Positions 1 through 64,000 of a stretch of 64,000 bases of DNA are shown piece by piece. The position numbers were made by a program, and so were the translations under genes. The stretch spans positions 124,001 to 188,000 of the forward strand of contig JAFGCO010000055.1 in NCBI GenBank assembly GCA_016932575.1, written 5' to 3'. The stretch's first letter is position 1, and every line of letters begins with the position of its first letter. Under the pieces are notes generated by a model. It was not told where the DNA came from and searched no databases. It saw only the letters and a list, made by a program, of their open reading frames with translations. The stretch is from a bacterium. GTDB taxonomy: Bacteria > Zhuqueibacterota > QNDG01 > JAFGCO01.

Positions 1-1355
1 TTATCGTTCGTCGAACAAAATTTGAACTTGAGAAGGCAGAGCGCGAGGCTCATATATTAGAAGGATTAAAAATTGCTCTGGATAATATAGATGCCATTAT
101 TGCATTGATCAAGAAATCAAGAAATCCTGAGACGGCGAAAAACGGATTGATGAAAAGTTTCAAACTGTCCGAGATACAGGCCGACCATGTATTAAAGATG
201 CAGTTACAGCGTCTTACAGGTCTGGAACGCAAAAAAATTGAAGAAGACTATTTAAATTTGATTAAGCTGATCAATAAATTGAAAAGTATTCTGGATAGCC
301 GCGATAAACAGATGGAATTAATTAAAGGTGAACTGAATGAAATAAAAGAAAAATTTAATGACGAACGACGGACGGAAATTGTAACAAAAACAGAAGAATT
401 TTCTATTGAAGATATGATTGCAGAAGAAGATATGGTCATTACTATTTCCCACTCTGGTTATATTAAGCGTTTTCCGGTTTCTGGTTATAAAAGGCAAAAC
501 CGGGGAGGTAAAGGTGTGATTGGCGCAGGGACCAAAGGGGAAGATTCAATTGAGCTATTATTTATTGCCACAACCCATCACTATATTCTATTTTTCAGCA
601 GTCGGGGTAAATGTTACTGGCTGAAAGTTCATGCTATTCCACAGGCGGGACGGGGATCAAGAGGTCGTGCAATTATAAATGTGCTGAATCTGGATAAGGG
701 TGAAAGGATTTCCGCTGTAGTACCGGTAAAAACATTTGATACGGATCAGTATGTATTTATGGCGACAAGACTGGGGCTTACGAAAAAGACGCATCTCAGC
801 GAATTCAGTCGTCCCCGGCGTATTGGTATTAACGCAATTGTGATTCGTGATAATGATGAATTAATTGGTGCTGAACTTACGGATGGTTCTCAGGATGTCG
901 TCTTGGGAACAAAGAATGGTATGGCCATCCGTTTTCATGAAACAGATGTTCGACAGATGGGACGTACAGCAGCAGGTGTGCGGGGCATTAAACTTGGTCA
1001 GGATGATGTGGTAGTCGGAATGGTAGTGTGCAGAAGAGAAGGGACCTTGCTTGTGGTCACGGATAAAGGTTTCGGTAAACGGTCTCTGATCAGTGATTAC
1101 AGGGTTACCCGGCGTGGGGGTAAGGGAATCATTACCATGAAAACAAATGAGAAGAACGGACAGATGATTACGATTATGGATGTGATTGATACGGATGATC
1201 TTCTGATGATTACATCCAATGGTCAGGTTATTCGACAGAAAATTGAAGACATTAAAGTGATCGGAAGAAATACACAGGGTGTCCATTTAATCCGGCTTTC
1301 AGAACAGGATAAAGTCGCTGATGTGGCACGAGTGGTTCGTAGCGAAGATATATAG
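1..1355 (+). CDS. gyrA: DNA gyrase subunit A, C-terminal part (5' end outside window)
   Basis: About 450 C-terminal residues of the type II topoisomerase subunit that cuts and wraps DNA; the reading frame is open from base 3. The first visible residues are the end of the coiled-coil region (RRTKFELEKAERE, then ILEGLKIALDNID). From about base 435 a six-bladed beta-pinwheel follows, with one blade each around ISHSGYIKR, FFSSRGKCYW, MATRLGLTKK, LGTKNGMAIR, VTDKGFGKRS and ITSNGQVIR. The GyrA box is QNRGGKG (about 495-515), close to the gyrase consensus Q(R/K)RGG(R/K)G and unlike ParC, which lacks an intact box. The catalytic tyrosine domain is upstream of the window. The box supports supercoiling gyrase rather than topoisomerase IV. 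Confidence 0.96.
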   Translation, partial: IVRRTKFELEKAEREAHILEGLKIALDNIDAIIALIKKSRNPETAKNGLMKSFKLSEIQADHVLKMQLQRLTGLERKKIEEDYLNLIKLINKLKSILDSRDKQMELIKGELNEIKEKFNDERRTEIVTKTEEFSIEDMIAEEDMVITISHSGYIKRFPVSGYKRQNRGGKGVIGAGTKGEDSIELLFIATTHHYILFFSSRGKCYWLKVHAIPQAGRGSRGRAIINVLNLDKGERISAVVPVKTFDTDQYVFMATRLGLTKKTHLSEFSRPRRIGINAIVIRDNDELIGAELTDGSQDVVLGTKNGMAIRFHETDVRQMGRTAAGVRGIKLGQDDVVVGMVVCRREGTLLVVTDKGFGKRSLISDYRVTRRGGKGIITMKTNEKNGQMITIMDVIDTDDLLMITSNGQVIRQKIEDIKVIGRNTQGVHLIRLSEQDKVADVARVVRSEDI

Positions 1356-1414
1356 TTGAATTTTCAGGAATCGTTTACCAAAGCAAGCAATGATGATCAA
1401 TATCAGGCTTTTTT

Positions 1415-1852
1415 TTGAGTAGTGGTTATAAAATTGTGGATCACACTGCAGATGTGGGATTCCGTGTGTGGGGGAAGAACGGACCGGAGCTGTTCATTGA
1501 GGCAGCCTATGCGATGATGTCTCAAATTGTAAACTTAGAAACCATTAAATGTGTCCAGAAACAGGTCATTCATCTTGAAGAGAAGAATCTGGAATCGTTA
1601 CTTCATCGATGGCTTAGGGAGATACTTTTTTATTTTGATAAAGGATTAATTTTTAATCAATTTCATATTGAAAAGCATAACCTTTCAGACAAGAAAGCTT
1701 CGGAATTCTATTTAGATGGGTATTGGGCTGGAGAACCCATTGACCTGAACAGGCATGAAATTTGCATAGAGATTAAGGCGGTTACACGTCACAATTTTTA
1801 TTTGAGAGCCAATGGTCCCTGGTGGGAAGCAAACATATTGTTTGACGTTTAG
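1415..1852 (+). CDS. Archease family protein
   Basis: A 145-residue archease. The N-terminal YKIVDHTADVGFRVWG motif is the family signature, and length fits the usual 140-150. Archeases activate the RtcB RNA ligase by promoting its guanylylation; no rtcB is in this window, so the partner is unknown here. The only in-frame start is TTG at 1415, because stop codons lie directly upstream at 1391-1396. The ribosome site is weak (AGG at 1405-1407). An ATG at 1390 reads in another frame into a run of eight T and stops at 1420; losing one T would join it to the archease frame. The start is therefore less certain than the family call. Confidence 0.85.
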   Translation: MSSGYKIVDHTADVGFRVWGKNGPELFIEAAYAMMSQIVNLETIKCVQKQVIHLEEKNLESLLHRWLREILFYFDKGLIFNQFHIEKHNLSDKKASEFYLDGYWAGEPIDLNRHEICIEIKAVTRHNFYLRANGPWWEANILFDV

Positions 1853-1864
1853 AAAGGTTATACC

Positions 1865-3388
1865 ATGTGGGAAAACGAGACTATTGTATTGATTACCAGC
1901 TTGAAGAAGCGGCTTCTTGCCGGGAACAATAAAGTTCGTTTTAGTAAGATTTCTGCCGATACTGCCCTGCCCGCATATATTAAGGCAATTTTTAAAAATC
2001 AGGTTGAAACGTTTATTCAGACCGAATCACCGATTTCCATAAAATCAACACCTCATTTTGATTTATCAGAAAATGATATTGCCCACATCAGCGATCGTTT
2101 TATCGATGTTTTTCGTGAAGCAGCATCCTTTTCAAATGAGGAAGTCGAGGAGGTTCTCCGAACAGCTCTCATTCTCCGGATGGATTATCTTGTTAAACCA
2201 GTGGATACCATGCGGCGATTATTATTTAACGGGGAAACAAATATCGGTCTTGACAAAATGAGTAGAATTCTTAATCCCTTTTTAAAAGTGCTTTCTTATG
2301 CAGAGAAATTAATTGAAGAGTGTCAACGGTTGAGTTATCAGGCCATTGAAAGTGATGAATATACAAATTTAATGAACGAAATGCTGCACCGTATGACAGG
2401 ACAAGAACCGGTAAAGCTGGCGACAGGTGATTTTTCGGTATTGATAGATTTTATTTCGGAAACAAAAGGTGAAGAGATTACACGGGTCGAAGGACAGGTG
2501 GTTCAAGAATTCATGGCAGATCGGAACCTAATTGGATTTCGCCGGGCTGTTGAGGTAGAAATGAAACTCGGCAGAGAGGATTTTGATCTTGTTGATCTGG
2601 AGATGACACTGAAGCGGTATCTTGAACTGAAAGAGGAATTTTCCAAATCAAAGGAGAATGAAGTTCAGGAAAAAGAAGAAAAACCGGAACCGATCGGATC
2701 GATAGAGGAGACGATAAAAGAGGTGCCTCAAGAGGCACAAAAAGTCGATTCTGAAGAAGAAACAGGATTTGAAAATCTTGATCTCTCGGAGGTGGGAGAT
2801 GAAGAGTTCAATTTAAATGATATTATCAGCCCTCAAACCGAAACACAGAGGGTGGAAGATATTAAAATCAATCCTCCGGAATCCAAGGCCGATCAGGAAG
2901 ACGGGGGTTGGGATCTGGATGAAGTACTGGGCAGTGAGGATTTGATTCACGAGGAGAAACAGGCTCCCGTTCCTCAGAAATCTCAGGAGGATAAAAAACC
3001 TGTCGCAAAACCGGAAGAGAAAACTCTACCAAAAAAGCAGATGCGAATTATTCGCAGAGATCAACCCCAACCTTCAGAAATGAGCTCTGAAACTGAAGCT
3101 AAGGACGATTTTGACCGACGTACCGGTGTGACTGTGGGTAATTTATGTCAGATGATCGATTCAAAAACAGAAAAAGTATTTGTGAAAAAATTGTTCAACA
3201 ATGATCAGGATGCATATAATCATCTTATGAAAAAGCTGGAAGAGTCGGAAAGCTGGCGGGTGGCCAAGATTTTGATCGACAATGAGCTTTTCAAACGTGA
3301 TGTGGATCCGTTTTCTCGGGAAGCGATCAAACTGGTCGATTTGGTATATAGTCGTTATTATCCAGAAGAAGGGGTCGGAGGAAAATAA
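1865..3388 (+). CDS. Unknown acidic two-domain protein
   Basis: I do not recognise a named family. The 507-residue protein has three visible parts. Residues 1-265 are helical, with no signal peptide or membrane segment. Residues 265-415 are a low-complexity, Glu/Lys/Pro-rich linker, probably disordered. Residues 420-500 are a compact helical C-terminal domain, starting DFDRRTGVTVGNLCQMI and containing FVKKLFNNDQDAYNHLMKKL and DPFSREAIKLVDLVYSRYYP. It starts 12 bases after the archease stop, and its TAA shares a base with the ATG of the FecR-domain gene (TAATG), so the two are probably translationally coupled. A scaffold or envelope-associated regulatory role is only a guess. Confidence 0.8.
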   Translation: MWENETIVLITSLKKRLLAGNNKVRFSKISADTALPAYIKAIFKNQVETFIQTESPISIKSTPHFDLSENDIAHISDRFIDVFREAASFSNEEVEEVLRTALILRMDYLVKPVDTMRRLLFNGETNIGLDKMSRILNPFLKVLSYAEKLIEECQRLSYQAIESDEYTNLMNEMLHRMTGQEPVKLATGDFSVLIDFISETKGEEITRVEGQVVQEFMADRNLIGFRRAVEVEMKLGREDFDLVDLEMTLKRYLELKEEFSKSKENEVQEKEEKPEPIGSIEETIKEVPQEAQKVDSEEETGFENLDLSEVGDEEFNLNDIISPQTETQRVEDIKINPPESKADQEDGGWDLDEVLGSEDLIHEEKQAPVPQKSQEDKKPVAKPEEKTLPKKQMRIIRRDQPQPSEMSSETEAKDDFDRRTGVTVGNLCQMIDSKTEKVFVKKLFNNDQDAYNHLMKKLEESESWRVAKILIDNELFKRDVDPFSREAIKLVDLVYSRYYPEEGVGGK

Positions 3389-4173
3389 TGATGAAAAAAT
3401 GTGTGTTGTCAATGATGCTCATTTGTTTGTTAGTGAGCGTGCAGGCCTGGACTGACACCCAGGATGCAAAAAAAGGTGTGGTGACCTATGTGGATGGTCA
3501 GGTGAAGCGTAAATCAGGTGATTTGGAAGATTGGAAGAATGCACTGGTCAATACGGAAGTTCTTTCGGGTGATAAGGTAAGAACCTATATTGATTCACGT
3601 GCAGAAGTGGATTTATCTGAACTGGATATCATTCGTCTGGCACCAAGGACGGTGATCGATATTGTTCGTCTTTACGAAGAGACAAAGGAAAAAAAGATCA
3701 AAACAAATATTTCTGTTGAACAGGGAGAGCTCTGGGCCAATGTGAATCCAGTCAAAGCCAACACAGAATTTGATATTTCAGCCCCGGTAGCCGCCGCTGC
3801 GATTACGGGAACCATTCTTCGAATGAATGTGAATGAAGATTCTACAACACAGTTGAAGGTTTATGAGGGGGAAGTCCAGTTGCGGAGGCAGCCACAGCAA
3901 TTGTTAAAACCCATGCAGACAGGGAGCCTTAAACCCACGCAAATTCAGGGACCTACACAGGTACAGGGACCAAAAGAAGTGTCCGTGGAAGAATGGGTCA
4001 AGATTGTGAAAGCCATGCAGCAAATCACAGTCAGTAAAAACGGAGAAATCATCAATTTTGGCGGATTTTCGGTACAAGATAAGGAGGAGCAATCTCCTTG
4101 GATCAAGTGGAATCACGAACTGGATAATCGCCGATTGCAAAATTTGCGAGAGCGGTTGAAAGAAAAAAATTAA
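3388..4173 (+). CDS. FecR-domain periplasmic protein
   Basis: A 261-residue exported protein. MKKCVLSMMLICLLVSVQA is a typical signal peptide. Residues 25-165 form a FecR domain: a KGVVTYVDGQVKRK opening, a GDKVRTYIDSRAEVDL core, then ITGTILRMNVNEDSTTQLKVYEGEV. A Gln/Pro-rich linker with repeated GPTQVQGPKEV-like units precedes a short C-terminal segment ending WIKWNHELDNRRLQNLRERL. FecR domains sense or bind in the periplasm, but no sigma or anti-sigma gene is adjacent, so a link to iron signalling is not supported. It overlaps the upstream gene by one base and is followed by an intrinsic terminator, which closes the operon. Confidence 0.88.
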   Translation: MMKKCVLSMMLICLLVSVQAWTDTQDAKKGVVTYVDGQVKRKSGDLEDWKNALVNTEVLSGDKVRTYIDSRAEVDLSELDIIRLAPRTVIDIVRLYEETKEKKIKTNISVEQGELWANVNPVKANTEFDISAPVAAAAITGTILRMNVNEDSTTQLKVYEGEVQLRRQPQQLLKPMQTGSLKPTQIQGPTQVQGPKEVSVEEWVKIVKAMQQITVSKNGEIINFGGFSVQDKEEQSPWIKWNHELDNRRLQNLRERLKEKN

Positions 4174-4196
4174 ATGGTGGAGTTATAAAATCTCAG

Positions 4197-4230
4197 CCCC
4201 GGTACTTTTTGAATGCACCGGGGTTTTTTT
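4197..4230 (+). terminator. Intrinsic terminator after the FecR gene
   Basis: CCCCGGT (4197-4203) pairs perfectly with ACCGGGG (4217-4223) across a 13-base loop, and seven T follow at 4224-4230. It lies 24 bases past the stop codon. Confidence 0.9.
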
Positions 4231-4371
4231 ATTGCCTTTGGCTATTGCATTGTGTAACTTTTTATATTCTTACTTTCAGTATCACATCTTTGGGGTGAGC
4301 ACCCGTTAGCTTTATACATACATGTGTATATCACAATAACAATGAAAAAACTTATTCCAAGGAGGATTCCT

Positions 4372-6594
4372 ATGAGGAAGATAACCGTGGGGATAATTAT
4401 CCTGGTGTTTTCACTGTATAAAGTGAATGCGTATAATTTCAGAGCAAACAAGATTGCATACCCTTATCGGATCTGGACCGTACTGCAGTATGATAAATTT
4501 GAAACCCGGATTGACGTGCAGGGGCTTTTTTATCAGACAACCACTCATATGAAACTAAAATTGGGTAAGAATCGTCAATGGGACAGTTATCGGAACAGAT
4601 ATCAATGCACGGCTCCTCCCAGCGGGGATTATACGTGGACATGGATTTTTGAGCTGCCGGACGAAACCTATATCACTGATATGGAAATCTGGGATGTACA
4701 GACACAGCAGTTTGTCCGGGCGGATATGCTGAACCTTTCTAAAGCTGAGACCCTTATGGATAACCAGACAGGACCCCGGGCATTACTCCGCGAATACCGG
4801 AGTCGGGAATATAATGCAAACTGGAGCCATTTTTACCGGCTGGAGATCTCACCTGTGAATCGAGATGAATCTGTTGAATTGATCATGAGAACACTTTCTC
4901 CTTGCCAAATGTACTGGGATGTGCGCCGATTTTATATTCTGTCTCGGCAATTTTACAATCCATATGAATTAGAATGCAATTCACAGGCGTCGGCCGTGTT
5001 TTATGTGCTGGATCATGATCATCCCGAAGAAGCACCCCGGGTGATCTCTGACATGCCATCCATATGGGAAAGATCAGGAGATTACTGGACAGCCGAGACG
5101 GGTCCCGACAATATAAATTTTTATGATAATTCCATTCTGAGGGTGCCGCAGGAGGTTCAATCCGGTTCGTTTATTCAGGTGAGTGAGGCAGGTGATAACA
5201 AGTTTTATCAAATGGCCTGTTCTCCCCAGATAGGATTTGATCGATGGCCTTCAAGACATATTGTGATCGGAATTGATTTGATGGAATCATCGTATTTCGG
5301 GCGTCAGAAAATTTTCGAAAAACTATATTATCCTTTAACAGAAAGCACCTCTAGTAAGGATTCTGTGATATTTTTAATCAGTGATTTCAATCCAACATGG
5401 CTTTCGTACGATTTTCAGCAAGCGTCTGCCAGCCTCATCGATGCGTCGCTTAATCAGGCAGAAAACTATGTTCCGAAGCTTACAACCATGCCCTTTATGC
5501 TTCGGGAGGCAGTTGAATTATTGAACAAAAAAGGATTGTCCGGTGAAATCTGGCTGATTTCGAATGATACAGATCACGGGTATCCGGCAGGAACAGTGAT
5601 GGAAATTCTGCAGCAGACTTATTTCAATGCCGAAAATCCTCTTGTTTTTCGAATCATAGATGCTTCTTCATATGGATCTGCCTATTCCATCAACAATAAA
5701 TACTATCAAGGCAACCAGTATCTCTATGAAAACCTGTTCCGTTTATCTAGAGGCAGTTTTATATGCCTTCGGGATTATCATGAATATGATTGGACAGATG
5801 CAGGTATTGACTGCTTTGCACCGACAGTGACTTCGGTGGAAGTTGATCTGATTCCTCAGGGTGGATTGACATATTCCGCTGTCAATCTGAACCGAGGGCG
5901 CCAGCATTTTCATAATATGTCACGGTATTTTCAAATCGGGTTGTTCAACGCAAGCCAGCCGTATTTATTTTCGCTTGGCTTTTTTGGAAATTATCAGGAT
6001 ACGTTGTATCAAGCCGTATTCGATTTCCATGAGAATAACCATGACGTTCCGGAGGACATCCAGAAATGGGTGATCCAATATTGGTATGGCCATTACATAC
6101 GTAATGAATTGTTACTTCAACCGCAAAGTTACGAGACCATCGATTATATTGAACAATTGGCGATTGAACAGAATGTATTAACACCTTACAGTGGTCTGGT
6201 CATACCGGGTCCGGAGGGTTCGATCGGATTTCAAAAACTAACCGCTTCAGATTCAGTATTTACAGAAACATCGACCACTTCAGTGGCATCCGGTTTTAAG
6301 TTACCCGAATCGTTCCGAATAACCGTGTATCCAAATCCCTTCAATCCTAAAACCCGAATTATCATGTCCTGGTTGCCGGATATAATTACAGAGCCAATTC
6401 AAATGACAATTACCAATGTCATGGGTCAGGTTGTGTTTATAAAATCATTGGATGCTTGCTCGCAGTGTGGTAAGATCGAATTTCAGTGGGATGGAAGAAC
6501 CCAAGAAAGTGCAATACTGGAATCCGGTGTCTATTTTTTACATGTTCAATCCGGAGAGATCAACCGGACATTGAAAATGATGATCGTTCGTTAG
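4372..6594 (+). CDS. Secreted VIT/VWA-like protein with C-terminal sorting tail (paralogue 1)
   Basis: A 740-residue exported protein. AAGGAGG at 4359-4365, six bases before the ATG at 4372, fixes the start; upstream in-frame ATGs would bury the signal peptide MRKITVGIIILVFSLYKVNA. Residues 60-190 resemble a VIT domain (ITDMEIWDVQTQQFVRADM and the later RLEISPVNRDESVELIM). Residues 295-430 resemble a von Willebrand A domain (IVIGIDLMESS), but the metal-binding DxSxS motif is degenerate. Near residue 600, EQNVLTPYSGLVIP matches the VTPYTSFLV element seen in VIT/VWA proteins. Residues 646-740 form a YPNPFNPKTRI-type tail of the type IX secretion/FlgD-like class. Role unknown; probably cell-surface. 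A paralogue follows immediately. Confidence 0.85.
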   Translation: MRKITVGIIILVFSLYKVNAYNFRANKIAYPYRIWTVLQYDKFETRIDVQGLFYQTTTHMKLKLGKNRQWDSYRNRYQCTAPPSGDYTWTWIFELPDETYITDMEIWDVQTQQFVRADMLNLSKAETLMDNQTGPRALLREYRSREYNANWSHFYRLEISPVNRDESVELIMRTLSPCQMYWDVRRFYILSRQFYNPYELECNSQASAVFYVLDHDHPEEAPRVISDMPSIWERSGDYWTAETGPDNINFYDNSILRVPQEVQSGSFIQVSEAGDNKFYQMACSPQIGFDRWPSRHIVIGIDLMESSYFGRQKIFEKLYYPLTESTSSKDSVIFLISDFNPTWLSYDFQQASASLIDASLNQAENYVPKLTTMPFMLREAVELLNKKGLSGEIWLISNDTDHGYPAGTVMEILQQTYFNAENPLVFRIIDASSYGSAYSINNKYYQGNQYLYENLFRLSRGSFICLRDYHEYDWTDAGIDCFAPTVTSVEVDLIPQGGLTYSAVNLNRGRQHFHNMSRYFQIGLFNASQPYLFSLGFFGNYQDTLYQAVFDFHENNHDVPEDIQKWVIQYWYGHYIRNELLLQPQSYETIDYIEQLAIEQNVLTPYSGLVIPGPEGSIGFQKLTASDSVFTETSTTSVASGFKLPESFRITVYPNPFNPKTRIIMSWLPDIITEPIQMTITNVMGQVVFIKSLDACSQCGKIEFQWDGRTQESAILESGVYFLHVQSGEINRTLKMMIVR

Positions 6595-6612
6595 CTTGAT
6601 AGGGAGGTTATC

Positions 6613-8808
6613 ATGTGTCGAATAAAAATTATCGTCATATGTTTATTTTATATTATTACCGGGATTCATGCCACTGAGTTCAGTGTTTATGAAGCCAATT
6701 ATCCGGGTGTGAAGGATTATAATGTCAATATCGATGAAGCTCAGCTTAAAGTCTATTCACGTGGTAATTATGTGGAAATGAATCTGTACTTAACCGTATC
6801 CTATAATTTTAACAGCTGGTTTTTTAAAAACTACGATGAACTTGAATTTCTCTGGCAATTCACATTGCCGGAACATGCTGTGATGCATGAATTCTGGATT
6901 TGGTTTGGAGATTCTGTGGCTCATGCCCAGGTGCTGGATAAATGGACAGCCGAACTCTTGTTCAGCGATGTCAGCACTCCAGTACGCCATCCCGGATTGC
7001 TGACACAATCAAGCCCGGACAGGAACGGACAAGTTAGTTATGAATTAAAAATATTTCCGTTAATGCGCGGTGAATGTAAACAATTTATGATTCAATATTT
7101 GTTACCCGGACGGCCTTCGGTTAATTCAATGAGAGCCTGGCTGCCCACTACACAGCTTATTTCAGAAAAAACATCGAAGATCGATACGTTGCAGGTGTCG
7201 TATGCATATCAAGATATACCGTATGAGCCAAAGATGATCGGCACGGAAGTTTTAGAGTCGAACCATGTGCCCGATCAGAAAATTTGGAACCAGGTTATTC
7301 CTCTCGAATATGATCAGTTTGTCGAAATGGTGCTTCCGTCACCGGTCAAAGATGATTTCTTTTTTAGTACCTATCAGAAAAACGGTGAATATTTTTATCA
7401 TCTGGCTGTTAATCCGCCTGAAGTTCCCAAGGTAAATGAATTCCGAAACATGCTGATTGTGATCGATTTTAACCGATACAATTCCAAAGATCTGGATGGT
7501 GAATATCTCTTAACTTTTTTAAAGGAGACCCTTCAATCGACACTGAGTGAGCAGGATTCTATCAATATTATTGTGGGTTATGATGATATTGTTCAGGGTG
7601 GAAATAACTGGTTGAGCTGCACTGAAACCAATCTGGACAATTTATTTTCTCTGACTATGAAGCGTTCCTTTCCCGGATACAGTTATTTTCTGCCTTTGGT
7701 CACTCGGGCTGCAGAGTTTATTCATCAGCAGTCCGGTTGCAGTGAAGTGATTTTTTTCTCAAATACAGATGAAGTCAATCTGAATATGAATGACTTCGAG
7801 GCGCTCGCAGACCGGATTATTGGCATGTTTCCAAAAAATACACGACTCCATTTTGTTGATCTGGACAACAAGAGTTATTTACGTTATTCTTCAAATGATA
7901 TTGGTAATTACTCTGTCGGATATTACGAAACTCAGCTGCAGTCGTTTTACGGACGAATGGCAGACGCAACCCTGGGGAATCTTTTTTTCCTGTGGTATCA
8001 TGATATTAAAACCATTATTACGGCTCTTTTGTATGAAAAAGTGAGTCATTTTGAACGGATTGAAGTTCAGATGCGTTTTCAGGAAGGGTACGCCCACAGT
8101 CAGCATTTAATGGCACTACATGAAGGATATTATCCGTTGAATACGCCCATTATGCAGGTCGGAAAATTTTCCGGTCAACTGCCCATGGATGTGACTGTAC
8201 TGGGAAAGGTCCATATGGAGACAGTTAAAAAGACCTTTACCGTAACAGCGAATGATATGGTGACCGGAGGTGAGCCTGTAATAACGTCCTGGTACGGGGA
8301 TCATATCCGTTCTCTGGTGCATCGTTCCTATGATCCGCTTACAGTCAATGACATTATCCAATTGAGTATTGACCAGCGCATTTTAACGCCTTATACCGGA
8401 TTCCTGATCTATCATCCGGATCTTATGACATATGGGGATCAAAATGATGCAGACAGTGAGAACGATGATCAAAGTTCTGACAATAAAGAGGGGCAGGCAG
8501 ATGCTCCCACTGCTGTCGAGGAGGTTGATCCCGACAGTACGGTCGAATTGACAGCATTTCCCAATCCGTTTAATGATCAGACCTGTTTGAAGATTGTTAT
8601 ACCGGACAGTAAAATGGCGGATTGGAACTTGAGGATTTATAATATATTGGGCCAGGTTGTTAAACACTTGGTCCTGAAACCCGGTTTATCTTATATCCAG
8701 TGGGATGCGACGGATCATAATGACTGTCATGTCAGTACCGGTATCTATTATGCTGTGCTTGACCGGCCTGGAGTCAGACATTCCATAAAGTTAATCTATA
8801 TGCGTTGA
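6613..8808 (+). CDS. Secreted VIT/VWA-like protein with C-terminal sorting tail (paralogue 2)
   Basis: A 731-residue exported protein starting 18 bases after paralogue 1, with GGGAGG just upstream of the ATG. The signal peptide is MCRIKIIVICLFYIITGIHA. The architecture repeats paralogue 1: a VIT-like region at 30-180 (LEFLWQFTLPEHAVMHEFWI); a VWA-like region from about 279 (NMLIVIDFNRYNS, again without an intact DxSxS); DQRILTPYTGFLIYHP near 583; an acidic Asp/Glu/Ser/Gln linker at about 615-640; and a sorting tail at 641-731 (AFPNPFNDQTCLK, then NILGQVVK). Sequence identity to paralogue 1 looks low, so the duplication is old or the proteins evolve fast. They probably act as a pair at the cell surface; the ligand is unknown. 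Confidence 0.85.
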   Translation: MCRIKIIVICLFYIITGIHATEFSVYEANYPGVKDYNVNIDEAQLKVYSRGNYVEMNLYLTVSYNFNSWFFKNYDELEFLWQFTLPEHAVMHEFWIWFGDSVAHAQVLDKWTAELLFSDVSTPVRHPGLLTQSSPDRNGQVSYELKIFPLMRGECKQFMIQYLLPGRPSVNSMRAWLPTTQLISEKTSKIDTLQVSYAYQDIPYEPKMIGTEVLESNHVPDQKIWNQVIPLEYDQFVEMVLPSPVKDDFFFSTYQKNGEYFYHLAVNPPEVPKVNEFRNMLIVIDFNRYNSKDLDGEYLLTFLKETLQSTLSEQDSINIIVGYDDIVQGGNNWLSCTETNLDNLFSLTMKRSFPGYSYFLPLVTRAAEFIHQQSGCSEVIFFSNTDEVNLNMNDFEALADRIIGMFPKNTRLHFVDLDNKSYLRYSSNDIGNYSVGYYETQLQSFYGRMADATLGNLFFLWYHDIKTIITALLYEKVSHFERIEVQMRFQEGYAHSQHLMALHEGYYPLNTPIMQVGKFSGQLPMDVTVLGKVHMETVKKTFTVTANDMVTGGEPVITSWYGDHIRSLVHRSYDPLTVNDIIQLSIDQRILTPYTGFLIYHPDLMTYGDQNDADSENDDQSSDNKEGQADAPTAVEEVDPDSTVELTAFPNPFNDQTCLKIVIPDSKMADWNLRIYNILGQVVKHLVLKPGLSYIQWDATDHNDCHVSTGIYYAVLDRPGVRHSIKLIYMR

Positions 8809-8921
8809 ATGGGCCGGCCGAAACTTAGGCTGGATATAAAATTGAAGCATTTGATCATGAATGAAGAAAAATGAGTCGTCTGTTGATTCTGATTGTATGA
8901 AAAGTTATATAAAAAGAGATA

Positions 8922-11546
8922 TTAAAAATGATGTCCCAATGAAAAATAATATTGATGTTGTCCATCGCTCATGCGGCCGGCTGCCAAATGCAGCGGCCCC
9001 ACAAGGGTGTTCATGGATAAAATGATCCCGATACCGTGTTTAAAGTCGTCCAGATTAATTTTTGCATATTTTTCCCAGATACCCCCAAAGTCGTAGCGGA
9101 TGGATAAATAACTTTTAACGAGCTGACGAACAGGAAGGCGGTATCTCAATGTACTACTCAATAAAAGATTTCGCTTTCCAATCCAGGCATAATCGGGCAA
9201 TCCGATAAAACTGTTTAATCCTCCCATTCGGAATTGTTTTGAAAATGGTGTGTTAAGGCCGGAAGTGCCCCAGAAAAATTTGGGATGAAAAACGAAATCC
9301 CGATGAATGGGGTAATAGGATTCAAGCCATGAACTGAGTTTGATAAAGTCGATTTCACTGCCTAAAAATCGGGCTGATGTCTCATATTCCAACCGGTGGT
9401 ATTTTCCCCGACTTGGAAAGGGCATCCGGTCTCGTGTATCCACTTCTGATCGGATACAAACCGTTTGTATAAATTTTTTATCCGGGTTGACAGCCACAGA
9501 TGAATCAGCCTGAATATTGAAGATTTCAGAACGGATCTCAGCAAAAACGGTTCCCAGGCGCTGCATTTGCCTGCCTGCTCCGAATGTAGCATACAGTTGG
9601 CTGAGTTTATAAGAGCCCTGAATTTTATGATCCAGATAGTAATCGTATTGTGACCGGTTATATCCAATTTCAAGTTTTGATGTCAGAAAAGACGTGTATA
9701 AACGGTCGGCTCTTAAACTTCCCTTAAGTTGCTCATCTTTTGAACCCAGTAGTCCTGTCAGGGTTCCTTCTGCTCCAATTCCCCAGATATTATCCTGAAC
9801 CACTTCTATGAATCCTTTAGATCGCCTTTCAAGATCATATTTCAATCCAACGCGCGCTAATGAAAATTTTTGTTCAGTGACATGAAAGATAAGCCGGTAA
9901 TCATTTTCCTGAGGTACAACTTCAAATCGAACATCCTCAAAATAACCGGTACTGTAAATATTTTGGACAGATTGATTCACTTTTGCGATATTAAACAGCT
10001 CGCCTTTATTGATTGTCAGTTCCCGTTGAATAACGAATGGTTTTGTAATATCAAGTCCGCGAATTTTAACTTTGTCTATTTTTCCTTCATTAAGATCAAT
10101 ATAGAGTACATGGTCTTGAACGGCACTTGATCGCAGCCGAACAAGCGTGAATCCTGCACCCTGATAATAAGCAAGTAATTTTCTGAGATCTTTTTTACCC
10201 TGCTGAATTCGAATCCTTTGATGTGGACGGGTTTCAATCAAAGAGAGTAACAAGGAATCTGAGTATTCATGATTTCCTGAAATGACAATCCGCTTGATTC
10301 GAGGTGTTTCACTGACCTGAAAATGCAGGATATGCTGACTGGTATCATATGAGGCCGTGATGTTTGTTAACAGATCTGATTGATAAAGCTTGTGGGCCGA
10401 CCATCGAATATCATTCGTTGAAATCGGATAGCGTGTGTCAAGATTCAGCTTGTTCAAATAATAAGCGGCTGTTTCATATTGACAGCCGGAGACGGTGATG
10501 TATTTCACAGGACAGATCCTGTCGGAAAACTTTAAATCACGTTTAGAAAGAAGAGAGTCAATTAAATATATCTTTGCTTCGGCGGCTTTCTCTCCGACCT
10601 GAATAATATCATCAATCTTTGAAAAATCAGTATTTGATAATTCCTCCAATAATGGCTGGATTCCGATGTCTGCTTTTTGATATTGAGCTTCAATGGACTC
10701 CTGTGACATGATTGTTGTCACCTGGTCCGCAATTTCCCAGGGTGCTTTCAAATTGTTTTCAATTCTTAATTTTGAGGATGTATCCACAGCAATGATCAAG
10801 TCGCATTTCAGATTGCGCGCATCATCCACTGGAAGGTTCTGAACCAGGCCTCCGTCTACAAGCCAGGCGCCGTTTTTTCTGACCGGAGTAAACAGCAGGG
10901 GGATGGCCATACTGGCCCGAAGGGCTTCTATTAGAGAGCCTTCAGAGAGAACGACTTTTTCACCCGTTAAAAGGTCTGTTGTAATGGCGCGAAAAGGGAT
11001 GGCCAGATCATCGAAATTTCTTGAAACCGGATAACGAGCCTTCCAGATTAATTCAGAGAGAAGCTGATTAAATTTGACGCCACTTGTAAAGGCGCTTTGA
11101 ATATCCGGCGAAAATCCCTGAAATCTTAGTTGAAACAGATGACGTGAGCGCTCAGCTTTTTCAGCGAGGAATAATTGTTGTCTGGGGGGTGTATCCCGAA
11201 TGATTTCATCCCATGCGATTTGCCTGGCCAGAGAATCAAGATCATGAGCCGTATATCCGATTGCATAAAGACCGCCGATAATTGCACCCATACTGGTACC
11301 AGTGATACCGTCGATTGGAATTCCATGGCGTTCAAGTACTTTCAATACACCAATTTGTGCAATTCCCCTTGCCCCCCCCCCACTCAGTGCCAGCGCAATC
11401 CGGGGAGACAGGGAACGGTGATACGGGACGTAACTGTCATTTCCAGAGGCGTGTTCTTCAAAGCCAAGTGGAATGTTAATGTATTGCGCGTGAGTGAATC
11501 CCAGGAACAGAAAAACAAGAGCATATATCCATATTGAAAATTTCAT
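8922..11546 (-). CDS. Patatin-like phospholipase fused to POTRA and outer-membrane barrel
   Basis: An 874-residue exported protein. The signal peptide is MKFSIWIYALVFLFLGFTHA. Residues 48-330 are a patatin domain with oxyanion-hole loop GGGARG (56-61), nucleophile motif GTSMG (Ser85) and catalytic DGG (Asp231). POTRA-like segments follow (about 350-560, e.g. IKRIVISGNHEYSDSLLLSL). A BamA/TamA-type barrel fills the C-terminus and ends in FSLGHHF with terminal Phe. This is the architecture of PlpD-type (type Vd) autotransporters and their FCB homologues, which hydrolyse phospholipids at or beyond the outer membrane. It is the last gene of a minus-strand run after the PilT pair. The oxyanion loop is encoded by ten consecutive G. 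No clear ribosome site precedes the ATG. Confidence 0.92.
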   Translation of the reverse strand: MKFSIWIYALVFLFLGFTHAQYINIPLGFEEHASGNDSYVPYHRSLSPRIALALSGGGARGIAQIGVLKVLERHGIPIDGITGTSMGAIIGGLYAIGYTAHDLDSLARQIAWDEIIRDTPPRQQLFLAEKAERSRHLFQLRFQGFSPDIQSAFTSGVKFNQLLSELIWKARYPVSRNFDDLAIPFRAITTDLLTGEKVVLSEGSLIEALRASMAIPLLFTPVRKNGAWLVDGGLVQNLPVDDARNLKCDLIIAVDTSSKLRIENNLKAPWEIADQVTTIMSQESIEAQYQKADIGIQPLLEELSNTDFSKIDDIIQVGEKAAEAKIYLIDSLLSKRDLKFSDRICPVKYITVSGCQYETAAYYLNKLNLDTRYPISTNDIRWSAHKLYQSDLLTNITASYDTSQHILHFQVSETPRIKRIVISGNHEYSDSLLLSLIETRPHQRIRIQQGKKDLRKLLAYYQGAGFTLVRLRSSAVQDHVLYIDLNEGKIDKVKIRGLDITKPFVIQRELTINKGELFNIAKVNQSVQNIYSTGYFEDVRFEVVPQENDYRLIFHVTEQKFSLARVGLKYDLERRSKGFIEVVQDNIWGIGAEGTLTGLLGSKDEQLKGSLRADRLYTSFLTSKLEIGYNRSQYDYYLDHKIQGSYKLSQLYATFGAGRQMQRLGTVFAEIRSEIFNIQADSSVAVNPDKKFIQTVCIRSEVDTRDRMPFPSRGKYHRLEYETSARFLGSEIDFIKLSSWLESYYPIHRDFVFHPKFFWGTSGLNTPFSKQFRMGGLNSFIGLPDYAWIGKRNLLLSSTLRYRLPVRQLVKSYLSIRYDFGGIWEKYAKINLDDFKHGIGIILSMNTLVGPLHLAAGRMSDGQHQYYFSLGHHF
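11372..11381 (-). repeat. Homopolymer of ten G in the patatin coding strand
   Basis: The plus strand shows ten C here, read as ten G in the gene. The run encodes the three Gly of the oxyanion loop plus the first base of Ala59. It is the longest G or C run I found; others in the window reach eight. A one-base slip would frameshift the protein before its active-site Ser85. Confidence 0.9.
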
Positions 11547-11721
11547 GAATGGAAGTTACTCAATATCAGTTTGATATGCAATTTGATTTTTTTCGAAAGA
11601 ATGTCCAGGTATTTTATTTTAAAATAAATAGAGCAAGTAAATCAATTATTATGGATTTTTCTTATTTATGAATAAATTTATGTGTCTTTGATTGCGGCGG
11701 GCAAGAGAATGATTTGTGCGA

Positions 11722-12780
11722 CTAATGCGCATATTGTAGAAAACGCTTTTTATCACTGGACTTCAGGTACGCTTCTTCACCACTTATTTGGTTGCTCCGT
11801 AAATATTTTTCAATAGAATCATCCATTAATTGCATGCCATTGGATTTACCAGCCATGATGATATTGCGAATATTGGTTGTGTTGCCTTCGCGAATATTCG
11901 AAGATAATCCCTGGGTAGCCATTAAAATTTCGTTGGCAGCGATTCGTCCGTTCCCGTCTTTGGTACGCAGCAACATTTGAGAACATACACCCCGCAGGGT
12001 ATCAGCCAGCATAGTTCGGGTTTTATTTTGTTCATCGGGCGGGAACACATCGATGATTCGATCAACTGTTTTACTTGCGGAATTGGTATGTAAAGTCCCA
12101 AAGACCAGCATACCCATTGAGGCAGCGGATAGTGCCAGAGAAATGGTTTCGTAATCCCGAAGTTCACCTACAAGAATGACGTCCGGATTTTGGCGCGCAG
12201 CCGTTTTTAATCCTTCAGCAAAACTATGCGTGTCCTTGCCTACTTCACGCTGACAGAAGATGCTTTTTCTATTTTGATGAACGAATTCAATGGGTTCTTC
12301 TATGGTGATAATATAGCGGGCTTCATGGATATTGATATGATGAATGATTGCCGCCAAGGTTGTTGACTTTCCGGAGCCGGTGGGACCTGTCATTAATACA
12401 AGCCCTGAACGCAGTTTAGCGAAATTGATTAATACAGACGGCAGTTTTAATTTTTCAATAGATAAAATCTCTGTAGGAATCATTCTGAGCACTGCGCCCA
12501 TACCATGTATTTGATAGTAGTAATTCACCCGGAATCGACCCCGGTCTTCAAGACTGTAGGCAAAATCAACATCCATATGCTCCTGGAATTTTTTCCATCG
12601 CCATGGTTCGCAGATTTCGCTGAGCATTTGATTCATTCTTTCTTGATCCAAATCCGGCTCTTCATCCAATGTATCCAAATAGCCATGTATGCGAACTTTG
12701 GGCTTTTGGCCCTGTAGCAGATGCAAATCAGAGCCACGCTTGTTCAATAATATATCACACAAATGATCGATCAAAGGCAT
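11722..12780 (-). CDS. pilT: Type IV pilus retraction ATPase PilT
   Basis: A 352-residue hexameric ATPase of the secretion-ATPase superfamily that depolymerises type IV pili from the cytoplasmic side of the inner membrane. Walker A is GPTGSGKS (132-139), the Asp box is near 158-165 (ITIEEPIE), Walker B is ILVGELRD (202-209) and the His box GTLHTNSA is near 228-235. Length and the absence of an N-terminal GspE domain and of the zinc-binding cysteines of PilB fit PilT. It starts 18 bases after a second PilT-like gene, so the two are one operon. No pilin assembly genes are beside it; a prepilin-like gene is about 8 kb away at 22930. Confidence 0.93.
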   Translation of the reverse strand: MPLIDHLCDILLNKRGSDLHLLQGQKPKVRIHGYLDTLDEEPDLDQERMNQMLSEICEPWRWKKFQEHMDVDFAYSLEDRGRFRVNYYYQIHGMGAVLRMIPTEILSIEKLKLPSVLINFAKLRSGLVLMTGPTGSGKSTTLAAIIHHINIHEARYIITIEEPIEFVHQNRKSIFCQREVGKDTHSFAEGLKTAARQNPDVILVGELRDYETISLALSAASMGMLVFGTLHTNSASKTVDRIIDVFPPDEQNKTRTMLADTLRGVCSQMLLRTKDGNGRIAANEILMATQGLSSNIREGNTTNIRNIIMAGKSNGMQLMDDSIEKYLRSNQISGEEAYLKSSDKKRFLQYAH

Positions 12781-12798
12781 GAATAGCTCCTACATTCA

Positions 12799-14175
12799 TT
12801 ATATTCCACTGCTTTTTTGCTGTTGAAACAACAGGTTATCGACCATAGCATAATGGGCCTCATCGGTTTCAATTATTTTTTTCTGGAGTAATTCTTTAAT
12901 GGAGTTATCCATGATTTGCATTCCCTTTGATTGATTTATCCGCATCATATTTTTAATTTGAAAGACCTTGTTGTCGCGAATCAGACTGCTGATTGAGGAA
13001 AGATTAATCATGATTTCCAAGGCCAGCACACGTCCTTGATCGTCCGCCCTGGGAATCAGACGCTGACAGATAATCCCCCGTAAGGATTCACTGACCATGG
13101 CCCGGATTTGATTTTGCTGGTTGGGAGGGAAAAAATCCAACAGACGCATTACCGTCTGAGCGGCATCGATTGTATGAAGTGTTGAAAAGACAAGATGGCC
13201 GGTTTCTGCGGCTGTTACAGCCAGTGAAGCGGTTTCAAGATCTCTCAATTCGCCGACCAAAATGACATCAGGATCTTCGCGGAGTGCGGCACGAAGCGCA
13301 TTGCTGAAGTTTTTAGTATGCGATCCCACCTGGCGTTGACTGATATGTGATTTAATAGGGTCATATATGAATTCAATCGGATCTTCCAGTGTAATGATAT
13401 GCTCTGATCGTTTTTGATTGATCAAATCGATTATCGCGGCCAAAGTAGACGATTTACCGGCACCTCCTGGGCCAGTGACCAGTACCAGCCCTTGAGTGTA
13501 ATCGGCAAATTGCTTGATGTGCTCAGGAAGGCCCAGGTTCTCAAATTTTGGAACAGATTGACTAATTATCCGAAAACTCGCTTCCCAGCCGAGACGTTGT
13601 TTTAGGAAACAGCTTCGATATCGTCCGTGATCCGGAAATTCCAGACAAAGTTCAAGGGAAAGGTTTGTTTTTAATTTTTCACGCTGGTTTTCCTTTAACG
13701 CGTTAAATAGAATTTTTTCTGTTTCCTGAGGAGTAAAGGGAGGCCGGTCAAATAGGATCATTTTGCCGTGCTTTCGAATGAGAGGGGGGGAATTGACACT
13801 GATATACAAATCTGAAGCATCCTGATTGCGGGCTTCCATCAGAAACGCTTGCAGAGATTCAGAGTTTTTCAGAGTGTCAGAAGAGATCCTGGGTGTTGGA
13901 GAGACGTCTGATGGAAGTGATGCCGAAATTGTATTGACTTGAGACGGGGAAGCAGCAGGGGGTTGTTGCGGTCGGGATTGTGATTCGAATTTATTTTTGA
14001 TAAGAGCGGCGTGTTTCTCGCTGACCAGTTTGGTACGTATCAATATATCTAATAATTGCAATTCAGGATGCTGAACGAGCAGCACTTTGGCTTTTTGAAG
14101 CTGTTCCTCAGTGACGAGCTTGTTTTTATAAATAACCTTTTCAACGAATTGATCAAATTGCAGATTGACAGCCAT
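12799..14175 (-). CDS. PilT/PilU-like ATPase with N-terminal extension
   Basis: A 458-residue PilT-family ATPase. Residues 1-65 form a small helical domain (EEQLQKAKVLLVQHPELQLL, ending VSEKHAALIKNKF) like the MshE/GspE N-terminal modules. A Pro/Ser/Gln-rich linker (66-105) leads to the motor domain from about 106. Walker A is GPGGAGKS (235-242), with Ala where PilT has Ser; Walker B is ILVGELRD and the His box is STLHT. PilT is often paired with the auxiliary PilU, which this may resemble functionally, although the N-terminal extension is not typical of PilU. It is the first gene of the minus-strand run 14175-8922. Confidence 0.88.
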   Translation of the reverse strand: MAVNLQFDQFVEKVIYKNKLVTEEQLQKAKVLLVQHPELQLLDILIRTKLVSEKHAALIKNKFESQSRPQQPPAASPSQVNTISASLPSDVSPTPRISSDTLKNSESLQAFLMEARNQDASDLYISVNSPPLIRKHGKMILFDRPPFTPQETEKILFNALKENQREKLKTNLSLELCLEFPDHGRYRSCFLKQRLGWEASFRIISQSVPKFENLGLPEHIKQFADYTQGLVLVTGPGGAGKSSTLAAIIDLINQKRSEHIITLEDPIEFIYDPIKSHISQRQVGSHTKNFSNALRAALREDPDVILVGELRDLETASLAVTAAETGHLVFSTLHTIDAAQTVMRLLDFFPPNQQNQIRAMVSESLRGIICQRLIPRADDQGRVLALEIMINLSSISSLIRDNKVFQIKNMMRINQSKGMQIMDNSIKELLQKKIIETDEAHYAMVDNLLFQQQKSSGI

Positions 14176-14367
14176 ATTGTCCTTCAGTTGATGAATACCG
14201 AGATAATGAATGGATTAGGGCAAGAAATATACCAATCCAAATGAATATTGTTAAATGTGATTTTTAAGCAGAAATTGGTCTTTCAGATAGTTTTCATTTT
14301 GAAAAATGCGAATAAAAATAGATAGTTTCTACTGGGTAGAAATAGACAGATAAAACAAAATTTCCCT

Positions 14368-14399
14368 TGAAAAAAGAATTGAAATTGTGATATTATAAT
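14368..14399 (+). promoter_or_regulatory. Possible promoter of the aclBA operon
   Basis: A perfect TATAAT lies at 14394-14399, 57 bases before the aclB start, in the divergent gap between aclB and the PilT-like gene. The nearest -35-like hexamer, TTGAAA at 14368-14373, is 20 bases away, longer than ideal. Confidence 0.35.
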
Positions 14400-14456
14400 G
14401 CAGTATTATTTACGGTAGGGCAATTTTGTTGATTTAATTGAAAGGCGGGGTTTATC

Positions 14457-15725
14457 ATGCAAATGGCCGGATTGAAATATGGCGCCAGGCTGTTGGAGCT
14501 GATTGAGTTTCCGGTGGCTCGTTCCCTGGATGGGGATGCGACTTTGGAAGCATTGCAGAATATGCTGGACGAGTTCGGAAAACTTGTGGTAAAGCCGGTG
14601 TTCTTTGGTGGAGTGGGAAAGAAAGGCAAAGCCGGATTGATCCGTTTTGTGGACAGCTTGACCGAGGCGATGAAGGCAAAGGAAGAGTTATATTTTTCAA
14701 CGCACCAATGGGGTACAAAAATAGTTCGATCCAACGGTGTCATTTTTGAAGAGTTTGTGCCCTCTGACACGGAGATTTATTTTAGCATCAGTACGTCTAC
14801 CAGAAAAAGAAAACCCATTTTTACAATCAGCCCCCATGGTGGAATGGATATTGAATCATTGCCTGCCGAAAAAAAACGCATGGTCTGGATTGATCCCTTT
14901 ATTGGTATTAAATCTTTTGATGTTACCAACGCGCTGGTCGATACAGACTGTCCCGAACCCTATATATCATCACTGGTTCAACATTTGCCAAAGCTTTGGG
15001 ATTTGTATGACAATTACGGCCTGACCACCCTGGAGTTAAATCCTATCCGTATGCGAAAAGAGGGGAATCGCTTTGTTCCTGTGGCTTGTGATTTTCGAGC
15101 AGCTTTTGATCAAGATAATCATGCTTGGCGTCGTTTGAATCTTCCCGGCATGATTTTTCAATCCGAACTGACCCCTTTTGAATCTGAGATTAATCGGCTT
15201 AGAACCTATCAAGGACAATCCGATGTTCTGGAACTTAATCCGGAAGGAACCATTATTCCTTTTATGTTCGGGGGCGGAGCCAACAGCGCAGCAACCGAAA
15301 CGTTGGGGGATCAGGCGGTTTTTTCGTCGGACTTCGGGGGCAATCCGCCCTATGAAAAGATGATACAAATCAGCAGGATTGTTTTTAAGTATTGGCTTGA
15401 TAAAGCCAATTTGCTGTTATTAATCGGCGGTAAAGCCAATAATACTGATATTTATATTACATTTAAAGGTATTTTTGATGCGCTTCGGGATCATATGGCA
15501 GAATATGGACATCGACCTATTTATACGGTTATAGGTCGGGGAGGTCCCAACCTGATCCGTGGGATGTTTTATGCCAAAGATATTTTGGACCGGTTAAAGC
15601 TGCCATATAAGATGTTTGGATATGATTCATCCATGATCGAAGTATTGAATTATGCGAAAAAAATCGATCGTTTTTGGGATGAGACAGGAAGGGATATATA
15701 TCGAAGAAAGGTGGAATCGGTATGA
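14457..15725 (+). CDS. aclB: ATP-citrate lyase, ATP-grasp (beta-type) subunit, divergent
   Basis: A 422-residue homologue of AclB, the subunit resembling succinyl-CoA synthetase beta. In the intact enzyme it binds ATP and citrate and, with AclA, makes acetyl-CoA and oxaloacetate from citrate and CoA. Visible motifs: an N-terminal ATP-grasp region (GKLVVKPVFFGGVGKKGKAG), GGMDIE (128-133), LELNP (192-196) and the C-terminal FGGGANSAATETLGD with LLIGGKANNTDIYITFKGI, which parallels AclB (GGGASVIYADTVGD-like) rather than SucC. Chlorobium AclB is about 398 residues and also precedes aclA. The stop overlaps the aclA ATG by four bases, so synthesis is probably coupled. It could be a related citryl-CoA or other CoA ligase, but the tail favours the citrate-lyase family. 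Confidence 0.8.
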   Translation: MQMAGLKYGARLLELIEFPVARSLDGDATLEALQNMLDEFGKLVVKPVFFGGVGKKGKAGLIRFVDSLTEAMKAKEELYFSTHQWGTKIVRSNGVIFEEFVPSDTEIYFSISTSTRKRKPIFTISPHGGMDIESLPAEKKRMVWIDPFIGIKSFDVTNALVDTDCPEPYISSLVQHLPKLWDLYDNYGLTTLELNPIRMRKEGNRFVPVACDFRAAFDQDNHAWRRLNLPGMIFQSELTPFESEINRLRTYQGQSDVLELNPEGTIIPFMFGGGANSAATETLGDQAVFSSDFGGNPPYEKMIQISRIVFKYWLDKANLLLLIGGKANNTDIYITFKGIFDALRDHMAEYGHRPIYTVIGRGGPNLIRGMFYAKDILDRLKLPYKMFGYDSSMIEVLNYAKKIDRFWDETGRDIYRRKVESV

Positions 15726-18445
15726 GAGGACAAGTTACCAAACCCTTTCCATATTACGTGGGAATTCATTCTTTAGAAGAATTGATTACAAAGCAATCGA
15801 GGATCTGTGTCATCAACATTCTGGGCAGCGAAAGCAGAAAAGTGACTCCTGTATCTCATGAGTACAGCGGCGGTAATGTTGTGGCAGGTGTTCAGTATGG
15901 ACGTCGGGGCACTTTGGAGACTGCAATCGGAGAAATTCCCGTGTTTCGAAGTGTATTGGATGTCATGAAAAGTAATATCAGATTTGATGTCGGAGTCATC
16001 TATTTGCCACCGGCGGCAGTCAGTCAGGCTGTATGGGAACTGGTGACTTACAATAAAGATCTAAAACGGATCGTCATTGTTACAGAAAAGGTCACCTCCA
16101 GGGATTCACGAAATATTCGGTTTACGTGTCAGGAAGCCGGTGTCGATGTAATTGGTGCCAATTGTTTAGGGGTTGCCAATGTGTGGGATCGTGTTCGGGT
16201 TGGTGGAGCATTAGGTGGAGATCATCCCGAAGAAGCCCTAAAAAAAGGATCTGTTGCCATTTATTCCAATTCCGGAAATTTTACTACAACGATTGCCGAA
16301 TATTTGAAAACCGGTGGATTTGGGGTAACTACAGCTGTGAGTTCTGGCAAGGATGTGTATATCCATTTTGCACTGCCGGAATTTCTATACGCTGCTCAGA
16401 ATGATGCAAGAACAAAAGCAGTGGCCCTTTATATTGAGCCGGGTGGATATTATGAAAAGCAAGCCCTGGAATGGATACAGTCCAGAAGATTTGGATTTAG
16501 CAAACCGATGGTGGTATGTGTGACTGGCCGGTGGAAAAAAAGTATTATTCGATCATGCGGACATGCGGGTGCTATGGCAGGAGGAGGCGATGATGCAGAG
16601 TCAAAGGAACAATGGTTTGATACATATTTGGACATACCGGTTTTCGATTCCGATCATCCGAAAGTGACTAAAAAAGGAATCCGTATTGCATCGATCCAGC
16701 ATTTTCCGGAAGCCATGAAAGCGGTATTTAAAAAAATCGGGGAGCCACCTGATTTCAAGCCGGCGGGTGATCTTTCTTTAAAACTATGGATTGGCGATAA
16801 TCTTATTGTTCTGCCGGAGCCGTTAAGTCTGAAAATAACAACAGCCTTACTACCCTATGATCAACAAATTGCTAAAATGAGCAAACAGGTTGGTGCGCAG
16901 TATATGCGCCAAAATATGCGCAATGTGTCTGGCGTGTCAAGGATTCATCCTGGAACACACGTGGCCGAACTGCATGGTGTTTCAGTATTAAGTTTATCCC
17001 AGCAATCTGTGGAACAAAACATTTTCTTTTCCCTGTCAAAAGTTATGCCTGAGAGCCGGGACCGAAAAAAAATGAATTTTTTATTGAATCTCTTTTTAAA
17101 AATCAGTGTCCGGCAGATGCCGGTTAATGAAGAAGATCGCAGCCGATGCTTACCCAATGCTTGTCTGGCATCACAACTGGCATTGATTGGTGAAATGCCG
17201 CTTTTAGTCAAAAGCCGGGAATACAGTCGATGGATTATCGATATGATTCGTGAATATGGCGTTCCCGGATCTTCGAATAATATTGATAAAACACTGAAAT
17301 CCCTGATTGAGAAGATGCTTTTTACAAAATCCACTGTCGAATCAACCTTTTACAGTGGATGGTTACTAAAAGAGGTGCAAGAGGAGTCCAAAAGGCGGCC
17401 TCCGTTGCATTTTTGTCAATTGATTTTGTCATTGGCAGAATCACAGAAAAGACAGATCAAGGATCGGGATGCCTTCTTTCTGGCCACACTCTCGGTATGT
17501 TTGTTTTGGAATCCGATGCTCGAGAAACGGATAAGTCGCCAGCTGGCTGAAGATGCCGTTTTGTATCTTTATTTAATTGCGTTTATCATTTCGCACTCAG
17601 TGGTTGACCAAACCCATCATGAGTTCTGGAAGTATCTTAATGATGATAAAACGTTTCATCCAAGGGTGTCATTTTCTGAGAATATATTCAGGATATTGTT
17701 TAACCGAAAGCCCGCAGGGAATGAATTGATCGAATTGCAAATGCTTCTTGGATTGACCATGACGAACGGGCCCGGAACACTTTCAGCGAAAGGAGCAAAA
17801 GAAACAGTCAGCGCGAGAAATCCCATAAGCCTTGCTTTTGTCGGATTTTTATGCAACACGGGATTGGCTCATGGTGGCAATGGATTCGAAGCGGTAAAAT
17901 ACTTAATCGAACAGTTCAGTTTTGTTGATGTTATCGATCCGGGAAATCGGTCACATGGACTGAATTTGCAATCCCTGGCAAACAAAGCCGCCCGCATTTA
18001 TAGAAAGTACAAGCAGGAACAGAAAGAGACGGGACGGCTTGGTTATCAGCGCATTCCCTGCATTAACCATCCGGTGTTTAAGGGCAATGAAGTGAATATT
18101 GATCCACGGGAGGATTATATATACAAGAAATTTGAGGAACAGCGGATTTATAACATTTTTCTGGATTTTTATCATCACTTGGTCCGTGAATTATTTAATG
18201 AAGGTGTCACACAAAATATATTTTGTGTCAACATCGATGCTGTGCTGGCCGTGATTACACTCAAACTGATATGGAACGATTATAAGAAGCAAAAGTTATC
18301 ATTGAAACAGGCGCAGGATTTGGTATTTATTCTGTTTCTTGTCGGTCGTTCAATTGGTATCGCAGCGGAAATTGCGGACCATCGAGATCGCGGGTTGGAT
18401 ATGGATTGCCGGACGCCACAGCGAGAGGTGAAATATGTCTTATAA
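15722..18445 (+). CDS. aclA: ATP-citrate lyase, CoA-ligase alpha/citrate-synthase-like subunit, enlarged
   Basis: A 907-residue protein, against about 610 for Chlorobium AclA. Residues 1-345 match succinyl-CoA synthetase alpha: a Rossmann CoA-binding part, IYSNSGNFTTTIAEYLKTGG, and the phospho-His motif GHAGA (His281). Residues about 620-907 match the citrate-synthase-like module of ATP-citrate lyase: GLAHGGNGFEA (His717), INHPVFKG with DPRE (His783), VNIDAV (Asp839, aligning with human ACLY Asp1026) and the RSIGIAAEIADHR tail. The first His of citrate synthase, in a DHG-type motif in relatives, is Asn682 here (TNGPG). Residues 346-620 are extra and weakly resemble the N-terminal part of citrate synthase. 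If active, it would support reductive TCA cycling or cytosolic acetyl-CoA supply. Alternatives: a type II lyase or an altered reaction. Confidence 0.75.
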   Translation: MRGQVTKPFPYYVGIHSLEELITKQSRICVINILGSESRKVTPVSHEYSGGNVVAGVQYGRRGTLETAIGEIPVFRSVLDVMKSNIRFDVGVIYLPPAAVSQAVWELVTYNKDLKRIVIVTEKVTSRDSRNIRFTCQEAGVDVIGANCLGVANVWDRVRVGGALGGDHPEEALKKGSVAIYSNSGNFTTTIAEYLKTGGFGVTTAVSSGKDVYIHFALPEFLYAAQNDARTKAVALYIEPGGYYEKQALEWIQSRRFGFSKPMVVCVTGRWKKSIIRSCGHAGAMAGGGDDAESKEQWFDTYLDIPVFDSDHPKVTKKGIRIASIQHFPEAMKAVFKKIGEPPDFKPAGDLSLKLWIGDNLIVLPEPLSLKITTALLPYDQQIAKMSKQVGAQYMRQNMRNVSGVSRIHPGTHVAELHGVSVLSLSQQSVEQNIFFSLSKVMPESRDRKKMNFLLNLFLKISVRQMPVNEEDRSRCLPNACLASQLALIGEMPLLVKSREYSRWIIDMIREYGVPGSSNNIDKTLKSLIEKMLFTKSTVESTFYSGWLLKEVQEESKRRPPLHFCQLILSLAESQKRQIKDRDAFFLATLSVCLFWNPMLEKRISRQLAEDAVLYLYLIAFIISHSVVDQTHHEFWKYLNDDKTFHPRVSFSENIFRILFNRKPAGNELIELQMLLGLTMTNGPGTLSAKGAKETVSARNPISLAFVGFLCNTGLAHGGNGFEAVKYLIEQFSFVDVIDPGNRSHGLNLQSLANKAARIYRKYKQEQKETGRLGYQRIPCINHPVFKGNEVNIDPREDYIYKKFEEQRIYNIFLDFYHHLVRELFNEGVTQNIFCVNIDAVLAVITLKLIWNDYKKQKLSLKQAQDLVFILFLVGRSIGIAAEIADHRDRGLDMDCRTPQREVKYVL

Positions 18446-18614
18446 AAGGATGATTAAATCTGTCCGCAGAGAGCACATGATGAAAATCAAACTGTTTCAG
18501 CGTTTTTCGGCAAGAAAATTTTATTCATATCTTGGTGTTTGAATTTTCAGTTTTTCATATTATCTTTAAAGCGTTTGAGTCTGTATTGAAATTATTAACA
18601 GGGATTTTTTATTA

Positions 18615-19508
18615 ATGATCCAGTCGAATATCGGTGAATGGGCTGCGTTGTTTGCAGCTTTTTGCTGGACCATTACAGCCATGTCGTTTGAAAGTGCCGG
18701 CAAACAAGTGGGTTCTCTGCCGGTGAACTGGATTCGTCTGGTAATGGCGCTCATTTTTTTCAGTGTCTATTCCTGGATTTTCCGCGGATGGCCTGTTCCT
18801 CAGGATGCTTCAAATCATGCCTGGATTTGGCTTACGCTTTCGGGATTGGTCGGTTTTGTGATGGGAGATTTGTTCCTGTTCCGGGCTTTTATTGAGATTG
18901 GATCCCGTATTTCCATGTTGATTATGGCATCGGTTCCCATGCTCACAACTCTGATGGCGGGGATTTGGATGGATGAACGTTTGTCCGGGATGGACATTTT
19001 TTCGATGATGCTGACAGTAGCGGGGATCATGTTGGTGGTTATGGGGCGGAATGCAGATAAGAAGATCGAATTAAAACAACCCCTTCGCGGAGTGATGCTG
19101 GCATTTGGAGGTGCCCTGGGCCAGGCGGTTGGTTTGATACTTAGTAAATATGGTATGGGACATTACGATGCATTTGCGGCCACACAAATTCGCGTGATAG
19201 CGGGAGTAACAGGATTCAGTCTGCTCTTTTTTCCTCTTAAGCGATGGGGTGTGGTAAAACGGGCTTTGTGCAATTCAAAGGGTATGATCCCGATTACCAT
19301 TGGTGCTTTTTTTGGACCTTTTCTGGGTGTTGGATTTTCATTACTGGCCATACAGAATACATTAACGGGTATTGCATCAACCATTATGGCGATTGTTCCT
19401 ATTTTGATTATTCCGCCGGCGCTGATTATCTTTCATGAAAGGATTACGATACAGGAGATTGTGGGGGCCTTTGTGGCTGTAGGCGGCGTGGCTCTCCTGT
19501 TTGTATAA
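18615..19508 (+). CDS. EamA/DMT-family membrane transporter
   Basis: A 297-residue inner-membrane protein with ten predicted hydrophobic segments in two EamA repeats, one per half. It begins GEWAALFAAFCWTITAMSFE, and the second half begins near residue 155 with PLRGVMLAFGGALGQAVG. Drug/metabolite transporters of this group export amino acids or small metabolites; the substrate cannot be read from the sequence. The ATG at 18615 has only a weak ribosome site (ACAGGGA). It stands alone between aclA (170-base gap) and a promoter for the next gene. Confidence 0.88.
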   Translation: MIQSNIGEWAALFAAFCWTITAMSFESAGKQVGSLPVNWIRLVMALIFFSVYSWIFRGWPVPQDASNHAWIWLTLSGLVGFVMGDLFLFRAFIEIGSRISMLIMASVPMLTTLMAGIWMDERLSGMDIFSMMLTVAGIMLVVMGRNADKKIELKQPLRGVMLAFGGALGQAVGLILSKYGMGHYDAFAATQIRVIAGVTGFSLLFFPLKRWGVVKRALCNSKGMIPITIGAFFGPFLGVGFSLLAIQNTLTGIASTIMAIVPILIIPPALIIFHERITIQEIVGAFVAVGGVALLFV

Positions 19509-19552
19509 ATAACTTTTAATCTGCCCAAAAAAATATTGGGGCATATTAACAA

Positions 19553-19582
19553 TTGATTTTCACTTACAGAAATTGATATTGT
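19553..19582 (+). promoter_or_regulatory. Probable sigma70-type promoter for the DUF1573 gene
   Basis: TTGATT (19553-19558), an 18-base spacer, then TATTGT (19577-19582), 57 bases upstream of the ATG at 19639. Confidence 0.4.
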
Positions 19583-19638
19583 AAACTTAAATCGTATTTA
19601 TTTATCCAACAGAAGCGAACAGATCATATGGAGGAATT

Positions 19639-20322
19639 ATGAAATCTTGCCTATGGAGTTGCCTGTGGATGTGTTATATTGTTGTGAGCGTATGTGCGAA
19701 CGAGGTCACTTTTCTGACTCCAATGGAGATGAATTTGGGAGAAATGGAGTCGGGTCGTGTGATTGAAGGTGTGATTCAGTTTGTTAATACAGGAAATGAT
19801 TCGGTGAAAATCAGCGGAGTAAGAACTTCGTGTGGTTGTACTGTTGTGGAAACACAAAAAAAGACCTATGCACCCGGAGATACGGCCTCAATCCCCTTTA
19901 AGTTAAATACAAGAGGATTTAAAGGAAAGGTTCACAAATCTATCACAATACAATTTGAAAATGAGGATCCACCAACCAAGTTAGTAAAACTTATTGCTCA
20001 TTGCCTGAATTATTTAGAATGTGATCCCCGGTATTTGGCATTTACGCAAATTCGGGTCAATCAGGATACTTTGCTTGAGCGACAGATTCGTTTAACTAAC
20101 CATTATAAAGAACCCATCCGGATTCAGTCCATCGAATGTGAAATCCGTCAATTAAAAATTCAATTTAAAAACGGATTGATTCAACCGGATGAGAAAATGA
20201 TTATTATTGTTGAACTGACACCGGATCAGGCGTATCGAAAATCTTCCCGCCTCCGGATTAAAACCGATAATCCCAGGATCGAGCCGATTTACATGCCTGT
20301 TTATGTGAATATTCAGGAGTAA
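19639..20322 (+). CDS. DUF1573-domain periplasmic protein
   Basis: A 227-residue exported protein with signal peptide MKSCLWSCLWMCYIVVSVCA. Residues 30-125 carry the DUF1573/ASPM-like immunoglobulin fold: FVNTGNDSVKISGVRTSCGC followed by YAPGDTASIPFKLNTRGFKG. The SCGC pair is typical of the family. A second Ig-like repeat fills the C-terminal half. GGAGG at 19631-19635, just ahead of the ATG, supports the start. Function is not established. It is followed at three bases by a membrane-anchored rhodanese, so the two are probably co-expressed envelope proteins. Confidence 0.88.
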   Translation: MKSCLWSCLWMCYIVVSVCANEVTFLTPMEMNLGEMESGRVIEGVIQFVNTGNDSVKISGVRTSCGCTVVETQKKTYAPGDTASIPFKLNTRGFKGKVHKSITIQFENEDPPTKLVKLIAHCLNYLECDPRYLAFTQIRVNQDTLLERQIRLTNHYKEPIRIQSIECEIRQLKIQFKNGLIQPDEKMIIIVELTPDQAYRKSSRLRIKTDNPRIEPIYMPVYVNIQE

Positions 20323-20325
20323 TGG

Positions 20326-20808
20326 ATGGAAGTGATCCGGCGAATGATTTTCATAGGATTTTTGGCGCTGGTTTTGGGGATCGGTGTCAATCAGATTCAT
20401 CCGCAAGGAATCCGGTTTCACCAATTATTGCTGCTGTTTCCGAGTTCGTATTCAGCTCAGGTACAAACAGTCTCATCGGATTCGGCGCTGGTTTTGATGT
20501 TTGAAGAAGCAGCGATTTTTTTGGATATCCGATCTGACGATCAGTTTACCATTGATCATATACCCACCGCGATTTCATTGCCTTTTGTCAATTTGAACAG
20601 ATTGAGCCGATTGGACCTGAATCCTGAAAAACCATGGATTGTTTACGATTTTCAAAATCGGAGCAAATCCGCGAGATATGTTTATAAAAAGCTGAAAAAA
20701 ACGAGAGATGCGGATGTTTATCTGCTGAACGGGGGATTTGCCGGATGGCTGGAAAAACAGTACCCAACCGAGGTGGGAGAGAAAATGAAAACGTTCCATT
20801 CAGAGTGA
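20326..20808 (+). CDS. Membrane-anchored rhodanese-like protein lacking the catalytic Cys
   Basis: A 160-residue protein with an N-terminal membrane anchor (MIFIGFLALVLGIGVNQIHP) followed by a rhodanese domain (FLDIRSDDQFTIDHIPTAIS, then LLNGGFAGWLEKQYP). Sulfurtransferases have a catalytic Cys in a VVYCxxGxRSA-type loop; here the loop reads IVYDFQNRSKSA, with Asp in that place, so sulfur transfer by this residue is impossible and a binding or structural role is likelier. The ATG at 20326 is chosen because AGGAG at 20315-20319 lies six bases upstream. It follows the DUF1573 gene directly. Confidence 0.85.
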   Translation: MEVIRRMIFIGFLALVLGIGVNQIHPQGIRFHQLLLLFPSSYSAQVQTVSSDSALVLMFEEAAIFLDIRSDDQFTIDHIPTAISLPFVNLNRLSRLDLNPEKPWIVYDFQNRSKSARYVYKKLKKTRDADVYLLNGGFAGWLEKQYPTEVGEKMKTFHSE

Positions 20809-21020
20809 CGATTCAACCGGTATGATTTTTGACGCAACCAATTAATATCCAGGTCTGTTTTAATAAGCGGAAAATGTCTAAATGATTAAAAAACATTGAA
20901 TTAATATTATTTGCGTTTTATTCTGTTCAGGGTTGAATCCTTACATACTGTCCAGATAGAGTGATTGTGTTTTTCATATTGAAATGTTTGGATAAATACA
21001 TCTATTGGAGGGAGGTGTAA

Positions 21021-21392
21021 ATGAAATCCGCTGAAACCAAGAAAGTGCTGATTGTGGAGGATGAACCCATTTTCCGTATGAATTACCGTACAGTCCTGGA
21101 AGAAAAGGGGTATTCAGTCATAGAGGCCAGCACCGGACAACAGGGGCTTCATATGATAACATCTGATCCGCCGGATATTGTTTTGCTGGATTTGATCCTT
21201 CCGGAAGTGAATGGCTATGAAGTATTGAAAAGAATCCGGGAGACGAATTCAGAGATTCCAATTATTGTATTCTCAGTATTAAGTGGTGAGATGGATATGA
21301 AGCGGGCGTTCGAATTAGGTGCCCAGGATTATGTGATTAAAGGTGCTGAACTTCCGATATCGATTCTTGACAAAATAGAGGCTTTAATGTAA
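21021..21392 (+). CDS. Single-domain response regulator (CheY-like receiver)
   Basis: A 123-residue receiver domain with no output domain. The acidic pair is EDE (13-15), the phosphoacceptor is Asp57 (LLDLILPEVNGYE), the switch Ser is in IIVFSVLSG, and the conserved Lys is in DYVIKGAE. A strong GGAGGGAGG site precedes the ATG. It is followed after 12 bases by a hybrid-free sensor kinase, its probable partner. Output may be protein-protein signalling or phosphorelay, since it carries no DNA-binding part. Confidence 0.93.
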   Translation: MKSAETKKVLIVEDEPIFRMNYRTVLEEKGYSVIEASTGQQGLHMITSDPPDIVLLDLILPEVNGYEVLKRIRETNSEIPIIVFSVLSGEMDMKRAFELGAQDYVIKGAELPISILDKIEALM

Positions 21393-21404
21393 AGGAATGT
21401 TATC

Positions 21405-22928
21405 ATGAGAGATAAGATCGATTCATTGCTGAAAAAACGGTGGGATATTGTTTGGATAGGCGCAGTACTGGGATTTGTATACTGGATGTGGCAGTCATTC
21501 CGTGACGCTATTGTGCTTCAAAAGACCTCGTTTATCCATAGCTTCCTTTTTCCCGATTTAATATCATTGGCTACCCGTTTATTGGTTATCTGCACTTTTT
21601 TATTACTTTGTATTCATGCGAAGTATATTCAAGAGAAGGTGTTGGAGGACAGGTCAGCAAGAAACCGATCCGCAGGATTTTGGGCTTTTTTTATTGCGGC
21701 CGTCGGTTTTGTTGTACTGTACTGGATAATCGATTCTTTTCAGGATATTATCGCTCAGGCCAAGGGAGATATTGTAGAGCGGGTGCTGACTCCAGGTATT
21801 ACGGTGCTGATTTCAAGAGGTCTTTCGGTACTTTTTCTTGTGATCCTGGTGTTTCTTATTCAATATCTTTTTATCACACGCAGAAAAGCGGATAAGGCAT
21901 TAAAGGCAGCTCATAATCAACTTGCAAGAAGTCGTGAAAATCTGAACAAAATTGTTACCTATGATGTCGATGCTGTATTTGTATTGAATGAAAAAAAGAA
22001 AATTCTATTTGTTAATCCAGCCGCAGAAAAAATGCTTCAAAAGACAGCAGACCAGTTAATCGGTGAATCCTTTAACTATTCGATTTCCGCCGGTAAAATG
22101 CATGAGATCGAGATTGTCAACGATCAGGGAGAAACCATCAATGGAGAAGTTTGTGCCGTAGAGATAACATGGGGGACGGAAAAAGCGGTTTTGGTATCAT
22201 TGCGGGATGTGAGTGAACGAAAGCAGGTGGAACAGATAAGGCAGAATTTTCTGTCGCTGATTTCGCATAGATTAAAAAGCCCAATTATAGGGATTATGGG
22301 GGCTATTGAAAATATGCTCGAGGGTCTTGCCGGTACGATAACGGAGAAACAGCGTGAATATCTGCTTGTCATGAAGGAGAATGTCACAGTTAAATATTAT
22401 CTGATCGAAGACCTTCTTACCGCACTGCGTCTGGAAGTGGGCGGAGAGGAGGTCCAGCTTGAGCAAACCGTACTTGAAGATGTAATCGATCGTGCCATTA
22501 AACCTTATGAAATGGCCATAAGCAGAAAAGGAATTAAACTGCAAAAGGGAAAAACGAATTCGAAATTGCGGGTAAACGCAGATCCGAAAAAGCTGGAGAA
22601 AGTTATAAAAAACGTCATTCACAACGCTTTAAAATTTACTTCAGAGGGTCATATACGAATTGAGATCCAAGCAAAAGGAAAGAACGCTCTTATCAGTATT
22701 GAGGACTCAGGCTGCGGTATGTCTGATGCGACAATAAAAACACTATTTCAAATGGAGAAGAAAGCACAAACATTGCCCGATGCCAATATCGGCATGGGAT
22801 TTGGATTGTTCATTGCAAAGAAGTTTATGCAATTGCAGAACGGGGATATTGAGGTCACATCCAGTCTGGGCAAGGGGACAAGTTTTAAAATGAGCATTCC
22901 TCTTCATACAAAAAAAAACATTGGTTAG
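21405..22928 (+). CDS. Membrane sensor histidine kinase with duplicated N-terminal unit and PAS domain
   Basis: A 507-residue kinase. Residues 12-160 hold about four membrane segments arranged as two similar units: VLGFVYWMWQSFRDAIV, ending TRLLVICTFLLL, and AVGFVVLYWIIDSFQDII, ending SRGLSVLFLVIL. A coiled linker and a PAS domain (about 175-272, DAVFVLNEKKKILFVNPAAE) follow. The phospho-His is His288 (LISHRLKSPIIG). The ATPase domain has an N box (NVIHNALKFT), DSGCGMS, and GMGFGLFIAKKF. The signal is unknown. It follows a receiver gene by 12 bases and overlaps the start region of the prepilin gene closely, so the three may be co-transcribed. Confidence 0.92.
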   Translation: MRDKIDSLLKKRWDIVWIGAVLGFVYWMWQSFRDAIVLQKTSFIHSFLFPDLISLATRLLVICTFLLLCIHAKYIQEKVLEDRSARNRSAGFWAFFIAAVGFVVLYWIIDSFQDIIAQAKGDIVERVLTPGITVLISRGLSVLFLVILVFLIQYLFITRRKADKALKAAHNQLARSRENLNKIVTYDVDAVFVLNEKKKILFVNPAAEKMLQKTADQLIGESFNYSISAGKMHEIEIVNDQGETINGEVCAVEITWGTEKAVLVSLRDVSERKQVEQIRQNFLSLISHRLKSPIIGIMGAIENMLEGLAGTITEKQREYLLVMKENVTVKYYLIEDLLTALRLEVGGEEVQLEQTVLEDVIDRAIKPYEMAISRKGIKLQKGKTNSKLRVNADPKKLEKVIKNVIHNALKFTSEGHIRIEIQAKGKNALISIEDSGCGMSDATIKTLFQMEKKAQTLPDANIGMGFGLFIAKKFMQLQNGDIEVTSSLGKGTSFKMSIPLHTKKNIG

Positions 22929-22929
22929 A

Positions 22930-23268
22930 ATGATGAATTCTATAAAAATCAAGTTTCTGAATCAATCGGGCATGACGCTGTTGGAGATTATTATTGTTGT
23001 TGTTATTGTCAGCGTACTCGCATTGACGATTTCAGTTCAGTATATCAATTTTTCTGACAGCGCAAAGCTTGCGGCTTGTCAAGCAAATAGGGATGCATTA
23101 CGGACAGGGATTACCACATATTGGGCAATTCATCTGGAGTATCCTGAAGAGATAGATGACCTGGCAGAATATATGAGGAATGGCGCCATCCCGGAGTGCC
23201 CTTCCGGAGGGGTGTATGAACTGGTAGACAACTCAGATGTGATTTGTTCTCTCTCGAAGCATCAGTAA
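22930..23268 (+). CDS. Type IV prepilin / pseudopilin-like protein
   Basis: A 112-residue protein with a short basic leader, a prepilin peptidase site NQSG|MTLLE (Glu at mature position 5) and the hydrophobic helix IIIVVVIVSVLALTISV. The mature part is about 98 residues, with a Cys pair in the C-terminal region (PECPSGGVYE and DVICSL). This fits a minor pilin or GspG-like pseudopilin. The start is ATG 22930 or 22933; a TTG at 22921 would overlap the kinase. No ribosome site is clear, which suggests coupling to the kinase gene, whose stop is two bases upstream. It may be handled by the PilT pair at 11722-14175. Confidence 0.85.
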   Translation: MMNSIKIKFLNQSGMTLLEIIIVVVIVSVLALTISVQYINFSDSAKLAACQANRDALRTGITTYWAIHLEYPEEIDDLAEYMRNGAIPECPSGGVYELVDNSDVICSLSKHQ

Positions 23269-23287
23269 TTCTGGAAAGTATTTATTG

Positions 23288-24319
23288 ATGAAATTAATCG
23301 AATGTGTTCCAAATTTTAGTGAGGGAAAAGATCAAAAAAAAATTCAGACCATTGTTGATGCGATCACGTCTGTCCAGGGAATGGTTGTTTTGGATGTGGA
23401 TATGGGGGCCGATGCGAATCGAACAGTTGTGACAGCAGCAGGCCCCTCAGGATCTGTTGTCGAAGCCGGATTATGTTGTATTTACGAGGCCTCACGTCAG
23501 ATTGACATGCGTATTCATACTGGCATGCATCCGCGTATGGGAGCCACAGATGTTTTCCCTCTGATCCCACTTCATGAAATGACTTTGGAGGAATGCAGTA
23601 CTCTTTCCCGGCAATTGGGTGAACGTGTCGGCAGAGAACTCAAGATACCGGTTTATCTTTATGAAGCTTCAGCGGAAAATAAGAATCGAAGGAAGCTTTC
23701 AGAGATAAGATCCGGTGGTTATGAATCATTTTCAATAAAAATGCGACATCCGGATTGGAAGCCTGATTTCGGCCCGGATTCTCTTCATGATAAAGCAGGA
23801 GTAACAGCGATTGGAGCGCGATCTTTATTAATTGCTTTCAATATCAATCTGAACACGCAGGATGTCAGAACGGCAAAACATATCGCTGCCGAGATACGTG
23901 AGAGCGGCAGGGATGTAAAACGTGATGGAAGAAAGAGACGTGTACCCGGATTACTTAAGGCCTGTCAAGCGATTGGATGGAACATGCCCGGATATGGATT
24001 AACGCAGGTTTCAACCAATTTAACTGATTATAAGATGACACCTCCACACAAGGTCTATGAAACATGTCAATCTCTGGCCATGAAATATGGGACAACCGTC
24101 ATTGGGAGCGAATTGGTCGGACTGATTCCAAAGCAGGCTTTAATCATGGCAGGACATTATTATGCAGAACGGCACAGCGGTCGAATTTCAACAGAGGAGA
24201 GTTTAATCGATTTGGCAGTGGAGGCAATGGGATTGGATTCGATTCATCCATTTGATCCAAAAGAAAAAATTCTGGAATACCGCATTAAAGATCTCATGAA
24301 TATTTGTCTTAATTTATAG
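23288..24319 (+). CDS. ftcD: Glutamate formimidoyltransferase
   Basis: A 343-residue enzyme transferring a formimino group between formiminoglutamate and tetrahydrofolate in histidine breakdown and one-carbon metabolism. Signature segments are ECVPNFSEGKD at the N-terminus, DMRIHTGMHPRMGATDVFP with the active-site His, and NMPGYGLTQVSTNLTDYKM. Length matches the single-domain bacterial form; the cyclodeaminase domain of the mammalian enzyme is absent. ATG 23288 is preferred over the adjacent TTG at 23285; GGAAAG lies upstream. No other histidine-degradation gene is in the window. Confidence 0.93.
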   Translation: MKLIECVPNFSEGKDQKKIQTIVDAITSVQGMVVLDVDMGADANRTVVTAAGPSGSVVEAGLCCIYEASRQIDMRIHTGMHPRMGATDVFPLIPLHEMTLEECSTLSRQLGERVGRELKIPVYLYEASAENKNRRKLSEIRSGGYESFSIKMRHPDWKPDFGPDSLHDKAGVTAIGARSLLIAFNINLNTQDVRTAKHIAAEIRESGRDVKRDGRKRRVPGLLKACQAIGWNMPGYGLTQVSTNLTDYKMTPPHKVYETCQSLAMKYGTTVIGSELVGLIPKQALIMAGHYYAERHSGRISTEESLIDLAVEAMGLDSIHPFDPKEKILEYRIKDLMNICLNL

Positions 24320-24414
24320 CTGTTCATATTAAATATAGGTTGAGTTTTTAAAATTTATATCCTATTTTAACAACTTACTAAAAAAAATGGGCAGATGTAT
24401 CTGGAGGTGGCCGT

Positions 24415-26001
24415 ATGTCCAAAGTTTATATTTATGATACAACACTGCGAGATGGCAATCAGGCGAGAGGGGTTTCCTTTTCTCTGGAAGACAAACTTAT
24501 GATCGCACAAAGGCTGGATGATTTTCGCATAGATTATATAGAAGGGGGCTGGCCCAATCCGACAAATCAGACAGATATGCAATTTTATCCGGAGAGCCGG
24601 AAACTCAAATTAAAACATGCCCGAATCGCCGCATTTGGATCGACGCGCCGGGCAAAAATTAAGCCTGAAGATGATCCCGGATTATCCTGTCTTGTAGAAA
24701 CCGGGGCGCCGATCATTACTATTTTCGGAAAAAGCTGGGATCTCCATGTGAAACAGATATTAAAAACATCTCTGGATGAAAATCTCAGGATGGTTGAAGA
24801 TTCTGTGGCCTATTTGAAAAAGCATTGTGAAGAAGTGATTTATGATGCGGAGCATTTTTTTGATGGTTATAAAGAAAATCCCGAATATGCCCTGAAAACA
24901 CTGATGGCAGCAGCCGGGGGGGGAGCTGACTGGATTGTGCTTTGTGATACCAACGGGGGATTACTGCCTATGGAGTGTGATAATATATTCAGGGAAGTGA
25001 AAGAAAAAATAGATATTCATCTGGGTATACATGTACATAATGATTCCGGATGCGCCGAGGCCAATACGTTAATATGTGTGGCACGTGGAGCCGAGCATGT
25101 ACAGGGTACGATCAACGGCATCGGTGAGCGCTGCGGAAATGCGAATTTATGCACAATTATTCCGGATATCGAATTGAAACTGAATCGCAAGACCGTTGGA
25201 AAAGTTCAGTTAACGAAATTGAGGGAACTTTCCCTGTATGTGAGTGAGGTTGCAAATCTGCATCACAATTCACGCCTCCCGTTTGTAGGAGAATCCGCGT
25301 TTTCACACAAAGGAGGCGCTCATATTGATGGCGTATTAAAGGAAAGGCGCTCATTCGAACACATTGATCCATCATCCGTCGGTAATGAGAGAACCTATAT
25401 TTTATCAGATCAGGCAGGCGGGTCGACCATTGTTGAAAAGTTAAACACTTTTATTCCCGGTGTAAATAAAAAGGATCCGAGGGTCAAGGGCCTTTTAAAG
25501 CAATTAAAGGATATGGAGGGATTGGGATATCAATTTGAAGCAGCAGAGGCCTCTTTTAGATTGTTGGCGTACAAAGCAATGGGCATGTACAAAGAGCCCT
25601 TTAAATTCAGAGGATTTCGTGTGATTGAGGAGAAACGCGGAGAGAAGGCGCCTTATTCAGAAGCAACGATTCAGGTGGAAGCGGATGGAATTCTGGAGCA
25701 TACAGCTGCCGAAGGAGATGGACCTGTTAATGCGTTGGATAATGCGATACGAAAGGCTCTGTCCCGGTTTTATCCTCAGATTCGGGACATTCGTCTGACA
25801 GATTATAAAGTATTGGTGATTAATGCAAAAAGGGGTACAGCTGCGAAAGTCAGGGTGTTGATTGAATCCACAGATGGTCAGGAAATATGGGGAACCGTGG
25901 GAGTTTCTGAGAATGTGATCGAGGCATCATGGCTTGCATTGATTGACAGTTTAAATTATAAGCTGATGATGACTCAGGTGAAAAAAAAGAAGAAGCGTTA
26001 A
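24415..26001 (+). CDS. cimA: (R)-citramalate synthase
   Basis: A 528-residue enzyme condensing pyruvate and acetyl-CoA to citramalate, the first step of the threonine-independent isoleucine route. The N-terminal TIM barrel starts YIYDTTLRDGNQARGVSFS (metal-binding Asp in TLRDG) and continues with IEGGWPNPTN and HVHNDSGCAEANT. The C-terminal LeuA dimer/regulatory domain (about 410-515, ATIQVEADGILEHTAAEGDG) is where isoleucine inhibits family members. The longer length and the EGGWP motif separate it from LeuA and homocitrate synthase. GGAGGTGG precedes the ATG. It uses acetyl-CoA, the product expected of the aclBA pair nearby. A perfect 15-base inverted repeat terminates it. Confidence 0.93.
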   Translation: MSKVYIYDTTLRDGNQARGVSFSLEDKLMIAQRLDDFRIDYIEGGWPNPTNQTDMQFYPESRKLKLKHARIAAFGSTRRAKIKPEDDPGLSCLVETGAPIITIFGKSWDLHVKQILKTSLDENLRMVEDSVAYLKKHCEEVIYDAEHFFDGYKENPEYALKTLMAAAGGGADWIVLCDTNGGLLPMECDNIFREVKEKIDIHLGIHVHNDSGCAEANTLICVARGAEHVQGTINGIGERCGNANLCTIIPDIELKLNRKTVGKVQLTKLRELSLYVSEVANLHHNSRLPFVGESAFSHKGGAHIDGVLKERRSFEHIDPSSVGNERTYILSDQAGGSTIVEKLNTFIPGVNKKDPRVKGLLKQLKDMEGLGYQFEAAEASFRLLAYKAMGMYKEPFKFRGFRVIEEKRGEKAPYSEATIQVEADGILEHTAAEGDGPVNALDNAIRKALSRFYPQIRDIRLTDYKVLVINAKRGTAAKVRVLIESTDGQEIWGTVGVSENVIEASWLALIDSLNYKLMMTQVKKKKKR

Positions 26002-26075
26002 AATAAAAACAGAAATGGTCTTTACCGATTAAGAAAGATTGATTATCCATTCATTTGAAGAGTATTTGTCAATTT

Positions 26076-26108
26076 AAAAGGGAACCTTTTTGGAAAAGGT
26101 TCCCTTTT
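26076..26108. terminator. Bidirectional intrinsic terminator
   Basis: AAAAGGGAACCTTTT (26076-26090) pairs perfectly with AAAAGGTTCCCTTTT (26094-26108) around a three-base loop TGG. A and T tracts on both sides let it serve cimA (plus) and the convergent permease gene (minus). Confidence 0.93.
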
Positions 26109-26110
26109 TA

Positions 26111-27466
26111 TTAAACAGATAATAATGTGTATCTTAATATAAATATAACAGCCACCAGATATACCAGCCAGCTGATTTCCCGGGCTTTTCCGCATGCCAG
26201 TTTAATAATGGGATACATAATGAAGCCGATGGCCAGACCGTCTGCGATATTGAAACTGAGCGGAATGCCCAATAAAATTAAAAATGCAGGAATGCCCTCA
26301 GAAGCATCCTGCCAGTTGATTTTTATCACATTTTTTATCATCATAGCACCGACAATGACCAGAGCGGGTGCAGTCACCGGATTTACAAAGCCGGCTTCCG
26401 ACATCCAGCCTGCACCGATCATACCGACCAGGGGCGTGAAAAACAGGGCGACCAGAAAGAAGAATCCCGTAGTAACTGCAGTCAGGCCTGTGCGTCCTCC
26501 GTATTCCACACCCACACAACTCTCGATAAATGAGGTCACTGTACTTGTGCCGGAACAGGCTCCCACCACCGTACCTACAGCGTCCGATACCAGTGCCCGA
26601 TTGGCATTGGGAAGTTTGTTGTCTTTGATGATTCCCGCCTGCTCTCCCACACCGATCAGTGTGCCCATTGTATCGAACATATCCATAAACAAAAATACAA
26701 CAATAAAGGCAATAAATTCCACTCTGAACACATGCTGAAAATCAAACTGGAAGAACGCATGGGATTTTGGCAGGCCAAACCAACCGGTGTATTTGACTTT
26801 TCCAAAAATCAATCCCAATCCTGTGGAAAATAAAATACCCCAGAGAATCGCCCCCCTGATCCGCCGGACCTGCAAGATGGCTGTCAGAATCAGACCGCTG
26901 AAAAAGATGATAATATGCGGTTGTGTAATGTCCTTGTTGAACATGATCCATCCGCCCGGATCCGGATTGATAATGATGCCGGCATTTTTCAGGCCGATAA
27001 AAGCGATTAACAATCCAATGCCCACTGCAATGGCATTTTTTATACTCGGGCTGATGGCATCAATAATGACCTTTCGGAATTTGAGCAGTGAAAGGATGAG
27101 AAAAAGAATTCCCGAAATAAGTACAATCGTCAGGGCGGTTTTCCATCCAGTATCCGAATCCACAGCGGTCACACCCGCCACCACGGTCACAAAAAAGATG
27201 TTTTCTCCCATGCCCGGCGCCTGGGCTATGGGAAGGTTGGCCAGAAGCCCCATGAGAACAGACGCGACAAAGGCAGCCAGACAAGTTGCCAGCAGGGCTG
27301 CATCAAAATCAAGCAATTCTGAGGACGCATCACCAAATTTTCCCGATAATATACTGGGATTGAGAAAAACAATGTAGGCCATGGTTAAAAATGTAATCAA
27401 TCCAGCCACGATTTCGGTTTTTACCGAGGTGTTCTTGGATTCCAGTTGAAATAATTTTTTCAGCAT
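26111..27466 (-). CDS. NCS2-family (AzgA-like) purine permease
   Basis: A 451-residue inner-membrane transporter with 12-14 hydrophobic segments. The start MLKKLFQLESKNTSVKTEI with AGLITFLTMAYIVFLNP is the AzgA/PbuG-type signature of hypoxanthine, guanine or adenine permeases. Other family segments are NAIAVGIGLLIAFIGLKNAG and FMDMFDTMGTLIGVGEQAG, with the substrate-region acidic and polar residues, and GTSTVTSFIESCVGVEYGGR. AGGAGG lies seven bases before the ATG. It could act with the purine nucleoside phosphorylase at 29242. I looked for a purine riboswitch upstream and did not find one. Confidence 0.93.
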   Translation of the reverse strand: MLKKLFQLESKNTSVKTEIVAGLITFLTMAYIVFLNPSILSGKFGDASSELLDFDAALLATCLAAFVASVLMGLLANLPIAQAPGMGENIFFVTVVAGVTAVDSDTGWKTALTIVLISGILFLILSLLKFRKVIIDAISPSIKNAIAVGIGLLIAFIGLKNAGIIINPDPGGWIMFNKDITQPHIIIFFSGLILTAILQVRRIRGAILWGILFSTGLGLIFGKVKYTGWFGLPKSHAFFQFDFQHVFRVEFIAFIVVFLFMDMFDTMGTLIGVGEQAGIIKDNKLPNANRALVSDAVGTVVGACSGTSTVTSFIESCVGVEYGGRTGLTAVTTGFFFLVALFFTPLVGMIGAGWMSEAGFVNPVTAPALVIVGAMMIKNVIKINWQDASEGIPAFLILLGIPLSFNIADGLAIGFIMYPIIKLACGKAREISWLVYLVAVIFILRYTLLSV

Positions 27467-27499
27467 GTTTCCTCCTGAAAGATTTCATAAAAGGAACAG

Positions 27500-27694
27500 G
27501 ATCATCAATCCAGGATTCGGTGTTCGTCCTCCACTTCGTGAATATCCGATCCCTGGTGTCGCCTGTGTAATACCGATCCTTATCGTTTTCTTCCACATAG
27601 GCGATATCCACAGGCATGTTTTTATCATCAGATCGATTTGTTCTGCGGTGAACTGCCTCTGAGAATTCGGGATGGCTGTGTCTATTAGTATTTC
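27500..27694 (-). pseudogene. Broken PAS-like (DUF438/PAS_10-type) small gene
   Basis: Two reading frames on the minus strand add up to one protein-like stretch. One frame reads DTAIPNSQRQFTAEQIDLMI (27692 to about 27620) and lacks a good start codon (ATA where ATG would fit, behind AGGGGAAAT). The next frame begins near 27617 with MPVDIAYVEENDKDRYYTG followed by DTRDRIF. Joined, these resemble the PVDITFVDENDRVRYFS-type core of PAS domains in DUF438 proteins, but the order requires a frame shift near the AAAAACATGCC sequence. After about 27530 the similarity fades. It lies just upstream of the permease gene. Either a decayed gene or a sequence with indel errors; the family match is from memory. 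Confidence 0.42.
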
Positions 27695-27940
27695 CCCTAT
27701 ACAGGATTGTTATATCACGGTTATAAAAGAAAAATAGTGAAATCCTGATTTAAATCAAGGAAATAATTGGTATTTAATGATAATTTATCATGATTTTCCC
27801 GGCCTGCTGTATATAAAGCGGAAGATAACAGATGATGATTGTGAAGATCATTTTTAATTTTAATCCGGGGATATTTTTATTATATTTTAAGTCAACAGAA
27901 TTATTTGATTTCAATTCTATTCTATGAGGGGAAGGCAATC

Positions 27941-28759
27941 ATGAAAAAAATCTGTATCCTTTCACTTATTCTGGTTCCGCTGATACATGCACGGCAAATT
28001 CGAATTATAACACCTTATGCGGGTGTTGTTCACAACCAATTGGTTGTTCAGCATATGACGACCAAATATGAAACGATGATGCCACATATAGACGATCTTG
28101 AAGATGATGCGTTGATGGGCGGTCTTTATTTTCAATGGGTAAATCCGGACCGATATCAATGGAATATATTTGTGTACGGTTCGAAAAATATTAATTACAG
28201 CGACATTCTCGGTTCCCATATTATTTTTGATTATTATCTGGACCGCCTGCCGGTTACGGGTCAATTCGTGTTCGGCGTCGGTTTCGATTATATCAGAATC
28301 AATACAAAAGGCGAGATTTCTACAAAGCTTTCTGATTTTCATATTCCACTGAATGTTTATGCACCCTATTTCAGGACCGGGTGCTATTTTAATTTTGGCA
28401 GCCCAACAAAAAAAGTATCGATTCTTCCCTGGGCAGGCTATGAACAGGATGTGATCCGTGGTGATGTCAGCTTTCTGGTAAAAGAAATGGCAATACAAGT
28501 CAATCGGAAGATTAAAAGTGATTACGAGTATGCGATGATCGGACTGAATGCCAGAGTGACACTCTTTTATTTTATTGATATTTCAGCGAAATGGTCCCGA
28601 AAAATAAGTCTGGACGACCATGATCATTTAAATACGTTCTCAGGAATGTTCAATTTATATTTAAGCCGTCACTGGGGATTGTCTTATCGGTATAAGTATT
28701 TAGAAGTCAGTGTATGTAATAACGGTTATCATCTGGGCGGTGTTGTGTTTATGTTTTAA
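27941..28759 (+). CDS. Putative outer-membrane beta-barrel protein of unknown function
   Basis: A 272-residue exported protein. GAGGGGAAGG at about 27926-27935 and the signal peptide MKKICILSLILVPLIHA fix the start at ATG 27941; the longer frame from TTG 27905 would hide the signal. The mature part is rich in alternating aromatic and polar residues (YQWNIFVYGSKNINYSDI, RHWGLSYRYKYLEVS) and ends LGGVVFMF with a C-terminal Phe, as in barrel proteins. No named family is recognised. It is upstream of a NifU-like gene with a 77-base gap. Confidence 0.75.
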   Translation: MKKICILSLILVPLIHARQIRIITPYAGVVHNQLVVQHMTTKYETMMPHIDDLEDDALMGGLYFQWVNPDRYQWNIFVYGSKNINYSDILGSHIIFDYYLDRLPVTGQFVFGVGFDYIRINTKGEISTKLSDFHIPLNVYAPYFRTGCYFNFGSPTKKVSILPWAGYEQDVIRGDVSFLVKEMAIQVNRKIKSDYEYAMIGLNARVTLFYFIDISAKWSRKISLDDHDHLNTFSGMFNLYLSRHWGLSYRYKYLEVSVCNNGYHLGGVVFMF

Positions 28760-28836
28760 TTCAGGGATCTTTTTTTTATGAGAATGGTTGAAGAACAAAG
28801 GGGAAAAACAGAATTGTTGATTTGAGGAGATATTTT

Positions 28837-29058
28837 ATGGAAGATAAAGTGAAGGAAGCACTGGAGATTGTCCGGCCCATGTTGCAGCAAGATGGGGGGG
28901 ATGTAGAGCTGGTCGAAGTCACAGAGGATGGTGTGGTCCGTGTCCGTCTGCAAGGCACATGCGCGGGATGTCCCATGGCACAGATGACTTTGAGCCATGG
29001 CGTGGAACGTATTCTGAAGCAGCATGTTCCGGAAATCAAGGCTGTAGAGCCTGTGTAA
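28837..29058 (+). CDS. NifU C-terminal-domain iron-sulfur scaffold protein
   Basis: A 73-residue protein consisting only of the NifU C-terminal/Nfu domain: IVRPMLQQDGGDVELVEV, then the cluster-binding CAGCP motif. Such short Nfu proteins carry Fe-S clusters to apo-enzymes. GAGGAG at 28824-28829, seven bases before ATG 28837, sets the start; an in-frame TTG at 28822 lies on top of that site and is rejected. The genes for IscS/SufS are not nearby. Confidence 0.93.
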   Translation: MEDKVKEALEIVRPMLQQDGGDVELVEVTEDGVVRVRLQGTCAGCPMAQMTLSHGVERILKQHVPEIKAVEPV

Positions 29059-29241
29059 GCCAGGAGTGCGGTATATAATAAAAAGAGCGTGTTTTCATTC
29101 AAGTATTGTAAAGTTATTTCCTGCTTGTCAGACCTGCATTCAGAAAAGTGCCAATAAGCAGTATCCGATGCATTTTGGGGTGATGAGATATAATATTGGG
29201 AAATTGGGCAGTCTCAGGAAAAGTCGCTTCGAATGCATGAT

Positions 29242-30093
29242 CTATGAATCCCCGGATCCTTCATTGGAGTCTATTTTCTGCACAATTGCGGTAATTAAGT
29301 TAAAAAATATCTTTTCAGTGCGGCCTGCCGCATCTTTTACTTCTTCATGACTCAGGCGCTGACTAGAGAGCCCCGTTGCCATATTGGTAATGCATGATAT
29401 ACCCAGCACGCGGAGTCCCATCTGTACGGCTGCTATAACTTCAGGGACTGTAGACATACATACGGCATCTCCGCCCAGCGTGCGCAACATGCGGACTTCA
29501 GCGGCCGTTTCATAACTGGGACCGGTGGTTACGGCGAGTACTCCCTGATTCAGCGTAATGTTCAGTGTTTTGGCCGCATTGAGTGCAATCGTTCTAAATT
29601 CCGGATCATAAGGTGCTGACATATCTGTAAACAAAGATCCGGAATCCGGATCGATAAAACCAATCAATGGATTATCACCCATCAAATTGATGTGATCCGC
29701 AATCAGCATTAAGCTCCCGGGACGCAGTTCAGGATTTAAGGCGCCCGCCGCATTGGTGATAATCATATTTTTAATTCCCAATGCGCCCAGGACACGAACG
29801 GGGAACACGACCTGTTCCATGGAATAACCTTCGTAATAATGCACACGGCCCTGTAATGCGATGACAGGCACGGATTCAAGATATCCGATAACGAGACGTC
29901 CAGAATGTCCGGGAACCGTCGATCTGGGCCAATGTTGAATTGAGGTGGTTTCTATGAAACGCCGTGCTTTTAATTGATTCGCCAGCGAGCCCAGTCCCGA
30001 TCCTAGAATAATACCGGTTTGGATGTCAAGTGGAGCCAAGGTTTGGCGGACAGCCAGAGCTGCTTTTGAAATCCGCTGTCTGGATGAAGTCAT
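29242..30093 (-). CDS. punA: Purine nucleoside phosphorylase
   Basis: A 283-residue trimeric-type phosphorylase splitting inosine, guanosine and deoxy forms with phosphate. Family segments: GIILGSGLGSLANQL (phosphate-binding), TVPGHSGRLVIGYL, GRVHYYEGYSMEQVVFPVRV, NAAGALNPELRPGSLMLIADHINLMGDNPL (in two adjoining pieces), and GPSYETAAEVRMLR. The Glu and Asn residues that bind the base are in FTDMSAPYD and SCITNMATGLS regions. It is divergent from bioY (77 bases between starts) and convergent with the NifU-like gene. It would feed bases from salvage together with the NCS2 permease. Confidence 0.94.
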   Translation of the reverse strand: MTSSRQRISKAALAVRQTLAPLDIQTGIILGSGLGSLANQLKARRFIETTSIQHWPRSTVPGHSGRLVIGYLESVPVIALQGRVHYYEGYSMEQVVFPVRVLGALGIKNMIITNAAGALNPELRPGSLMLIADHINLMGDNPLIGFIDPDSGSLFTDMSAPYDPEFRTIALNAAKTLNITLNQGVLAVTTGPSYETAAEVRMLRTLGGDAVCMSTVPEVIAAVQMGLRVLGISCITNMATGLSSQRLSHEEVKDAAGRTEKIFFNLITAIVQKIDSNEGSGDS

Positions 30094-30170
30094 AAAACAA
30101 AGATATAAATATGACTTTTTAAATCCAAATTAAAATTGATTTTCTCAGGAATTTTGGTTACACTATAAAT

Positions 30171-30728
30171 ATGATGCTGAATAGCCAAACAATCATTATG
30201 ATTGCATTTATGACCGGATTGACCTGTATCGGTGGATTTATACGAATTCCATTTATACCAGTACCTATGACACTTCAAACTCTGTTTGTATATTTATCAG
30301 GAACGTTATTGGGACCAGGCCCGGGATGTGTCAGTCAGATAATCTATTTGCTGATTGGATTCGCCGGTGTTCCGGTTTTTACATCCGGAGGCGGACCTGC
30401 CTATGTACTGCATCCCACTTTCGGATATTTATTGGGGTTTCCAATAGCCGCATGGGTCAGCGGTCGAATGGCCAGGCGAGTCAAGGGCAATCAGGACAAA
30501 TACACGCAGATTCTGTTCTGTCTGACGGCAGGTATGAGTATTATCCTGGGCTTGGGTATTCTCGGATTGACTGTTCATCTACGGTGGATAGAGGGCAAGA
30601 CACTGAATGTCATGCATGTCCTCTGGGCGGGCGCTTTGATTTTTATTCCCGCGGAATTGTTTAAAATATTATTGGCCGCTCAATTGATCTTGCGGTTTCG
30701 TCCGCTGATGGAGCATAATAAATTATGA
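30171..30728 (+). CDS. bioY: Biotin transporter BioY
   Basis: A 185-residue integral membrane substrate-binding (S) component of ECF biotin uptake, with six hydrophobic segments. Signature: PFIPVPMTLQTLFVYLSGTL, GPGPGCVSQIIYLLIGFAGVPVF (two adjoining pieces), and GPAYVLHPTFGYLLGFPIAAW. No BioM/BioN ATPase or permease is adjacent, so it probably shares a housekeeping ECF module or works alone. Its stop overlaps the ATG of the next gene by four bases. I did not find a BirA operator upstream. Confidence 0.93.
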   Translation: MMLNSQTIIMIAFMTGLTCIGGFIRIPFIPVPMTLQTLFVYLSGTLLGPGPGCVSQIIYLLIGFAGVPVFTSGGGPAYVLHPTFGYLLGFPIAAWVSGRMARRVKGNQDKYTQILFCLTAGMSIILGLGILGLTVHLRWIEGKTLNVMHVLWAGALIFIPAELFKILLAAQLILRFRPLMEHNKL

Positions 30729-31867
30729 ACCGTTTTATTGCTGTTATCTTAATTTTACATATCCTGTGGATTCATGCACCTGTTTTCAGCCAAACAGATC
30801 TTGAAAAGACGCGGCGGGAAATCGAGCGTCTTGAAAGAGAAATCAAGAAAAAACAGACGAGAGAGAGTTCCCTAATGGATCAGATTGAAGATGTGAACCG
30901 GGAAATCGGGTTGCGTAAAAAGCTGTTAATAAATCTGAATAATGAAAAAATACGAAATGAAAGGGATATTCGGCAAACAGAATTGAGACTGCAGCAGGCC
31001 AGAGAGGAAGAAGCGACTCTCAAGGATTTGATTGGCCGACGTATGGTGTCAATTTATAAACGGGGACGGAAATCGGATTGGGAAATGCTGCTGACGCTTT
31101 CTTCAGTGAATCAAGCGTTGGTTTGGGTACGATATCAGAAATTAATACTGGAAAACGACAAGCGCAACCTGCGGTTACTGAGAGAGAAGCAGAACCATAT
31201 AGAGCAGGAGGCAGGTAAATTAGAGCAGGATCTGAAAGCCAAAGAATTACTGATTCGTACAGCACAAGATGAAGCAAACACGCTTGAAGACCGCCGGAAA
31301 GCCAGAGAAACGTTACTCGTAAAAGTTCGGGACGATGCCGGTGCACTGCGTGAGAAGCTTGAGGACAGACGAAGAGCATACAGCCAGATTGCCAAACGAA
31401 TTCAGCGCGAACAGGCACAGATTAAACCCGGAGTCCCAGGTCATTCAGTAATTGGAGACGGTACAGAGTTTGCTCGTTTGAAGGGAAAAATGGGGTGGCC
31501 TGTCTCTGGAGAAGTTGTTACCAAATATGGCCGTCAACATAATCCTGTTTTAAAAACCGATACATATAATCTGGGTATTGATATTGAATCTGCGCCCAAT
31601 GCTGCAATTACCCCACCCTGTCTGGGTGTGGTTAAATGGGTGACATGGCAGAGGGGCATGGGAAACCTGGTATTGGTGGATCATGGTGGTGATTATTATA
31701 CGGTTTACGGGTATCTTGATATGGTACTTGTGGATACAGGAACAGAAATTGATACTCAGAGCATTATCGGATATGTAGGGGACAGGGGGGGATTGTATGG
31801 TTCTAATTTACATTTTGAAGTCTGGAAGGGAACAGAACATCAGAACCCTTTGCTTTGGCTTCAATAA
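30725..31867 (+). CDS. EnvC-like protein: coiled coil plus degenerate LytM (M23) domain
   Basis: A 380-residue exported protein with signal peptide ending VFS, a long coiled coil (about 25-245, starting LEKTRREIERLEREIKKKQT) and a C-terminal LytM domain (about 260-380). Active M23 peptidases have His and Asp in HxxxD, a His in YxHL and HxH as zinc and catalytic residues. Here the sites read NLGID, YGYLD and NLHFEVW, so the first zinc His and two others are missing. This is the pattern of EnvC-type activators of amidases rather than of enzymes. A division or cell-separation role is the likely one. It overlaps bioY by four bases. Confidence 0.9.
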   Translation: MNRFIAVILILHILWIHAPVFSQTDLEKTRREIERLEREIKKKQTRESSLMDQIEDVNREIGLRKKLLINLNNEKIRNERDIRQTELRLQQAREEEATLKDLIGRRMVSIYKRGRKSDWEMLLTLSSVNQALVWVRYQKLILENDKRNLRLLREKQNHIEQEAGKLEQDLKAKELLIRTAQDEANTLEDRRKARETLLVKVRDDAGALREKLEDRRRAYSQIAKRIQREQAQIKPGVPGHSVIGDGTEFARLKGKMGWPVSGEVVTKYGRQHNPVLKTDTYNLGIDIESAPNAAITPPCLGVVKWVTWQRGMGNLVLVDHGGDYYTVYGYLDMVLVDTGTEIDTQSIIGYVGDRGGLYGSNLHFEVWKGTEHQNPLLWLQ

Positions 31868-31915
31868 CCATGTGTTTTTATATGCCGGAAGAAATAGAAA
31901 GAGGTCAGATAACAG

Positions 31916-33037
31916 GTGGCGTTTGAGTCTGTAATTGCACAAGATCGTATTAAAAAAATATTCACATTGGCTTTGAAAAATAAACGCTTGGCGCATGCCT
32001 ATCTGTTGCATGGTCTTCCGGGTGTTGGAAAAGATGCAATGGCGATCCGGCTGGCTATGGGATTAAATTGTGAAAAACAAAATATTCAGGGATGCGGTAA
32101 GTGTCTCCCTTGCCGACAAATTCAAAAATTAGAGCATCCGTCTGTAAAAATAATTTTACCTGCACCGACACGTCCGAAAAGCATGAAGATTGAAAAATAT
32201 AATGAAATGGTTCGGGAAAAAACCCTGGAACGAATCGGAAATCCGTATCAGGAGGTCTCTTTCGCGCCGGCCATCACTGCTATACCAAGTATCGGGATAG
32301 ATCAGATTCGTACTTTAAAACATGAAATAATCTTAAAGCAGCAACGTGGGCAATACAGGGTGTTTATTCTTTCTCATGCAGACCGGATGACGATTCCGGC
32401 AGCAAACAGTCTGTTGAAATTATTGGAAGAACCCCCCCCAGAAACAATTCTGATTTTAACCACTTCTGCGCCAGACCGGATTTTATCGACTATTGCTTCG
32501 AGGTGCCAGAAAATCAGATTCGATGCGTTGTCTGACACAGATATTGAGCAGGCGTTTATTCATCAATGGAAATTCGAAAGAGACAATGCCAGGTTCTTTT
32601 CGCGGTTGGCCTGCGGGAGTGCACAACGCGCTCTTGCTCTGGCCAATGGTCATTTTGAAGAGCTTAGGACCACTGCATGGGATTATTTAAACTTTTCCAT
32701 TCAGGGCAATCAGCTCAAACGAATGGATGAATGCGATGGTCTGATTCGGCGTCTGGATAAAACAGGTGTACAATCCATGCTGCAATTGCTACTGACCTGG
32801 CTGCGGGACCTGATATGCCTGAAAGCAGGTGTCACTGAGAAAATGATTAACATAGACAGGGAGGAAACGCTTAACCAGTTTCTCCAACAATTCGATGATA
32901 TGGATTTGGAATTGGCTATATCTTACACAGAGCATGCTATTGCTTCTCTTCGAAAAAATGTGTACCTTAGTCTTATTGTACATACACTCAGCCAAAAATT
33001 AAACCGTTTGGCAAGGATACGGTTTAAACATGGATGA
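31916..33037 (+). CDS. holB: DNA polymerase III delta' subunit
   Basis: A 373-residue clamp-loader AAA+ subunit. It has the N-terminal RLAHAYLLHGLPGVGKDAMA Walker A region, a zinc module CEKQNIQGCGKCLPC, the SRC motif (IASRCQKIRF), and a helical C-terminal collar domain. The Walker A is intact here (GLPGVGKD), as in several non-enteric delta' and in tau/gamma. The start is GTG at 31916 with AGAGG upstream. It directly precedes ricT, an arrangement (holB-psp1) that is common across bacteria. Confidence 0.92.
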   Translation: MAFESVIAQDRIKKIFTLALKNKRLAHAYLLHGLPGVGKDAMAIRLAMGLNCEKQNIQGCGKCLPCRQIQKLEHPSVKIILPAPTRPKSMKIEKYNEMVREKTLERIGNPYQEVSFAPAITAIPSIGIDQIRTLKHEIILKQQRGQYRVFILSHADRMTIPAANSLLKLLEEPPPETILILTTSAPDRILSTIASRCQKIRFDALSDTDIEQAFIHQWKFERDNARFFSRLACGSAQRALALANGHFEELRTTAWDYLNFSIQGNQLKRMDECDGLIRRLDKTGVQSMLQLLLTWLRDLICLKAGVTEKMINIDREETLNQFLQQFDDMDLELAISYTEHAIASLRKNVYLSLIVHTLSQKLNRLARIRFKHG

Positions 33038-33061
33038 TAATAACAGGCAGGATAAATACTT

Positions 33062-34000
33062 ATGGCGAAGATTCTAGAAATTCAGTTTAAGGGCGGAAGA
33101 AAGGCGTTTTACAGCAATACCCAGGAATTTCCATTTGTGGTTGGAGACCTGGTTGTTGTTCAGGCCGAGAAAGGTGAAGATCTGGGGCGTGTTGTCAATA
33201 TGGGTAAGCTGGTGGATCAACGTGCTGATGGTGGTGAATATCCAGGGATAATTCGAAAACCCAGTCCGGAAGACCGAAAAATATTTGAAGAGAATCAGGA
33301 ACTGGAATATAAGGCGTTTGATGACTGCAGGAAGCGAATTGACGAACATGGTTTGGATATGAAACTTGTGGATGTCGAATATCAGTTTGATCGGAATAAA
33401 ATCACGTTCTATTTTACATCGGAAAAACGGGTGGATTTTCGGGCACTGGTTCGTGATTTGGCAGGTAAATATCGTACTCGGATCGAATTGCGTCAGATCG
33501 GTGTTCGTGACGAAGCAAAGCGTATTGGTGGTGTAGGCGTCTGTGGAAGAAGTTTATGTTGTACCACATTTTTACGTGAATTTGAGCCTGTAGTTACTCA
33601 GTTTGCAAAAGATCAGAACCTGGCATTGAATCCAACAAAACTATCAGGCGCTTGCGGCCGCTTGATGTGCTGCCTTTTATATGAACGTAACTTTTATACT
33701 CAGGTACTGGAGAAATTTCCTGAAGTCGGAAGTGAGATCAAAACAACCAAAGGAACGGCTGTTTTGAAAAAAATCGACGTATTCCACGAAGAAGCCGTGA
33801 TTCAGTATGCCAATGAAGACGAGGAAAAGATCGAACTTAATACGCTCGCTGAAATTTTAGGGGGTAAAAAGAGTAAAAAAGAGAAAAAGAAAAAAGAGAA
33901 ACGGGCGATATTCGGAAAAAATAAAAAGGGCAATACAAGAAATGGTGATGAAGAGGATATAAAAACCAAAAAAAAGAGGCAAGCGAGTGAAAGCGTTTAA
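33062..34000 (+). CDS. ricT: PSP1-domain protein, RicT-like
   Basis: A 312-residue cytoplasmic protein. The PSP1 domain carries the family cysteines in GVCGRSLCCTTFL and GACGRLMCCLLYE, known in Bacillus RicT to bind an Fe-S cluster within the RicAFT complex that assists RNA processing. The C-terminal 60 residues are a Lys/Glu-rich tail (KKSKKEKKKKEKR). RicA and RicF are not in the window, so function is inferred from family only. It overlaps metG by 14 bases, and the order holB-ricT-metG-tatD-rsmA resembles the Bacillus holB-yaaT-metS-yabD-ksgA neighbourhood. Confidence 0.9.
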   Translation: MAKILEIQFKGGRKAFYSNTQEFPFVVGDLVVVQAEKGEDLGRVVNMGKLVDQRADGGEYPGIIRKPSPEDRKIFEENQELEYKAFDDCRKRIDEHGLDMKLVDVEYQFDRNKITFYFTSEKRVDFRALVRDLAGKYRTRIELRQIGVRDEAKRIGGVGVCGRSLCCTTFLREFEPVVTQFAKDQNLALNPTKLSGACGRLMCCLLYERNFYTQVLEKFPEVGSEIKTTKGTAVLKKIDVFHEEAVIQYANEDEEKIELNTLAEILGGKKSKKEKKKKEKRAIFGKNKKGNTRNGDEEDIKTKKKRQASESV

Positions 34001-36014
34001 ACGCATTCTTGTTACCAGTGCGCTTCCCTATGCCAATGGCCCCCTTCATCTTGGGCATATTGCCGGGGCTTATTTGCCGGCCGATATTTATGTCAGATAC
34101 CAACGTCTCAAAAATCGGGATGTGATATATATTTGCGGGTCTGATGAACATGGTGTGCCTATTACTGTGACTGCGGATAAAGAAGGAAGCGCTCCTCAAA
34201 ATGTTGTCGATCGATTCCATGCCATGAATAAAGAGGATTTCAGCAAGTTGGGTATTTGTTTTGATAACTATTCACGAACTTCATTATCTATCCATCATAA
34301 AACAGCCCGGCAATTTTTCACTAAGCTTTATGAGCAAGGCGATTTGACCGTTCATACGGAAGAACAGTTTTACAGTGAAAAATCTCAGCGGTTCTTACCC
34401 GATCGTTATGTGGAGGGGACCTGTCCATATTGCAGGTATGATAAAGCCAGGGGTGATCAGTGTGATAGTTGCGGAAAATGGCTGGATCCGAAACAATTGA
34501 TTGATCCCAAGTCAAAAACAGACGGATCCACACCGGTTTTAAAGGAAACCAAGCATTGGTATTTTCCCATGGGAAGATTTGCGGAGGACTGGAAACAGTG
34601 GTTCAATAGCCAGCAATGGAAAGAAAATGTACGCAATTATTGCATGGGCTGGTATAATGAAGGCCTTGGAGAAAGACCGATCACGAGGGATCTGCATTGG
34701 GGAGTACCTGTGCCTTTGGATAATACAGAAGGCAAGGTGCTTTATGTATGGTTTGATGCACCTATCGGATATATTAGTTCGACCAAAGAATGGGCGAAAA
34801 ATCAGGGAGCACCTGATCAATGGAAGAAGTACTGGTGCGATAATGAAACCAAACTTGTTCATTTTATTGGCAAGGACAATATTGTGTTTCATGCCATTCT
34901 ATTTCCCATGATGCTGAAGCGGATGGGAAATTTTGTTCTTCCCTCCGCTATACCTGCCAATGAATATCTCACCATCGAGGGACGTAAAATCTCAACCAGT
35001 CAAAATTATGCGGTCTGGCTGAAAGATTATCTTGCGAGTTTTCCGCCGGATCCGCTTCGATATACTTTGGCTGCTAATGCTCCTGAAAGTAAAGACACGG
35101 ATTTCTCCTGGAAACAGTTACAAAGCCGTAATAATGACGAACTTGCTGATATTCTTGGCAATTTTGTCAACAGAACCCTGATATTTGTACATAATTTTTT
35201 CGAAGGTAAAATACCGCCTCGGATTGAGCTGGATGCCATGGATAAACAAATGTTGAAGACCATTCAGAATGCACCCGGTCAGGTAGGTACGCAGTTAGAA
35301 AATTTTGAAATACGCAATGCCACAAAAACATTTATGGATGTTTGCCGTACAGCCAATAAATATTTCAATGACAAAGCCCCATGGTCAACCCGGAAAACGG
35401 ATCCAGAAGTTTGTGCCACAACATTGAATGTATGTCTGCATGTGGTCAACGTTTTATCTGTTATTATGATGCCCATTCTACCTTTTTCAGCTGAAAAGAT
35501 CCGGTCCATGTTGAACATTGAGTCCGTCAATTGGGATGATGTTGCTCATCAAACACTTCCGGCTGATCATCCGTTAGGTGAGGCGGGAATTTTATTTAAT
35601 AAAATTGAGGATTCTATGATCGAAAAGGAAGTGGACAAATTAAATGCCCTGGCAGGAGAACCGTCTCAGGAATTATTTAATAAGAAAGACGATTTAATCA
35701 ATTTTGATCAATTCCAGAAAATGCATTTGAAAACTGCCCGTGTGATGAAGGCGGAAAGAGTAAAAGGAACAGATAAACTGCTGAAACTTCACATTGATCT
35801 GGGCGATGAAAAGCGTCAAATTATCGCTGGTATAGCCCAAGATTACACACCGGAAGATATAGTCAACAGGACAATCATCGTTGTGACCAACCTGAAGCCT
35901 GCTGTTATCCGAGGCGAAGAATCCCAGGGTATGCTCCTGGCTGTCAGGACGAAAGAAAGTCTCAAACTGCTTACGGCGGATGGTAATGTGCCGCCGGGAG
36001 AGAGGGTGAGTTAA
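33987..36014 (+). CDS. metG: Methionyl-tRNA synthetase
   Basis: A 675-residue class I synthetase. The HIGH motif is HLGH (YANGPLHLGHIAGAYLPAD), a zinc knuckle is CPYC/CDSC, and the KMSKS loop is GRKISTSQN, a variant found in this family. The C-terminal EMAP/Arc1-type tRNA-binding domain (about 570-675, HLKTARVMKAERVKGTDKLL) is present, so it probably works as a dimer. GTG at 33987, preceded by AAGAGG, starts inside ricT. Confidence 0.96.
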   Translation: MKAFKRILVTSALPYANGPLHLGHIAGAYLPADIYVRYQRLKNRDVIYICGSDEHGVPITVTADKEGSAPQNVVDRFHAMNKEDFSKLGICFDNYSRTSLSIHHKTARQFFTKLYEQGDLTVHTEEQFYSEKSQRFLPDRYVEGTCPYCRYDKARGDQCDSCGKWLDPKQLIDPKSKTDGSTPVLKETKHWYFPMGRFAEDWKQWFNSQQWKENVRNYCMGWYNEGLGERPITRDLHWGVPVPLDNTEGKVLYVWFDAPIGYISSTKEWAKNQGAPDQWKKYWCDNETKLVHFIGKDNIVFHAILFPMMLKRMGNFVLPSAIPANEYLTIEGRKISTSQNYAVWLKDYLASFPPDPLRYTLAANAPESKDTDFSWKQLQSRNNDELADILGNFVNRTLIFVHNFFEGKIPPRIELDAMDKQMLKTIQNAPGQVGTQLENFEIRNATKTFMDVCRTANKYFNDKAPWSTRKTDPEVCATTLNVCLHVVNVLSVIMMPILPFSAEKIRSMLNIESVNWDDVAHQTLPADHPLGEAGILFNKIEDSMIEKEVDKLNALAGEPSQELFNKKDDLINFDQFQKMHLKTARVMKAERVKGTDKLLKLHIDLGDEKRQIIAGIAQDYTPEDIVNRTIIVVTNLKPAVIRGEESQGMLLAVRTKESLKLLTADGNVPPGERVS

Positions 36015-36109
36015 ATAACCTGTTACGATTATCCTGAATATATTAAAGCATGATGGAAGATATCATCAGTTTGAATGAGATGAGAGATAAAACTCAAATA
36101 TATTTCTGA

Positions 36110-36877
36110 ATGCATACTATCGATACACATGTTCACCTGGATCAGGATTTGTTCAATGAGGATCTGGATGAAGTCATTAAGCGGGCCAGAAATGCCGGTG
36201 TCAGTCGTATGATCACTGTCGGTACGGATTTGAAGAGCAGCCGGGATTCTGTTACAATAGCAGATAGATTTCCGGAGGTCTGGGCGGCAGTGGGTGTTCA
36301 TCCCCATGAAGCTGCCCGTACCTGCGGGAGTGATTTATCAGAAGTTGAAAAGCTGATTTCCCATCCCAAGGTAGTGGCGATTGGAGAAATCGGGCTCGAT
36401 TATTATTATCATTACTCTCCTCCGGATGTTCAGCAATTTTTATTCAGTCAGCAGTTGAAAATAGCGCGACGATTTGATCTGCCGATAATTATCCATGTAC
36501 GCGAAGCCATGGAAGATGCGATTAAAGTCATAGATTCATCCGGATCTGCTCCATGGAGCGGTGTTTTTCACTGTTTTAGTGGAACATCTGAAGAGGTTCC
36601 AAAGGTTCTGGAACGCGGATTTCATCTCTCATTTACAGGGGTGGTTACTTTCAAGAATTATAAGAACACGGATGCTGTGAGAGCCGTGCCCATCAATCGT
36701 TTGCTTCTCGAAACAGATGCACCTTATATGACGCCTGTTCCCCATCGTGGCAAACGCAATGAACCAAGCTATATTCTGTACACAGCTCATATGATTGCAG
36801 ATATATTGGGGGTATCATTCGAGACCCTAATGGTCTCTTCCTATAAGAATGCCCTGACTCTTTTCGGATTGGAGTAA
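36110..36877 (+). CDS. tatD: TatD-family metal-dependent DNase/hydrolase
   Basis: A 255-residue TIM-barrel hydrolase. Metal ligands are visible in the DTHVHLD motif near the start, in IGEIGLDYYYHYSP (Glu), and in IIIHVRE and GVFHCFSG (His). The C-terminal Asp is in LLETDAPYMTP. The family degrades DNA or RNA ends and takes part in quality control. A purine-rich stretch (GATGAGAGATAAA) lies ahead of the ATG but no strong ribosome site. It is followed by rsmA with TAATG overlap. Confidence 0.93.
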   Translation: MHTIDTHVHLDQDLFNEDLDEVIKRARNAGVSRMITVGTDLKSSRDSVTIADRFPEVWAAVGVHPHEAARTCGSDLSEVEKLISHPKVVAIGEIGLDYYYHYSPPDVQQFLFSQQLKIARRFDLPIIIHVREAMEDAIKVIDSSGSAPWSGVFHCFSGTSEEVPKVLERGFHLSFTGVVTFKNYKNTDAVRAVPINRLLLETDAPYMTPVPHRGKRNEPSYILYTAHMIADILGVSFETLMVSSYKNALTLFGLE

Positions 36878-37701
36878 TGATTATGCGCTCGGGTGTTCGT
36901 CCCATTAAAAAATTGAGCCAGAATTTTCTGATTGATTCTAATATTGCAGAAAAAATCGTGAATTGTATGAACATTGAGCCTGAGGACAGAATTGTTGAGA
37001 TCGGACCCGGTGAAGGGATTTTAACTCGCTATCTGGTCCGAAGTCCGGCCAGCATGGTCACGGCGGTTGAAAAAGACAGAAGGCTGATTCCACATCTGGA
37101 AAAGCAATTTGGCGATTATAAATGCTTTTGTGCCATTAATCAGGATTTTTTAAAAACAGACGTTCAACCTTTCACAATGAATGGAAGAAAAATTCGGTGT
37201 ATTGGCAATCTTCCCTATAGCATCACCTCGTTAATTCTATTTTATGTTTTGGAGAATCGTAAATATATTTCGGATATGACAGTCATGGTTCAAAAAGAGG
37301 TTGGCGAGAGATTGGCGGCTGATCCGAATACAAAGGCATATGGCATTCCTTCCGTACTCTTTCGTGCAGTGAGTGATATTAAGATGCTATTCACTGTTTC
37401 CCGTAATGCCTTTCGTCCTATCCCAGAGGTGACATCCATCGTCATGCGGATTTGTTTTCATGAGTCACCAAAATACCAGATTTCAGATTGGTCTCGTTTT
37501 CATAGCATTGTCAGAACCGCATTTCACCAGCGCCGTAAAATGCTAAGAAAGACCTTGAAACAATGGGTCGGGGCCCATGAATGTCCCATTAATCTGACAA
37601 AGCGTCCTGAACAATTGCATATACATGAATGGGTTCAACTGTCCAACTTTACCTACAATCAAATCCCACCAGTGATTGCTCATTCAAACAATCATATTTA
37701 A
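36877..37701 (+). CDS. rsmA: 16S rRNA adenine dimethyltransferase RsmA (KsgA)
   Basis: A 274-residue SAM-dependent enzyme dimethylating the two adenosines in the 16S rRNA 3' hairpin. The SAM motif is VEIGPGEGILTRYL, and the catalytic NLPY motif is in CIGNLPYSITSLI. It continues VMVQKEVGERLAADPNTKAY. The ATG at 36877 overlaps the tatD stop by one base; a second ATG at 36883 is also possible and gives KKLSQNFLID the usual spacing. Confidence 0.95.
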   Translation: MIMRSGVRPIKKLSQNFLIDSNIAEKIVNCMNIEPEDRIVEIGPGEGILTRYLVRSPASMVTAVEKDRRLIPHLEKQFGDYKCFCAINQDFLKTDVQPFTMNGRKIRCIGNLPYSITSLILFYVLENRKYISDMTVMVQKEVGERLAADPNTKAYGIPSVLFRAVSDIKMLFTVSRNAFRPIPEVTSIVMRICFHESPKYQISDWSRFHSIVRTAFHQRRKMLRKTLKQWVGAHECPINLTKRPEQLHIHEWVQLSNFTYNQIPPVIAHSNNHI

Positions 37702-37795
37702 TTGGATGAACCGATTGAATTTATTTGTAATTCATAGATATTATTAGTATTTTTTATCGAATTGCAATAAGAGCAACACAGAACGGAATGATGTC

Positions 37796-39145
37796 ATGGA
37801 TTTACCAGCCGAGGAAAAATCTGTCCGGGAAATTCTGCAGGAAATTCTGGAGCAGGGCAATGAAACCTTACTGCGCAATGTACTGACCGATTTGCACCCT
37901 GCTGATATTGCCGAAGCTATAATTGCGTTTGACCGTGATATACGGAATACCCTCTTTGCCTATCTGGATCATGAGCGTGCCGCACAAACACTCTGCGAAC
38001 TTGACAAGCCGTATCATCGAGAAATCCTGGATTCTCTGAGTGAAGAGAGACTGGCCAGAATTATCGGCACCATGAATTCTGATGATGCAACAGACATTAT
38101 CAGCGAGCTGGATAAAGACATTGCCGGCAGAATACTTGTGTCCATGCCTAAGAAGGGATATCGGGATGTTGCGGCCCTGATGCGGCATGAAGAAGACACA
38201 GCCGGCGGTATTATGGCTTTGGAAATTGTGGCTGTGGGCCAGGACCGCACCGCTGCCGAGGCTCTGGAAGTCCTGCGAAACAAAGCGGATGAAGTGGAGG
38301 ATGTATACAATATTTATGTCATAGACAAGAACGGAGTTCTGGTTGGCCTGGCATCATTGAAGGATGTGGTTACTGCTTCCCCTAAGGCCCCTCTTTCACA
38401 GATTATGGAAACAGATCCTGTTGCTGTTCTGGCGGATATGGATCAGGAAGAAGTCGCCAATCTTTTTGGAAAATATGATTTGGTAGCTGCACCTGTTGTT
38501 GATGATCGTGGCCGTTTGGTCGGAAGAATTACCGTGGATGATGTCCTGGATGTGGTGAAAGAAGAGGCCAGTGAAGATATCACAAGAATGGCTGGTATTA
38601 CTGATGATGAAATTGGAGAGCGGTCAATTTTTAAAACTTCCTATGTGCGTCTTCCATGGTTGCTGGTTGCTTTTGTAGGCGAGATACTCTCGGCAAAAGT
38701 GCTGGAACATTTTATACCTTCAGATAACGAGCTGATTATTGCCACATTTTTTATTCCTTTAATCATGGCGATGGGTGGAAATATTGGCATTCAATCATCT
38801 ACGGTCATTATCCGGGGCTTGGCAATTGGCGATATCCGTTTGCGTGATACAGGCTGGCGTCTGATTCAGGAAATATCAGCAGCATTTTTAAACGGTCTGC
38901 TGATTGCAGTATTGCTTCTGGGGGTAGTCAGCTGGATGTTTCATGATGTAAAATTTGGGGGCATTCTCAGCTCCGCTTTATTGTCGGTACTCATGATTGC
39001 CGCCTTTGTAGGAACGCTTATCCCACTTTTTCTGAAGCGTATTCACGTGGATCCTGCCATTGCCACGGGTCCGTTTATTACTACTTCAAATGATATGTTG
39101 GGCCTTCTTATTTACTTCAGCATTATCCGTGCTGCCGGTTTTTAA
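37796..39145 (+). CDS. mgtE: Magnesium transporter MgtE
   Basis: A 449-residue magnesium channel. Order: N-terminal helical N domain (about 20-125, LHPADIAEAIIAFDRD), tandem CBS domains (about 130-255, with YNIYVIDKNGVLVGLASLKD and VDDRGRLVGRITVDDVLDVV), and five membrane helices from about 280, including the pore segment PLIMAMGGNIGIQSSTV. Cytosolic magnesium binding by the N and CBS domains closes the channel in this family. The 94-base upstream gap is too short for a magnesium riboswitch. Confidence 0.95.
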   Translation: MDLPAEEKSVREILQEILEQGNETLLRNVLTDLHPADIAEAIIAFDRDIRNTLFAYLDHERAAQTLCELDKPYHREILDSLSEERLARIIGTMNSDDATDIISELDKDIAGRILVSMPKKGYRDVAALMRHEEDTAGGIMALEIVAVGQDRTAAEALEVLRNKADEVEDVYNIYVIDKNGVLVGLASLKDVVTASPKAPLSQIMETDPVAVLADMDQEEVANLFGKYDLVAAPVVDDRGRLVGRITVDDVLDVVKEEASEDITRMAGITDDEIGERSIFKTSYVRLPWLLVAFVGEILSAKVLEHFIPSDNELIIATFFIPLIMAMGGNIGIQSSTVIIRGLAIGDIRLRDTGWRLIQEISAAFLNGLLIAVLLLGVVSWMFHDVKFGGILSSALLSVLMIAAFVGTLIPLFLKRIHVDPAIATGPFITTSNDMLGLLIYFSIIRAAGF

Positions 39146-39356
39146 TTGAATCAGTCCCAAGCTGAGAAGTTATGTATGAACAAAGACGAAAGGTTATTAA
39201 GCTCAATGATATTGATATTACGACTGTCCGAACAATGACATCATTTATACCCGATCTTTTTATTCGAAATTTTTTTAAAATTATGGATATTTGATGGCAA
39301 TTTTTATTATCGTCCGGATTAAAATTGCCTGATCAAATCAATAAACGGGTAGTTAG

Positions 39357-40112
39357 ATGGCTATTCTCAAGACAGAAGCCGTGATTTTAAAAACATATAA
39401 ACTCCGTGAAACCTCGCTTATTCTTTCCGTATATACAAAAGATTTCGGTAAAATAAAACTTGTGGCCAAAGGAGCACGCGGTCCAAAGAGTAAATTTAAA
39501 GGATGCCTGGAACCTCTTACCCACATTGGTATTGTGTTTTATGAAAAGAAAACACGCGAATTACAGTTGTTAAGCCAGGCGCATTTGATCAATCCCCATG
39601 TTAAAATGGTAGGAAGTCTGAAGAAGACCATATTGGGCCTGGCTGCAGCGGAATTATTGGATAAGGCAGTGGCAGGCGAAGAATCATTCGAAAAACTCTT
39701 TGTTTTGCTGGCGAATGTCTTAAAGGCATTGAATGAAAACGGTGGATTTCTGGAAGCGATTTTATGGTTTTTTGAAACACAATTTATTGATTTGATGGGT
39801 TACAAACCCACCTGGAACGATTGCCTGTCCTGCGGTCAATCCCTGGGTATAGACGGAGGTTATTTTCAGGCTCAGAACGGTGGGCTATTATGCAGCCAAT
39901 GCGGTGCTGCAGGAGGCGGGCTTGTGATTCACGGAGAGACTTTGGAAATCTTGTATTTTCTGCAGAGGGCCAGCCTGTCCGAAGCCGTTCAGCTCAATCC
40001 TGATCAGCAACAAATAGCTGAAATCCGGAAGATGTTCGATCTCTATTTCAGAACCCATATCGAACATATGCGGCAGCTTAATTCATTAGAGATCTATTAT
40101 AAGATGAAATAA
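39357..40112 (+). CDS. recO: DNA repair protein RecO
   Basis: A 251-residue recombination mediator that loads RecA with RecF/RecR. The N-terminal OB fold is MAILKTEAVILKTYKLRETS, continuing TKDFGKIKLVAKGARGPKSK. The C-terminal half has a zinc ribbon, CLSCGQ and CSQCGA. Length and motif order are typical. The 211-base region upstream (39146-39356) holds no convincing gene. Confidence 0.94.
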   Translation: MAILKTEAVILKTYKLRETSLILSVYTKDFGKIKLVAKGARGPKSKFKGCLEPLTHIGIVFYEKKTRELQLLSQAHLINPHVKMVGSLKKTILGLAAAELLDKAVAGEESFEKLFVLLANVLKALNENGGFLEAILWFFETQFIDLMGYKPTWNDCLSCGQSLGIDGGYFQAQNGGLLCSQCGAAGGGLVIHGETLEILYFLQRASLSEAVQLNPDQQQIAEIRKMFDLYFRTHIEHMRQLNSLEIYYKMK

Positions 40113-40150
40113 TACCCGATTCAACTGGTTTGATTCGTTTGTGGGTTTAT

Positions 40151-40753
40151 ATGAAAATAATCAAGGCTCTCCTCCTTCCTTACATTTCCATTGGTGTCGG
40201 TTTGTACTGCTTAAAAGGCGGCTGGCTGGCGATTCTGTTTTACCATGCCGGCATGGTTTTGTTTCTTATTCTGGATAAAAAGAGACCGCCGTTTCGACAA
40301 ATGTTTCGAGGCTGGCATAAAACCTGGGCATGGCTCATTCCCCTCTGCGGTCTTGGCGGAATCTCCATTTATCTGCTCTGGCCATGGATGCAGCAGCAAT
40401 TGGATCTTGACACGATGCTTACTAAATACGGGCTTTCAGGATGGAAATGGACAGCCTTTCTCATTTATTACTCGCTTGGGCATCCGCCCCTCGAAGAATT
40501 TTACTGGCGAGGGTATCTGGGCCATAAAAGCAAAAAAGTCCGGATTGAAGACCTGGCTTTCGGTGGATACCATTTTTTTACCATGATCTGCTTTGTTGGA
40601 TGGCCCTGGGCGCTGCTTTCATGCACCATACTCACAGGAACCGCCTGGCTCTGGCGGCAAATCGTTCGTGAAACCGGCGGACTTCTGGTTCCGGTTTTGA
40701 CCCATATTGTCGCGGATATCAGTGTGATCTGGATGGTAAACGCACTTTTATAA
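40151..40753 (+). CDS. CPBP-family intramembrane protease (Abi/CAAX-like)
   Basis: A roughly 200-residue membrane protein with about six hydrophobic segments. The family's glutamate motif EExxxR is present as PPLEEFYWRGYL, the second motif His is in GGYHFFTM, and the third motif reads LTHIVADISVIWM. CPBP glutamic proteases process prenylated or other membrane peptides; the substrate is unknown. The start is uncertain: the ATG at 40151 is preferred, with in-frame TTG at 40130 and 40139 as alternatives and no clear ribosome site. It lies between recO and glyQS. Confidence 0.85.
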   Translation: MKIIKALLLPYISIGVGLYCLKGGWLAILFYHAGMVLFLILDKKRPPFRQMFRGWHKTWAWLIPLCGLGGISIYLLWPWMQQQLDLDTMLTKYGLSGWKWTAFLIYYSLGHPPLEEFYWRGYLGHKSKKVRIEDLAFGGYHFFTMICFVGWPWALLSCTILTGTAWLWRQIVRETGGLLVPVLTHIVADISVIWMVNALL

Positions 40754-40839
40754 TCCCCCCTTGCCTTACTGCAATAAAATGCGTATTTTATAATTTGTTC
40801 ACTGATTATGTTGTATTATTATTCATTCGGAGGTTTTTA

Positions 40840-42345
40840 TTGGCGTCGACTATGGAAAAAATTGTCTCGCTCTGTAAACGCAGGGGATTTATTTTTCAAT
40901 CTTCAGAAATTTACGGTGGTCTCAAGGCCAGTTATGATTACGGTCCGCTGGGTGTTGAGTTGAAAAAGAACATCAAAGAAACCTGGTGGAGTGACATGGT
41001 GCACTGCCGAAATGACATTGTGGGATTGGACTGTTCGATTGTGATGCATCCTGATGTTTGGAAAGCATCGGGACACCTGGCTGGTTTCAGTGATCCGCTG
41101 GTGGATTGTAAAAATTGTAAAGAGCGATTTCGAGCAGATCAGGCACCGAGGACCGAGGCTGGAACAGAGGTGGAATTTCGGGAAGGCGGTAAGTCATCCG
41201 GAAGTAAACTGAAGGGCGTCGTTGACAAGCGGGGTTATGTTTGCCCCGTTTGCGGTTGTCCAGATCTGTCCGCTGAGAGACAATTCAACCTGATGTTCCG
41301 GACATCCATAGGTCCTGTTGATCCGTTGCAGGAAATCGCAGATGCAGCGGGTGAACTGGCGGATCTGGACATGAAAGGACGAATGAAAAAATTACATGAG
41401 ATTGTTGCCCGGTCTGCTGTATATTTGCGACCTGAGACTGCACAGGGCATGTTTGTGAATTTCAAGAACATTCTGGATAGTTCACGGGTGAAGCCGCCCT
41501 TTGGAATTGCACAGGTGGGAAAAAGCTATCGTAATGAGATCACCACTTCCAACTTGACTTTTCGAACCTGTGAATTCGAACAGATGGAAATGGAGTATTT
41601 TGTCAAGCCGGGTGAAGACGAACAATGGTATGACTACTGGCGAAATACCAGACTGAGCTGGTATGTGAAATTGGGATTGAGCCAGGATAAATTGCGGCTC
41701 AGGGATCATAAACAGTCTGAATTAGCCCATTATGCGAAAGCCTGCGCCGATATTGAGTATTATTTCCCGTTTGAAAATCAGGATGGAGAAGGTGAATGGG
41801 GTGAACTCGAGGGAATTGCCAACAGAACCGACTATGACTTGAAAAAGCATTCGGGATTTACAGGAAAAGACCTCTCGTATTTTGATCCGGAAACCAAGGA
41901 ACGGTATATTCCATATGTCATTGAACCCGCTGCGGGTGCCGACCGGGCTGCCCTGGCTTTTTTATGCGATGCCTTTGATGAAGAGATTGTACCCACAGCC
42001 AAAGGCGGAGAAGAAGTCCGCACAGTACTTCGGTTTCATCCCAAAATTGCACCGGTGAAAGTTGCTGTATTCCCTCTGGTAAAACGGGACGGTATGCCGG
42101 AAAAATCTCAGGCTATTATGGATGATTTGTTAAGTACCGGTATTAATTGTTTTTATGATCATGGCGGGGCCATTGGAAGACGCTATCGGCGCCAGGATGA
42201 AGCAGGTACGCCGTATTGTCTGACCGTGGATTCGCAAACTATCGAAGATGATACGGTGACCATTCGGGATCGTGATACCATGCAGCAGGAACGTATACCT
42301 ATGAACGGCGTAGTGGAAATTATGAAAAAAAGAATCGGAAATTAA
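40840..42345 (+). CDS. glyQS: Glycyl-tRNA synthetase, homodimeric type
   Basis: A 501-residue class II synthetase of the single-chain alpha2 type. It starts MEKIVSLCKRRGFIFQSSEI, motif 1 region ASYDYGPLGVELKKN, motif 2 FRTCEFEQMEMEYFVKP, zinc-type cysteines CKNCKERF and CPVCGCP, motif 3 GADRAALAFL, and a C-terminal anticodon domain (PVKVAVFPLVKRDGM). The start is TTG at 40840: GGAGG at 40829-40833 is six bases upstream, while the first ATG at 40852 is 18 bases away. It overlaps the next gene as TAATG. Confidence 0.95.
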   Translation: MASTMEKIVSLCKRRGFIFQSSEIYGGLKASYDYGPLGVELKKNIKETWWSDMVHCRNDIVGLDCSIVMHPDVWKASGHLAGFSDPLVDCKNCKERFRADQAPRTEAGTEVEFREGGKSSGSKLKGVVDKRGYVCPVCGCPDLSAERQFNLMFRTSIGPVDPLQEIADAAGELADLDMKGRMKKLHEIVARSAVYLRPETAQGMFVNFKNILDSSRVKPPFGIAQVGKSYRNEITTSNLTFRTCEFEQMEMEYFVKPGEDEQWYDYWRNTRLSWYVKLGLSQDKLRLRDHKQSELAHYAKACADIEYYFPFENQDGEGEWGELEGIANRTDYDLKKHSGFTGKDLSYFDPETKERYIPYVIEPAAGADRAALAFLCDAFDEEIVPTAKGGEEVRTVLRFHPKIAPVKVAVFPLVKRDGMPEKSQAIMDDLLSTGINCFYDHGGAIGRRYRRQDEAGTPYCLTVDSQTIEDDTVTIRDRDTMQQERIPMNGVVEIMKKRIGN

Positions 42346-42920
42346 TGATGTTCCTTTTTATTTTTATTGTAATTATTTTTATGTCTGCATGCCAAAGTGT
42401 TTCTCAGGAATGTTATCCTCCGGTATCCGGTATCCCTGAAGATAAATGGATTCAGGTCACTGTTTCAAAACAGACGTTATCGCTTATGTATGGAGATTCG
42501 CTTATTAAAGAGTATGGGGTTTCAACATCCAAATTTGGGGTGGGCAATCTGAAAGACAGCTATCAGACACCCCTTGGCTGGCACCGAATCCACAATAAAA
42601 TCGGTCAGGGGGAACCAGTGGGGACGATTTTTAAATCACGGAAGCCTACCGGGAGAAAAGCCATTATCCGTACGGATTCTGTTGATTTACCCGAAGATTT
42701 AATTACCACAAGAATTCTCAGGCTTGAAGGATGCGAACCGGGACTGAATCAGGGAGACGATAAGGACAGTTATAATCGGTTTATTTATATTCATGGAACC
42801 CATGAGGAAGGATTGATTGGTCAGCCAGCTTCTCACGGATGCATACGTATGAAAAATATGGATATTTTAGAGTTGTTCGATCAAGTAAAAAGACGCACGC
42901 TTGTTCAGATTATAGAATAA
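42345..42920 (+). CDS. L,D-transpeptidase (YkuD) lipoprotein
   Basis: A 191-residue exported protein. The start MMFLFIFIVIIFMSAC is a signal with a possible lipobox (FMSAC). The YkuD domain follows (WIQVTVSKQTLSLMYGDSLI), with catalytic HGTHEEGL and SHGCIRM (the Cys nucleophile). The family forms 3-3 peptidoglycan crosslinks or anchors proteins to the wall. The start shares a base with the glyQS stop, so they are probably co-translated. Confidence 0.92.
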   Translation: MMFLFIFIVIIFMSACQSVSQECYPPVSGIPEDKWIQVTVSKQTLSLMYGDSLIKEYGVSTSKFGVGNLKDSYQTPLGWHRIHNKIGQGEPVGTIFKSRKPTGRKAIIRTDSVDLPEDLITTRILRLEGCEPGLNQGDDKDSYNRFIYIHGTHEEGLIGQPASHGCIRMKNMDILELFDQVKRRTLVQIIE

Positions 42921-42953
42921 TTGCGAATTAACGATGTTTATTGGGCTTATTTC

Positions 42954-42982
42954 TTGACATTTAGATAAATTTTTATTATTTT
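42954..42982 (+). promoter_or_regulatory. Sigma70-type promoter of ssb
   Basis: TTGACA (42954-42959), exactly 17 bases, then TATTTT (42977-42982), 44 bases upstream of the ssb ATG. Confidence 0.65.
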
Positions 42983-43025
42983 ACGTAAACTTAATCTATT
43001 TTTAAATTTATTCAAGGAGGTTTTC

Positions 43026-43463
43026 ATGGCAAGGGGAAGAGGTACCGTGAATAAAGTTATCCTGATAGGACATCTTGGGGCAGATCCGCAGTTGAAATAT
43101 ACACCTTCCGGAAGTGCCTTTGTGAATATCAGCATTGCTACCAATCGTGTATGGAAGGATCAGGATGGGAATCAGCAGGAAAGAACGGAATGGCATCGTG
43201 TTGTTGCATGGAGGAAACTGGCAGAAATTATCGGCGAATATTTAAAAAAGGGCAGCAGTGTGTATATTGAAGGCAGTTTGCAAACACGGTCCTATGAAGA
43301 CACCAACGGTGTCAAACGGTATATCACAGAAGTGGTTGCTGATGAAATGGTGATGCTTGGCAAAAAAGGAGAGGTTGATGCCGTGGGCAATGATAGCACC
43401 GAACAGCCACCACCACAGGATGATAGTGCACCCCCCGAGGGTGAGGATGATTTGCCATTCTAA
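43026..43463 (+). CDS. ssb: Single-stranded DNA-binding protein
   Basis: A 145-residue SSB. The OB fold spans about 8-112 ([35 protein letters not shown]). An acidic, Pro-rich linker leads to the conserved C-terminal tip DDLPF that recruits repair and replication partners. AAGGAGG stands right before the ATG. It has its own promoter and a strong terminator, so it is monocistronic. Confidence 0.97.
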
Positions 43464-43484
43464 CATTGTGTTCAATGTAAGATA

Positions 43485-43516
43485 AAAATCCGGGCAATAT
43501 GCCCGGATTTTTTTTA
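43485..43516 (+). terminator. Intrinsic terminator after ssb
   Basis: AAAATCCGGGC (43485-43495) pairs with GCCCGGATTTT (43501-43511) across loop AATAT and continues into more T. Confidence 0.93.
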
Positions 43517-43579
43517 TTTTACATTTTTCTTCATTTTCTCTATCTTTGATTCATCTTGTTGAAAGAATGGAGTTCAATC

Positions 43580-43972
43580 ATGAATGCCTCAGTTAAAGAA
43601 GCCCTTATCCGAGCTGCCATAGATGTTCGTGAAAACAGCTATGCGCCATATTCCGGATTTCGTGTAGGTGCTGCATTGCTGACATTAAATGGCTGTATAT
43701 TCACCGGATGCAATGTGGAGAATGTGGCTTATGGATTAACCGTTTGTGCTGAACAGAACGCTATATGCAAGGCCATCTCTGAAGGCGATAATGAATTTTT
43801 GGCCATGGCAATCGCAGCCGATACAAATGAACCGGTTATGCCCTGCGGAGCATGCAGACAGATTATGGGTGAATTTAATCCCGAATTGGATCTTGTCCTC
43901 GTTAATCTGAAAGGAAAAATTATCGAATCTTCATTATCGATTTTATTGCCGTCTCTTTTTAAAATGGATTAA
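43580..43972 (+). CDS. cdd: Cytidine deaminase
   Basis: A 130-residue tetrameric-type enzyme deaminating cytidine and deoxycytidine for pyrimidine salvage. The zinc site shows CAEQNA (Cys and catalytic Glu) and PCGAC. Substrate-binding segments are YSGFRVGAALLT and FTGCNVENVAYGLTVC. The start is ATG 43580 with GGAG seven bases upstream; an in-frame TTG at 43556 is discarded. Confidence 0.95.
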   Translation: MNASVKEALIRAAIDVRENSYAPYSGFRVGAALLTLNGCIFTGCNVENVAYGLTVCAEQNAICKAISEGDNEFLAMAIAADTNEPVMPCGACRQIMGEFNPELDLVLVNLKGKIIESSLSILLPSLFKMD

Positions 43973-44329
43973 GGAATCGATAATATTACAGAGGAAATAT
44001 AATAAGTTACATAAAATAAATGTATGGATCGAGGATATATGTGGAAGCATATTCAAGGACTCGTACAGAAATTAAGCTTGCTTATGAAAATGCAAATCAA
44101 TTCGAAAATGATGCTGTCCGATATGATGGTTGCTTGATATGGACAATCACTGATATTGTATCATTTCGGACATTTCGTATATTTTTATGAATGACATGTA
44201 TTCCCGGTGTTGGCAGTATCTTTTAATAAGTAGATAAAAATCTTGATATTAAAAAGTGTTTGATTTGTGCTTTCAATTGTATTACATTAATACGTTTCAA
44301 ATCGGACACTTTACTTTGGGGGGAATTTT
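43973..44329. other. Long intergenic region with an imperfect inverted repeat
   Basis: No convincing gene. TGTCCGATATGAT (44115-44127) and ATCATTTCGGACA (44160-44172) are inverted copies matching at 12 of 13 positions around a 32-base loop. A reading frame of 49 codons from GTG 44041 to 44190, with GAGG six bases ahead, and a 32-codon frame from ATG 44039 overlap it; neither resembles a known protein. The 3' part carries a promoter at 44260-44288. Confidence 0.5.
44260..44288 (+). promoter_or_regulatory. Probable sigma70-type promoter of the lipid A operon
   Basis: TTGATT (44260-44265), 17 bases, then TACATT (44283-44288), 41 bases upstream of the GTG start at 44330. Confidence 0.55.
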
Positions 44330-45298
44330 GTGAAAAAAGTGAAAATCGGCGTGATAGGCGTCGGACACCTCGGTCGCTTCCATACTCTGAATTACAGAAA
44401 TATACCCAATGCCGAACTCGTCGGTGTGAGTGATACGAATCCGGAGAGAGCGAAAGAAATCGCTCATGAATGTCAATGTCGTGCATTTCCGGATGTAATT
44501 GGACTTCTTAAAGAAGTTGAAGCCGTAAGTATTGCTACACCGACCGATTCTCATTTCAAAATCGCAAGCGAAGCACTTACCAAGAATATCCATTGCCTCA
44601 TTGAAAAACCCATTACTGAAACAGTTGCTCAAGCCGATTCATTAATACGCATGGCCGCTGACAAGAATTTGGTGTTGCAAGTCGGGCATATTGAAAGGTA
44701 TAATCCGGCTTTAAAAGCATTAAACAGTATGCAAATTCATCCCCGCTTTATTGAGTCACACAGGCTGGCACCTTTTAAACCAAGAGGAATTGAAGTATCT
44801 GTTGTTCTGGATTTGATGATCCATGATATAGACATTGTGTTAACAATGATTCAATTTCCTTTAAAAAAGGTGGATGCCAGTGGTGTCGCTGTGGTTTCGG
44901 ATGCCATTGATATTGCCAATGCAAGGCTTCGTTTCGAAGACGGATCTGTGGCAAATCTTACAGCGAGCCGAATCTCACAAAAAACCATGCGCAAGGTCCG
45001 GTTTTTCCAAAAAGACAGCTATGTTACTGTAGATTTTCATAACAAAGTCACAGAGATTTTTAAGCTGGGAGATGAAAAGAAGCCATCGGAGCTCGTTATT
45101 ACTGAAATTGGTGTGGGTGATCATAAGCGTAAAGTGCTTTATCAAAAACCGGATATCGAAGATTACAATGCATTACTGGTGGAACTGGACACGTTTGTCA
45201 GATCGATAAATGGCGAACAAGTGGAGGGTGTTTCCGGCAAATCCGGGCGTGATGCCTTGAGTGTTGCTGTTGAAATATTGCGGCAGATCCATCAGTAA
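44330..45298 (+). CDS. Gfo/Idh/MocA-family oxidoreductase in the lipid A gene block
   Basis: A 322-residue NAD(P)-dependent oxidoreductase. The Rossmann motif is IGVIGVGHLGRFHTLNY; the family's EKPI motif is in CLIEKPITETVAQ, and HIERYNPA and LMIHDIDIVL follow. It lies directly upstream of lpxB and lpxK. Homologues in lipid A loci include GnnA, which oxidises the 3-OH of UDP-GlcNAc so that GnnB can aminate it, giving amide-linked lipid A. That role is inferred from the neighbourhood; no GnnB-type transaminase is in the window. It starts with GTG behind GGGGGGA. Confidence 0.85.
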   Translation: MKKVKIGVIGVGHLGRFHTLNYRNIPNAELVGVSDTNPERAKEIAHECQCRAFPDVIGLLKEVEAVSIATPTDSHFKIASEALTKNIHCLIEKPITETVAQADSLIRMAADKNLVLQVGHIERYNPALKALNSMQIHPRFIESHRLAPFKPRGIEVSVVLDLMIHDIDIVLTMIQFPLKKVDASGVAVVSDAIDIANARLRFEDGSVANLTASRISQKTMRKVRFFQKDSYVTVDFHNKVTEIFKLGDEKKPSELVITEIGVGDHKRKVLYQKPDIEDYNALLVELDTFVRSINGEQVEGVSGKSGRDALSVAVEILRQIHQ

Positions 45299-45318
45299 CT
45301 GTCTAATGGATATACATA

Positions 45319-46479
45319 TTGATTGTCAGCCATAAAAAAATTAAAAATATACTGATCATTGCCGGAGAAACTTCAGGCGATATGCACGGTGCTGCTCTGA
45401 TGCAGGAAATGAAAAAACAGTGTTCCGTACTCCGCTTTTTTGGTATCGGCGGCGACAGGATGATTGCACAGGGACTGGAACCGATTATCCATGCAAGTGA
45501 AATTGCTTTTCTGGGATTTATTGAGGTCGTTCAGCATCTTGGATTTATCCGGCAGGTTTTTCAGGATACTCTTTCTGCTCTGAAAAAGCGACGCCCGGAT
45601 TTGGTGGTTCTCATTGATTATCCGGGTTTTAACCTGCGTTTTGCGGCAAAGTCCAAAAAACTCGGATTTCGCAACATCTATTATATCAGTCCGCAGGTAT
45701 GGGCCTGGAAAAAAGGGCGGATTAACAAGATGGCTAAAACCATCGACCGCATGCTGGTGATTCTGCCCTTTGAAGAAGCATTTTACCGGAATGCAGGTAT
45801 GGATGTTCATTTTGTGGGCCATCCGCTCAAAGGAATGCTTTCTTTTAAGCAGAATCGGCAGCAATTTTGCAGGAGTCTTAAATTAAAGGCCGATGTTCCG
45901 ATGCTCGGACTGCTGCCAGGATCGAGAAAACAGGAAATTTCTAAATTGCTCCCGGAGATGAGCCGGGCATGTGATATTGTTAAACAGCAGATTCCCAAAG
46001 TTCAATTCGTCCTGGGAATGGCTCCTCACTTAAGGAAAACCGATTATACACCGTTCATGAAAAATCAGACAGAAATTTGCCTGGTCAGTAATGATACGTA
46101 TGGCGTGATGGCTCATTCTGATGCTGTCTGGGTTGCATCAGGCACAGCCACTCTCGAAACTGCATTGATGGGTACGCCTATGATAATCTGTTATAAGATG
46201 GCGCCTTTTTCGTATATGCTGGGGAGGCTCCTTATTAAAATCAAGGCCATTGGATTGGTCAATATTATCGCCGGAGAGAAAATTGTTACCGAATTAATAC
46301 AGAATGACGCCAATAGAGAAAAAATGGCCGGAACAATGATTCCCTTGATACAGGATCAAAAAGTCAGAAAGAAAATACAGAGCCAATTAAACCATGTTGC
46401 GGAGCTGCTTGGCGAACCAGGCGCCTCTCAGCGGGCCGCAACCCTTACCTTGGAAATGATTGACAAAGGAAACGCGTGA
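45319..46479 (+). CDS. lpxB: Lipid-A-disaccharide synthase
   Basis: A 386-residue GT19 glycosyltransferase joining UDP-diacylglucosamine and lipid X at the inner face of the inner membrane. Signature: AGETSGDMHGAALMQEM, FGIGGDRMIAQGLEPI, VLIDYPGFNLRFA, YYISPQVWAWKKGR and the C-terminal VWVASGTATLETALMGTPM. The start is TTG at 45319, the first possible in this frame; an ATG at 45306 reads out of frame. It overlaps lpxK by four bases. Confidence 0.95.
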   Translation: MIVSHKKIKNILIIAGETSGDMHGAALMQEMKKQCSVLRFFGIGGDRMIAQGLEPIIHASEIAFLGFIEVVQHLGFIRQVFQDTLSALKKRRPDLVVLIDYPGFNLRFAAKSKKLGFRNIYYISPQVWAWKKGRINKMAKTIDRMLVILPFEEAFYRNAGMDVHFVGHPLKGMLSFKQNRQQFCRSLKLKADVPMLGLLPGSRKQEISKLLPEMSRACDIVKQQIPKVQFVLGMAPHLRKTDYTPFMKNQTEICLVSNDTYGVMAHSDAVWVASGTATLETALMGTPMIICYKMAPFSYMLGRLLIKIKAIGLVNIIAGEKIVTELIQNDANREKMAGTMIPLIQDQKVRKKIQSQLNHVAELLGEPGASQRAATLTLEMIDKGNA

Positions 46480-47519
46480 AAATTTGGAACCATCCTGCAT
46501 TAACGCTTTTTTTGATTCCATTTTCTATGCTTTACGAATGGATTATGCAATGGCGTAATAAGTTATATGACACCGGCTTTTTAAGAACCCATTCTGTGAA
46601 TGCCCATGTAATCAGTGTCGGCAATATAACAGTTGGAGGCACGGGAAAAACACCGGTTGTAGAAACAATTGCCCGGTTTTTTTATGAACAGGGAAAGCGG
46701 GTGGCTATCCAGAGCAGAGGGTACGGCCGGCGATTTCGGGGAACACTGCTTGTTTCTGATGAAAAGAGAGTATTGGCCAGTCCTGAACAATCGGGCGATG
46801 AGCCTTTCATGCTCGCGCAGCATTTACCGGGCATTCCGGTTATTGTCGGCAGCAATCGATATGGTGCTGTATGCCAGATTATCCAACAGTTTCATCCGGA
46901 CATTGTTGTATTAGATGACGCTTTTCAGCATCGACGCATTCATCGGGATATTGATATTGTGACGATTGATGCTTCAATGCCATTTGGTAATCATCGCGTA
47001 CTTCCGGCGGGTCCTCTGCGCGAGAGAAAGATCGGTCTTAGTAGAGCGCACCTTGTTATTCAGACACGAGCAGATGATCCTGATAAAGGGAGATCAGGAA
47101 TCGATCAAATAGAAGCATATACCCAGGCTTCGATTGTTTCGTCCAGCCATCGACCGATAGCATGGATGGATTTAAATAATAATCAATATCCCCTGGATTT
47201 TATCAATGGAAAATTTGTGCTGGCTGTGGCAGGGATTGGAAATCCGGATGCATTTTTAAACACACTGCATCAGCTCAATATTGTGCCTGTCGATTTTATT
47301 CGATTTGTTGATCATTATTGGTATAAACAATACGATATGGAAAAAATCATGATACGCGCAGTCAGCATGGGGGCAATCGCTGTTTTGACCACCGAGAAGG
47401 ACGGTGTTCGCATGCGGGGAATGATCAATTTGGATTTACCTGTGTATTGTCTGAAAATCCGATGTGAGCTTCATGATTTTAGTGTGATTCAAAATGTTTT
47501 TGACCAAAGACGGTCATAA
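46476..47519 (+). CDS. lpxK: Tetraacyldisaccharide 4'-kinase
   Basis: A 347-residue inner-membrane-associated kinase phosphorylating the lipid A precursor at position 4'. An N-terminal hydrophobic anchor is followed by the P-loop region VGNITVGGTGKTP, the catalytic DDAFQHRRIHRDIDIV, and DHYWYKQYD and TTEKDGVRM late in the protein. It starts with GTG inside the lpxB stop. With lpxB and the oxidoreductase it forms the outer-membrane lipid A module. Confidence 0.95.
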   Translation: MKIWNHPALTLFLIPFSMLYEWIMQWRNKLYDTGFLRTHSVNAHVISVGNITVGGTGKTPVVETIARFFYEQGKRVAIQSRGYGRRFRGTLLVSDEKRVLASPEQSGDEPFMLAQHLPGIPVIVGSNRYGAVCQIIQQFHPDIVVLDDAFQHRRIHRDIDIVTIDASMPFGNHRVLPAGPLRERKIGLSRAHLVIQTRADDPDKGRSGIDQIEAYTQASIVSSSHRPIAWMDLNNNQYPLDFINGKFVLAVAGIGNPDAFLNTLHQLNIVPVDFIRFVDHYWYKQYDMEKIMIRAVSMGAIAVLTTEKDGVRMRGMINLDLPVYCLKIRCELHDFSVIQNVFDQRRS

Positions 47520-47542
47520 TCCTTAGGGGAAAGGATATCATC

Positions 47543-48910
47543 ATGCAGAAAAAACAGGTCATGGTGGTTGATGATCATAAACACATTCGTCAGCTAATCA
47601 ATGACATTCTCCGCAAGACTCGCAGATATGAAGTTGTGCCGGCTATCAGCGGCGAAGCATGTATGCGTAAACTGCATGAACAGCCTATAGATCTCGTTCT
47701 CCTTGATATACAAATGCAGGGTATGGATGGCCTGGAAACTTTAAAGAAAATCAAACAGTTTTCGCCAAACCTGCCTGTTATTATTATGACAGCCCATGGA
47801 ACCATCGAACGCGCTGTAGACTCTATGAAGACCGGATCCTACGATTTTTTAACCAAACCATTTTCATCCGAAAGGTTATTGGTTACCGTAGAAAATGCTT
47901 TAAGTGCCAGTGCTCTGAAATCGGAAGTCCAGGACCTTCGGTCTGAACTGAAGGGCAAGTATACTTTTTCCAATATTATCGGTCAAAGCGGTGTGATGCA
48001 GGATGTATTCCGGGCAGTGGAGAAAGTTGTGGACAGTGATGTTACTGTGCTTATTCAGGGAGAAAGCGGTACAGGTAAGGAATTGATTGCCCGGGCCATT
48101 CACAGACATTCTAAAAGGAAAAACAAGCCGTTCCGGCCTGTCAACTGTACAGCCTTGCCCGAATCACTTTTGGAGAGTGAACTGTTCGGTCATGAAAAAG
48201 GCGCATATACAGGTGCTGCCAATCGTCGGGTGGGGAAGTTTGAATTGGCAGATGGCGGCACCATTTTTCTGGATGAAATTGGCGATATGAGCCAACCGAT
48301 CCAGGCAAAGGTATTGCGTGTTTTACAGGAACGAGAATTCGAACGGCTTGGCGGTAATTCATTGATAAAAGTGGATATTCGTCTGATTTCCGCCACCAAT
48401 AAGGATTTATGGGAAGAAGTAGTGGCCGGTTCTTTCCGAGAAGATCTGTACTACAGAGTGAGTGTTTTTCCGATTAAACTTCCACCACTTCGGGAACGAA
48501 AAGATGATATCCCGTTACTGGCAGAATATTTTATTAAAAAGTATAGTGAACGGGAAAGCAAAACAATACAGAAAATTGATTCTGAAGTCATCCGTATTTT
48601 ATCAGGATACCACTGGCCCGGTAATGTACGAGAATTGGAAAATACAATCGAACGTGCCGTGGTGATTACCAATACACCTGTTCTTACTGTGGAAGACCTG
48701 CCTCCCCATATTTTGGCCATTGGCCGGGAGAGTGTGGTCGAACCTGAAGAATCTCTTCCCAAATGGATTGAAAAATTGGAAGTCGAGGTGCTGCGCAAAA
48801 CCTTGCTGGAATATGAAGGAAATATCAGTAAAGCCGCTAAAAAGCTGGGAATCGGGCGAGCCACCATTTATCGAAAAGCTAAAAAATATCGTCTTCCGAT
48901 TTCGCGTTAG
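47543..48910 (+). CDS. NtrC-family sigma54-dependent response regulator
   Basis: A 455-residue regulator. Receiver domain at 1-120 with phospho-Asp55 (LVLLDIQMQGMDG); AAA+ domain at about 143-380 with Walker A GESGTGKE (173-180), the sigma54 contact loop GAYTGA (220-225; GAFTGA in most relatives) and Walker B GGTIFLDEIGD; Fis-type helix-turn-helix at 415-455 (GNISKAAKKLGIGRATIYRK). It activates promoters bound by RpoN. The cognate kinase is not adjacent. Target genes are unknown; I did not find a -24/-12 promoter in the gaps I read. Confidence 0.94.
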   Translation: MQKKQVMVVDDHKHIRQLINDILRKTRRYEVVPAISGEACMRKLHEQPIDLVLLDIQMQGMDGLETLKKIKQFSPNLPVIIMTAHGTIERAVDSMKTGSYDFLTKPFSSERLLVTVENALSASALKSEVQDLRSELKGKYTFSNIIGQSGVMQDVFRAVEKVVDSDVTVLIQGESGTGKELIARAIHRHSKRKNKPFRPVNCTALPESLLESELFGHEKGAYTGAANRRVGKFELADGGTIFLDEIGDMSQPIQAKVLRVLQEREFERLGGNSLIKVDIRLISATNKDLWEEVVAGSFREDLYYRVSVFPIKLPPLRERKDDIPLLAEYFIKKYSERESKTIQKIDSEVIRILSGYHWPGNVRELENTIERAVVITNTPVLTVEDLPPHILAIGRESVVEPEESLPKWIEKLEVEVLRKTLLEYEGNISKAAKKLGIGRATIYRKAKKYRLPISR

Positions 48911-48921
48911 GGAGTGCTGTT

Positions 48922-50547
48922 ATGGCTGATGCGTCAGATTTTCTTGTTATTGGCAGTGGCGTGGCCGGATTGAGTTTTGCATTGAGGGCCGCTGAATACG
49001 GGACCGTGACAATTATAACCAAAAAGCAGCGTGCCGATACCAATACCAATCATGCACAGGGAGGCATTGCAGCTGTATTTGGGGAAGATGATTCTTTTCA
49101 TTTGCACATGCAAGATACGCTTGAGGCAGGCGTGGGATTATGCCATCAGGATGCAGTTAATCTGATTGTTCAGCAGGCGCCTGAAAAGATAAAGGAACTC
49201 ATTCAATGGGGGGTGCAATTCACACTTAAAACGAATGGTTATTTCGATCTGGGACGCGAGGGGGGGCATTCACGGAATCGTATTGTTCATGCGAAAGACC
49301 ATACTGGAATGACCATGGAACAGGCACTTCTGGATCAGGTAAGACAACATGAGCGAATTCAGATACTTGAAGACCATACGGCCATAGAATTTATTACTGA
49401 GCACCATCTTGGTAAGCCTTTTAAAATAAAAAAAAGTCCGCAATGTTTCGGTGTATACGCGCTGGATAAAAAAACAAATCGGGTGGATGTTTTTCCGGCC
49501 AGGATTACGCTGCTCTCTTCAGGGGGTTCGGGGCAGGTCTATCTATACACCACAAATCCGGATATTGCAACGGGTGATGGTATTGCTATGGCTTACAGGG
49601 CCGGAGCAACCATTGCAAATATGGAATTTATGCAGTTTCATCCCACTACGCTTTGGCATGATAAAGGGGATTCTTTTTTAATCTCAGAAGCAGTTCGTGG
49701 ATATGGGGGGATTCTTCGGACACGAGACGGGCATGCTTTTATGAAGGCGTACCATAAACAAGCGGACCTGGCGCCCCGGGATGTGGTGGCACGCGCTATT
49801 GACCGGGAAATGAAAATCAGGGGGGACGATTGTGTATACCTGGATGTCACTCACCTGTCTGCCGATGCGTTGAGAGACCATTTTCCACATATTTATGAGA
49901 AATTACTGTCGCTCAAAATTGACATGACGCGAGAGCCGATCCCGGTGGTCCCGGCTGCTCACTATATGTGTGGTGGTGTACGTACCAACCTGAAGGGGCA
50001 AAGTACGATAAAAAATTTGTTTGTCACTGGTGAATCCGCATGCACCGGAGTTCACGGTGCCAATCGTCTGGCATCAAATTCACTGTTGGAGGCGCTTGTT
50101 TTTTCATTTCAGGCTTTTCAGGAGGCCCTGAATACTATCAGAAATAAACAATTTGTTATGCCACATATCCCGACCTGGGATGAGCGGGGCACATATAATC
50201 ATGATGAATGGGTGCTTATCTCTCATGACCAGAAAGAAGTACAGCGGCTTATGTGGGATTATGTAGGTATTGTTCGAACCGAAGAGCGGTTACAACGCGC
50301 TCAGCGTCGTATTCAGCTCATTGCAAATGAAGTGGAATCGTTCTATAAAGCGACCAAGGTAACCGGTCCTCTGCTGGAACTCAGAAATATCTGCTGTACG
50401 GCGCTTCTCATGATCCGATCCGCCCTGTTTCGTAAGGAAAGCCGGGGCCTGCATTATACCACGGATTATCCGGACCGGGATGATGAACACTGGTTAGGCG
50501 ATACATTGATTCAATGTAATAAAACTCGGCTTTTTCCTCTTTTGTAA
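48922..50547 (+). CDS. nadB: L-aspartate oxidase
   Basis: A 541-residue flavoenzyme oxidising aspartate to iminoaspartate for NAD synthesis. The FAD site starts VIGSGVAGLSFALRAAEYG. Further family segments are NTNHAQGGIAAVF, REGGHSRNRIVHAKDHTG, FMQFHPTTLW and the active-site Arg/His region GESACTGVHGANRLASNSLL. The helical C-terminal domain ends with HYTTDYPDRDD. nadA and nadC are not in the window. It follows the NtrC-type regulator by 11 bases. Confidence 0.95.
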   Translation: MADASDFLVIGSGVAGLSFALRAAEYGTVTIITKKQRADTNTNHAQGGIAAVFGEDDSFHLHMQDTLEAGVGLCHQDAVNLIVQQAPEKIKELIQWGVQFTLKTNGYFDLGREGGHSRNRIVHAKDHTGMTMEQALLDQVRQHERIQILEDHTAIEFITEHHLGKPFKIKKSPQCFGVYALDKKTNRVDVFPARITLLSSGGSGQVYLYTTNPDIATGDGIAMAYRAGATIANMEFMQFHPTTLWHDKGDSFLISEAVRGYGGILRTRDGHAFMKAYHKQADLAPRDVVARAIDREMKIRGDDCVYLDVTHLSADALRDHFPHIYEKLLSLKIDMTREPIPVVPAAHYMCGGVRTNLKGQSTIKNLFVTGESACTGVHGANRLASNSLLEALVFSFQAFQEALNTIRNKQFVMPHIPTWDERGTYNHDEWVLISHDQKEVQRLMWDYVGIVRTEERLQRAQRRIQLIANEVESFYKATKVTGPLLELRNICCTALLMIRSALFRKESRGLHYTTDYPDRDDEHWLGDTLIQCNKTRLFPLL

Positions 50548-50659
50548 ACAATGAAAATTCATTGAATAATCGCTGTAAATATAAAGAATTGCCCTTGTGA
50601 GAGGGCATATTTAAGTATAAATGATTCCAGTAACCAAATAAAAAAAGTAAAAAATTTAC

Positions 50660-50823
50660 TTGCATTTAAAAAATACTCAGTTTAAATTCGGTTTATATTG
50701 TTGTTGTACACCGTTTTTTACGCCTTTGAGAAACTTGTAAAGTGTCTCTCAAAAGCTGCTGGCTTTTTTAACAAGGCGGGAAGCAGGTTGTACACGAAGT
50801 AGAATCAACAGAAAGGATTCAGT
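50660..50823 (+). promoter_or_regulatory. Structured leader of the cold-shock gene
   Basis: A weak promoter, TTGCAT (50660-50665) with a 17-base spacer to TAAATT (50683-50688), would give a leader of about 130 bases. Two hairpins compete for the same bases: TTTGAGA (50725-50731) with TCTCAAA (50747-50753), and AAAAGC (50751-50756) with GCTTTT (50762-50767), the latter followed by T like a terminator. TTGTACAC occurs twice, at 50704-50711 and 50788-50795. This layout suits attenuation or a temperature-sensing 5' region, as known for csp genes. Confidence 0.45.
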
Positions 50824-51024
50824 ATGGAAACCGGACGTGTGAAATGGTTCAACCGCACCAAAGGATATGGCTTTATTGAACGAGAAAACGGTGAAGATGT
50901 ATTCGTTCATTACAGTGCTATCGATGAAGAGGGATTTAAAACCCTTGAAGAGCAGCAGGAAGTCTCATTCGAAGTGGTGCAAGGACCCAAAGGCCTGCAA
51001 GCCGCCAATGTTAAAAAAGCATAA
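50824..51024 (+). CDS. Cold-shock domain protein (CspA family)
   Basis: A 66-residue single-domain nucleic-acid chaperone. RNP1 is KGYGFIE and RNP2 is VFVHYSAI, within [27 protein letters not shown] precedes the ATG. It has a long structured leader and a strong terminator, so it is transcribed alone. Confidence 0.96.
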
Positions 51025-51045
51025 GCAAACCCGTCCAAAAAAAGT

Positions 51046-51073
51046 AAAAGCCCCGCTCCTGAGCGGGGCTTTT
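51046..51073. terminator. Terminator after the cold-shock gene, shared with the convergent peptidase gene
   Basis: AAAAGCCCCGCTC (51046-51058) pairs perfectly with GAGCGGGGCTTTT (51061-51073), with A on the left and T on the right. Confidence 0.92.
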
Positions 51074-51078
51074 TATTT

Positions 51079-52554
51079 CTATCGAAAATTACGTGTTTTT
51101 AACCATTTGATCATCTGAATGGTTTTTTGCAGTGTTTCTTCTGTTGCCGAGACCAATAGTTCGCGGCAGTAAAGGCCTGCTGAATCCGGATCTTTTTTCC
51201 ATAACCGAAGCATGCTGGATTCAAATTCTTGTTGAAAAGCAATCAGGCGTGTCTCTATTGCCTGTCGAACCGGAGTGACCTGAGGGAGGCTTTCATGATA
51301 ATTCATGTCTATGATATTTTCCAGTTCATTTTGAATCCAGAAGGCTGAATGGGGATCATATCGAAATGTTCCGGGAACGGGGTTAAAATGATAGGCGAGC
51401 GCTGAGTCCGGTGATTCTATGTGAGGTGTATTTTGATAATAGTCCGGGATACTGTCAATGGCTGAATACCAGGGTAAAAACGGATGACAATCAGGTCGTC
51501 CGAAACAGATCCAGAACAGGCCACTGGCCGGCCATGGAAGCCAGTTACGTAACTGGGCTACTATTGAATATTGTGTGGTCGAAGTACAGATAGTTTGAGG
51601 GATTATTCGATTGGGATTCATTCCGGTTGAGTCAGCCGTCTGTTTTTCATAGATGGTTTTATCATAATGATCGCGAAGAACAGACAGTATCTTATTATAT
51701 GATATCTTTTTCTTGGGATAGACTGCAAAGGGAAAACCACGTTTGGCTTTTTTCATCATTGTGTCTGTTTTTGCGGTAACCAACTGTTGCACACGCCATT
51801 GGCGAAGATCATTCTGAGGCGGGATTGAAAAAATGACCGAGAAATCAAATTCCTCTGAATTTTCGGGATCATACCATCCCTGATCTAAAGCCAACTGCCG
51901 GATATCATTTTTCGAAAACATCCAATTTTTTTTATCTTCAAAATTCACGTTTCTAAAAACAAATTGATTTGACAATCCCACAACGCCATTGTCCGGCACA
52001 CGGCACGCTGTCCAGTATTTGCCACCCAGCATGGATATCAGCCAGGCTTCGTTGGGATCACAAACGATCAGTGTGCGTCCGTAGTCCACATATCCAAGAG
52101 AGTCAAGCAACATGCCGGCGATACGCACACCTTCCTTTGCAGATTGGGCACGCTCAGCAATAATCCGCCGGAGCATGTATCCAATCCTGCCGGAAGCCAC
52201 GGTACTGTCCAGTTTCGAAGGGCATGCATTACTCGCCACGGCAACTCCCCATTCATTCATATAACAATCTGAATAGGCCAGCCCGTTCATCTGGAACCAC
52301 AAATAAGCCCATGTCTTTTTAATTTGCGGAATCTTTATACCAGATATCAGTGTTACAGAATCAGTAGGTGCATGCATATGCTGGTTCACTCGCCATACGT
52401 TGACAATCCGACACCCGCTCCCGTCTTCATTATGACCCAATAAAACAGAGCCATCGGTGCTTGCATCTTTGCCCACGATAATGGACGTACAAGGATACAA
52501 ATATTGAAGGAACGAAACAAATATAAGGACAGTTTGAATAAACCAGGATTTCAT
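51079..52554 (-). CDS. C69-family dipeptidase, exported
   Basis: A 491-residue Ntn-type hydrolase. A hydrophobic leader ends in YLYPC, and Cys22 begins the mature N-terminus (CTSIIVGKDASTDGSV), the nucleophile of C69 peptidases such as PepD. Continuing family segments are LGHNEDGSG and NEWGVAVASNAC. It is preceded after one base by a C1-type peptidase gene on the same strand, so both are one operon; together they may degrade external peptides. The C-terminal 150 residues contain the proline-rich IYEKQTADSTGMNPNRIIPQ segment typical of the family. Confidence 0.9.
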   Translation of the reverse strand: MKSWFIQTVLIFVSFLQYLYPCTSIIVGKDASTDGSVLLGHNEDGSGCRIVNVWRVNQHMHAPTDSVTLISGIKIPQIKKTWAYLWFQMNGLAYSDCYMNEWGVAVASNACPSKLDSTVASGRIGYMLRRIIAERAQSAKEGVRIAGMLLDSLGYVDYGRTLIVCDPNEAWLISMLGGKYWTACRVPDNGVVGLSNQFVFRNVNFEDKKNWMFSKNDIRQLALDQGWYDPENSEEFDFSVIFSIPPQNDLRQWRVQQLVTAKTDTMMKKAKRGFPFAVYPKKKISYNKILSVLRDHYDKTIYEKQTADSTGMNPNRIIPQTICTSTTQYSIVAQLRNWLPWPASGLFWICFGRPDCHPFLPWYSAIDSIPDYYQNTPHIESPDSALAYHFNPVPGTFRYDPHSAFWIQNELENIIDMNYHESLPQVTPVRQAIETRLIAFQQEFESSMLRLWKKDPDSAGLYCRELLVSATEETLQKTIQMIKWLKTRNFR

Positions 52555-52555
52555 A

Positions 52556-53740
52556 TCATTGATCCTTTGATTGACATTTTATAAGGAGTGATTTTACAGC
52601 ATCCCGATGCACCATAAAGGTCAGCATTTTCAGTTTGACAAAGTCGTCACGGTAAAAATAATACCCCGGATATTTTCCATCATAGGCGCTCGATCCCGAG
52701 TCTTTCATTAAAAACCAATCATAATCATTTAATCTTTGGCATCCAACCAAATGGATGCCATGATCGTCTGTGGAAGTTTTGTTGTAAAATCGAAGCTCCC
52801 GGGCGCTTTGATTAATCAGTGCCGGGGGAATATCGAATGCCGGTACCACGCATATATCGTCCCATCGGCCCTTGCCCGGTTCGCTGACATCGCCTCCAAT
52901 GGCCACAGTGTATCCATTGCGAACAGCGCCTGTAATGGCCGTGTACCAGTCATTCAGCGGTACATTGTAATAAGTGTCTTCATGCCACCAGTTATCTTCC
53001 GCCTGATATTCGCCCTGTGTGTAAAAAGGCAGTGATAAAAATGATATGAAAGAGACATAGTCATCCAGGGGAAGCCGGAGGTATCTCTTTAAATACTCTT
53101 GCGGGGTGATCGTTGTATCGTCGATCTTGATTTTTTCCGGAGGTTTTCCCATATGCTTATCAAGAATCAGCCGGATCTGATTGAGAACCAGTGCTTCATC
53201 CCAAAGATTGTTGGATTGAATGAAATCAAGATACACGTTCATTTCGTGAAACAGCGCGCGGTGATTGTGTTTTTTCTGACCCTCCGGTAATCCAGAATAA
53301 TCTTTTGCCCGGACCGCACCGTACTGTTTCATGCGCAGGGGTACGGCATCCTCTTCCGAGCCCTGACCAAAATAGCTGTCACCCATTCGCTGTACAAACC
53401 TCCTTGCTTTTTCCATATACTCCCAGTATACTGTATACATCTCGGAGAGTTTGATCCTTTTTCCATGCAACCGATAGATTTCTGATTCTAAAAATGACGT
53501 TCCGCAGAACACCCAGCAGGTACCGGATGTATCCTGCCGGATTGGCGGAAAATGAAACAGGGGATTGAAAGATTCCGGAGATTCTGGTTGCCTTATTTGT
53601 GAAAAGTCCATGGTGAGGAGGGTATCTACATGGTCCCAGATAAATTTGTTCACATAGAATGCAGAATCCCGGTGAACGATTTGAGAATGGATGGTGGTGG
53701 CTGTCAGTATTAAGGAAAAATAAAGGATTCTGATTTTCAT
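52556..53740 (-). CDS. C1-family (papain/bleomycin hydrolase-like) peptidase, exported
   Basis: A 394-residue exported protein with signal peptide MKIRILYFSLILTATTIHS. The active-site region is PIRQDTSGTCWVFCGTSFLE: Gln69 for the oxyanion hole and Cys75 as nucleophile. His327 is in DDHGIHLVG. The third catalytic residue, Asn in family members (KNSWG), is Asp347 here (MKDSGSSAYDG). Length and the His motif resemble bleomycin hydrolase/PepC rather than papain. GGAGG lies seven bases before the ATG. The C69 peptidase gene follows with a one-base gap. Confidence 0.85.
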   Translation of the reverse strand: MKIRILYFSLILTATTIHSQIVHRDSAFYVNKFIWDHVDTLLTMDFSQIRQPESPESFNPLFHFPPIRQDTSGTCWVFCGTSFLESEIYRLHGKRIKLSEMYTVYWEYMEKARRFVQRMGDSYFGQGSEEDAVPLRMKQYGAVRAKDYSGLPEGQKKHNHRALFHEMNVYLDFIQSNNLWDEALVLNQIRLILDKHMGKPPEKIKIDDTTITPQEYLKRYLRLPLDDYVSFISFLSLPFYTQGEYQAEDNWWHEDTYYNVPLNDWYTAITGAVRNGYTVAIGGDVSEPGKGRWDDICVVPAFDIPPALINQSARELRFYNKTSTDDHGIHLVGCQRLNDYDWFLMKDSGSSAYDGKYPGYYFYRDDFVKLKMLTFMVHRDAVKSLLIKCQSKDQ

Positions 53741-53787
53741 TTCAGACCTCCGTTATAACCAAAGACCTTTTTTATGATAAGCATTTT

Positions 53788-54045
53788 TTATGGAATATTC
53801 CAGGCAATTGTACCTGCTGGTTCAACCAGCATGATTTTGCATTCACTTTCAGCAAGCGGCCTGCGCCCGATCTCTTTTGATACGACAAATATTTCCCCGC
53901 TTTTAACTCAACCATATCATCTTTGAATTCAATAGACATTTTACCGTCTAGGATAATAAAAAACCTCGTTGGTATCATGGTGACTGTGCCATATGAATTT
54001 ACCGCGAATCTCCCAAATTAAATCCCCAAACAAACATCCACTCCA
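53788..54045 (-). pseudogene. Cupin-domain gene remnant with two frame slips
   Basis: Three minus-strand frames read as one cupin. GDLIWEIRGKFIWHSHHDTN and EVF come first; then ILDGKMSIEFKDDMVELKAG; then EIFVVSKEIGRRPLAESECK and IMLVEPAGTIAWNIP with stop at 53788. WHSHHDTNE holds the metal-binding His pattern of cupins. The slips fall at a run of six T (five would restore the frame) and at four G (five would restore it). The first 35 or so residues of a normal cupin are absent, and the remnant overlaps the 3' end of pfkA out of frame. Either decay or homopolymer sequence errors. Confidence 0.7.
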
Positions 54046-55118
54046 TGGGCAGCTTCGATGAGCGGATGATCCGGTGAGACCAGACGGTTTTGTTCGCTGA
54101 CATCGGCCAGGGGCACGCTGATGATCTCTGTGCCTCGAAGCGCCACCATAACACCGCTGACCCCATCGTAACAAAGTTCGGCTGCCTTGACTCCGAAGCG
54201 TGTGGCCAGAACGCGGTCATAAGCAGTAGGCGTACCGCCCCGCTGTAAATGGCCGAGGACTGTGACCCGGCTTTCAATGCCTGTTTTTTCTTCGATATCA
54301 TGGGCGATTTTTTGTCCGATCCCACCAAGGCGGATGGGATCAGGGCTTGATTTTACTATCCTCAGGATTACTGGCTGTCCGCCTTGGGGACGCGCACCTT
54401 CAGCGACGACAATAATGCTGAACCGCCTGCCCCTTTTACTGCGCTCGACAGCAAGTGAGCAAACCGCTTCAATATCATAGGGAATTTCAGGTATGAGGAT
54501 TGCGTCACCTCCTCCGGCAATACCGGCATGCAGGGCAAGCCATCCGGCGTATCGGCCCATTAATTCGACCACCATTACACGGTGATGTGACATGGCAGTA
54601 CTGTGAATTTTATCAATGGCCTCTGTAGCCGTGCTCACCGCAGAGTCAAAACCAAAGGTGATGTCCGTTCCTTCGATATCGTTGTCAATGGTTTTTGGTA
54701 CACCCACCACATGAATACCTTTTTGGCTCAGCTTATGGGCAATGGTCTGAGTACCGTCTCCGCCGATACACACAAGTGTATTCAGACCCAGTTCGTGAAT
54801 ATAATTGACCACCTGATCTGACCGGTCTTCCGTTTGTTCAGGATTATCCTCATCAACCGGCCAGGCGAAAGGATTGGCCCGGTTGGTTGTACCCAGAATA
54901 GTGCCTCCCTGGGTGAGAATGCCCGAAGCCCGTTCCCAAGTTAGATCGATCACTTTACGCTGCACCAGACCGGCGAAGGCGTCTTCAATTCCCACAACTT
55001 CCATATTGAATTTACGCATACTCGCTTTAGCCACACCCCGAATAACCGCGTTCAATCCGGGACAATCGCCACCGCCAGTGAGTATGCCGATTCTTTTTTT
55101 TCCGGATGCAGTACTCAT
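54018..55118 (-). CDS. pfkA: 6-phosphofructokinase
   Basis: A 366-residue PFK-A-type enzyme phosphorylating fructose 6-phosphate in glycolysis. It starts RIGILTGGGDCPGLNAVIRG and holds IGGDGTQT, PKTIDNDIEGTD (catalytic Asp) and MGRYAGWLALHAG. At the two diagnostic positions (E. coli 104 and 124) it has Gly (GGDG) and Lys (PKTIDND). Gly at the first favours ATP over pyrophosphate as donor, while Lys at the second is usual in pyrophosphate enzymes; this mix occurs in the ATP-using group III. Its start overlaps the kbl stop by four bases. The 3' end overlaps a cupin remnant. Confidence 0.92.
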   Translation of the reverse strand: MSTASGKKRIGILTGGGDCPGLNAVIRGVAKASMRKFNMEVVGIEDAFAGLVQRKVIDLTWERASGILTQGGTILGTTNRANPFAWPVDEDNPEQTEDRSDQVVNYIHELGLNTLVCIGGDGTQTIAHKLSQKGIHVVGVPKTIDNDIEGTDITFGFDSAVSTATEAIDKIHSTAMSHHRVMVVELMGRYAGWLALHAGIAGGGDAILIPEIPYDIEAVCSLAVERSKRGRRFSIIVVAEGARPQGGQPVILRIVKSSPDPIRLGGIGQKIAHDIEEKTGIESRVTVLGHLQRGGTPTAYDRVLATRFGVKAAELCYDGVSGVMVALRGTEIISVPLADVSEQNRLVSPDHPLIEAAHGVDVCLGI

Positions 55119-56302
55119 ATGATCTCCATCGATTTACCGGTCTTAACAAAAGCATCAATGGCTCTGTCGAGATGGCCGGATTCATGCGCAGCAGAGAGCT
55201 GTACACGGATCCTTGCCTGTCCTTTTGGAACCACCGGATAGCTGAATCCGATCACATAGATACCTTCCTTAAGAAGGGCGTCTGCCATCTCATGGGCAAG
55301 CTTCTCTTTATAGAGCATGATGGGCACAATTGGATGAACACCCGGTCTGATGTCAAATCCGGCCTCTTTCATTTTCAATCGGAAATACTGGGTGTTGGAT
55401 TCGAGTTTGTCCCGAAGAGAGGTGGTTTTTGAAAGCATTTCAAGCACGACGAGTGTTGTGCCCGTAACAACCGGTGCCAGCGAATTAGAGAAAAGGTAAG
55501 GCCGGCTTTTCTGGCGCAGGAATTCGATCATTTCTCCGCGTCCGGAAACGCATCCCCCGGACGCACCGCCGAGTGCTTTACCGAATGTGGTCGTAATCAG
55601 GTCTACCCGGCCCTGAACGCCGCAGTGTTCCGGCGTGCCCTGCCCGGTTTTGCCGATAAAGCCAGTGGCATGGCTGTCATCTACCAAAACCAGTGCATCA
55701 TAGGTTTCCGCAAGATTGCAGATGGATTTCAGATCCGCAATATCGCCATCCATGGAGAACACACCGTCTGTAGCAACGAGTCGGTATTTGGCACTTTGGG
55801 CTTCTCTGAGTTTGGATTCCAGATCTTCCATGTCATTGTGTTTGAATATGAGACGCCGGGCTTTTGTGAGCCTGATGCCGTCGATAACCGATGCATGATT
55901 CAGTGCATCCGTTAATACTGCGCATTCTTGATCAAGAAAGGGTTCGAACACACCGCCATTGGCGTCAAAACAGGCAGCGTAGAGCAGGGTATCTTCAGTA
56001 CCTAGAAATTCTGATATTTTTTGTTCGAGCTGCTTGTGAATGGACTGCGTACCACAGATAAACCGGACCGAAGAGAGACCGAATCCCCAGGCATCCAGCA
56101 TCCTGTGTGCGGCATCAATGACCTTTGGATGATCCGACAATCCCAGATAATTATTGGCGCAGAAGTTCAGCACGGTTTCCCCTGTGCCGACCCGGATTTC
56201 AACACTCTGCGGTCCGGTCAGCACACGCTCATCCTTGTATAATCCTGTATTACGCATATCGTAAAGATGCTGAATCAAGTCGTCTTTGATTTGTCCATAC
56301 AT
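55115..56302 (-). CDS. kbl: Glycine C-acetyltransferase (2-amino-3-ketobutyrate CoA ligase)
   Basis: A 395-residue PLP enzyme of the alpha-oxoamine synthase family. Visible: NFCANNYLGLSDHPKV, GFGLSSVRFICGTQSIHKQL, DALNHASVIDGIRL, DDSHATGFIGKTGQGT and the PLP lysine region TTFGKALGGASGG. With threonine dehydrogenase it turns threonine into glycine and acetyl-CoA, but no tdh is here. CTGGAGG (56315-56309) is six bases before the ATG. A short structured leader precedes it. Confidence 0.93.
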   Translation of the reverse strand: MYGQIKDDLIQHLYDMRNTGLYKDERVLTGPQSVEIRVGTGETVLNFCANNYLGLSDHPKVIDAAHRMLDAWGFGLSSVRFICGTQSIHKQLEQKISEFLGTEDTLLYAACFDANGGVFEPFLDQECAVLTDALNHASVIDGIRLTKARRLIFKHNDMEDLESKLREAQSAKYRLVATDGVFSMDGDIADLKSICNLAETYDALVLVDDSHATGFIGKTGQGTPEHCGVQGRVDLITTTFGKALGGASGGCVSGRGEMIEFLRQKSRPYLFSNSLAPVVTGTTLVVLEMLSKTTSLRDKLESNTQYFRLKMKEAGFDIRPGVHPIVPIMLYKEKLAHEMADALLKEGIYVIGFSYPVVPKGQARIRVQLSAAHESGHLDRAIDAFVKTGKSMEII

Positions 56303-56317
56303 GGCAGACCTCCAGTG

Positions 56318-56344
56318 GAACCGGTTCTGACCCCCACTTTGGGG
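56318..56344 (-). promoter_or_regulatory. Structured leader just upstream of kbl
   Basis: GAACCGGTTC (56318-56327) is a perfect palindrome and CCCCA (56332-56336) pairs with TGGGG (56340-56344). Both lie within 42 bases of the kbl start; an operator or small hairpin is possible. Confidence 0.35.
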
Positions 56345-56366
56345 CAGCAGTTAAAAAATATTTAAA

Positions 56367-56450
56367 AAAAGCATCTCCGGGAGGCTTGATAACATCCATC
56401 AATAGGACCAATGTGAATTTTCATCCAGACAGCCTCCCGGAGGTGCTTTT
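56367..56450 (-). terminator. Long inverted repeat, probable terminator of the DUF1028 gene
   Basis: The 20-base arms at 56367-56386 and 56431-56450 match at 19 of 20 positions, around a 44-base loop. On the minus strand the stem is followed by a run of T, so it can stop transcription from 57528 before kbl. The loop is unusually long for a terminator. Confidence 0.6.
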
Positions 56451-56514
56451 AGGAGCGTTCTCGACAGACACGAAAAAGGAAGAGAAGGAGTGATGTAATT
56501 GATACATGATTATT

Positions 56515-57528
56515 TCACTTAAAAATTTTATCAAAACTCACTTCATTCCTTAATTCTTCCAGGTCCTTGTCTTTCATTGCCTGATTTTTAAGCTTGGGAT
56601 TGATATGAACTGCTTTTTTCAGGGCATTCATTGCATCGGTTTTCTTCCCGGCAGCCAGACGGATCACTGCCAGGTCGTACCAGGCTTCCCCATTTTCAGG
56701 GGCAAGATAAACCGCCCTTTCCATCGGCGAAAGCGCATCATAGAACTGTTTATCCTGGAACAGTGTCCACGCTTCGTTCCATGCGTAATTCATCTGTGCA
56801 AAGATCAGCAGGCGGCCCAGCTCTTTGAAGGGTTCCTTGTGATCGTCTACACGGATATCGATGGCCCGGTCCGTGAATCCGCCGTATCCGGCGTCTTGTT
56901 TGACTACCAGCAGTGCCGCTGATTGCTTGCCCCGGGAATCACCACCCATGGCTTCCCCGGCCAGCAGAGCCGCGTACAACCGATCGGCAAGCGTTCCTTT
57001 CGTATTCAGAAATGTCTCTTCCATGGCTGAGACCACAGACTCACCTGTGAGAATATTGCCCTGAACCGCGTAATTTTTGCCGTGCCTGCCTCCTGCCCAG
57101 TCGAGGCACTTCGAACCGGTATACGTGGCAGACCGACCGTCTGCGGCCACCACGCCAAACTGTCGGCTTTCACGGCCTTCATCATTCCGGATGAGAATTC
57201 GAACGACCTCTTCAGGTGTGACGCCTTGTTCCAGCAGATCGAGACCCCGCCAGCCGAAAGACGTGTTCGCATAGGATTGTGTGGCCACCGCGCCCACATC
57301 GGCCCGGGCCCATGGTACGACCGAACCCACGGCAAAAAACCGGGACGCCACGGCAATGCCAAGCTCACCGGTTACGGAATCGCGGCCCACAATAGAGAAG
57401 GTGGAAATCCAGGGCCGGGTATGATCCGAAAATGCGGACGGAGAACTGGAAGGCGTGTTTGAATGGGACAGAAGAAGGCCAGACATATAAATGAGCATCA
57501 TTTTTCGTATGACCATGTTTTTATTCAT
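56515..57528 (-). CDS. Exported DUF1028 protein with TPR-like tail
   Basis: A 337-residue protein. AGGAG (57540-57536) is seven bases before ATG 57528; the upstream in-frame ATGs are too close to or ahead of it. A hydrophobic leader (MMLIYMSGLLLSHS) suggests export. Residues about 45-265 form the DUF1028 domain, an Ntn-hydrolase-like fold: TFSIVGRDSVTGELGIAVAS, GAVATQSYANTSFGWRGLDL and VQGNILTGESVV. The C-terminal part has TPR-like units (YNDAWTLFQDKQF-like and APENGEAWYDLAVIRLAAGK). The substrate is unknown. The sorting-tail gene at 57587 lies 58 bases upstream on the same strand. Confidence 0.88.
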   Translation of the reverse strand: MNKNMVIRKMMLIYMSGLLLSHSNTPSSSPSAFSDHTRPWISTFSIVGRDSVTGELGIAVASRFFAVGSVVPWARADVGAVATQSYANTSFGWRGLDLLEQGVTPEEVVRILIRNDEGRESRQFGVVAADGRSATYTGSKCLDWAGGRHGKNYAVQGNILTGESVVSAMEETFLNTKGTLADRLYAALLAGEAMGGDSRGKQSAALLVVKQDAGYGGFTDRAIDIRVDDHKEPFKELGRLLIFAQMNYAWNEAWTLFQDKQFYDALSPMERAVYLAPENGEAWYDLAVIRLAAGKKTDAMNALKKAVHINPKLKNQAMKDKDLEELRNEVSFDKIFK

Positions 57529-57586
57529 CTTCATACTCCTAATAATGTGTAATGCATTATTTTTCATTTTCAAACCAGCAAAAAAC

Positions 57587-58690
57587 CTACTGCATCCGTA
57601 TCAATTTTACCTGGGTCTGCCAGCCCATGCCGATAATGCGCGCAATATAGAGTCCTGAAGCTAGGCCATCCGGATTCAGGAGAACCTTGTGGATGCCTTT
57701 GTCATAAATCACCTGATTCAGAAGGGTGAATGATTTTTTCCCCTGAACTGTATAAATATAAATCGTGACAGGACCGGAAGCAGGACAGTGCAATTCCAGT
57801 GTGGTTTCGGGATTGGACGGATTGGGATATGCCCGGACCATACCGTACAGTTCCGGGTGACAGTTTTTTTCAACGGACGTTCCTCCGCCATCCCAACCTG
57901 TCAGACGGGCCATCATCCACCATAAAGCAGCGCCTTTTTGCGTGCAGTTTTCTTCTGTGGTATGCGCTACCACATCGGCCTGGTATTGCTCATGAAGCAC
58001 TGGAAAAGTCATGGTCTCTCCGTAATAATCACCAGTATAAGTGGCCTGATTTCCGTCATACCAGGTATCCATATCATAAAAATCGTAGAGCACTTTATTG
58101 TGATTTTCACAATAAGTGCGGATGAGCTGACAGTTTTTATAAGTATTGTTACCTGCCCAGAGGTCGCCCCAATATTCGGCATTGCCGGTCATATAGATAA
58201 ATGTGACATCCGGATATTCAGCGGATAATGCATCCAGCCGGTCCAGATAATTTTGGATCTCTTCCTGAGAATAGTCATGATGTTCTCCGCACCAGGTCCA
58301 CATAGAATACCGTATGTCGGGATGGCTATTGAGCAATTGACGCAGTGTGTTCAATCCGTCATCCGAAGCCCAGTATTGATCCGGATATACATAGTCATCG
58401 TCCAGCATACCATACCAGATACCAAGAGCGTTATTTGTATTTGGCATTCCCAGCCATTGCAGATCCACATTGTAAAACTCATTTTCTGCTTCGATATTGT
58501 CCAATCCGTAAGTTAACTGACTTCCATGCGATCTTGATGCGTAATGGAATACATGCGATGAGGCTTTAATGGCATCAATATAAGAAGTCGGAACCTCGTT
58601 GAGATTTGTACAGGTATGGTCGATAATCATGGGCTGAGCCAGACAAACCGAGGCAATTACTGTAAAAACAGATACCGGAAACAGTTTCAT
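57587..58690 (-). CDS. Exported SGNH-like protein with C-terminal sorting tail
   Basis: A 367-residue exported protein. The ATG at 58690 is right after a run of seven G serving as ribosome site, and [18 protein letters not shown] is the signal; an upstream frame start at 58741 is discarded. The mature domain begins [20 protein letters not shown] and includes [17 protein letters not shown] and [14 protein letters not shown]. The order of motifs is reminiscent of SGNH-type hydrolases, but no GDS block is clear. From about residue 280 the tail reads [16 protein letters not shown], then GLYIARIIG and KLIRMQ, a type IX/FlgD-like sorting domain. Function unknown. Confidence 0.78.
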
Positions 58691-59126
58691 AATCCCCCCC
58701 GTAAGTTTATTCAAATTTGGATCAAATGATGATGAATTCAATTTCTATTCCTTAATTATGCGAGAGTGCAAAAATAAAAACAAAATAATGTGATATGTAC
58801 TGGCATCTGTGAACGATTGTATGTATTTTATTCAAAATAAAATTCTATTTCATTTGGGAAGTTAGCAAAAAACCTCCTGGGAATCAAGGAGCAATATTGA
58901 TGGATAGAGGATTAAGAGTTTTTCTGTAACTGATAATTTTATTTGCAATGAATAAAGCATGTATCCGCTTTTCAGAAGAGCAAATCAATTCTATAAAAAA
59001 CGCACTTGATTTCTTGCTTTCATATTACTACAATAGGATGGGTATAAAGTTGAATCAGAGGTGGTTTTTCGCTTGCATTTTTATGCCGGATCATGTATTT
59101 TTGTTGTCTTGAGACAGTAGGGACTT
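58691..59126. other. Divergent intergenic region
   Basis: About 436 AT-rich bases between the sorting-tail gene (minus) and the 94-codon gene (plus). It holds a good plus-strand promoter at 59006-59034; otherwise I see no gene, no RNA and no strong repeat. Confidence 0.6.
59006..59034 (+). promoter_or_regulatory. Sigma70-type promoter of the KamA operon
   Basis: TTGATT (59006-59011), 17 bases, TACAAT (59029-59034), 92 bases before the ATG at 59127. It closely resembles the promoter at 44260. Confidence 0.6.
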
Positions 59127-59411
59127 ATGTATATTATTAATTTTACGTATGAAATTGCAGAAGAAGACCAGAGAGTTTTTCTTGAGCGGGTAAAATCTCT
59201 CGAATTATTCTGGAAAGCCCAGGGCTTCGATTTTTCCATATATCGAGATGTCAGCCGGAAAAGCACACTGGTGCACACATTTTACACAGACCGTACAGTC
59301 GACGAACTCAGTTATTTAATACAGGAACATCCGGAAGCGAAAGCGCTGTTCGAAGAGATCAAAAAATCCGCCGGAAAAATCTTAATCACGGTAATGGAGC
59401 AGGTTGCATAA
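59127..59411 (+). CDS. Small protein of unknown function, possible ferredoxin-like (ABM-type) fold
   Basis: A 94-residue soluble protein; no named family. YIINFTYEIAEEDQRVFLER, FDFSIYRDVSRKSTLVHTFY and the LIQEHPEAKALFEEI helix suggest one beta-alpha-beta unit of the ABM/dimeric alpha-beta barrel class, but this is a guess from pattern. No cysteines or metal motif. A TAGGGA site precedes the ATG. First gene of a set that runs into the KamA-type enzyme. Confidence 0.75.
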   Translation: MYIINFTYEIAEEDQRVFLERVKSLELFWKAQGFDFSIYRDVSRKSTLVHTFYTDRTVDELSYLIQEHPEAKALFEEIKKSAGKILITVMEQVA

Positions 59412-59423
59412 CTTGGAAAAAAC

Positions 59424-59936
59424 ATGGTTCAGCATGAAATAAAAACATCGTTGATGAGTCAGGCAGCTGCTTATCTTGAGCTTGTGAATGGGTTCATGGT
59501 ACCAGCCATGACATTGTGGAAAAAGCTGGCGGACGACCCGGCCATGGAAGGTATTTCATATGATTATTTTGTTGAGATGCTCAGAAAAGATTCCAAATTT
59601 CATGTTTTCGATACGGATGATGAAGTGATGCATGAACTGGCGAAATTGATTTCAAAAAAGGAAATGGAAGATTTGGGTTACTATGAAGGACCCAGAGTCA
59701 TGCTTAAAAAGTCGGTTCCTGATGAAGATGATGTTGCTGACATGCTAATTGAGAAAGCGGATCAGACCTTTGAATCGCTCAGGCAGGCATGGGCCCTGCG
59801 TCCGGAAGATGATCCCGATACTGAAGACCGACTGCTAAAAGCGTTAGCCAAAGCCCAAAGGTTGCAGCGTGAACTTCGGGTTTTGTTTCATAAAGGATCC
59901 TCGAAAAAAGAAGACAAGGAAATACCCTCGGAGTGA
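59424..59936 (+). CDS. Acidic helical protein of unknown function
   Basis: A 170-residue soluble protein, mostly helical and acidic; no family recognised. Residues 1-100 include YLELVNGFMVPAMTLWKKLA and YDYFVEMLRKDSKFHVFDTD. Residues 100-160 form charged helices (EDRLLKALAKAQRLQRELRV) that may be coiled. It ends KKEDKEIPSE and overlaps the KamA gene by four bases (ATGA), implying coupled expression and perhaps partnership. Confidence 0.78.
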   Translation: MVQHEIKTSLMSQAAAYLELVNGFMVPAMTLWKKLADDPAMEGISYDYFVEMLRKDSKFHVFDTDDEVMHELAKLISKKEMEDLGYYEGPRVMLKKSVPDEDDVADMLIEKADQTFESLRQAWALRPEDDPDTEDRLLKALAKAQRLQRELRVLFHKGSSKKEDKEIPSE

Positions 59937-61039
59937 TGGAGACAGGACAGCACATCGATTCAACCAGTTGGAAAACCCTGCTCACTCACAGTATACGATC
60001 TGCCCGCGAATTATCATTACCGTTAAATAACATCTCCGATCGATTGAAGTCTGTGACAGATGTGTATCCAATGCAGATCAATCCGTATTTTCTTAAACTC
60101 TGCAATCAGAAAGGAGCGGCACTCAAGCGTCAGGTGATACCGGATATTCGTGAACTTGATGATACTGTCGGATGGACGGACCCTCTTGCTGAAGATCGTG
60201 ACAGCCCAGTACAGAATTTAACCCGCCGATATCCGGATCGGGTTCTGTTTTTGGTCAGCAATGTCTGCGGAGTTTACTGCAGGTTTTGTACGCGAAAAAG
60301 AAAAATTGGACATTGGCGTCCTATCAAAGACAAAACCATCGATTGTGGAGTCCGGTATATACGGGAACACCCGGAAATTAAGGATGTCCTGCTATCCGGC
60401 GGGGATCCCCTGCTTTTGGACAATGATCGGCTGGCGTGGATTTTGGATAAAATCCGGAATATCCCCCATGTCGACATCATCAGGCTTGGCAGCCGTGCCC
60501 CTGGAGTTTTACCTCAGCGAATCACTCCGTCATTGGTCCGCATGTTAAAAAAATATACGCCTCTATATCTGAATTTGCATTTTAATCATCCTGACGAGAT
60601 TACAGAAGAGGTGAAGCTTGCATGCCGACGACTGGCAAACGCGGGTATTCCCATGGGCAGTCAAACCGTGCTTTTGCGTGGCATTAATGACAGGGTTGAT
60701 ATTTTACGCCGGCTGTTCCGAGAATTACTGAAAATTCGAATCAGACCCTATTATCTTCTGCAGGCTGATCTAACCCGCGGGACGGATCATTTTCGAACCC
60801 GTATTGAAACGGGGCTGGAAATTATGAAACAGCTTCGCGGATATATTTCAGGTATGGCCGTTCCTCACTATGTCATCGATTTACCCGGCGGGGGCGGCAA
60901 AGTGCCCTTAATTCCAAATCATGTGGTTTCTCTGAATCCAGATTCCATTGTGGTAAAAAATTTTCAGGGCAATTTTTTTCGATATCCGCAGACCCGCTTC
61001 TCATCCTCCGGGACAGAGAAACGGACTGTGAATCAATGA
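59933..61039 (+). CDS. KamA-family radical SAM enzyme (lysine 2,3-aminomutase-like)
   Basis: A 368-residue radical SAM/PLP enzyme. The 4Fe-4S motif is CGVYCRFC (Cys111, 115, 118), followed by TRKRKIG, SGGDPLLLDNDRLAWIL and the PLP lysine in DLPGGGGKVPL (Lys323). It is shorter than classic lysine 2,3-aminomutase (about 416) and longer than EpmB (about 340), so substrate is open: lysine, glutamate or EF-P. No EpmA, EF-P, beta-lysine acetyltransferase or lysine degradation gene is beside it. It overlaps the upstream unknown gene by four bases. Confidence 0.88.
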   Translation: MMETGQHIDSTSWKTLLTHSIRSARELSLPLNNISDRLKSVTDVYPMQINPYFLKLCNQKGAALKRQVIPDIRELDDTVGWTDPLAEDRDSPVQNLTRRYPDRVLFLVSNVCGVYCRFCTRKRKIGHWRPIKDKTIDCGVRYIREHPEIKDVLLSGGDPLLLDNDRLAWILDKIRNIPHVDIIRLGSRAPGVLPQRITPSLVRMLKKYTPLYLNLHFNHPDEITEEVKLACRRLANAGIPMGSQTVLLRGINDRVDILRRLFRELLKIRIRPYYLLQADLTRGTDHFRTRIETGLEIMKQLRGYISGMAVPHYVIDLPGGGGKVPLIPNHVVSLNPDSIVVKNFQGNFFRYPQTRFSSSGTEKRTVNQ

Positions 61040-61050
61040 AAGGATAAATT

Positions 61051-61500
61051 ATGGTTTATGTACATCCACTGCTTAGGGCGGAATATATCAAGTTTGTCGA
61101 ATCTGGTCAAAAACCAGATGTTCTGAAGTCATTGATCGATGTGATTTCAAAATCCCCCAATATTACCAACCGGGATGTATTTCAAAAAGCCGTTTTTGAC
61201 CGGGAATCCATCATGAGCACAGGCATAGGATTGGGGATTGCCATTCCACATGTGAAAATTCCAGAAATCAAAGACATGACAATTGCAGTCGGAATCAGCA
61301 AACAGGGGATCGAATGGGATGCGCTTGACGGCCAGCCTGTGCATATTATTTTTTTAATTGCGGGTTCCGCTGATCAGCATGATCTCTATCTCCGAACCCT
61401 GTCCAAAATTGTATTGGTGCTGAAAAATCCCGCACGGCGGGAGAAAATCACCGCCGCGGTCAGTGCTGAAGAAGTCATCCGTTTATTTCAAAACGTATAG
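61051..61500 (+). CDS. PTS EIIA-type (PtsN/FruA-like) regulatory protein
   Basis: A 149-residue protein of the PTS EIIA type 2 family: TGIGLGIAIPHVKIPEIKDM with phospho-acceptor His67, and WDALDGQPVHIIFLIAGSAD. No EIIB, EIIC or HPr is nearby, so a regulatory rather than sugar-transport role is likely. The next gene is a cation:proton antiporter; EIIA-antiporter pairs are found widely and suggest control of ion flux. AAAGGA lies seven bases before the ATG. Confidence 0.9.
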   Translation: MVYVHPLLRAEYIKFVESGQKPDVLKSLIDVISKSPNITNRDVFQKAVFDRESIMSTGIGLGIAIPHVKIPEIKDMTIAVGISKQGIEWDALDGQPVHIIFLIAGSADQHDLYLRTLSKIVLVLKNPARREKITAAVSAEEVIRLFQNV

Positions 61501-61509
61501 CCGGTTTCC

Positions 61510-62721
61510 ATGCATTTTAATACATTGACAATGCTGGCCATCACCATTCTGATGGCCTATTTTGTAAAACGCCTATCCAGCCGTGTTGGACTCCCCATTG
61601 TGACAGGATATGTTCTGACCGGTATTGTATTCGGCATATCTCTTTTGAATATTTTGCAGGAGGAGTCACTCCAAAACCTGGACCTCGTGAATGATTTTGC
61701 TTTGGGATTGATCGGATTTACCATTGGATCGGAACTTCGCCGCCATGTATTCCGTGAGCTCGGACGATCGATCCTGCTGATTGCTTTTTTCGAAGCGTTT
61801 ATTACTTTTATCCTGGTCGGTGGTGTGATGATGATTGTTGATCCCGGAAAAGTATATCAGGCGCTGATTTTTGGAGCAGTGGCCTCTGCGACCGCACCTG
61901 CGGCTACAGTTTATGTGATTCAGCAGTATAAAGCCAAAGGCCCTCTAACCAGTACTGTTATGGCAGTCGTTGGTATTGATGACGCCATTGCATTGACAAT
62001 TTTTGTATTCGCATCTGCCCTGGCACGGTCGATTCTACAGTCCACTCATATTTCTGTCCTTACTCTTCTGGCACAGTCTTTTTTAGAAATCGGCCTTTCT
62101 CTTTGCCTGGGACTTGTAATGGGCCTGCTATTTAATCTGCTTTTTCGCAGGGTGCGTTTTCCGGACGATTTGATTTTGGGAATCGGTGCATTTATTCTGT
62201 TCAATCTGGGAATCGCCTCGTATTTTCGTCTTTCAGGACTTCTTTCGGTTATGGCGTTTGGCGCTGCTGTCATCAATCTAAATCCTATGTTAAGTAACCG
62301 GTCCAACCGGATTCTCGAGAATTTTTCTCCGATTTTATTTGCCTGTTTTTTTATATTCGGTGGTGCGCATTTGAATATCGCCCTTTTTCCAAAAGTGGGA
62401 TGGATCGGATTCGTTTATCTTGTAACACGTGCTGCAGGTAAAATCGGTGGGGCGAGTGCGGGAGCCTGTGTGGGCAGGGCACCTGCCGTTGTTCGGCGAT
62501 ATGTTGGTCTGTCCTTAATCCCGCAAGTGGGCGTAGCTGTCGCCCTGGCCATTTTAGTACGTAAAGAATTTGCACAACCCATGTACGGGCAGGCAGGCAT
62601 GGATCTCGCCGTTCTGGTGATCAATGTTTTGCTTTTTACGACAATCATAACGGAAATCGTAGGTCCCCTCCTGACAAAGTGGGCACTGGGAAAAGCAAAT
62701 GAAAAAGGACAGGGAAGATGA
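61510..62721 (+). CDS. Cation:proton antiporter (CPA2/KefB-like)
   Basis: A 403-residue inner-membrane protein with 12-13 hydrophobic helices. It has the CPA fold markers: GLPIVTGYVLTGIVFG near the start, ASATAPAATVYVIQQYKAKG in the unwound helix, and the ion-binding VGIDDAIALTIF (two Asp). There is no C-terminal TrkA/RCK domain. It follows the EIIA-type gene by nine bases and is probably regulated by it. Na+ or K+ specificity cannot be read. Confidence 0.9.
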   Translation: MHFNTLTMLAITILMAYFVKRLSSRVGLPIVTGYVLTGIVFGISLLNILQEESLQNLDLVNDFALGLIGFTIGSELRRHVFRELGRSILLIAFFEAFITFILVGGVMMIVDPGKVYQALIFGAVASATAPAATVYVIQQYKAKGPLTSTVMAVVGIDDAIALTIFVFASALARSILQSTHISVLTLLAQSFLEIGLSLCLGLVMGLLFNLLFRRVRFPDDLILGIGAFILFNLGIASYFRLSGLLSVMAFGAAVINLNPMLSNRSNRILENFSPILFACFFIFGGAHLNIALFPKVGWIGFVYLVTRAAGKIGGASAGACVGRAPAVVRRYVGLSLIPQVGVAVALAILVRKEFAQPMYGQAGMDLAVLVINVLLFTTIITEIVGPLLTKWALGKANEKGQGR

Positions 62722-63011
62722 AATCTGAATATTAAGATCATACGGGTATTTTCATCCGTTCCATTCCGATCATGAATATGAAGGGCTTGTCCGGATAGGG
62801 GGACAGACAATGCATAAAATATGTTGTAATAAAAATATTTGAAATGTGTTTGAAAAGCAATGGATTGTCAAGTAAAAACGCATAATGTCTATGAATATAG
62901 AATTTGAAAAATTTAATATTCGGGAATTTTGTCTGGATGATGATTTTGACAATTAATTTGGGTTTAATCCTTAAAATTTTTTATATTTCAATGAATTGAC
63001 GCGGAGTCATT

Positions 63012-63362
63012 ATGTATTTCCTGATCATTCAGCTTTTCAAGGTGGAATACAAAGAGGATGTACTTTTGGCCATGACCTCTTGTGGTATTCAGAAAGGCAG
63101 CGCCTTTGAGGGTCAAAATCTCGATAAGGTGCTGGAACGGGAGTTTCCACTGTTTACCGGACTGATCCGATCCGAAGATGAGCGGGAACAGTTTTCGATT
63201 TTGATCACATCTGTGGTGGATAGCAAAAAGCGGGTGAGAGAATTCGTTCAGCTTCTCAAGGAAGCAGACATTGATATTAAGCGCGAAAATATTCTGCGTG
63301 TTGTGATGATTCCCTCGGAAATGATTATTGACCATACACAGCAGTGGGAAAGCCAGTCATGA
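63012..63362 (+). CDS. PII-like small protein of unknown function
   Basis: A 116-residue soluble protein with a ferredoxin-like pattern of four strands and two helices: YFLIIQLFKVEYKEDVLLAM, FSILITSVVDSKKRVREFVQ and ENILRVVMIPSEMII. This resembles small PII-like signalling proteins, without the T-loop Tyr region of GlnB. It overlaps the next gene by four bases (ATGA). GCGGAG lies seven bases before the ATG. The 290 bases upstream contain no gene that I can see, only AT-rich sequence with a TTGACA at 62946 lacking a properly spaced -10 box. Confidence 0.75.
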   Translation: MYFLIIQLFKVEYKEDVLLAMTSCGIQKGSAFEGQNLDKVLEREFPLFTGLIRSEDEREQFSILITSVVDSKKRVREFVQLLKEADIDIKRENILRVVMIPSEMIIDHTQQWESQS

Positions 63363-64000
63363 GCAGTGAATTTTCAATCGATAAATTGAAAGCAACTTTA
63401 GAAAAATATCATCAGTCTCATGTACTCCGATATTGGGGAGATCTGGATAATGAGGAACGTAAACGATTGATCGATCAGTTGGATGATATCGATTTCAATC
63501 TTGTGCTGTATTTGGCCTCATTATTGAAAAACACAAAAAAATCAGAGCCCCTGAAAATGTCTCCGGCACCGGTGATTGATTTGCCGGAAACCAAAGAAGA
63601 AAAAGCGGCATTCGAGAACGCCCGAACCCTGGGGGAAGAGGTGATCCGGGCTGGCCGGGTCGGTGCGTTTCTGGTAGCCGGTGGTCAGGGAAGCCGGCTG
63701 GGTTTTGATGGACCCAAGGGTTGCTATCCCATTGGGCCGGTTAGTGGCAAATCTCTTTTTCAGATGCATGCAGAAAAGATATTGTCGGCGCAGAGACGCT
63801 GTAAGACGGTGATACCCTGGTATATCATGACCAGTGAGACCAATGACGGTGATACGCGTCGGTTTTTCGAGAGATATCATTATTTTGGTCTTAAATCGTC
63901 AGATGTGATGTTTTTCAAGCAGCGGATGGTCCCTGCTCTCAACGAAGACGGACAGATGATACTGGACCGCAAAGATCATATATTCACCAGTCCCAATGGA
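63359..64000 (+). CDS. UDP-sugar pyrophosphorylase of the UAP/UGP type, N-terminal part
   Basis: A gene cut by the window end after about 214 residues. It starts MSSEFSIDKLKATLEKYHQS. The helical N-terminal part leads to the nucleotide-binding loop VAGGQGSRLGFDGPKGCYPI, the UTP site of eukaryote-like UDP-N-acetylglucosamine/galactosamine pyrophosphorylases, followed by PWYIMTSETNDGDTRRFFE. It makes UDP-GlcNAc or UDP-glucose from UTP and sugar 1-phosphate, and is unlike the bacterial GlmU. The ATG at 63359 overlaps the stop of the PII-like gene. Confidence 0.9.
   Translation, partial: MSSEFSIDKLKATLEKYHQSHVLRYWGDLDNEERKRLIDQLDDIDFNLVLYLASLLKNTKKSEPLKMSPAPVIDLPETKEEKAAFENARTLGEEVIRAGRVGAFLVAGGQGSRLGFDGPKGCYPIGPVSGKSLFQMHAEKILSAQRRCKTVIPWYIMTSETNDGDTRRFFERYHYFGLKSSDVMFFKQRMVPALNEDGQMILDRKDHIFTSPNG

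Follow-up and report, generated by a model that had tools for sequence, protein, structure and literature searches.

Two adjacent genes, A and B, in a 64,000-nucleotide stretch of bacterial DNA (the window) are predicted to encode divergent, ITIH-like surface proteins, and wherever B was found, A lay directly upstream of it. We put the probability at about 0.5 that the two proteins form a metal-independent complex on the cell surface, one that arose by an old duplication and is inherited as a unit. The computations support the fold, the sorting tails, the loss of DxSxS, the pairing, the matching histories and purifying selection; from these we infer actual export, physical contact between A and B and an adhesive or matrix role for the complex.

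Architecture and predicted fold of A and B

The two genes lie in tandem on the plus strand, 18 nt apart, in a genome of 4.41 Mb and 72 contigs (Table 1). An alternative GTG start for A is present upstream at 4324, and its frame is also open. The original prediction read both products as a signal, a VIT-like domain, a VWA-like domain, an LTPYxGxLI element and a sorting tail, in that order; the order proved correct for A and for B, and so did the coordinates. It had also described a strong divergence despite the adjacency of the genes, in agreement with the 21% identity measured here. Judged by their sequences, A and B are full-length paralogues, with homology that runs along the entire length (E 2e-16). 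When the window's own genome was searched with B lacking its tail, only two places matched, namely A and B themselves. The full-length B query matched 127 places (150 of 166 candidates scored); besides A and B, all 125 of these matches lie in the part of B from residue 585 onwards and represent a similar tail.

Several other genes were noted around the pair. A FecR-domain protein (3388-4173; Pfam FecR 51.8 bits) is encoded directly upstream of A and also resembles Leptospira surface proteins (Lsa33, for example), at NCBIfam scores below threshold; no match to this FecR gene was found beside the other pairs examined in the phylum genomes. On the minus strand, facing B, lies the gene for a Patatin-POTRA-Omp85 protein (8922-11546), and beyond it are two T2SSE-type ATPases (11722-12780 and 12799-14175), which look PilT-like.

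Table 1. Positions of the A and B genes and of their predicted features in the window.
Feature	Position	Strand	Basis
Protein A gene	4372..6594	+	ORF, ATG at 4372, stop ends at 6594; 740 aa; predicted surface protein, ITIH-like (VIT/VWA), with type IX tail
A putative signal peptide	4372..4434	+	Hydrophobic N-terminus, judged by eye
A VIT-like beta domain	4483..4902	+	Residues 38-177; AF2 strands; ITIH1 alignment from residue 34/35 on
A VWA-like domain	5242..5823	+	About residues 291-484; D302 kept, DxSxS lost
A LTPYSGLVI	6178..6204	+	Residues 603-611; counterpart of ITIH TPLTS motif, from alignments
A type IX type A sorting domain	6325..6585	+	Residues 652-738; TIGR04183 27.1 bits, cut-off 23
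Protein B gene	6613..8808	+	ORF; 731 aa; predicted surface protein, ITIH-like (VIT/VWA), with type IX-like tail
B putative signal peptide	6613..6675	+	Hydrophobic N-terminus, judged by eye
B candidate contact patch	6688..6840	+	Residues 26-76; 15 of 36 B-specific near-invariant columns
B VIT domain	6727..7119	+	About residues 39-169; Pfam VIT 71-162, E 1.2e-4, under cut-off
B VWA-like domain	7438..8040	+	About residues 276-476; D285 kept, DxSxS lost
B LTPYTGFLI	8383..8409	+	Residues 591-599; counterpart of ITIH TPLTS motif, from alignment
B type IX-like sorting tail	8557..8796	+	Residues 649-728; TIGR04183 20.2 bits, below cut-off 23

Profile searches recovered the two domains unevenly. Against Pfam VIT, B scored 22.7 bits (cut-off 26.5) and, in the genome-wide search, 26.8 bits, just over the cut-off; the window's A gave no match to this profile. 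At E<=0.01, Pfam VIT matched 22 of 23 B rows, the window included, versus 2 of 21 A rows. Neither A nor B of the window matched Pfam VWA; VWA_3 was matched by 3 of 21 A rows and was listed for no B row. A sequence search of the PDB with the A and B profiles returned mainly tail matches, with ITIH1 at E 0.56 for the A profile. The domains are borderline by sequence; the assignment to VIT and VWA is carried by the fold.

The AF2 models were built from shallow alignments of 21 rows for A (mean pLDDT 82.2, pTM 0.73) and 23 rows for B (mean pLDDT 80.4, pTM 0.63). In a Foldseek search of the PDB, human ITIH heavy chain 1 (6fpy, 6fpz) supplied the top three chains for both proteins, with best E values of 1.4e-20 for A and 8.8e-24 for B and alignments of about 630 columns. 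VIA-align also ranked ITIH1 first (A, Z 19.6 over 503 residues; B, Z 20.9 over 512 residues). The whole-chain rmsd to ITIH1 is about 10-12 Å for both models, which indicates that the domain placement differs from that of ITIH1 or is poorly predicted. Compared with single VWA domains, A gave rmsd values of 2.5-3.4 over about 167-181 residues, and B gave 2.7-3.5. The models support VIT and VWA folds in both A and B; structure prediction and Foldseek thus agree with the domain reading first proposed for the pair.

The fold comparison also bears on a different explanation, in which A and B are scaffolds or chaperones whose metal-less VWA domains offer a protein-protein platform to other type IX cargo. 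After ITIH1, the best single-domain matches include the VWA domains of TFIIH subunits, Sec23/24 and Rpn10, several of which work without metal. However, these matches are nearly tied with other VWA domains, for example those of ANTXR2 and calcium-channel alpha2/delta. The fold says nothing of function, and the TFIIH, Rpn10 and Sec23/24 rows were left unused as functional evidence. In addition, no neighbouring cargo gene was shared by more than 3 of the 25 stretches around the pair. A scaffold or chaperone role is considered unlikely.

Kinship with ITIH proteins is also seen in canonical VIT/VWA type IX proteins (those of L059 and L089, for example), which are like A and B in domain order, size and tail, and some of which occur in tandem. 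One of them (L059, about 6559-8655) aligns over residues 27-588 with human ITIH4 (phmmer E 7.8e-53) and over residues 282-582 with ITIH1, and its 'slrygiltpytaf' sits on the 'slaysfvtpltsm' of ITIH4. On these alignments, LTPYxGxLI is the counterpart of the heavy-chain TPLTS motif, the last motif of the ITIH-like family. Human ITIH heavy chains HC1 (6fpy, 6fpz) and HC4 (9c4f) share with A and B the order and fold of the VIT, VWA and C-terminal parts, and a C-terminal TPxT motif is common to the heavy chains, A and B. Unlike the heavy chains, A and B are bacterial, carry type IX sorting tails and have lost DxSxS.

Two described families were also compared. B matches part of TIGR03788 marine_srt_targ (17.5 bits, cut-off 551.65) and part of TIGR04286 MSEP-CTERM (22.5 bits, cut-off 150), below the cut-off in each case. 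Both families presumably hold VIT-type domains, and their proteins use other sorting signals. VIT/VWA proteins and type IX cargo are already known kinds of protein; in the open-access literature, neither a report joining VIT/VWA (ITIH-like) proteins with type IX cargo nor a description of the A-B pair was found.

Sorting tails and the metal site

The termini of both proteins resemble those of type IX cargo, the tail of A scoring above the TIGR04183 cut-off and that of B below it (Table 1). By eye, VNA in A and IHA in B precede the likely cut of the signal peptide. The Por_Secre_tail profile matched 20 of 21 rows for A and, for B, 18 of 23 (E<=0.01); contig ends truncate some of the rows. The window's own genome encodes SprA (824.1 bits joined, cut-off 200) and PorU (916.4 bits, cut-off 420). 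Together, these features suggest that A and B are actually exported.

The metal site (MIDAS) was surveyed in an alignment of 23 A, 25 B, 30 class C and 10 canonical proteins, in which rows L060_A and L064_A fall short of the DxSxS site and L081_B is gapped at later sites. Class C consists of VIT/VWA-like type IX proteins from the same phylum and from the Ignavibacteria class, and in the trees it is nearest to A and B. The absence of DxSxS, which the original prediction had reported for the A and B of the window, extends to the other A and B proteins aligned: the motif was found at the aligned site in 0 of the 21 A rows that cover it and in 0 of 25 B rows. Class C shares this absence (0/30). 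In contrast to A and B, the canonical proteins retain DxSxS together with the threonine and the second aspartate (10/10 for each), and those that were scanned score above the Pfam cut-offs for VIT and VWA. Regular-expression matches to DxSxS in class C lie two residues off the aligned site and were discarded.

Parts of the site persist. The first aspartate is retained in 21/21 A, 25/25 B and 25/30 C proteins. Asp occupies the loop-3 position in 7 of the 21 A rows, whereas every one of the 24 B rows with a residue there has asparagine. At the aligned column of the loop-2 Thr, threonine is present in 1 of 21 A rows and in none of the 24 B rows with a residue; one column further on, a Thr was counted by eye in 14 of 21 A rows, so that a remnant of the metal site is possible in A.

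A single canonical VIT/VWA protein is encoded in the window's own genome (L089 5055-7412, contig C46). Near this gene, on the same contig, lies that of a large protein with DUF3160 and a type IX tail (L089 9357-12125). Related large proteins are encoded at L094 3880-6330 and L105 3604-6333; in G061, proteins of this kind are encoded next to B and one gene away from an A fragment.

Pairing of A with B and the history of the pair

Whether one copy always accompanies the other, a question raised with the original prediction, was answered consistently from the side of B: A lies directly upstream at 25 of 25 B loci, a total in which no locus is counted twice. The phylum sample held 21 B loci in 17 of 82 genomes, with A adjoining each. 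The Ignavibacteria sample comprised 294 genomes drawn from a larger group, the class to which G082 belongs (G082 being the source of L061, Melioribacteraceae); among the matches listed at E<=1e-10 there were 4 B, all with A. Genome contigs from GTDB were also scanned with the B alignment, using two B-type peptide patterns, a scan that is blind to A alone. It gave 23 loci, from which L082 was dropped as a tail match only. The 22 real relatives fall in Calditrichota, KSB1, Deferribacteres, Ignavibacteriae/Melioribacteraceae and a few other groups, and in 22 of 22 A or a piece of A is directly upstream on the same strand; A is split into two frames at L070 and cut by the contig start at several other loci. 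The lists overlap by 18 loci (L060 and L065-L081, matched to the phylum loci by the length of the contig and the position on it), and these were counted once.

A search for A alone covered the 82 phylum genomes and the 4 Ignavibacteria genomes with B. Among the 82 phylum genomes, A without B was represented by three fragments (G062:C615, G062:C42 and G061:C336), all cut at contig ends. Six weaker partial matches (G038, G073, G075, G065, G069:C95 and G070) were left unclassed as A, B or C, as were weaker places in the Ignavibacteria class list. Measured between longest ORFs, the gap between A and B ranges from -13 to +121 nt across loci.

The neighbours change from one pair locus to another. 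One large cluster, which combines A, B and the canonical proteins with at least one further neighbour that carries a tail, was set aside in the neighbour count; outside it, no gene family that could be a third operon member appeared in more than 3 of the 25 stretches, many of which are short or cut. L073 and L097 in this comparison are the same contig fetched twice. At L078, a canonical VIT/VWA gene stands in front of A.

Class C differs from A-B in its pairing: no second A, B or C gene was present in 24 of 27 fetched loci, several of them short stretches. C-C tandems occur at 3 of the 27 (L110, L113 and L116); in the quick tree, the L110 copies are sisters, the L113 copies group with L115 and the L116 copies stand apart. 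Three of the 24 lone C loci (L054, L055 and L091) adjoin a canonical VIT/VWA gene. L054 and L055 (G048 and G036) contain rows of tail-bearing proteins, in which class C proteins are joined by canonical VIT/VWA and FG-GAP proteins. Pfam VIT matches about 2 kb apart on one strand were also found in seven phylum contigs besides those with B or C; two of the seven, L059 (4318-8655) and L102 (5026-9502), were inspected and carry two DxSxS proteins each. Encoding ITIH-like cargo in pairs may be widespread in this phylum. Since tandem VIT genes are common there, the tandem layout alone is weak evidence; A-B is the tandem case without an observed exception.

Phylogeny was inferred in a quick tree of 88 rows and a careful tree of 49 rows, from which 39 were left out, including the long branches L123_C and L116_Cx. 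Both trees recover A, B and the canonical group as a clade each (100/100 in the careful tree), and A+B is supported at 100/97.9 in the careful tree. The careful tree also unites class C (98/93), which the quick tree does not (2 changes). In the AU test, a grouping of B with C that leaves A outside stays compatible (p-AU 0.128). With C as the sister of A+B, DxSxS would have been lost before A and B diverged.

By eye, the topologies of A and B agree. Four genomes (G037, G042, G051 and G062) carry two pairs, and there, too, the clades of A and B match locus by locus. The window's pair groups with L061-L064 (Ignavibacteria) and G042/G062, not with most of its own phylum; this placement points to joint transfer of the two genes, or else to differential loss. 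Over 21 loci, A and B distances correlate with r 0.928, to which shared ancestry contributes a part; 0 of 5000 permutations reached this value, the highest being 0.478. L064 and L081 (little overlap) and L070 and L077 (no usable A row) were left out of the correlation.

A evolves faster than B, its distances averaging 1.53 times those of B. In comparisons of close pairs, whole-gene dN/dS lay at 0.080-0.191 in four comparisons of A and at 0.056-0.145 in five of B; the fifth for A, L074/L048, yielded no estimate owing to saturation. Both genes are under purifying selection. These values bear on one of the two explanations offered originally, diversifying pressure, under which A and B could be surface antigens and their divergence its result. 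An identity of only 21% between neighbours and the 1.53-fold distances of A could be read in this way. However, dN/dS of 0.056-0.191 in nine of ten comparisons does not support diversifying selection at the level of the whole gene, and because A and B each form one deep clade, their divergence is old. Diversifying pressure is thus very improbable; the putative hetero-oligomer, which was the other explanation, is the better fit.

A possible two-chain surface complex

Near-invariant columns specific to one class number 36 in B (unshared by A and C) and 9 in A; the slower evolution of B favours such columns in B. The pair can be read in two ways. A and B may be two independent surface proteins of one operon, each with its own ligands, which are kept together because both are needed at the same time. 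Each protein has its own sorting tail and its own near-invariant residues, other VIT genes of the phylum are also tandem, and co-inheritance in an operon does not need contact between A and B. However, pairing at 25 of 25 loci, in a fixed order, in two bacterial groups and amid changing neighbours, is stricter than that of class C, in which 24 of 27 fetched loci lack a second A, B or C gene. We regard independent action, the simplest alternative, as credible, if somewhat improbable.

In the reading that we prefer, a complex of A with B, the two proteins would be halves of one surface device, each an ITIH-like chain with a VIT domain, a VWA domain and a beta/helical C-terminal part. Each chain would be exported by the type IX system through its own sorting tail. 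An old duplication would have given rise to A and B; the metal-dependent adhesion site would have been lost, and the genes would have been inherited as one two-gene unit. On the cell surface, A and B would assemble as a metal-independent complex, which may hold a surface polymer, a matrix component or another cell. The constrained stretch of B on its VIT side is a candidate contact, and the B-specific and A-specific near-invariant columns are the first places to look for one.

A comparison with the human proteins suggests how such a complex may relate to the loss of the metal site. According to PMC7170535, one core protein carries the homologous chains HC1 and HC2, and HC1, the nearest solved structure, needs magnesium or manganese and an intact MIDAS to homodimerise. 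A and B are without this MIDAS route of dimerisation, and a fixed partner would be a natural replacement. In a more specific and more tentative version, A and B would form an obligate two-chain, metal-independent ITIH-like complex, a bacterial counterpart of the inter-alpha-inhibitor heavy-chain pairs, composed of two separately sorted type IX cargos and encoded by a cassette that has passed between phyla. The loss of the adhesion metal site would, in that version, have gone together with a fixed protein partner.

Because the pairing is strict, the prediction of a complex is directly testable. If A and B assemble, they would provide a simple bacterial model for metal-free partner binding by ITIH/integrin-like VWA chains, and they would show type IX cargo acting as a fixed heteromer. 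The canonical relatives, which align over some 560 residues with human ITIH4, bear on the origin of the ITIH family.
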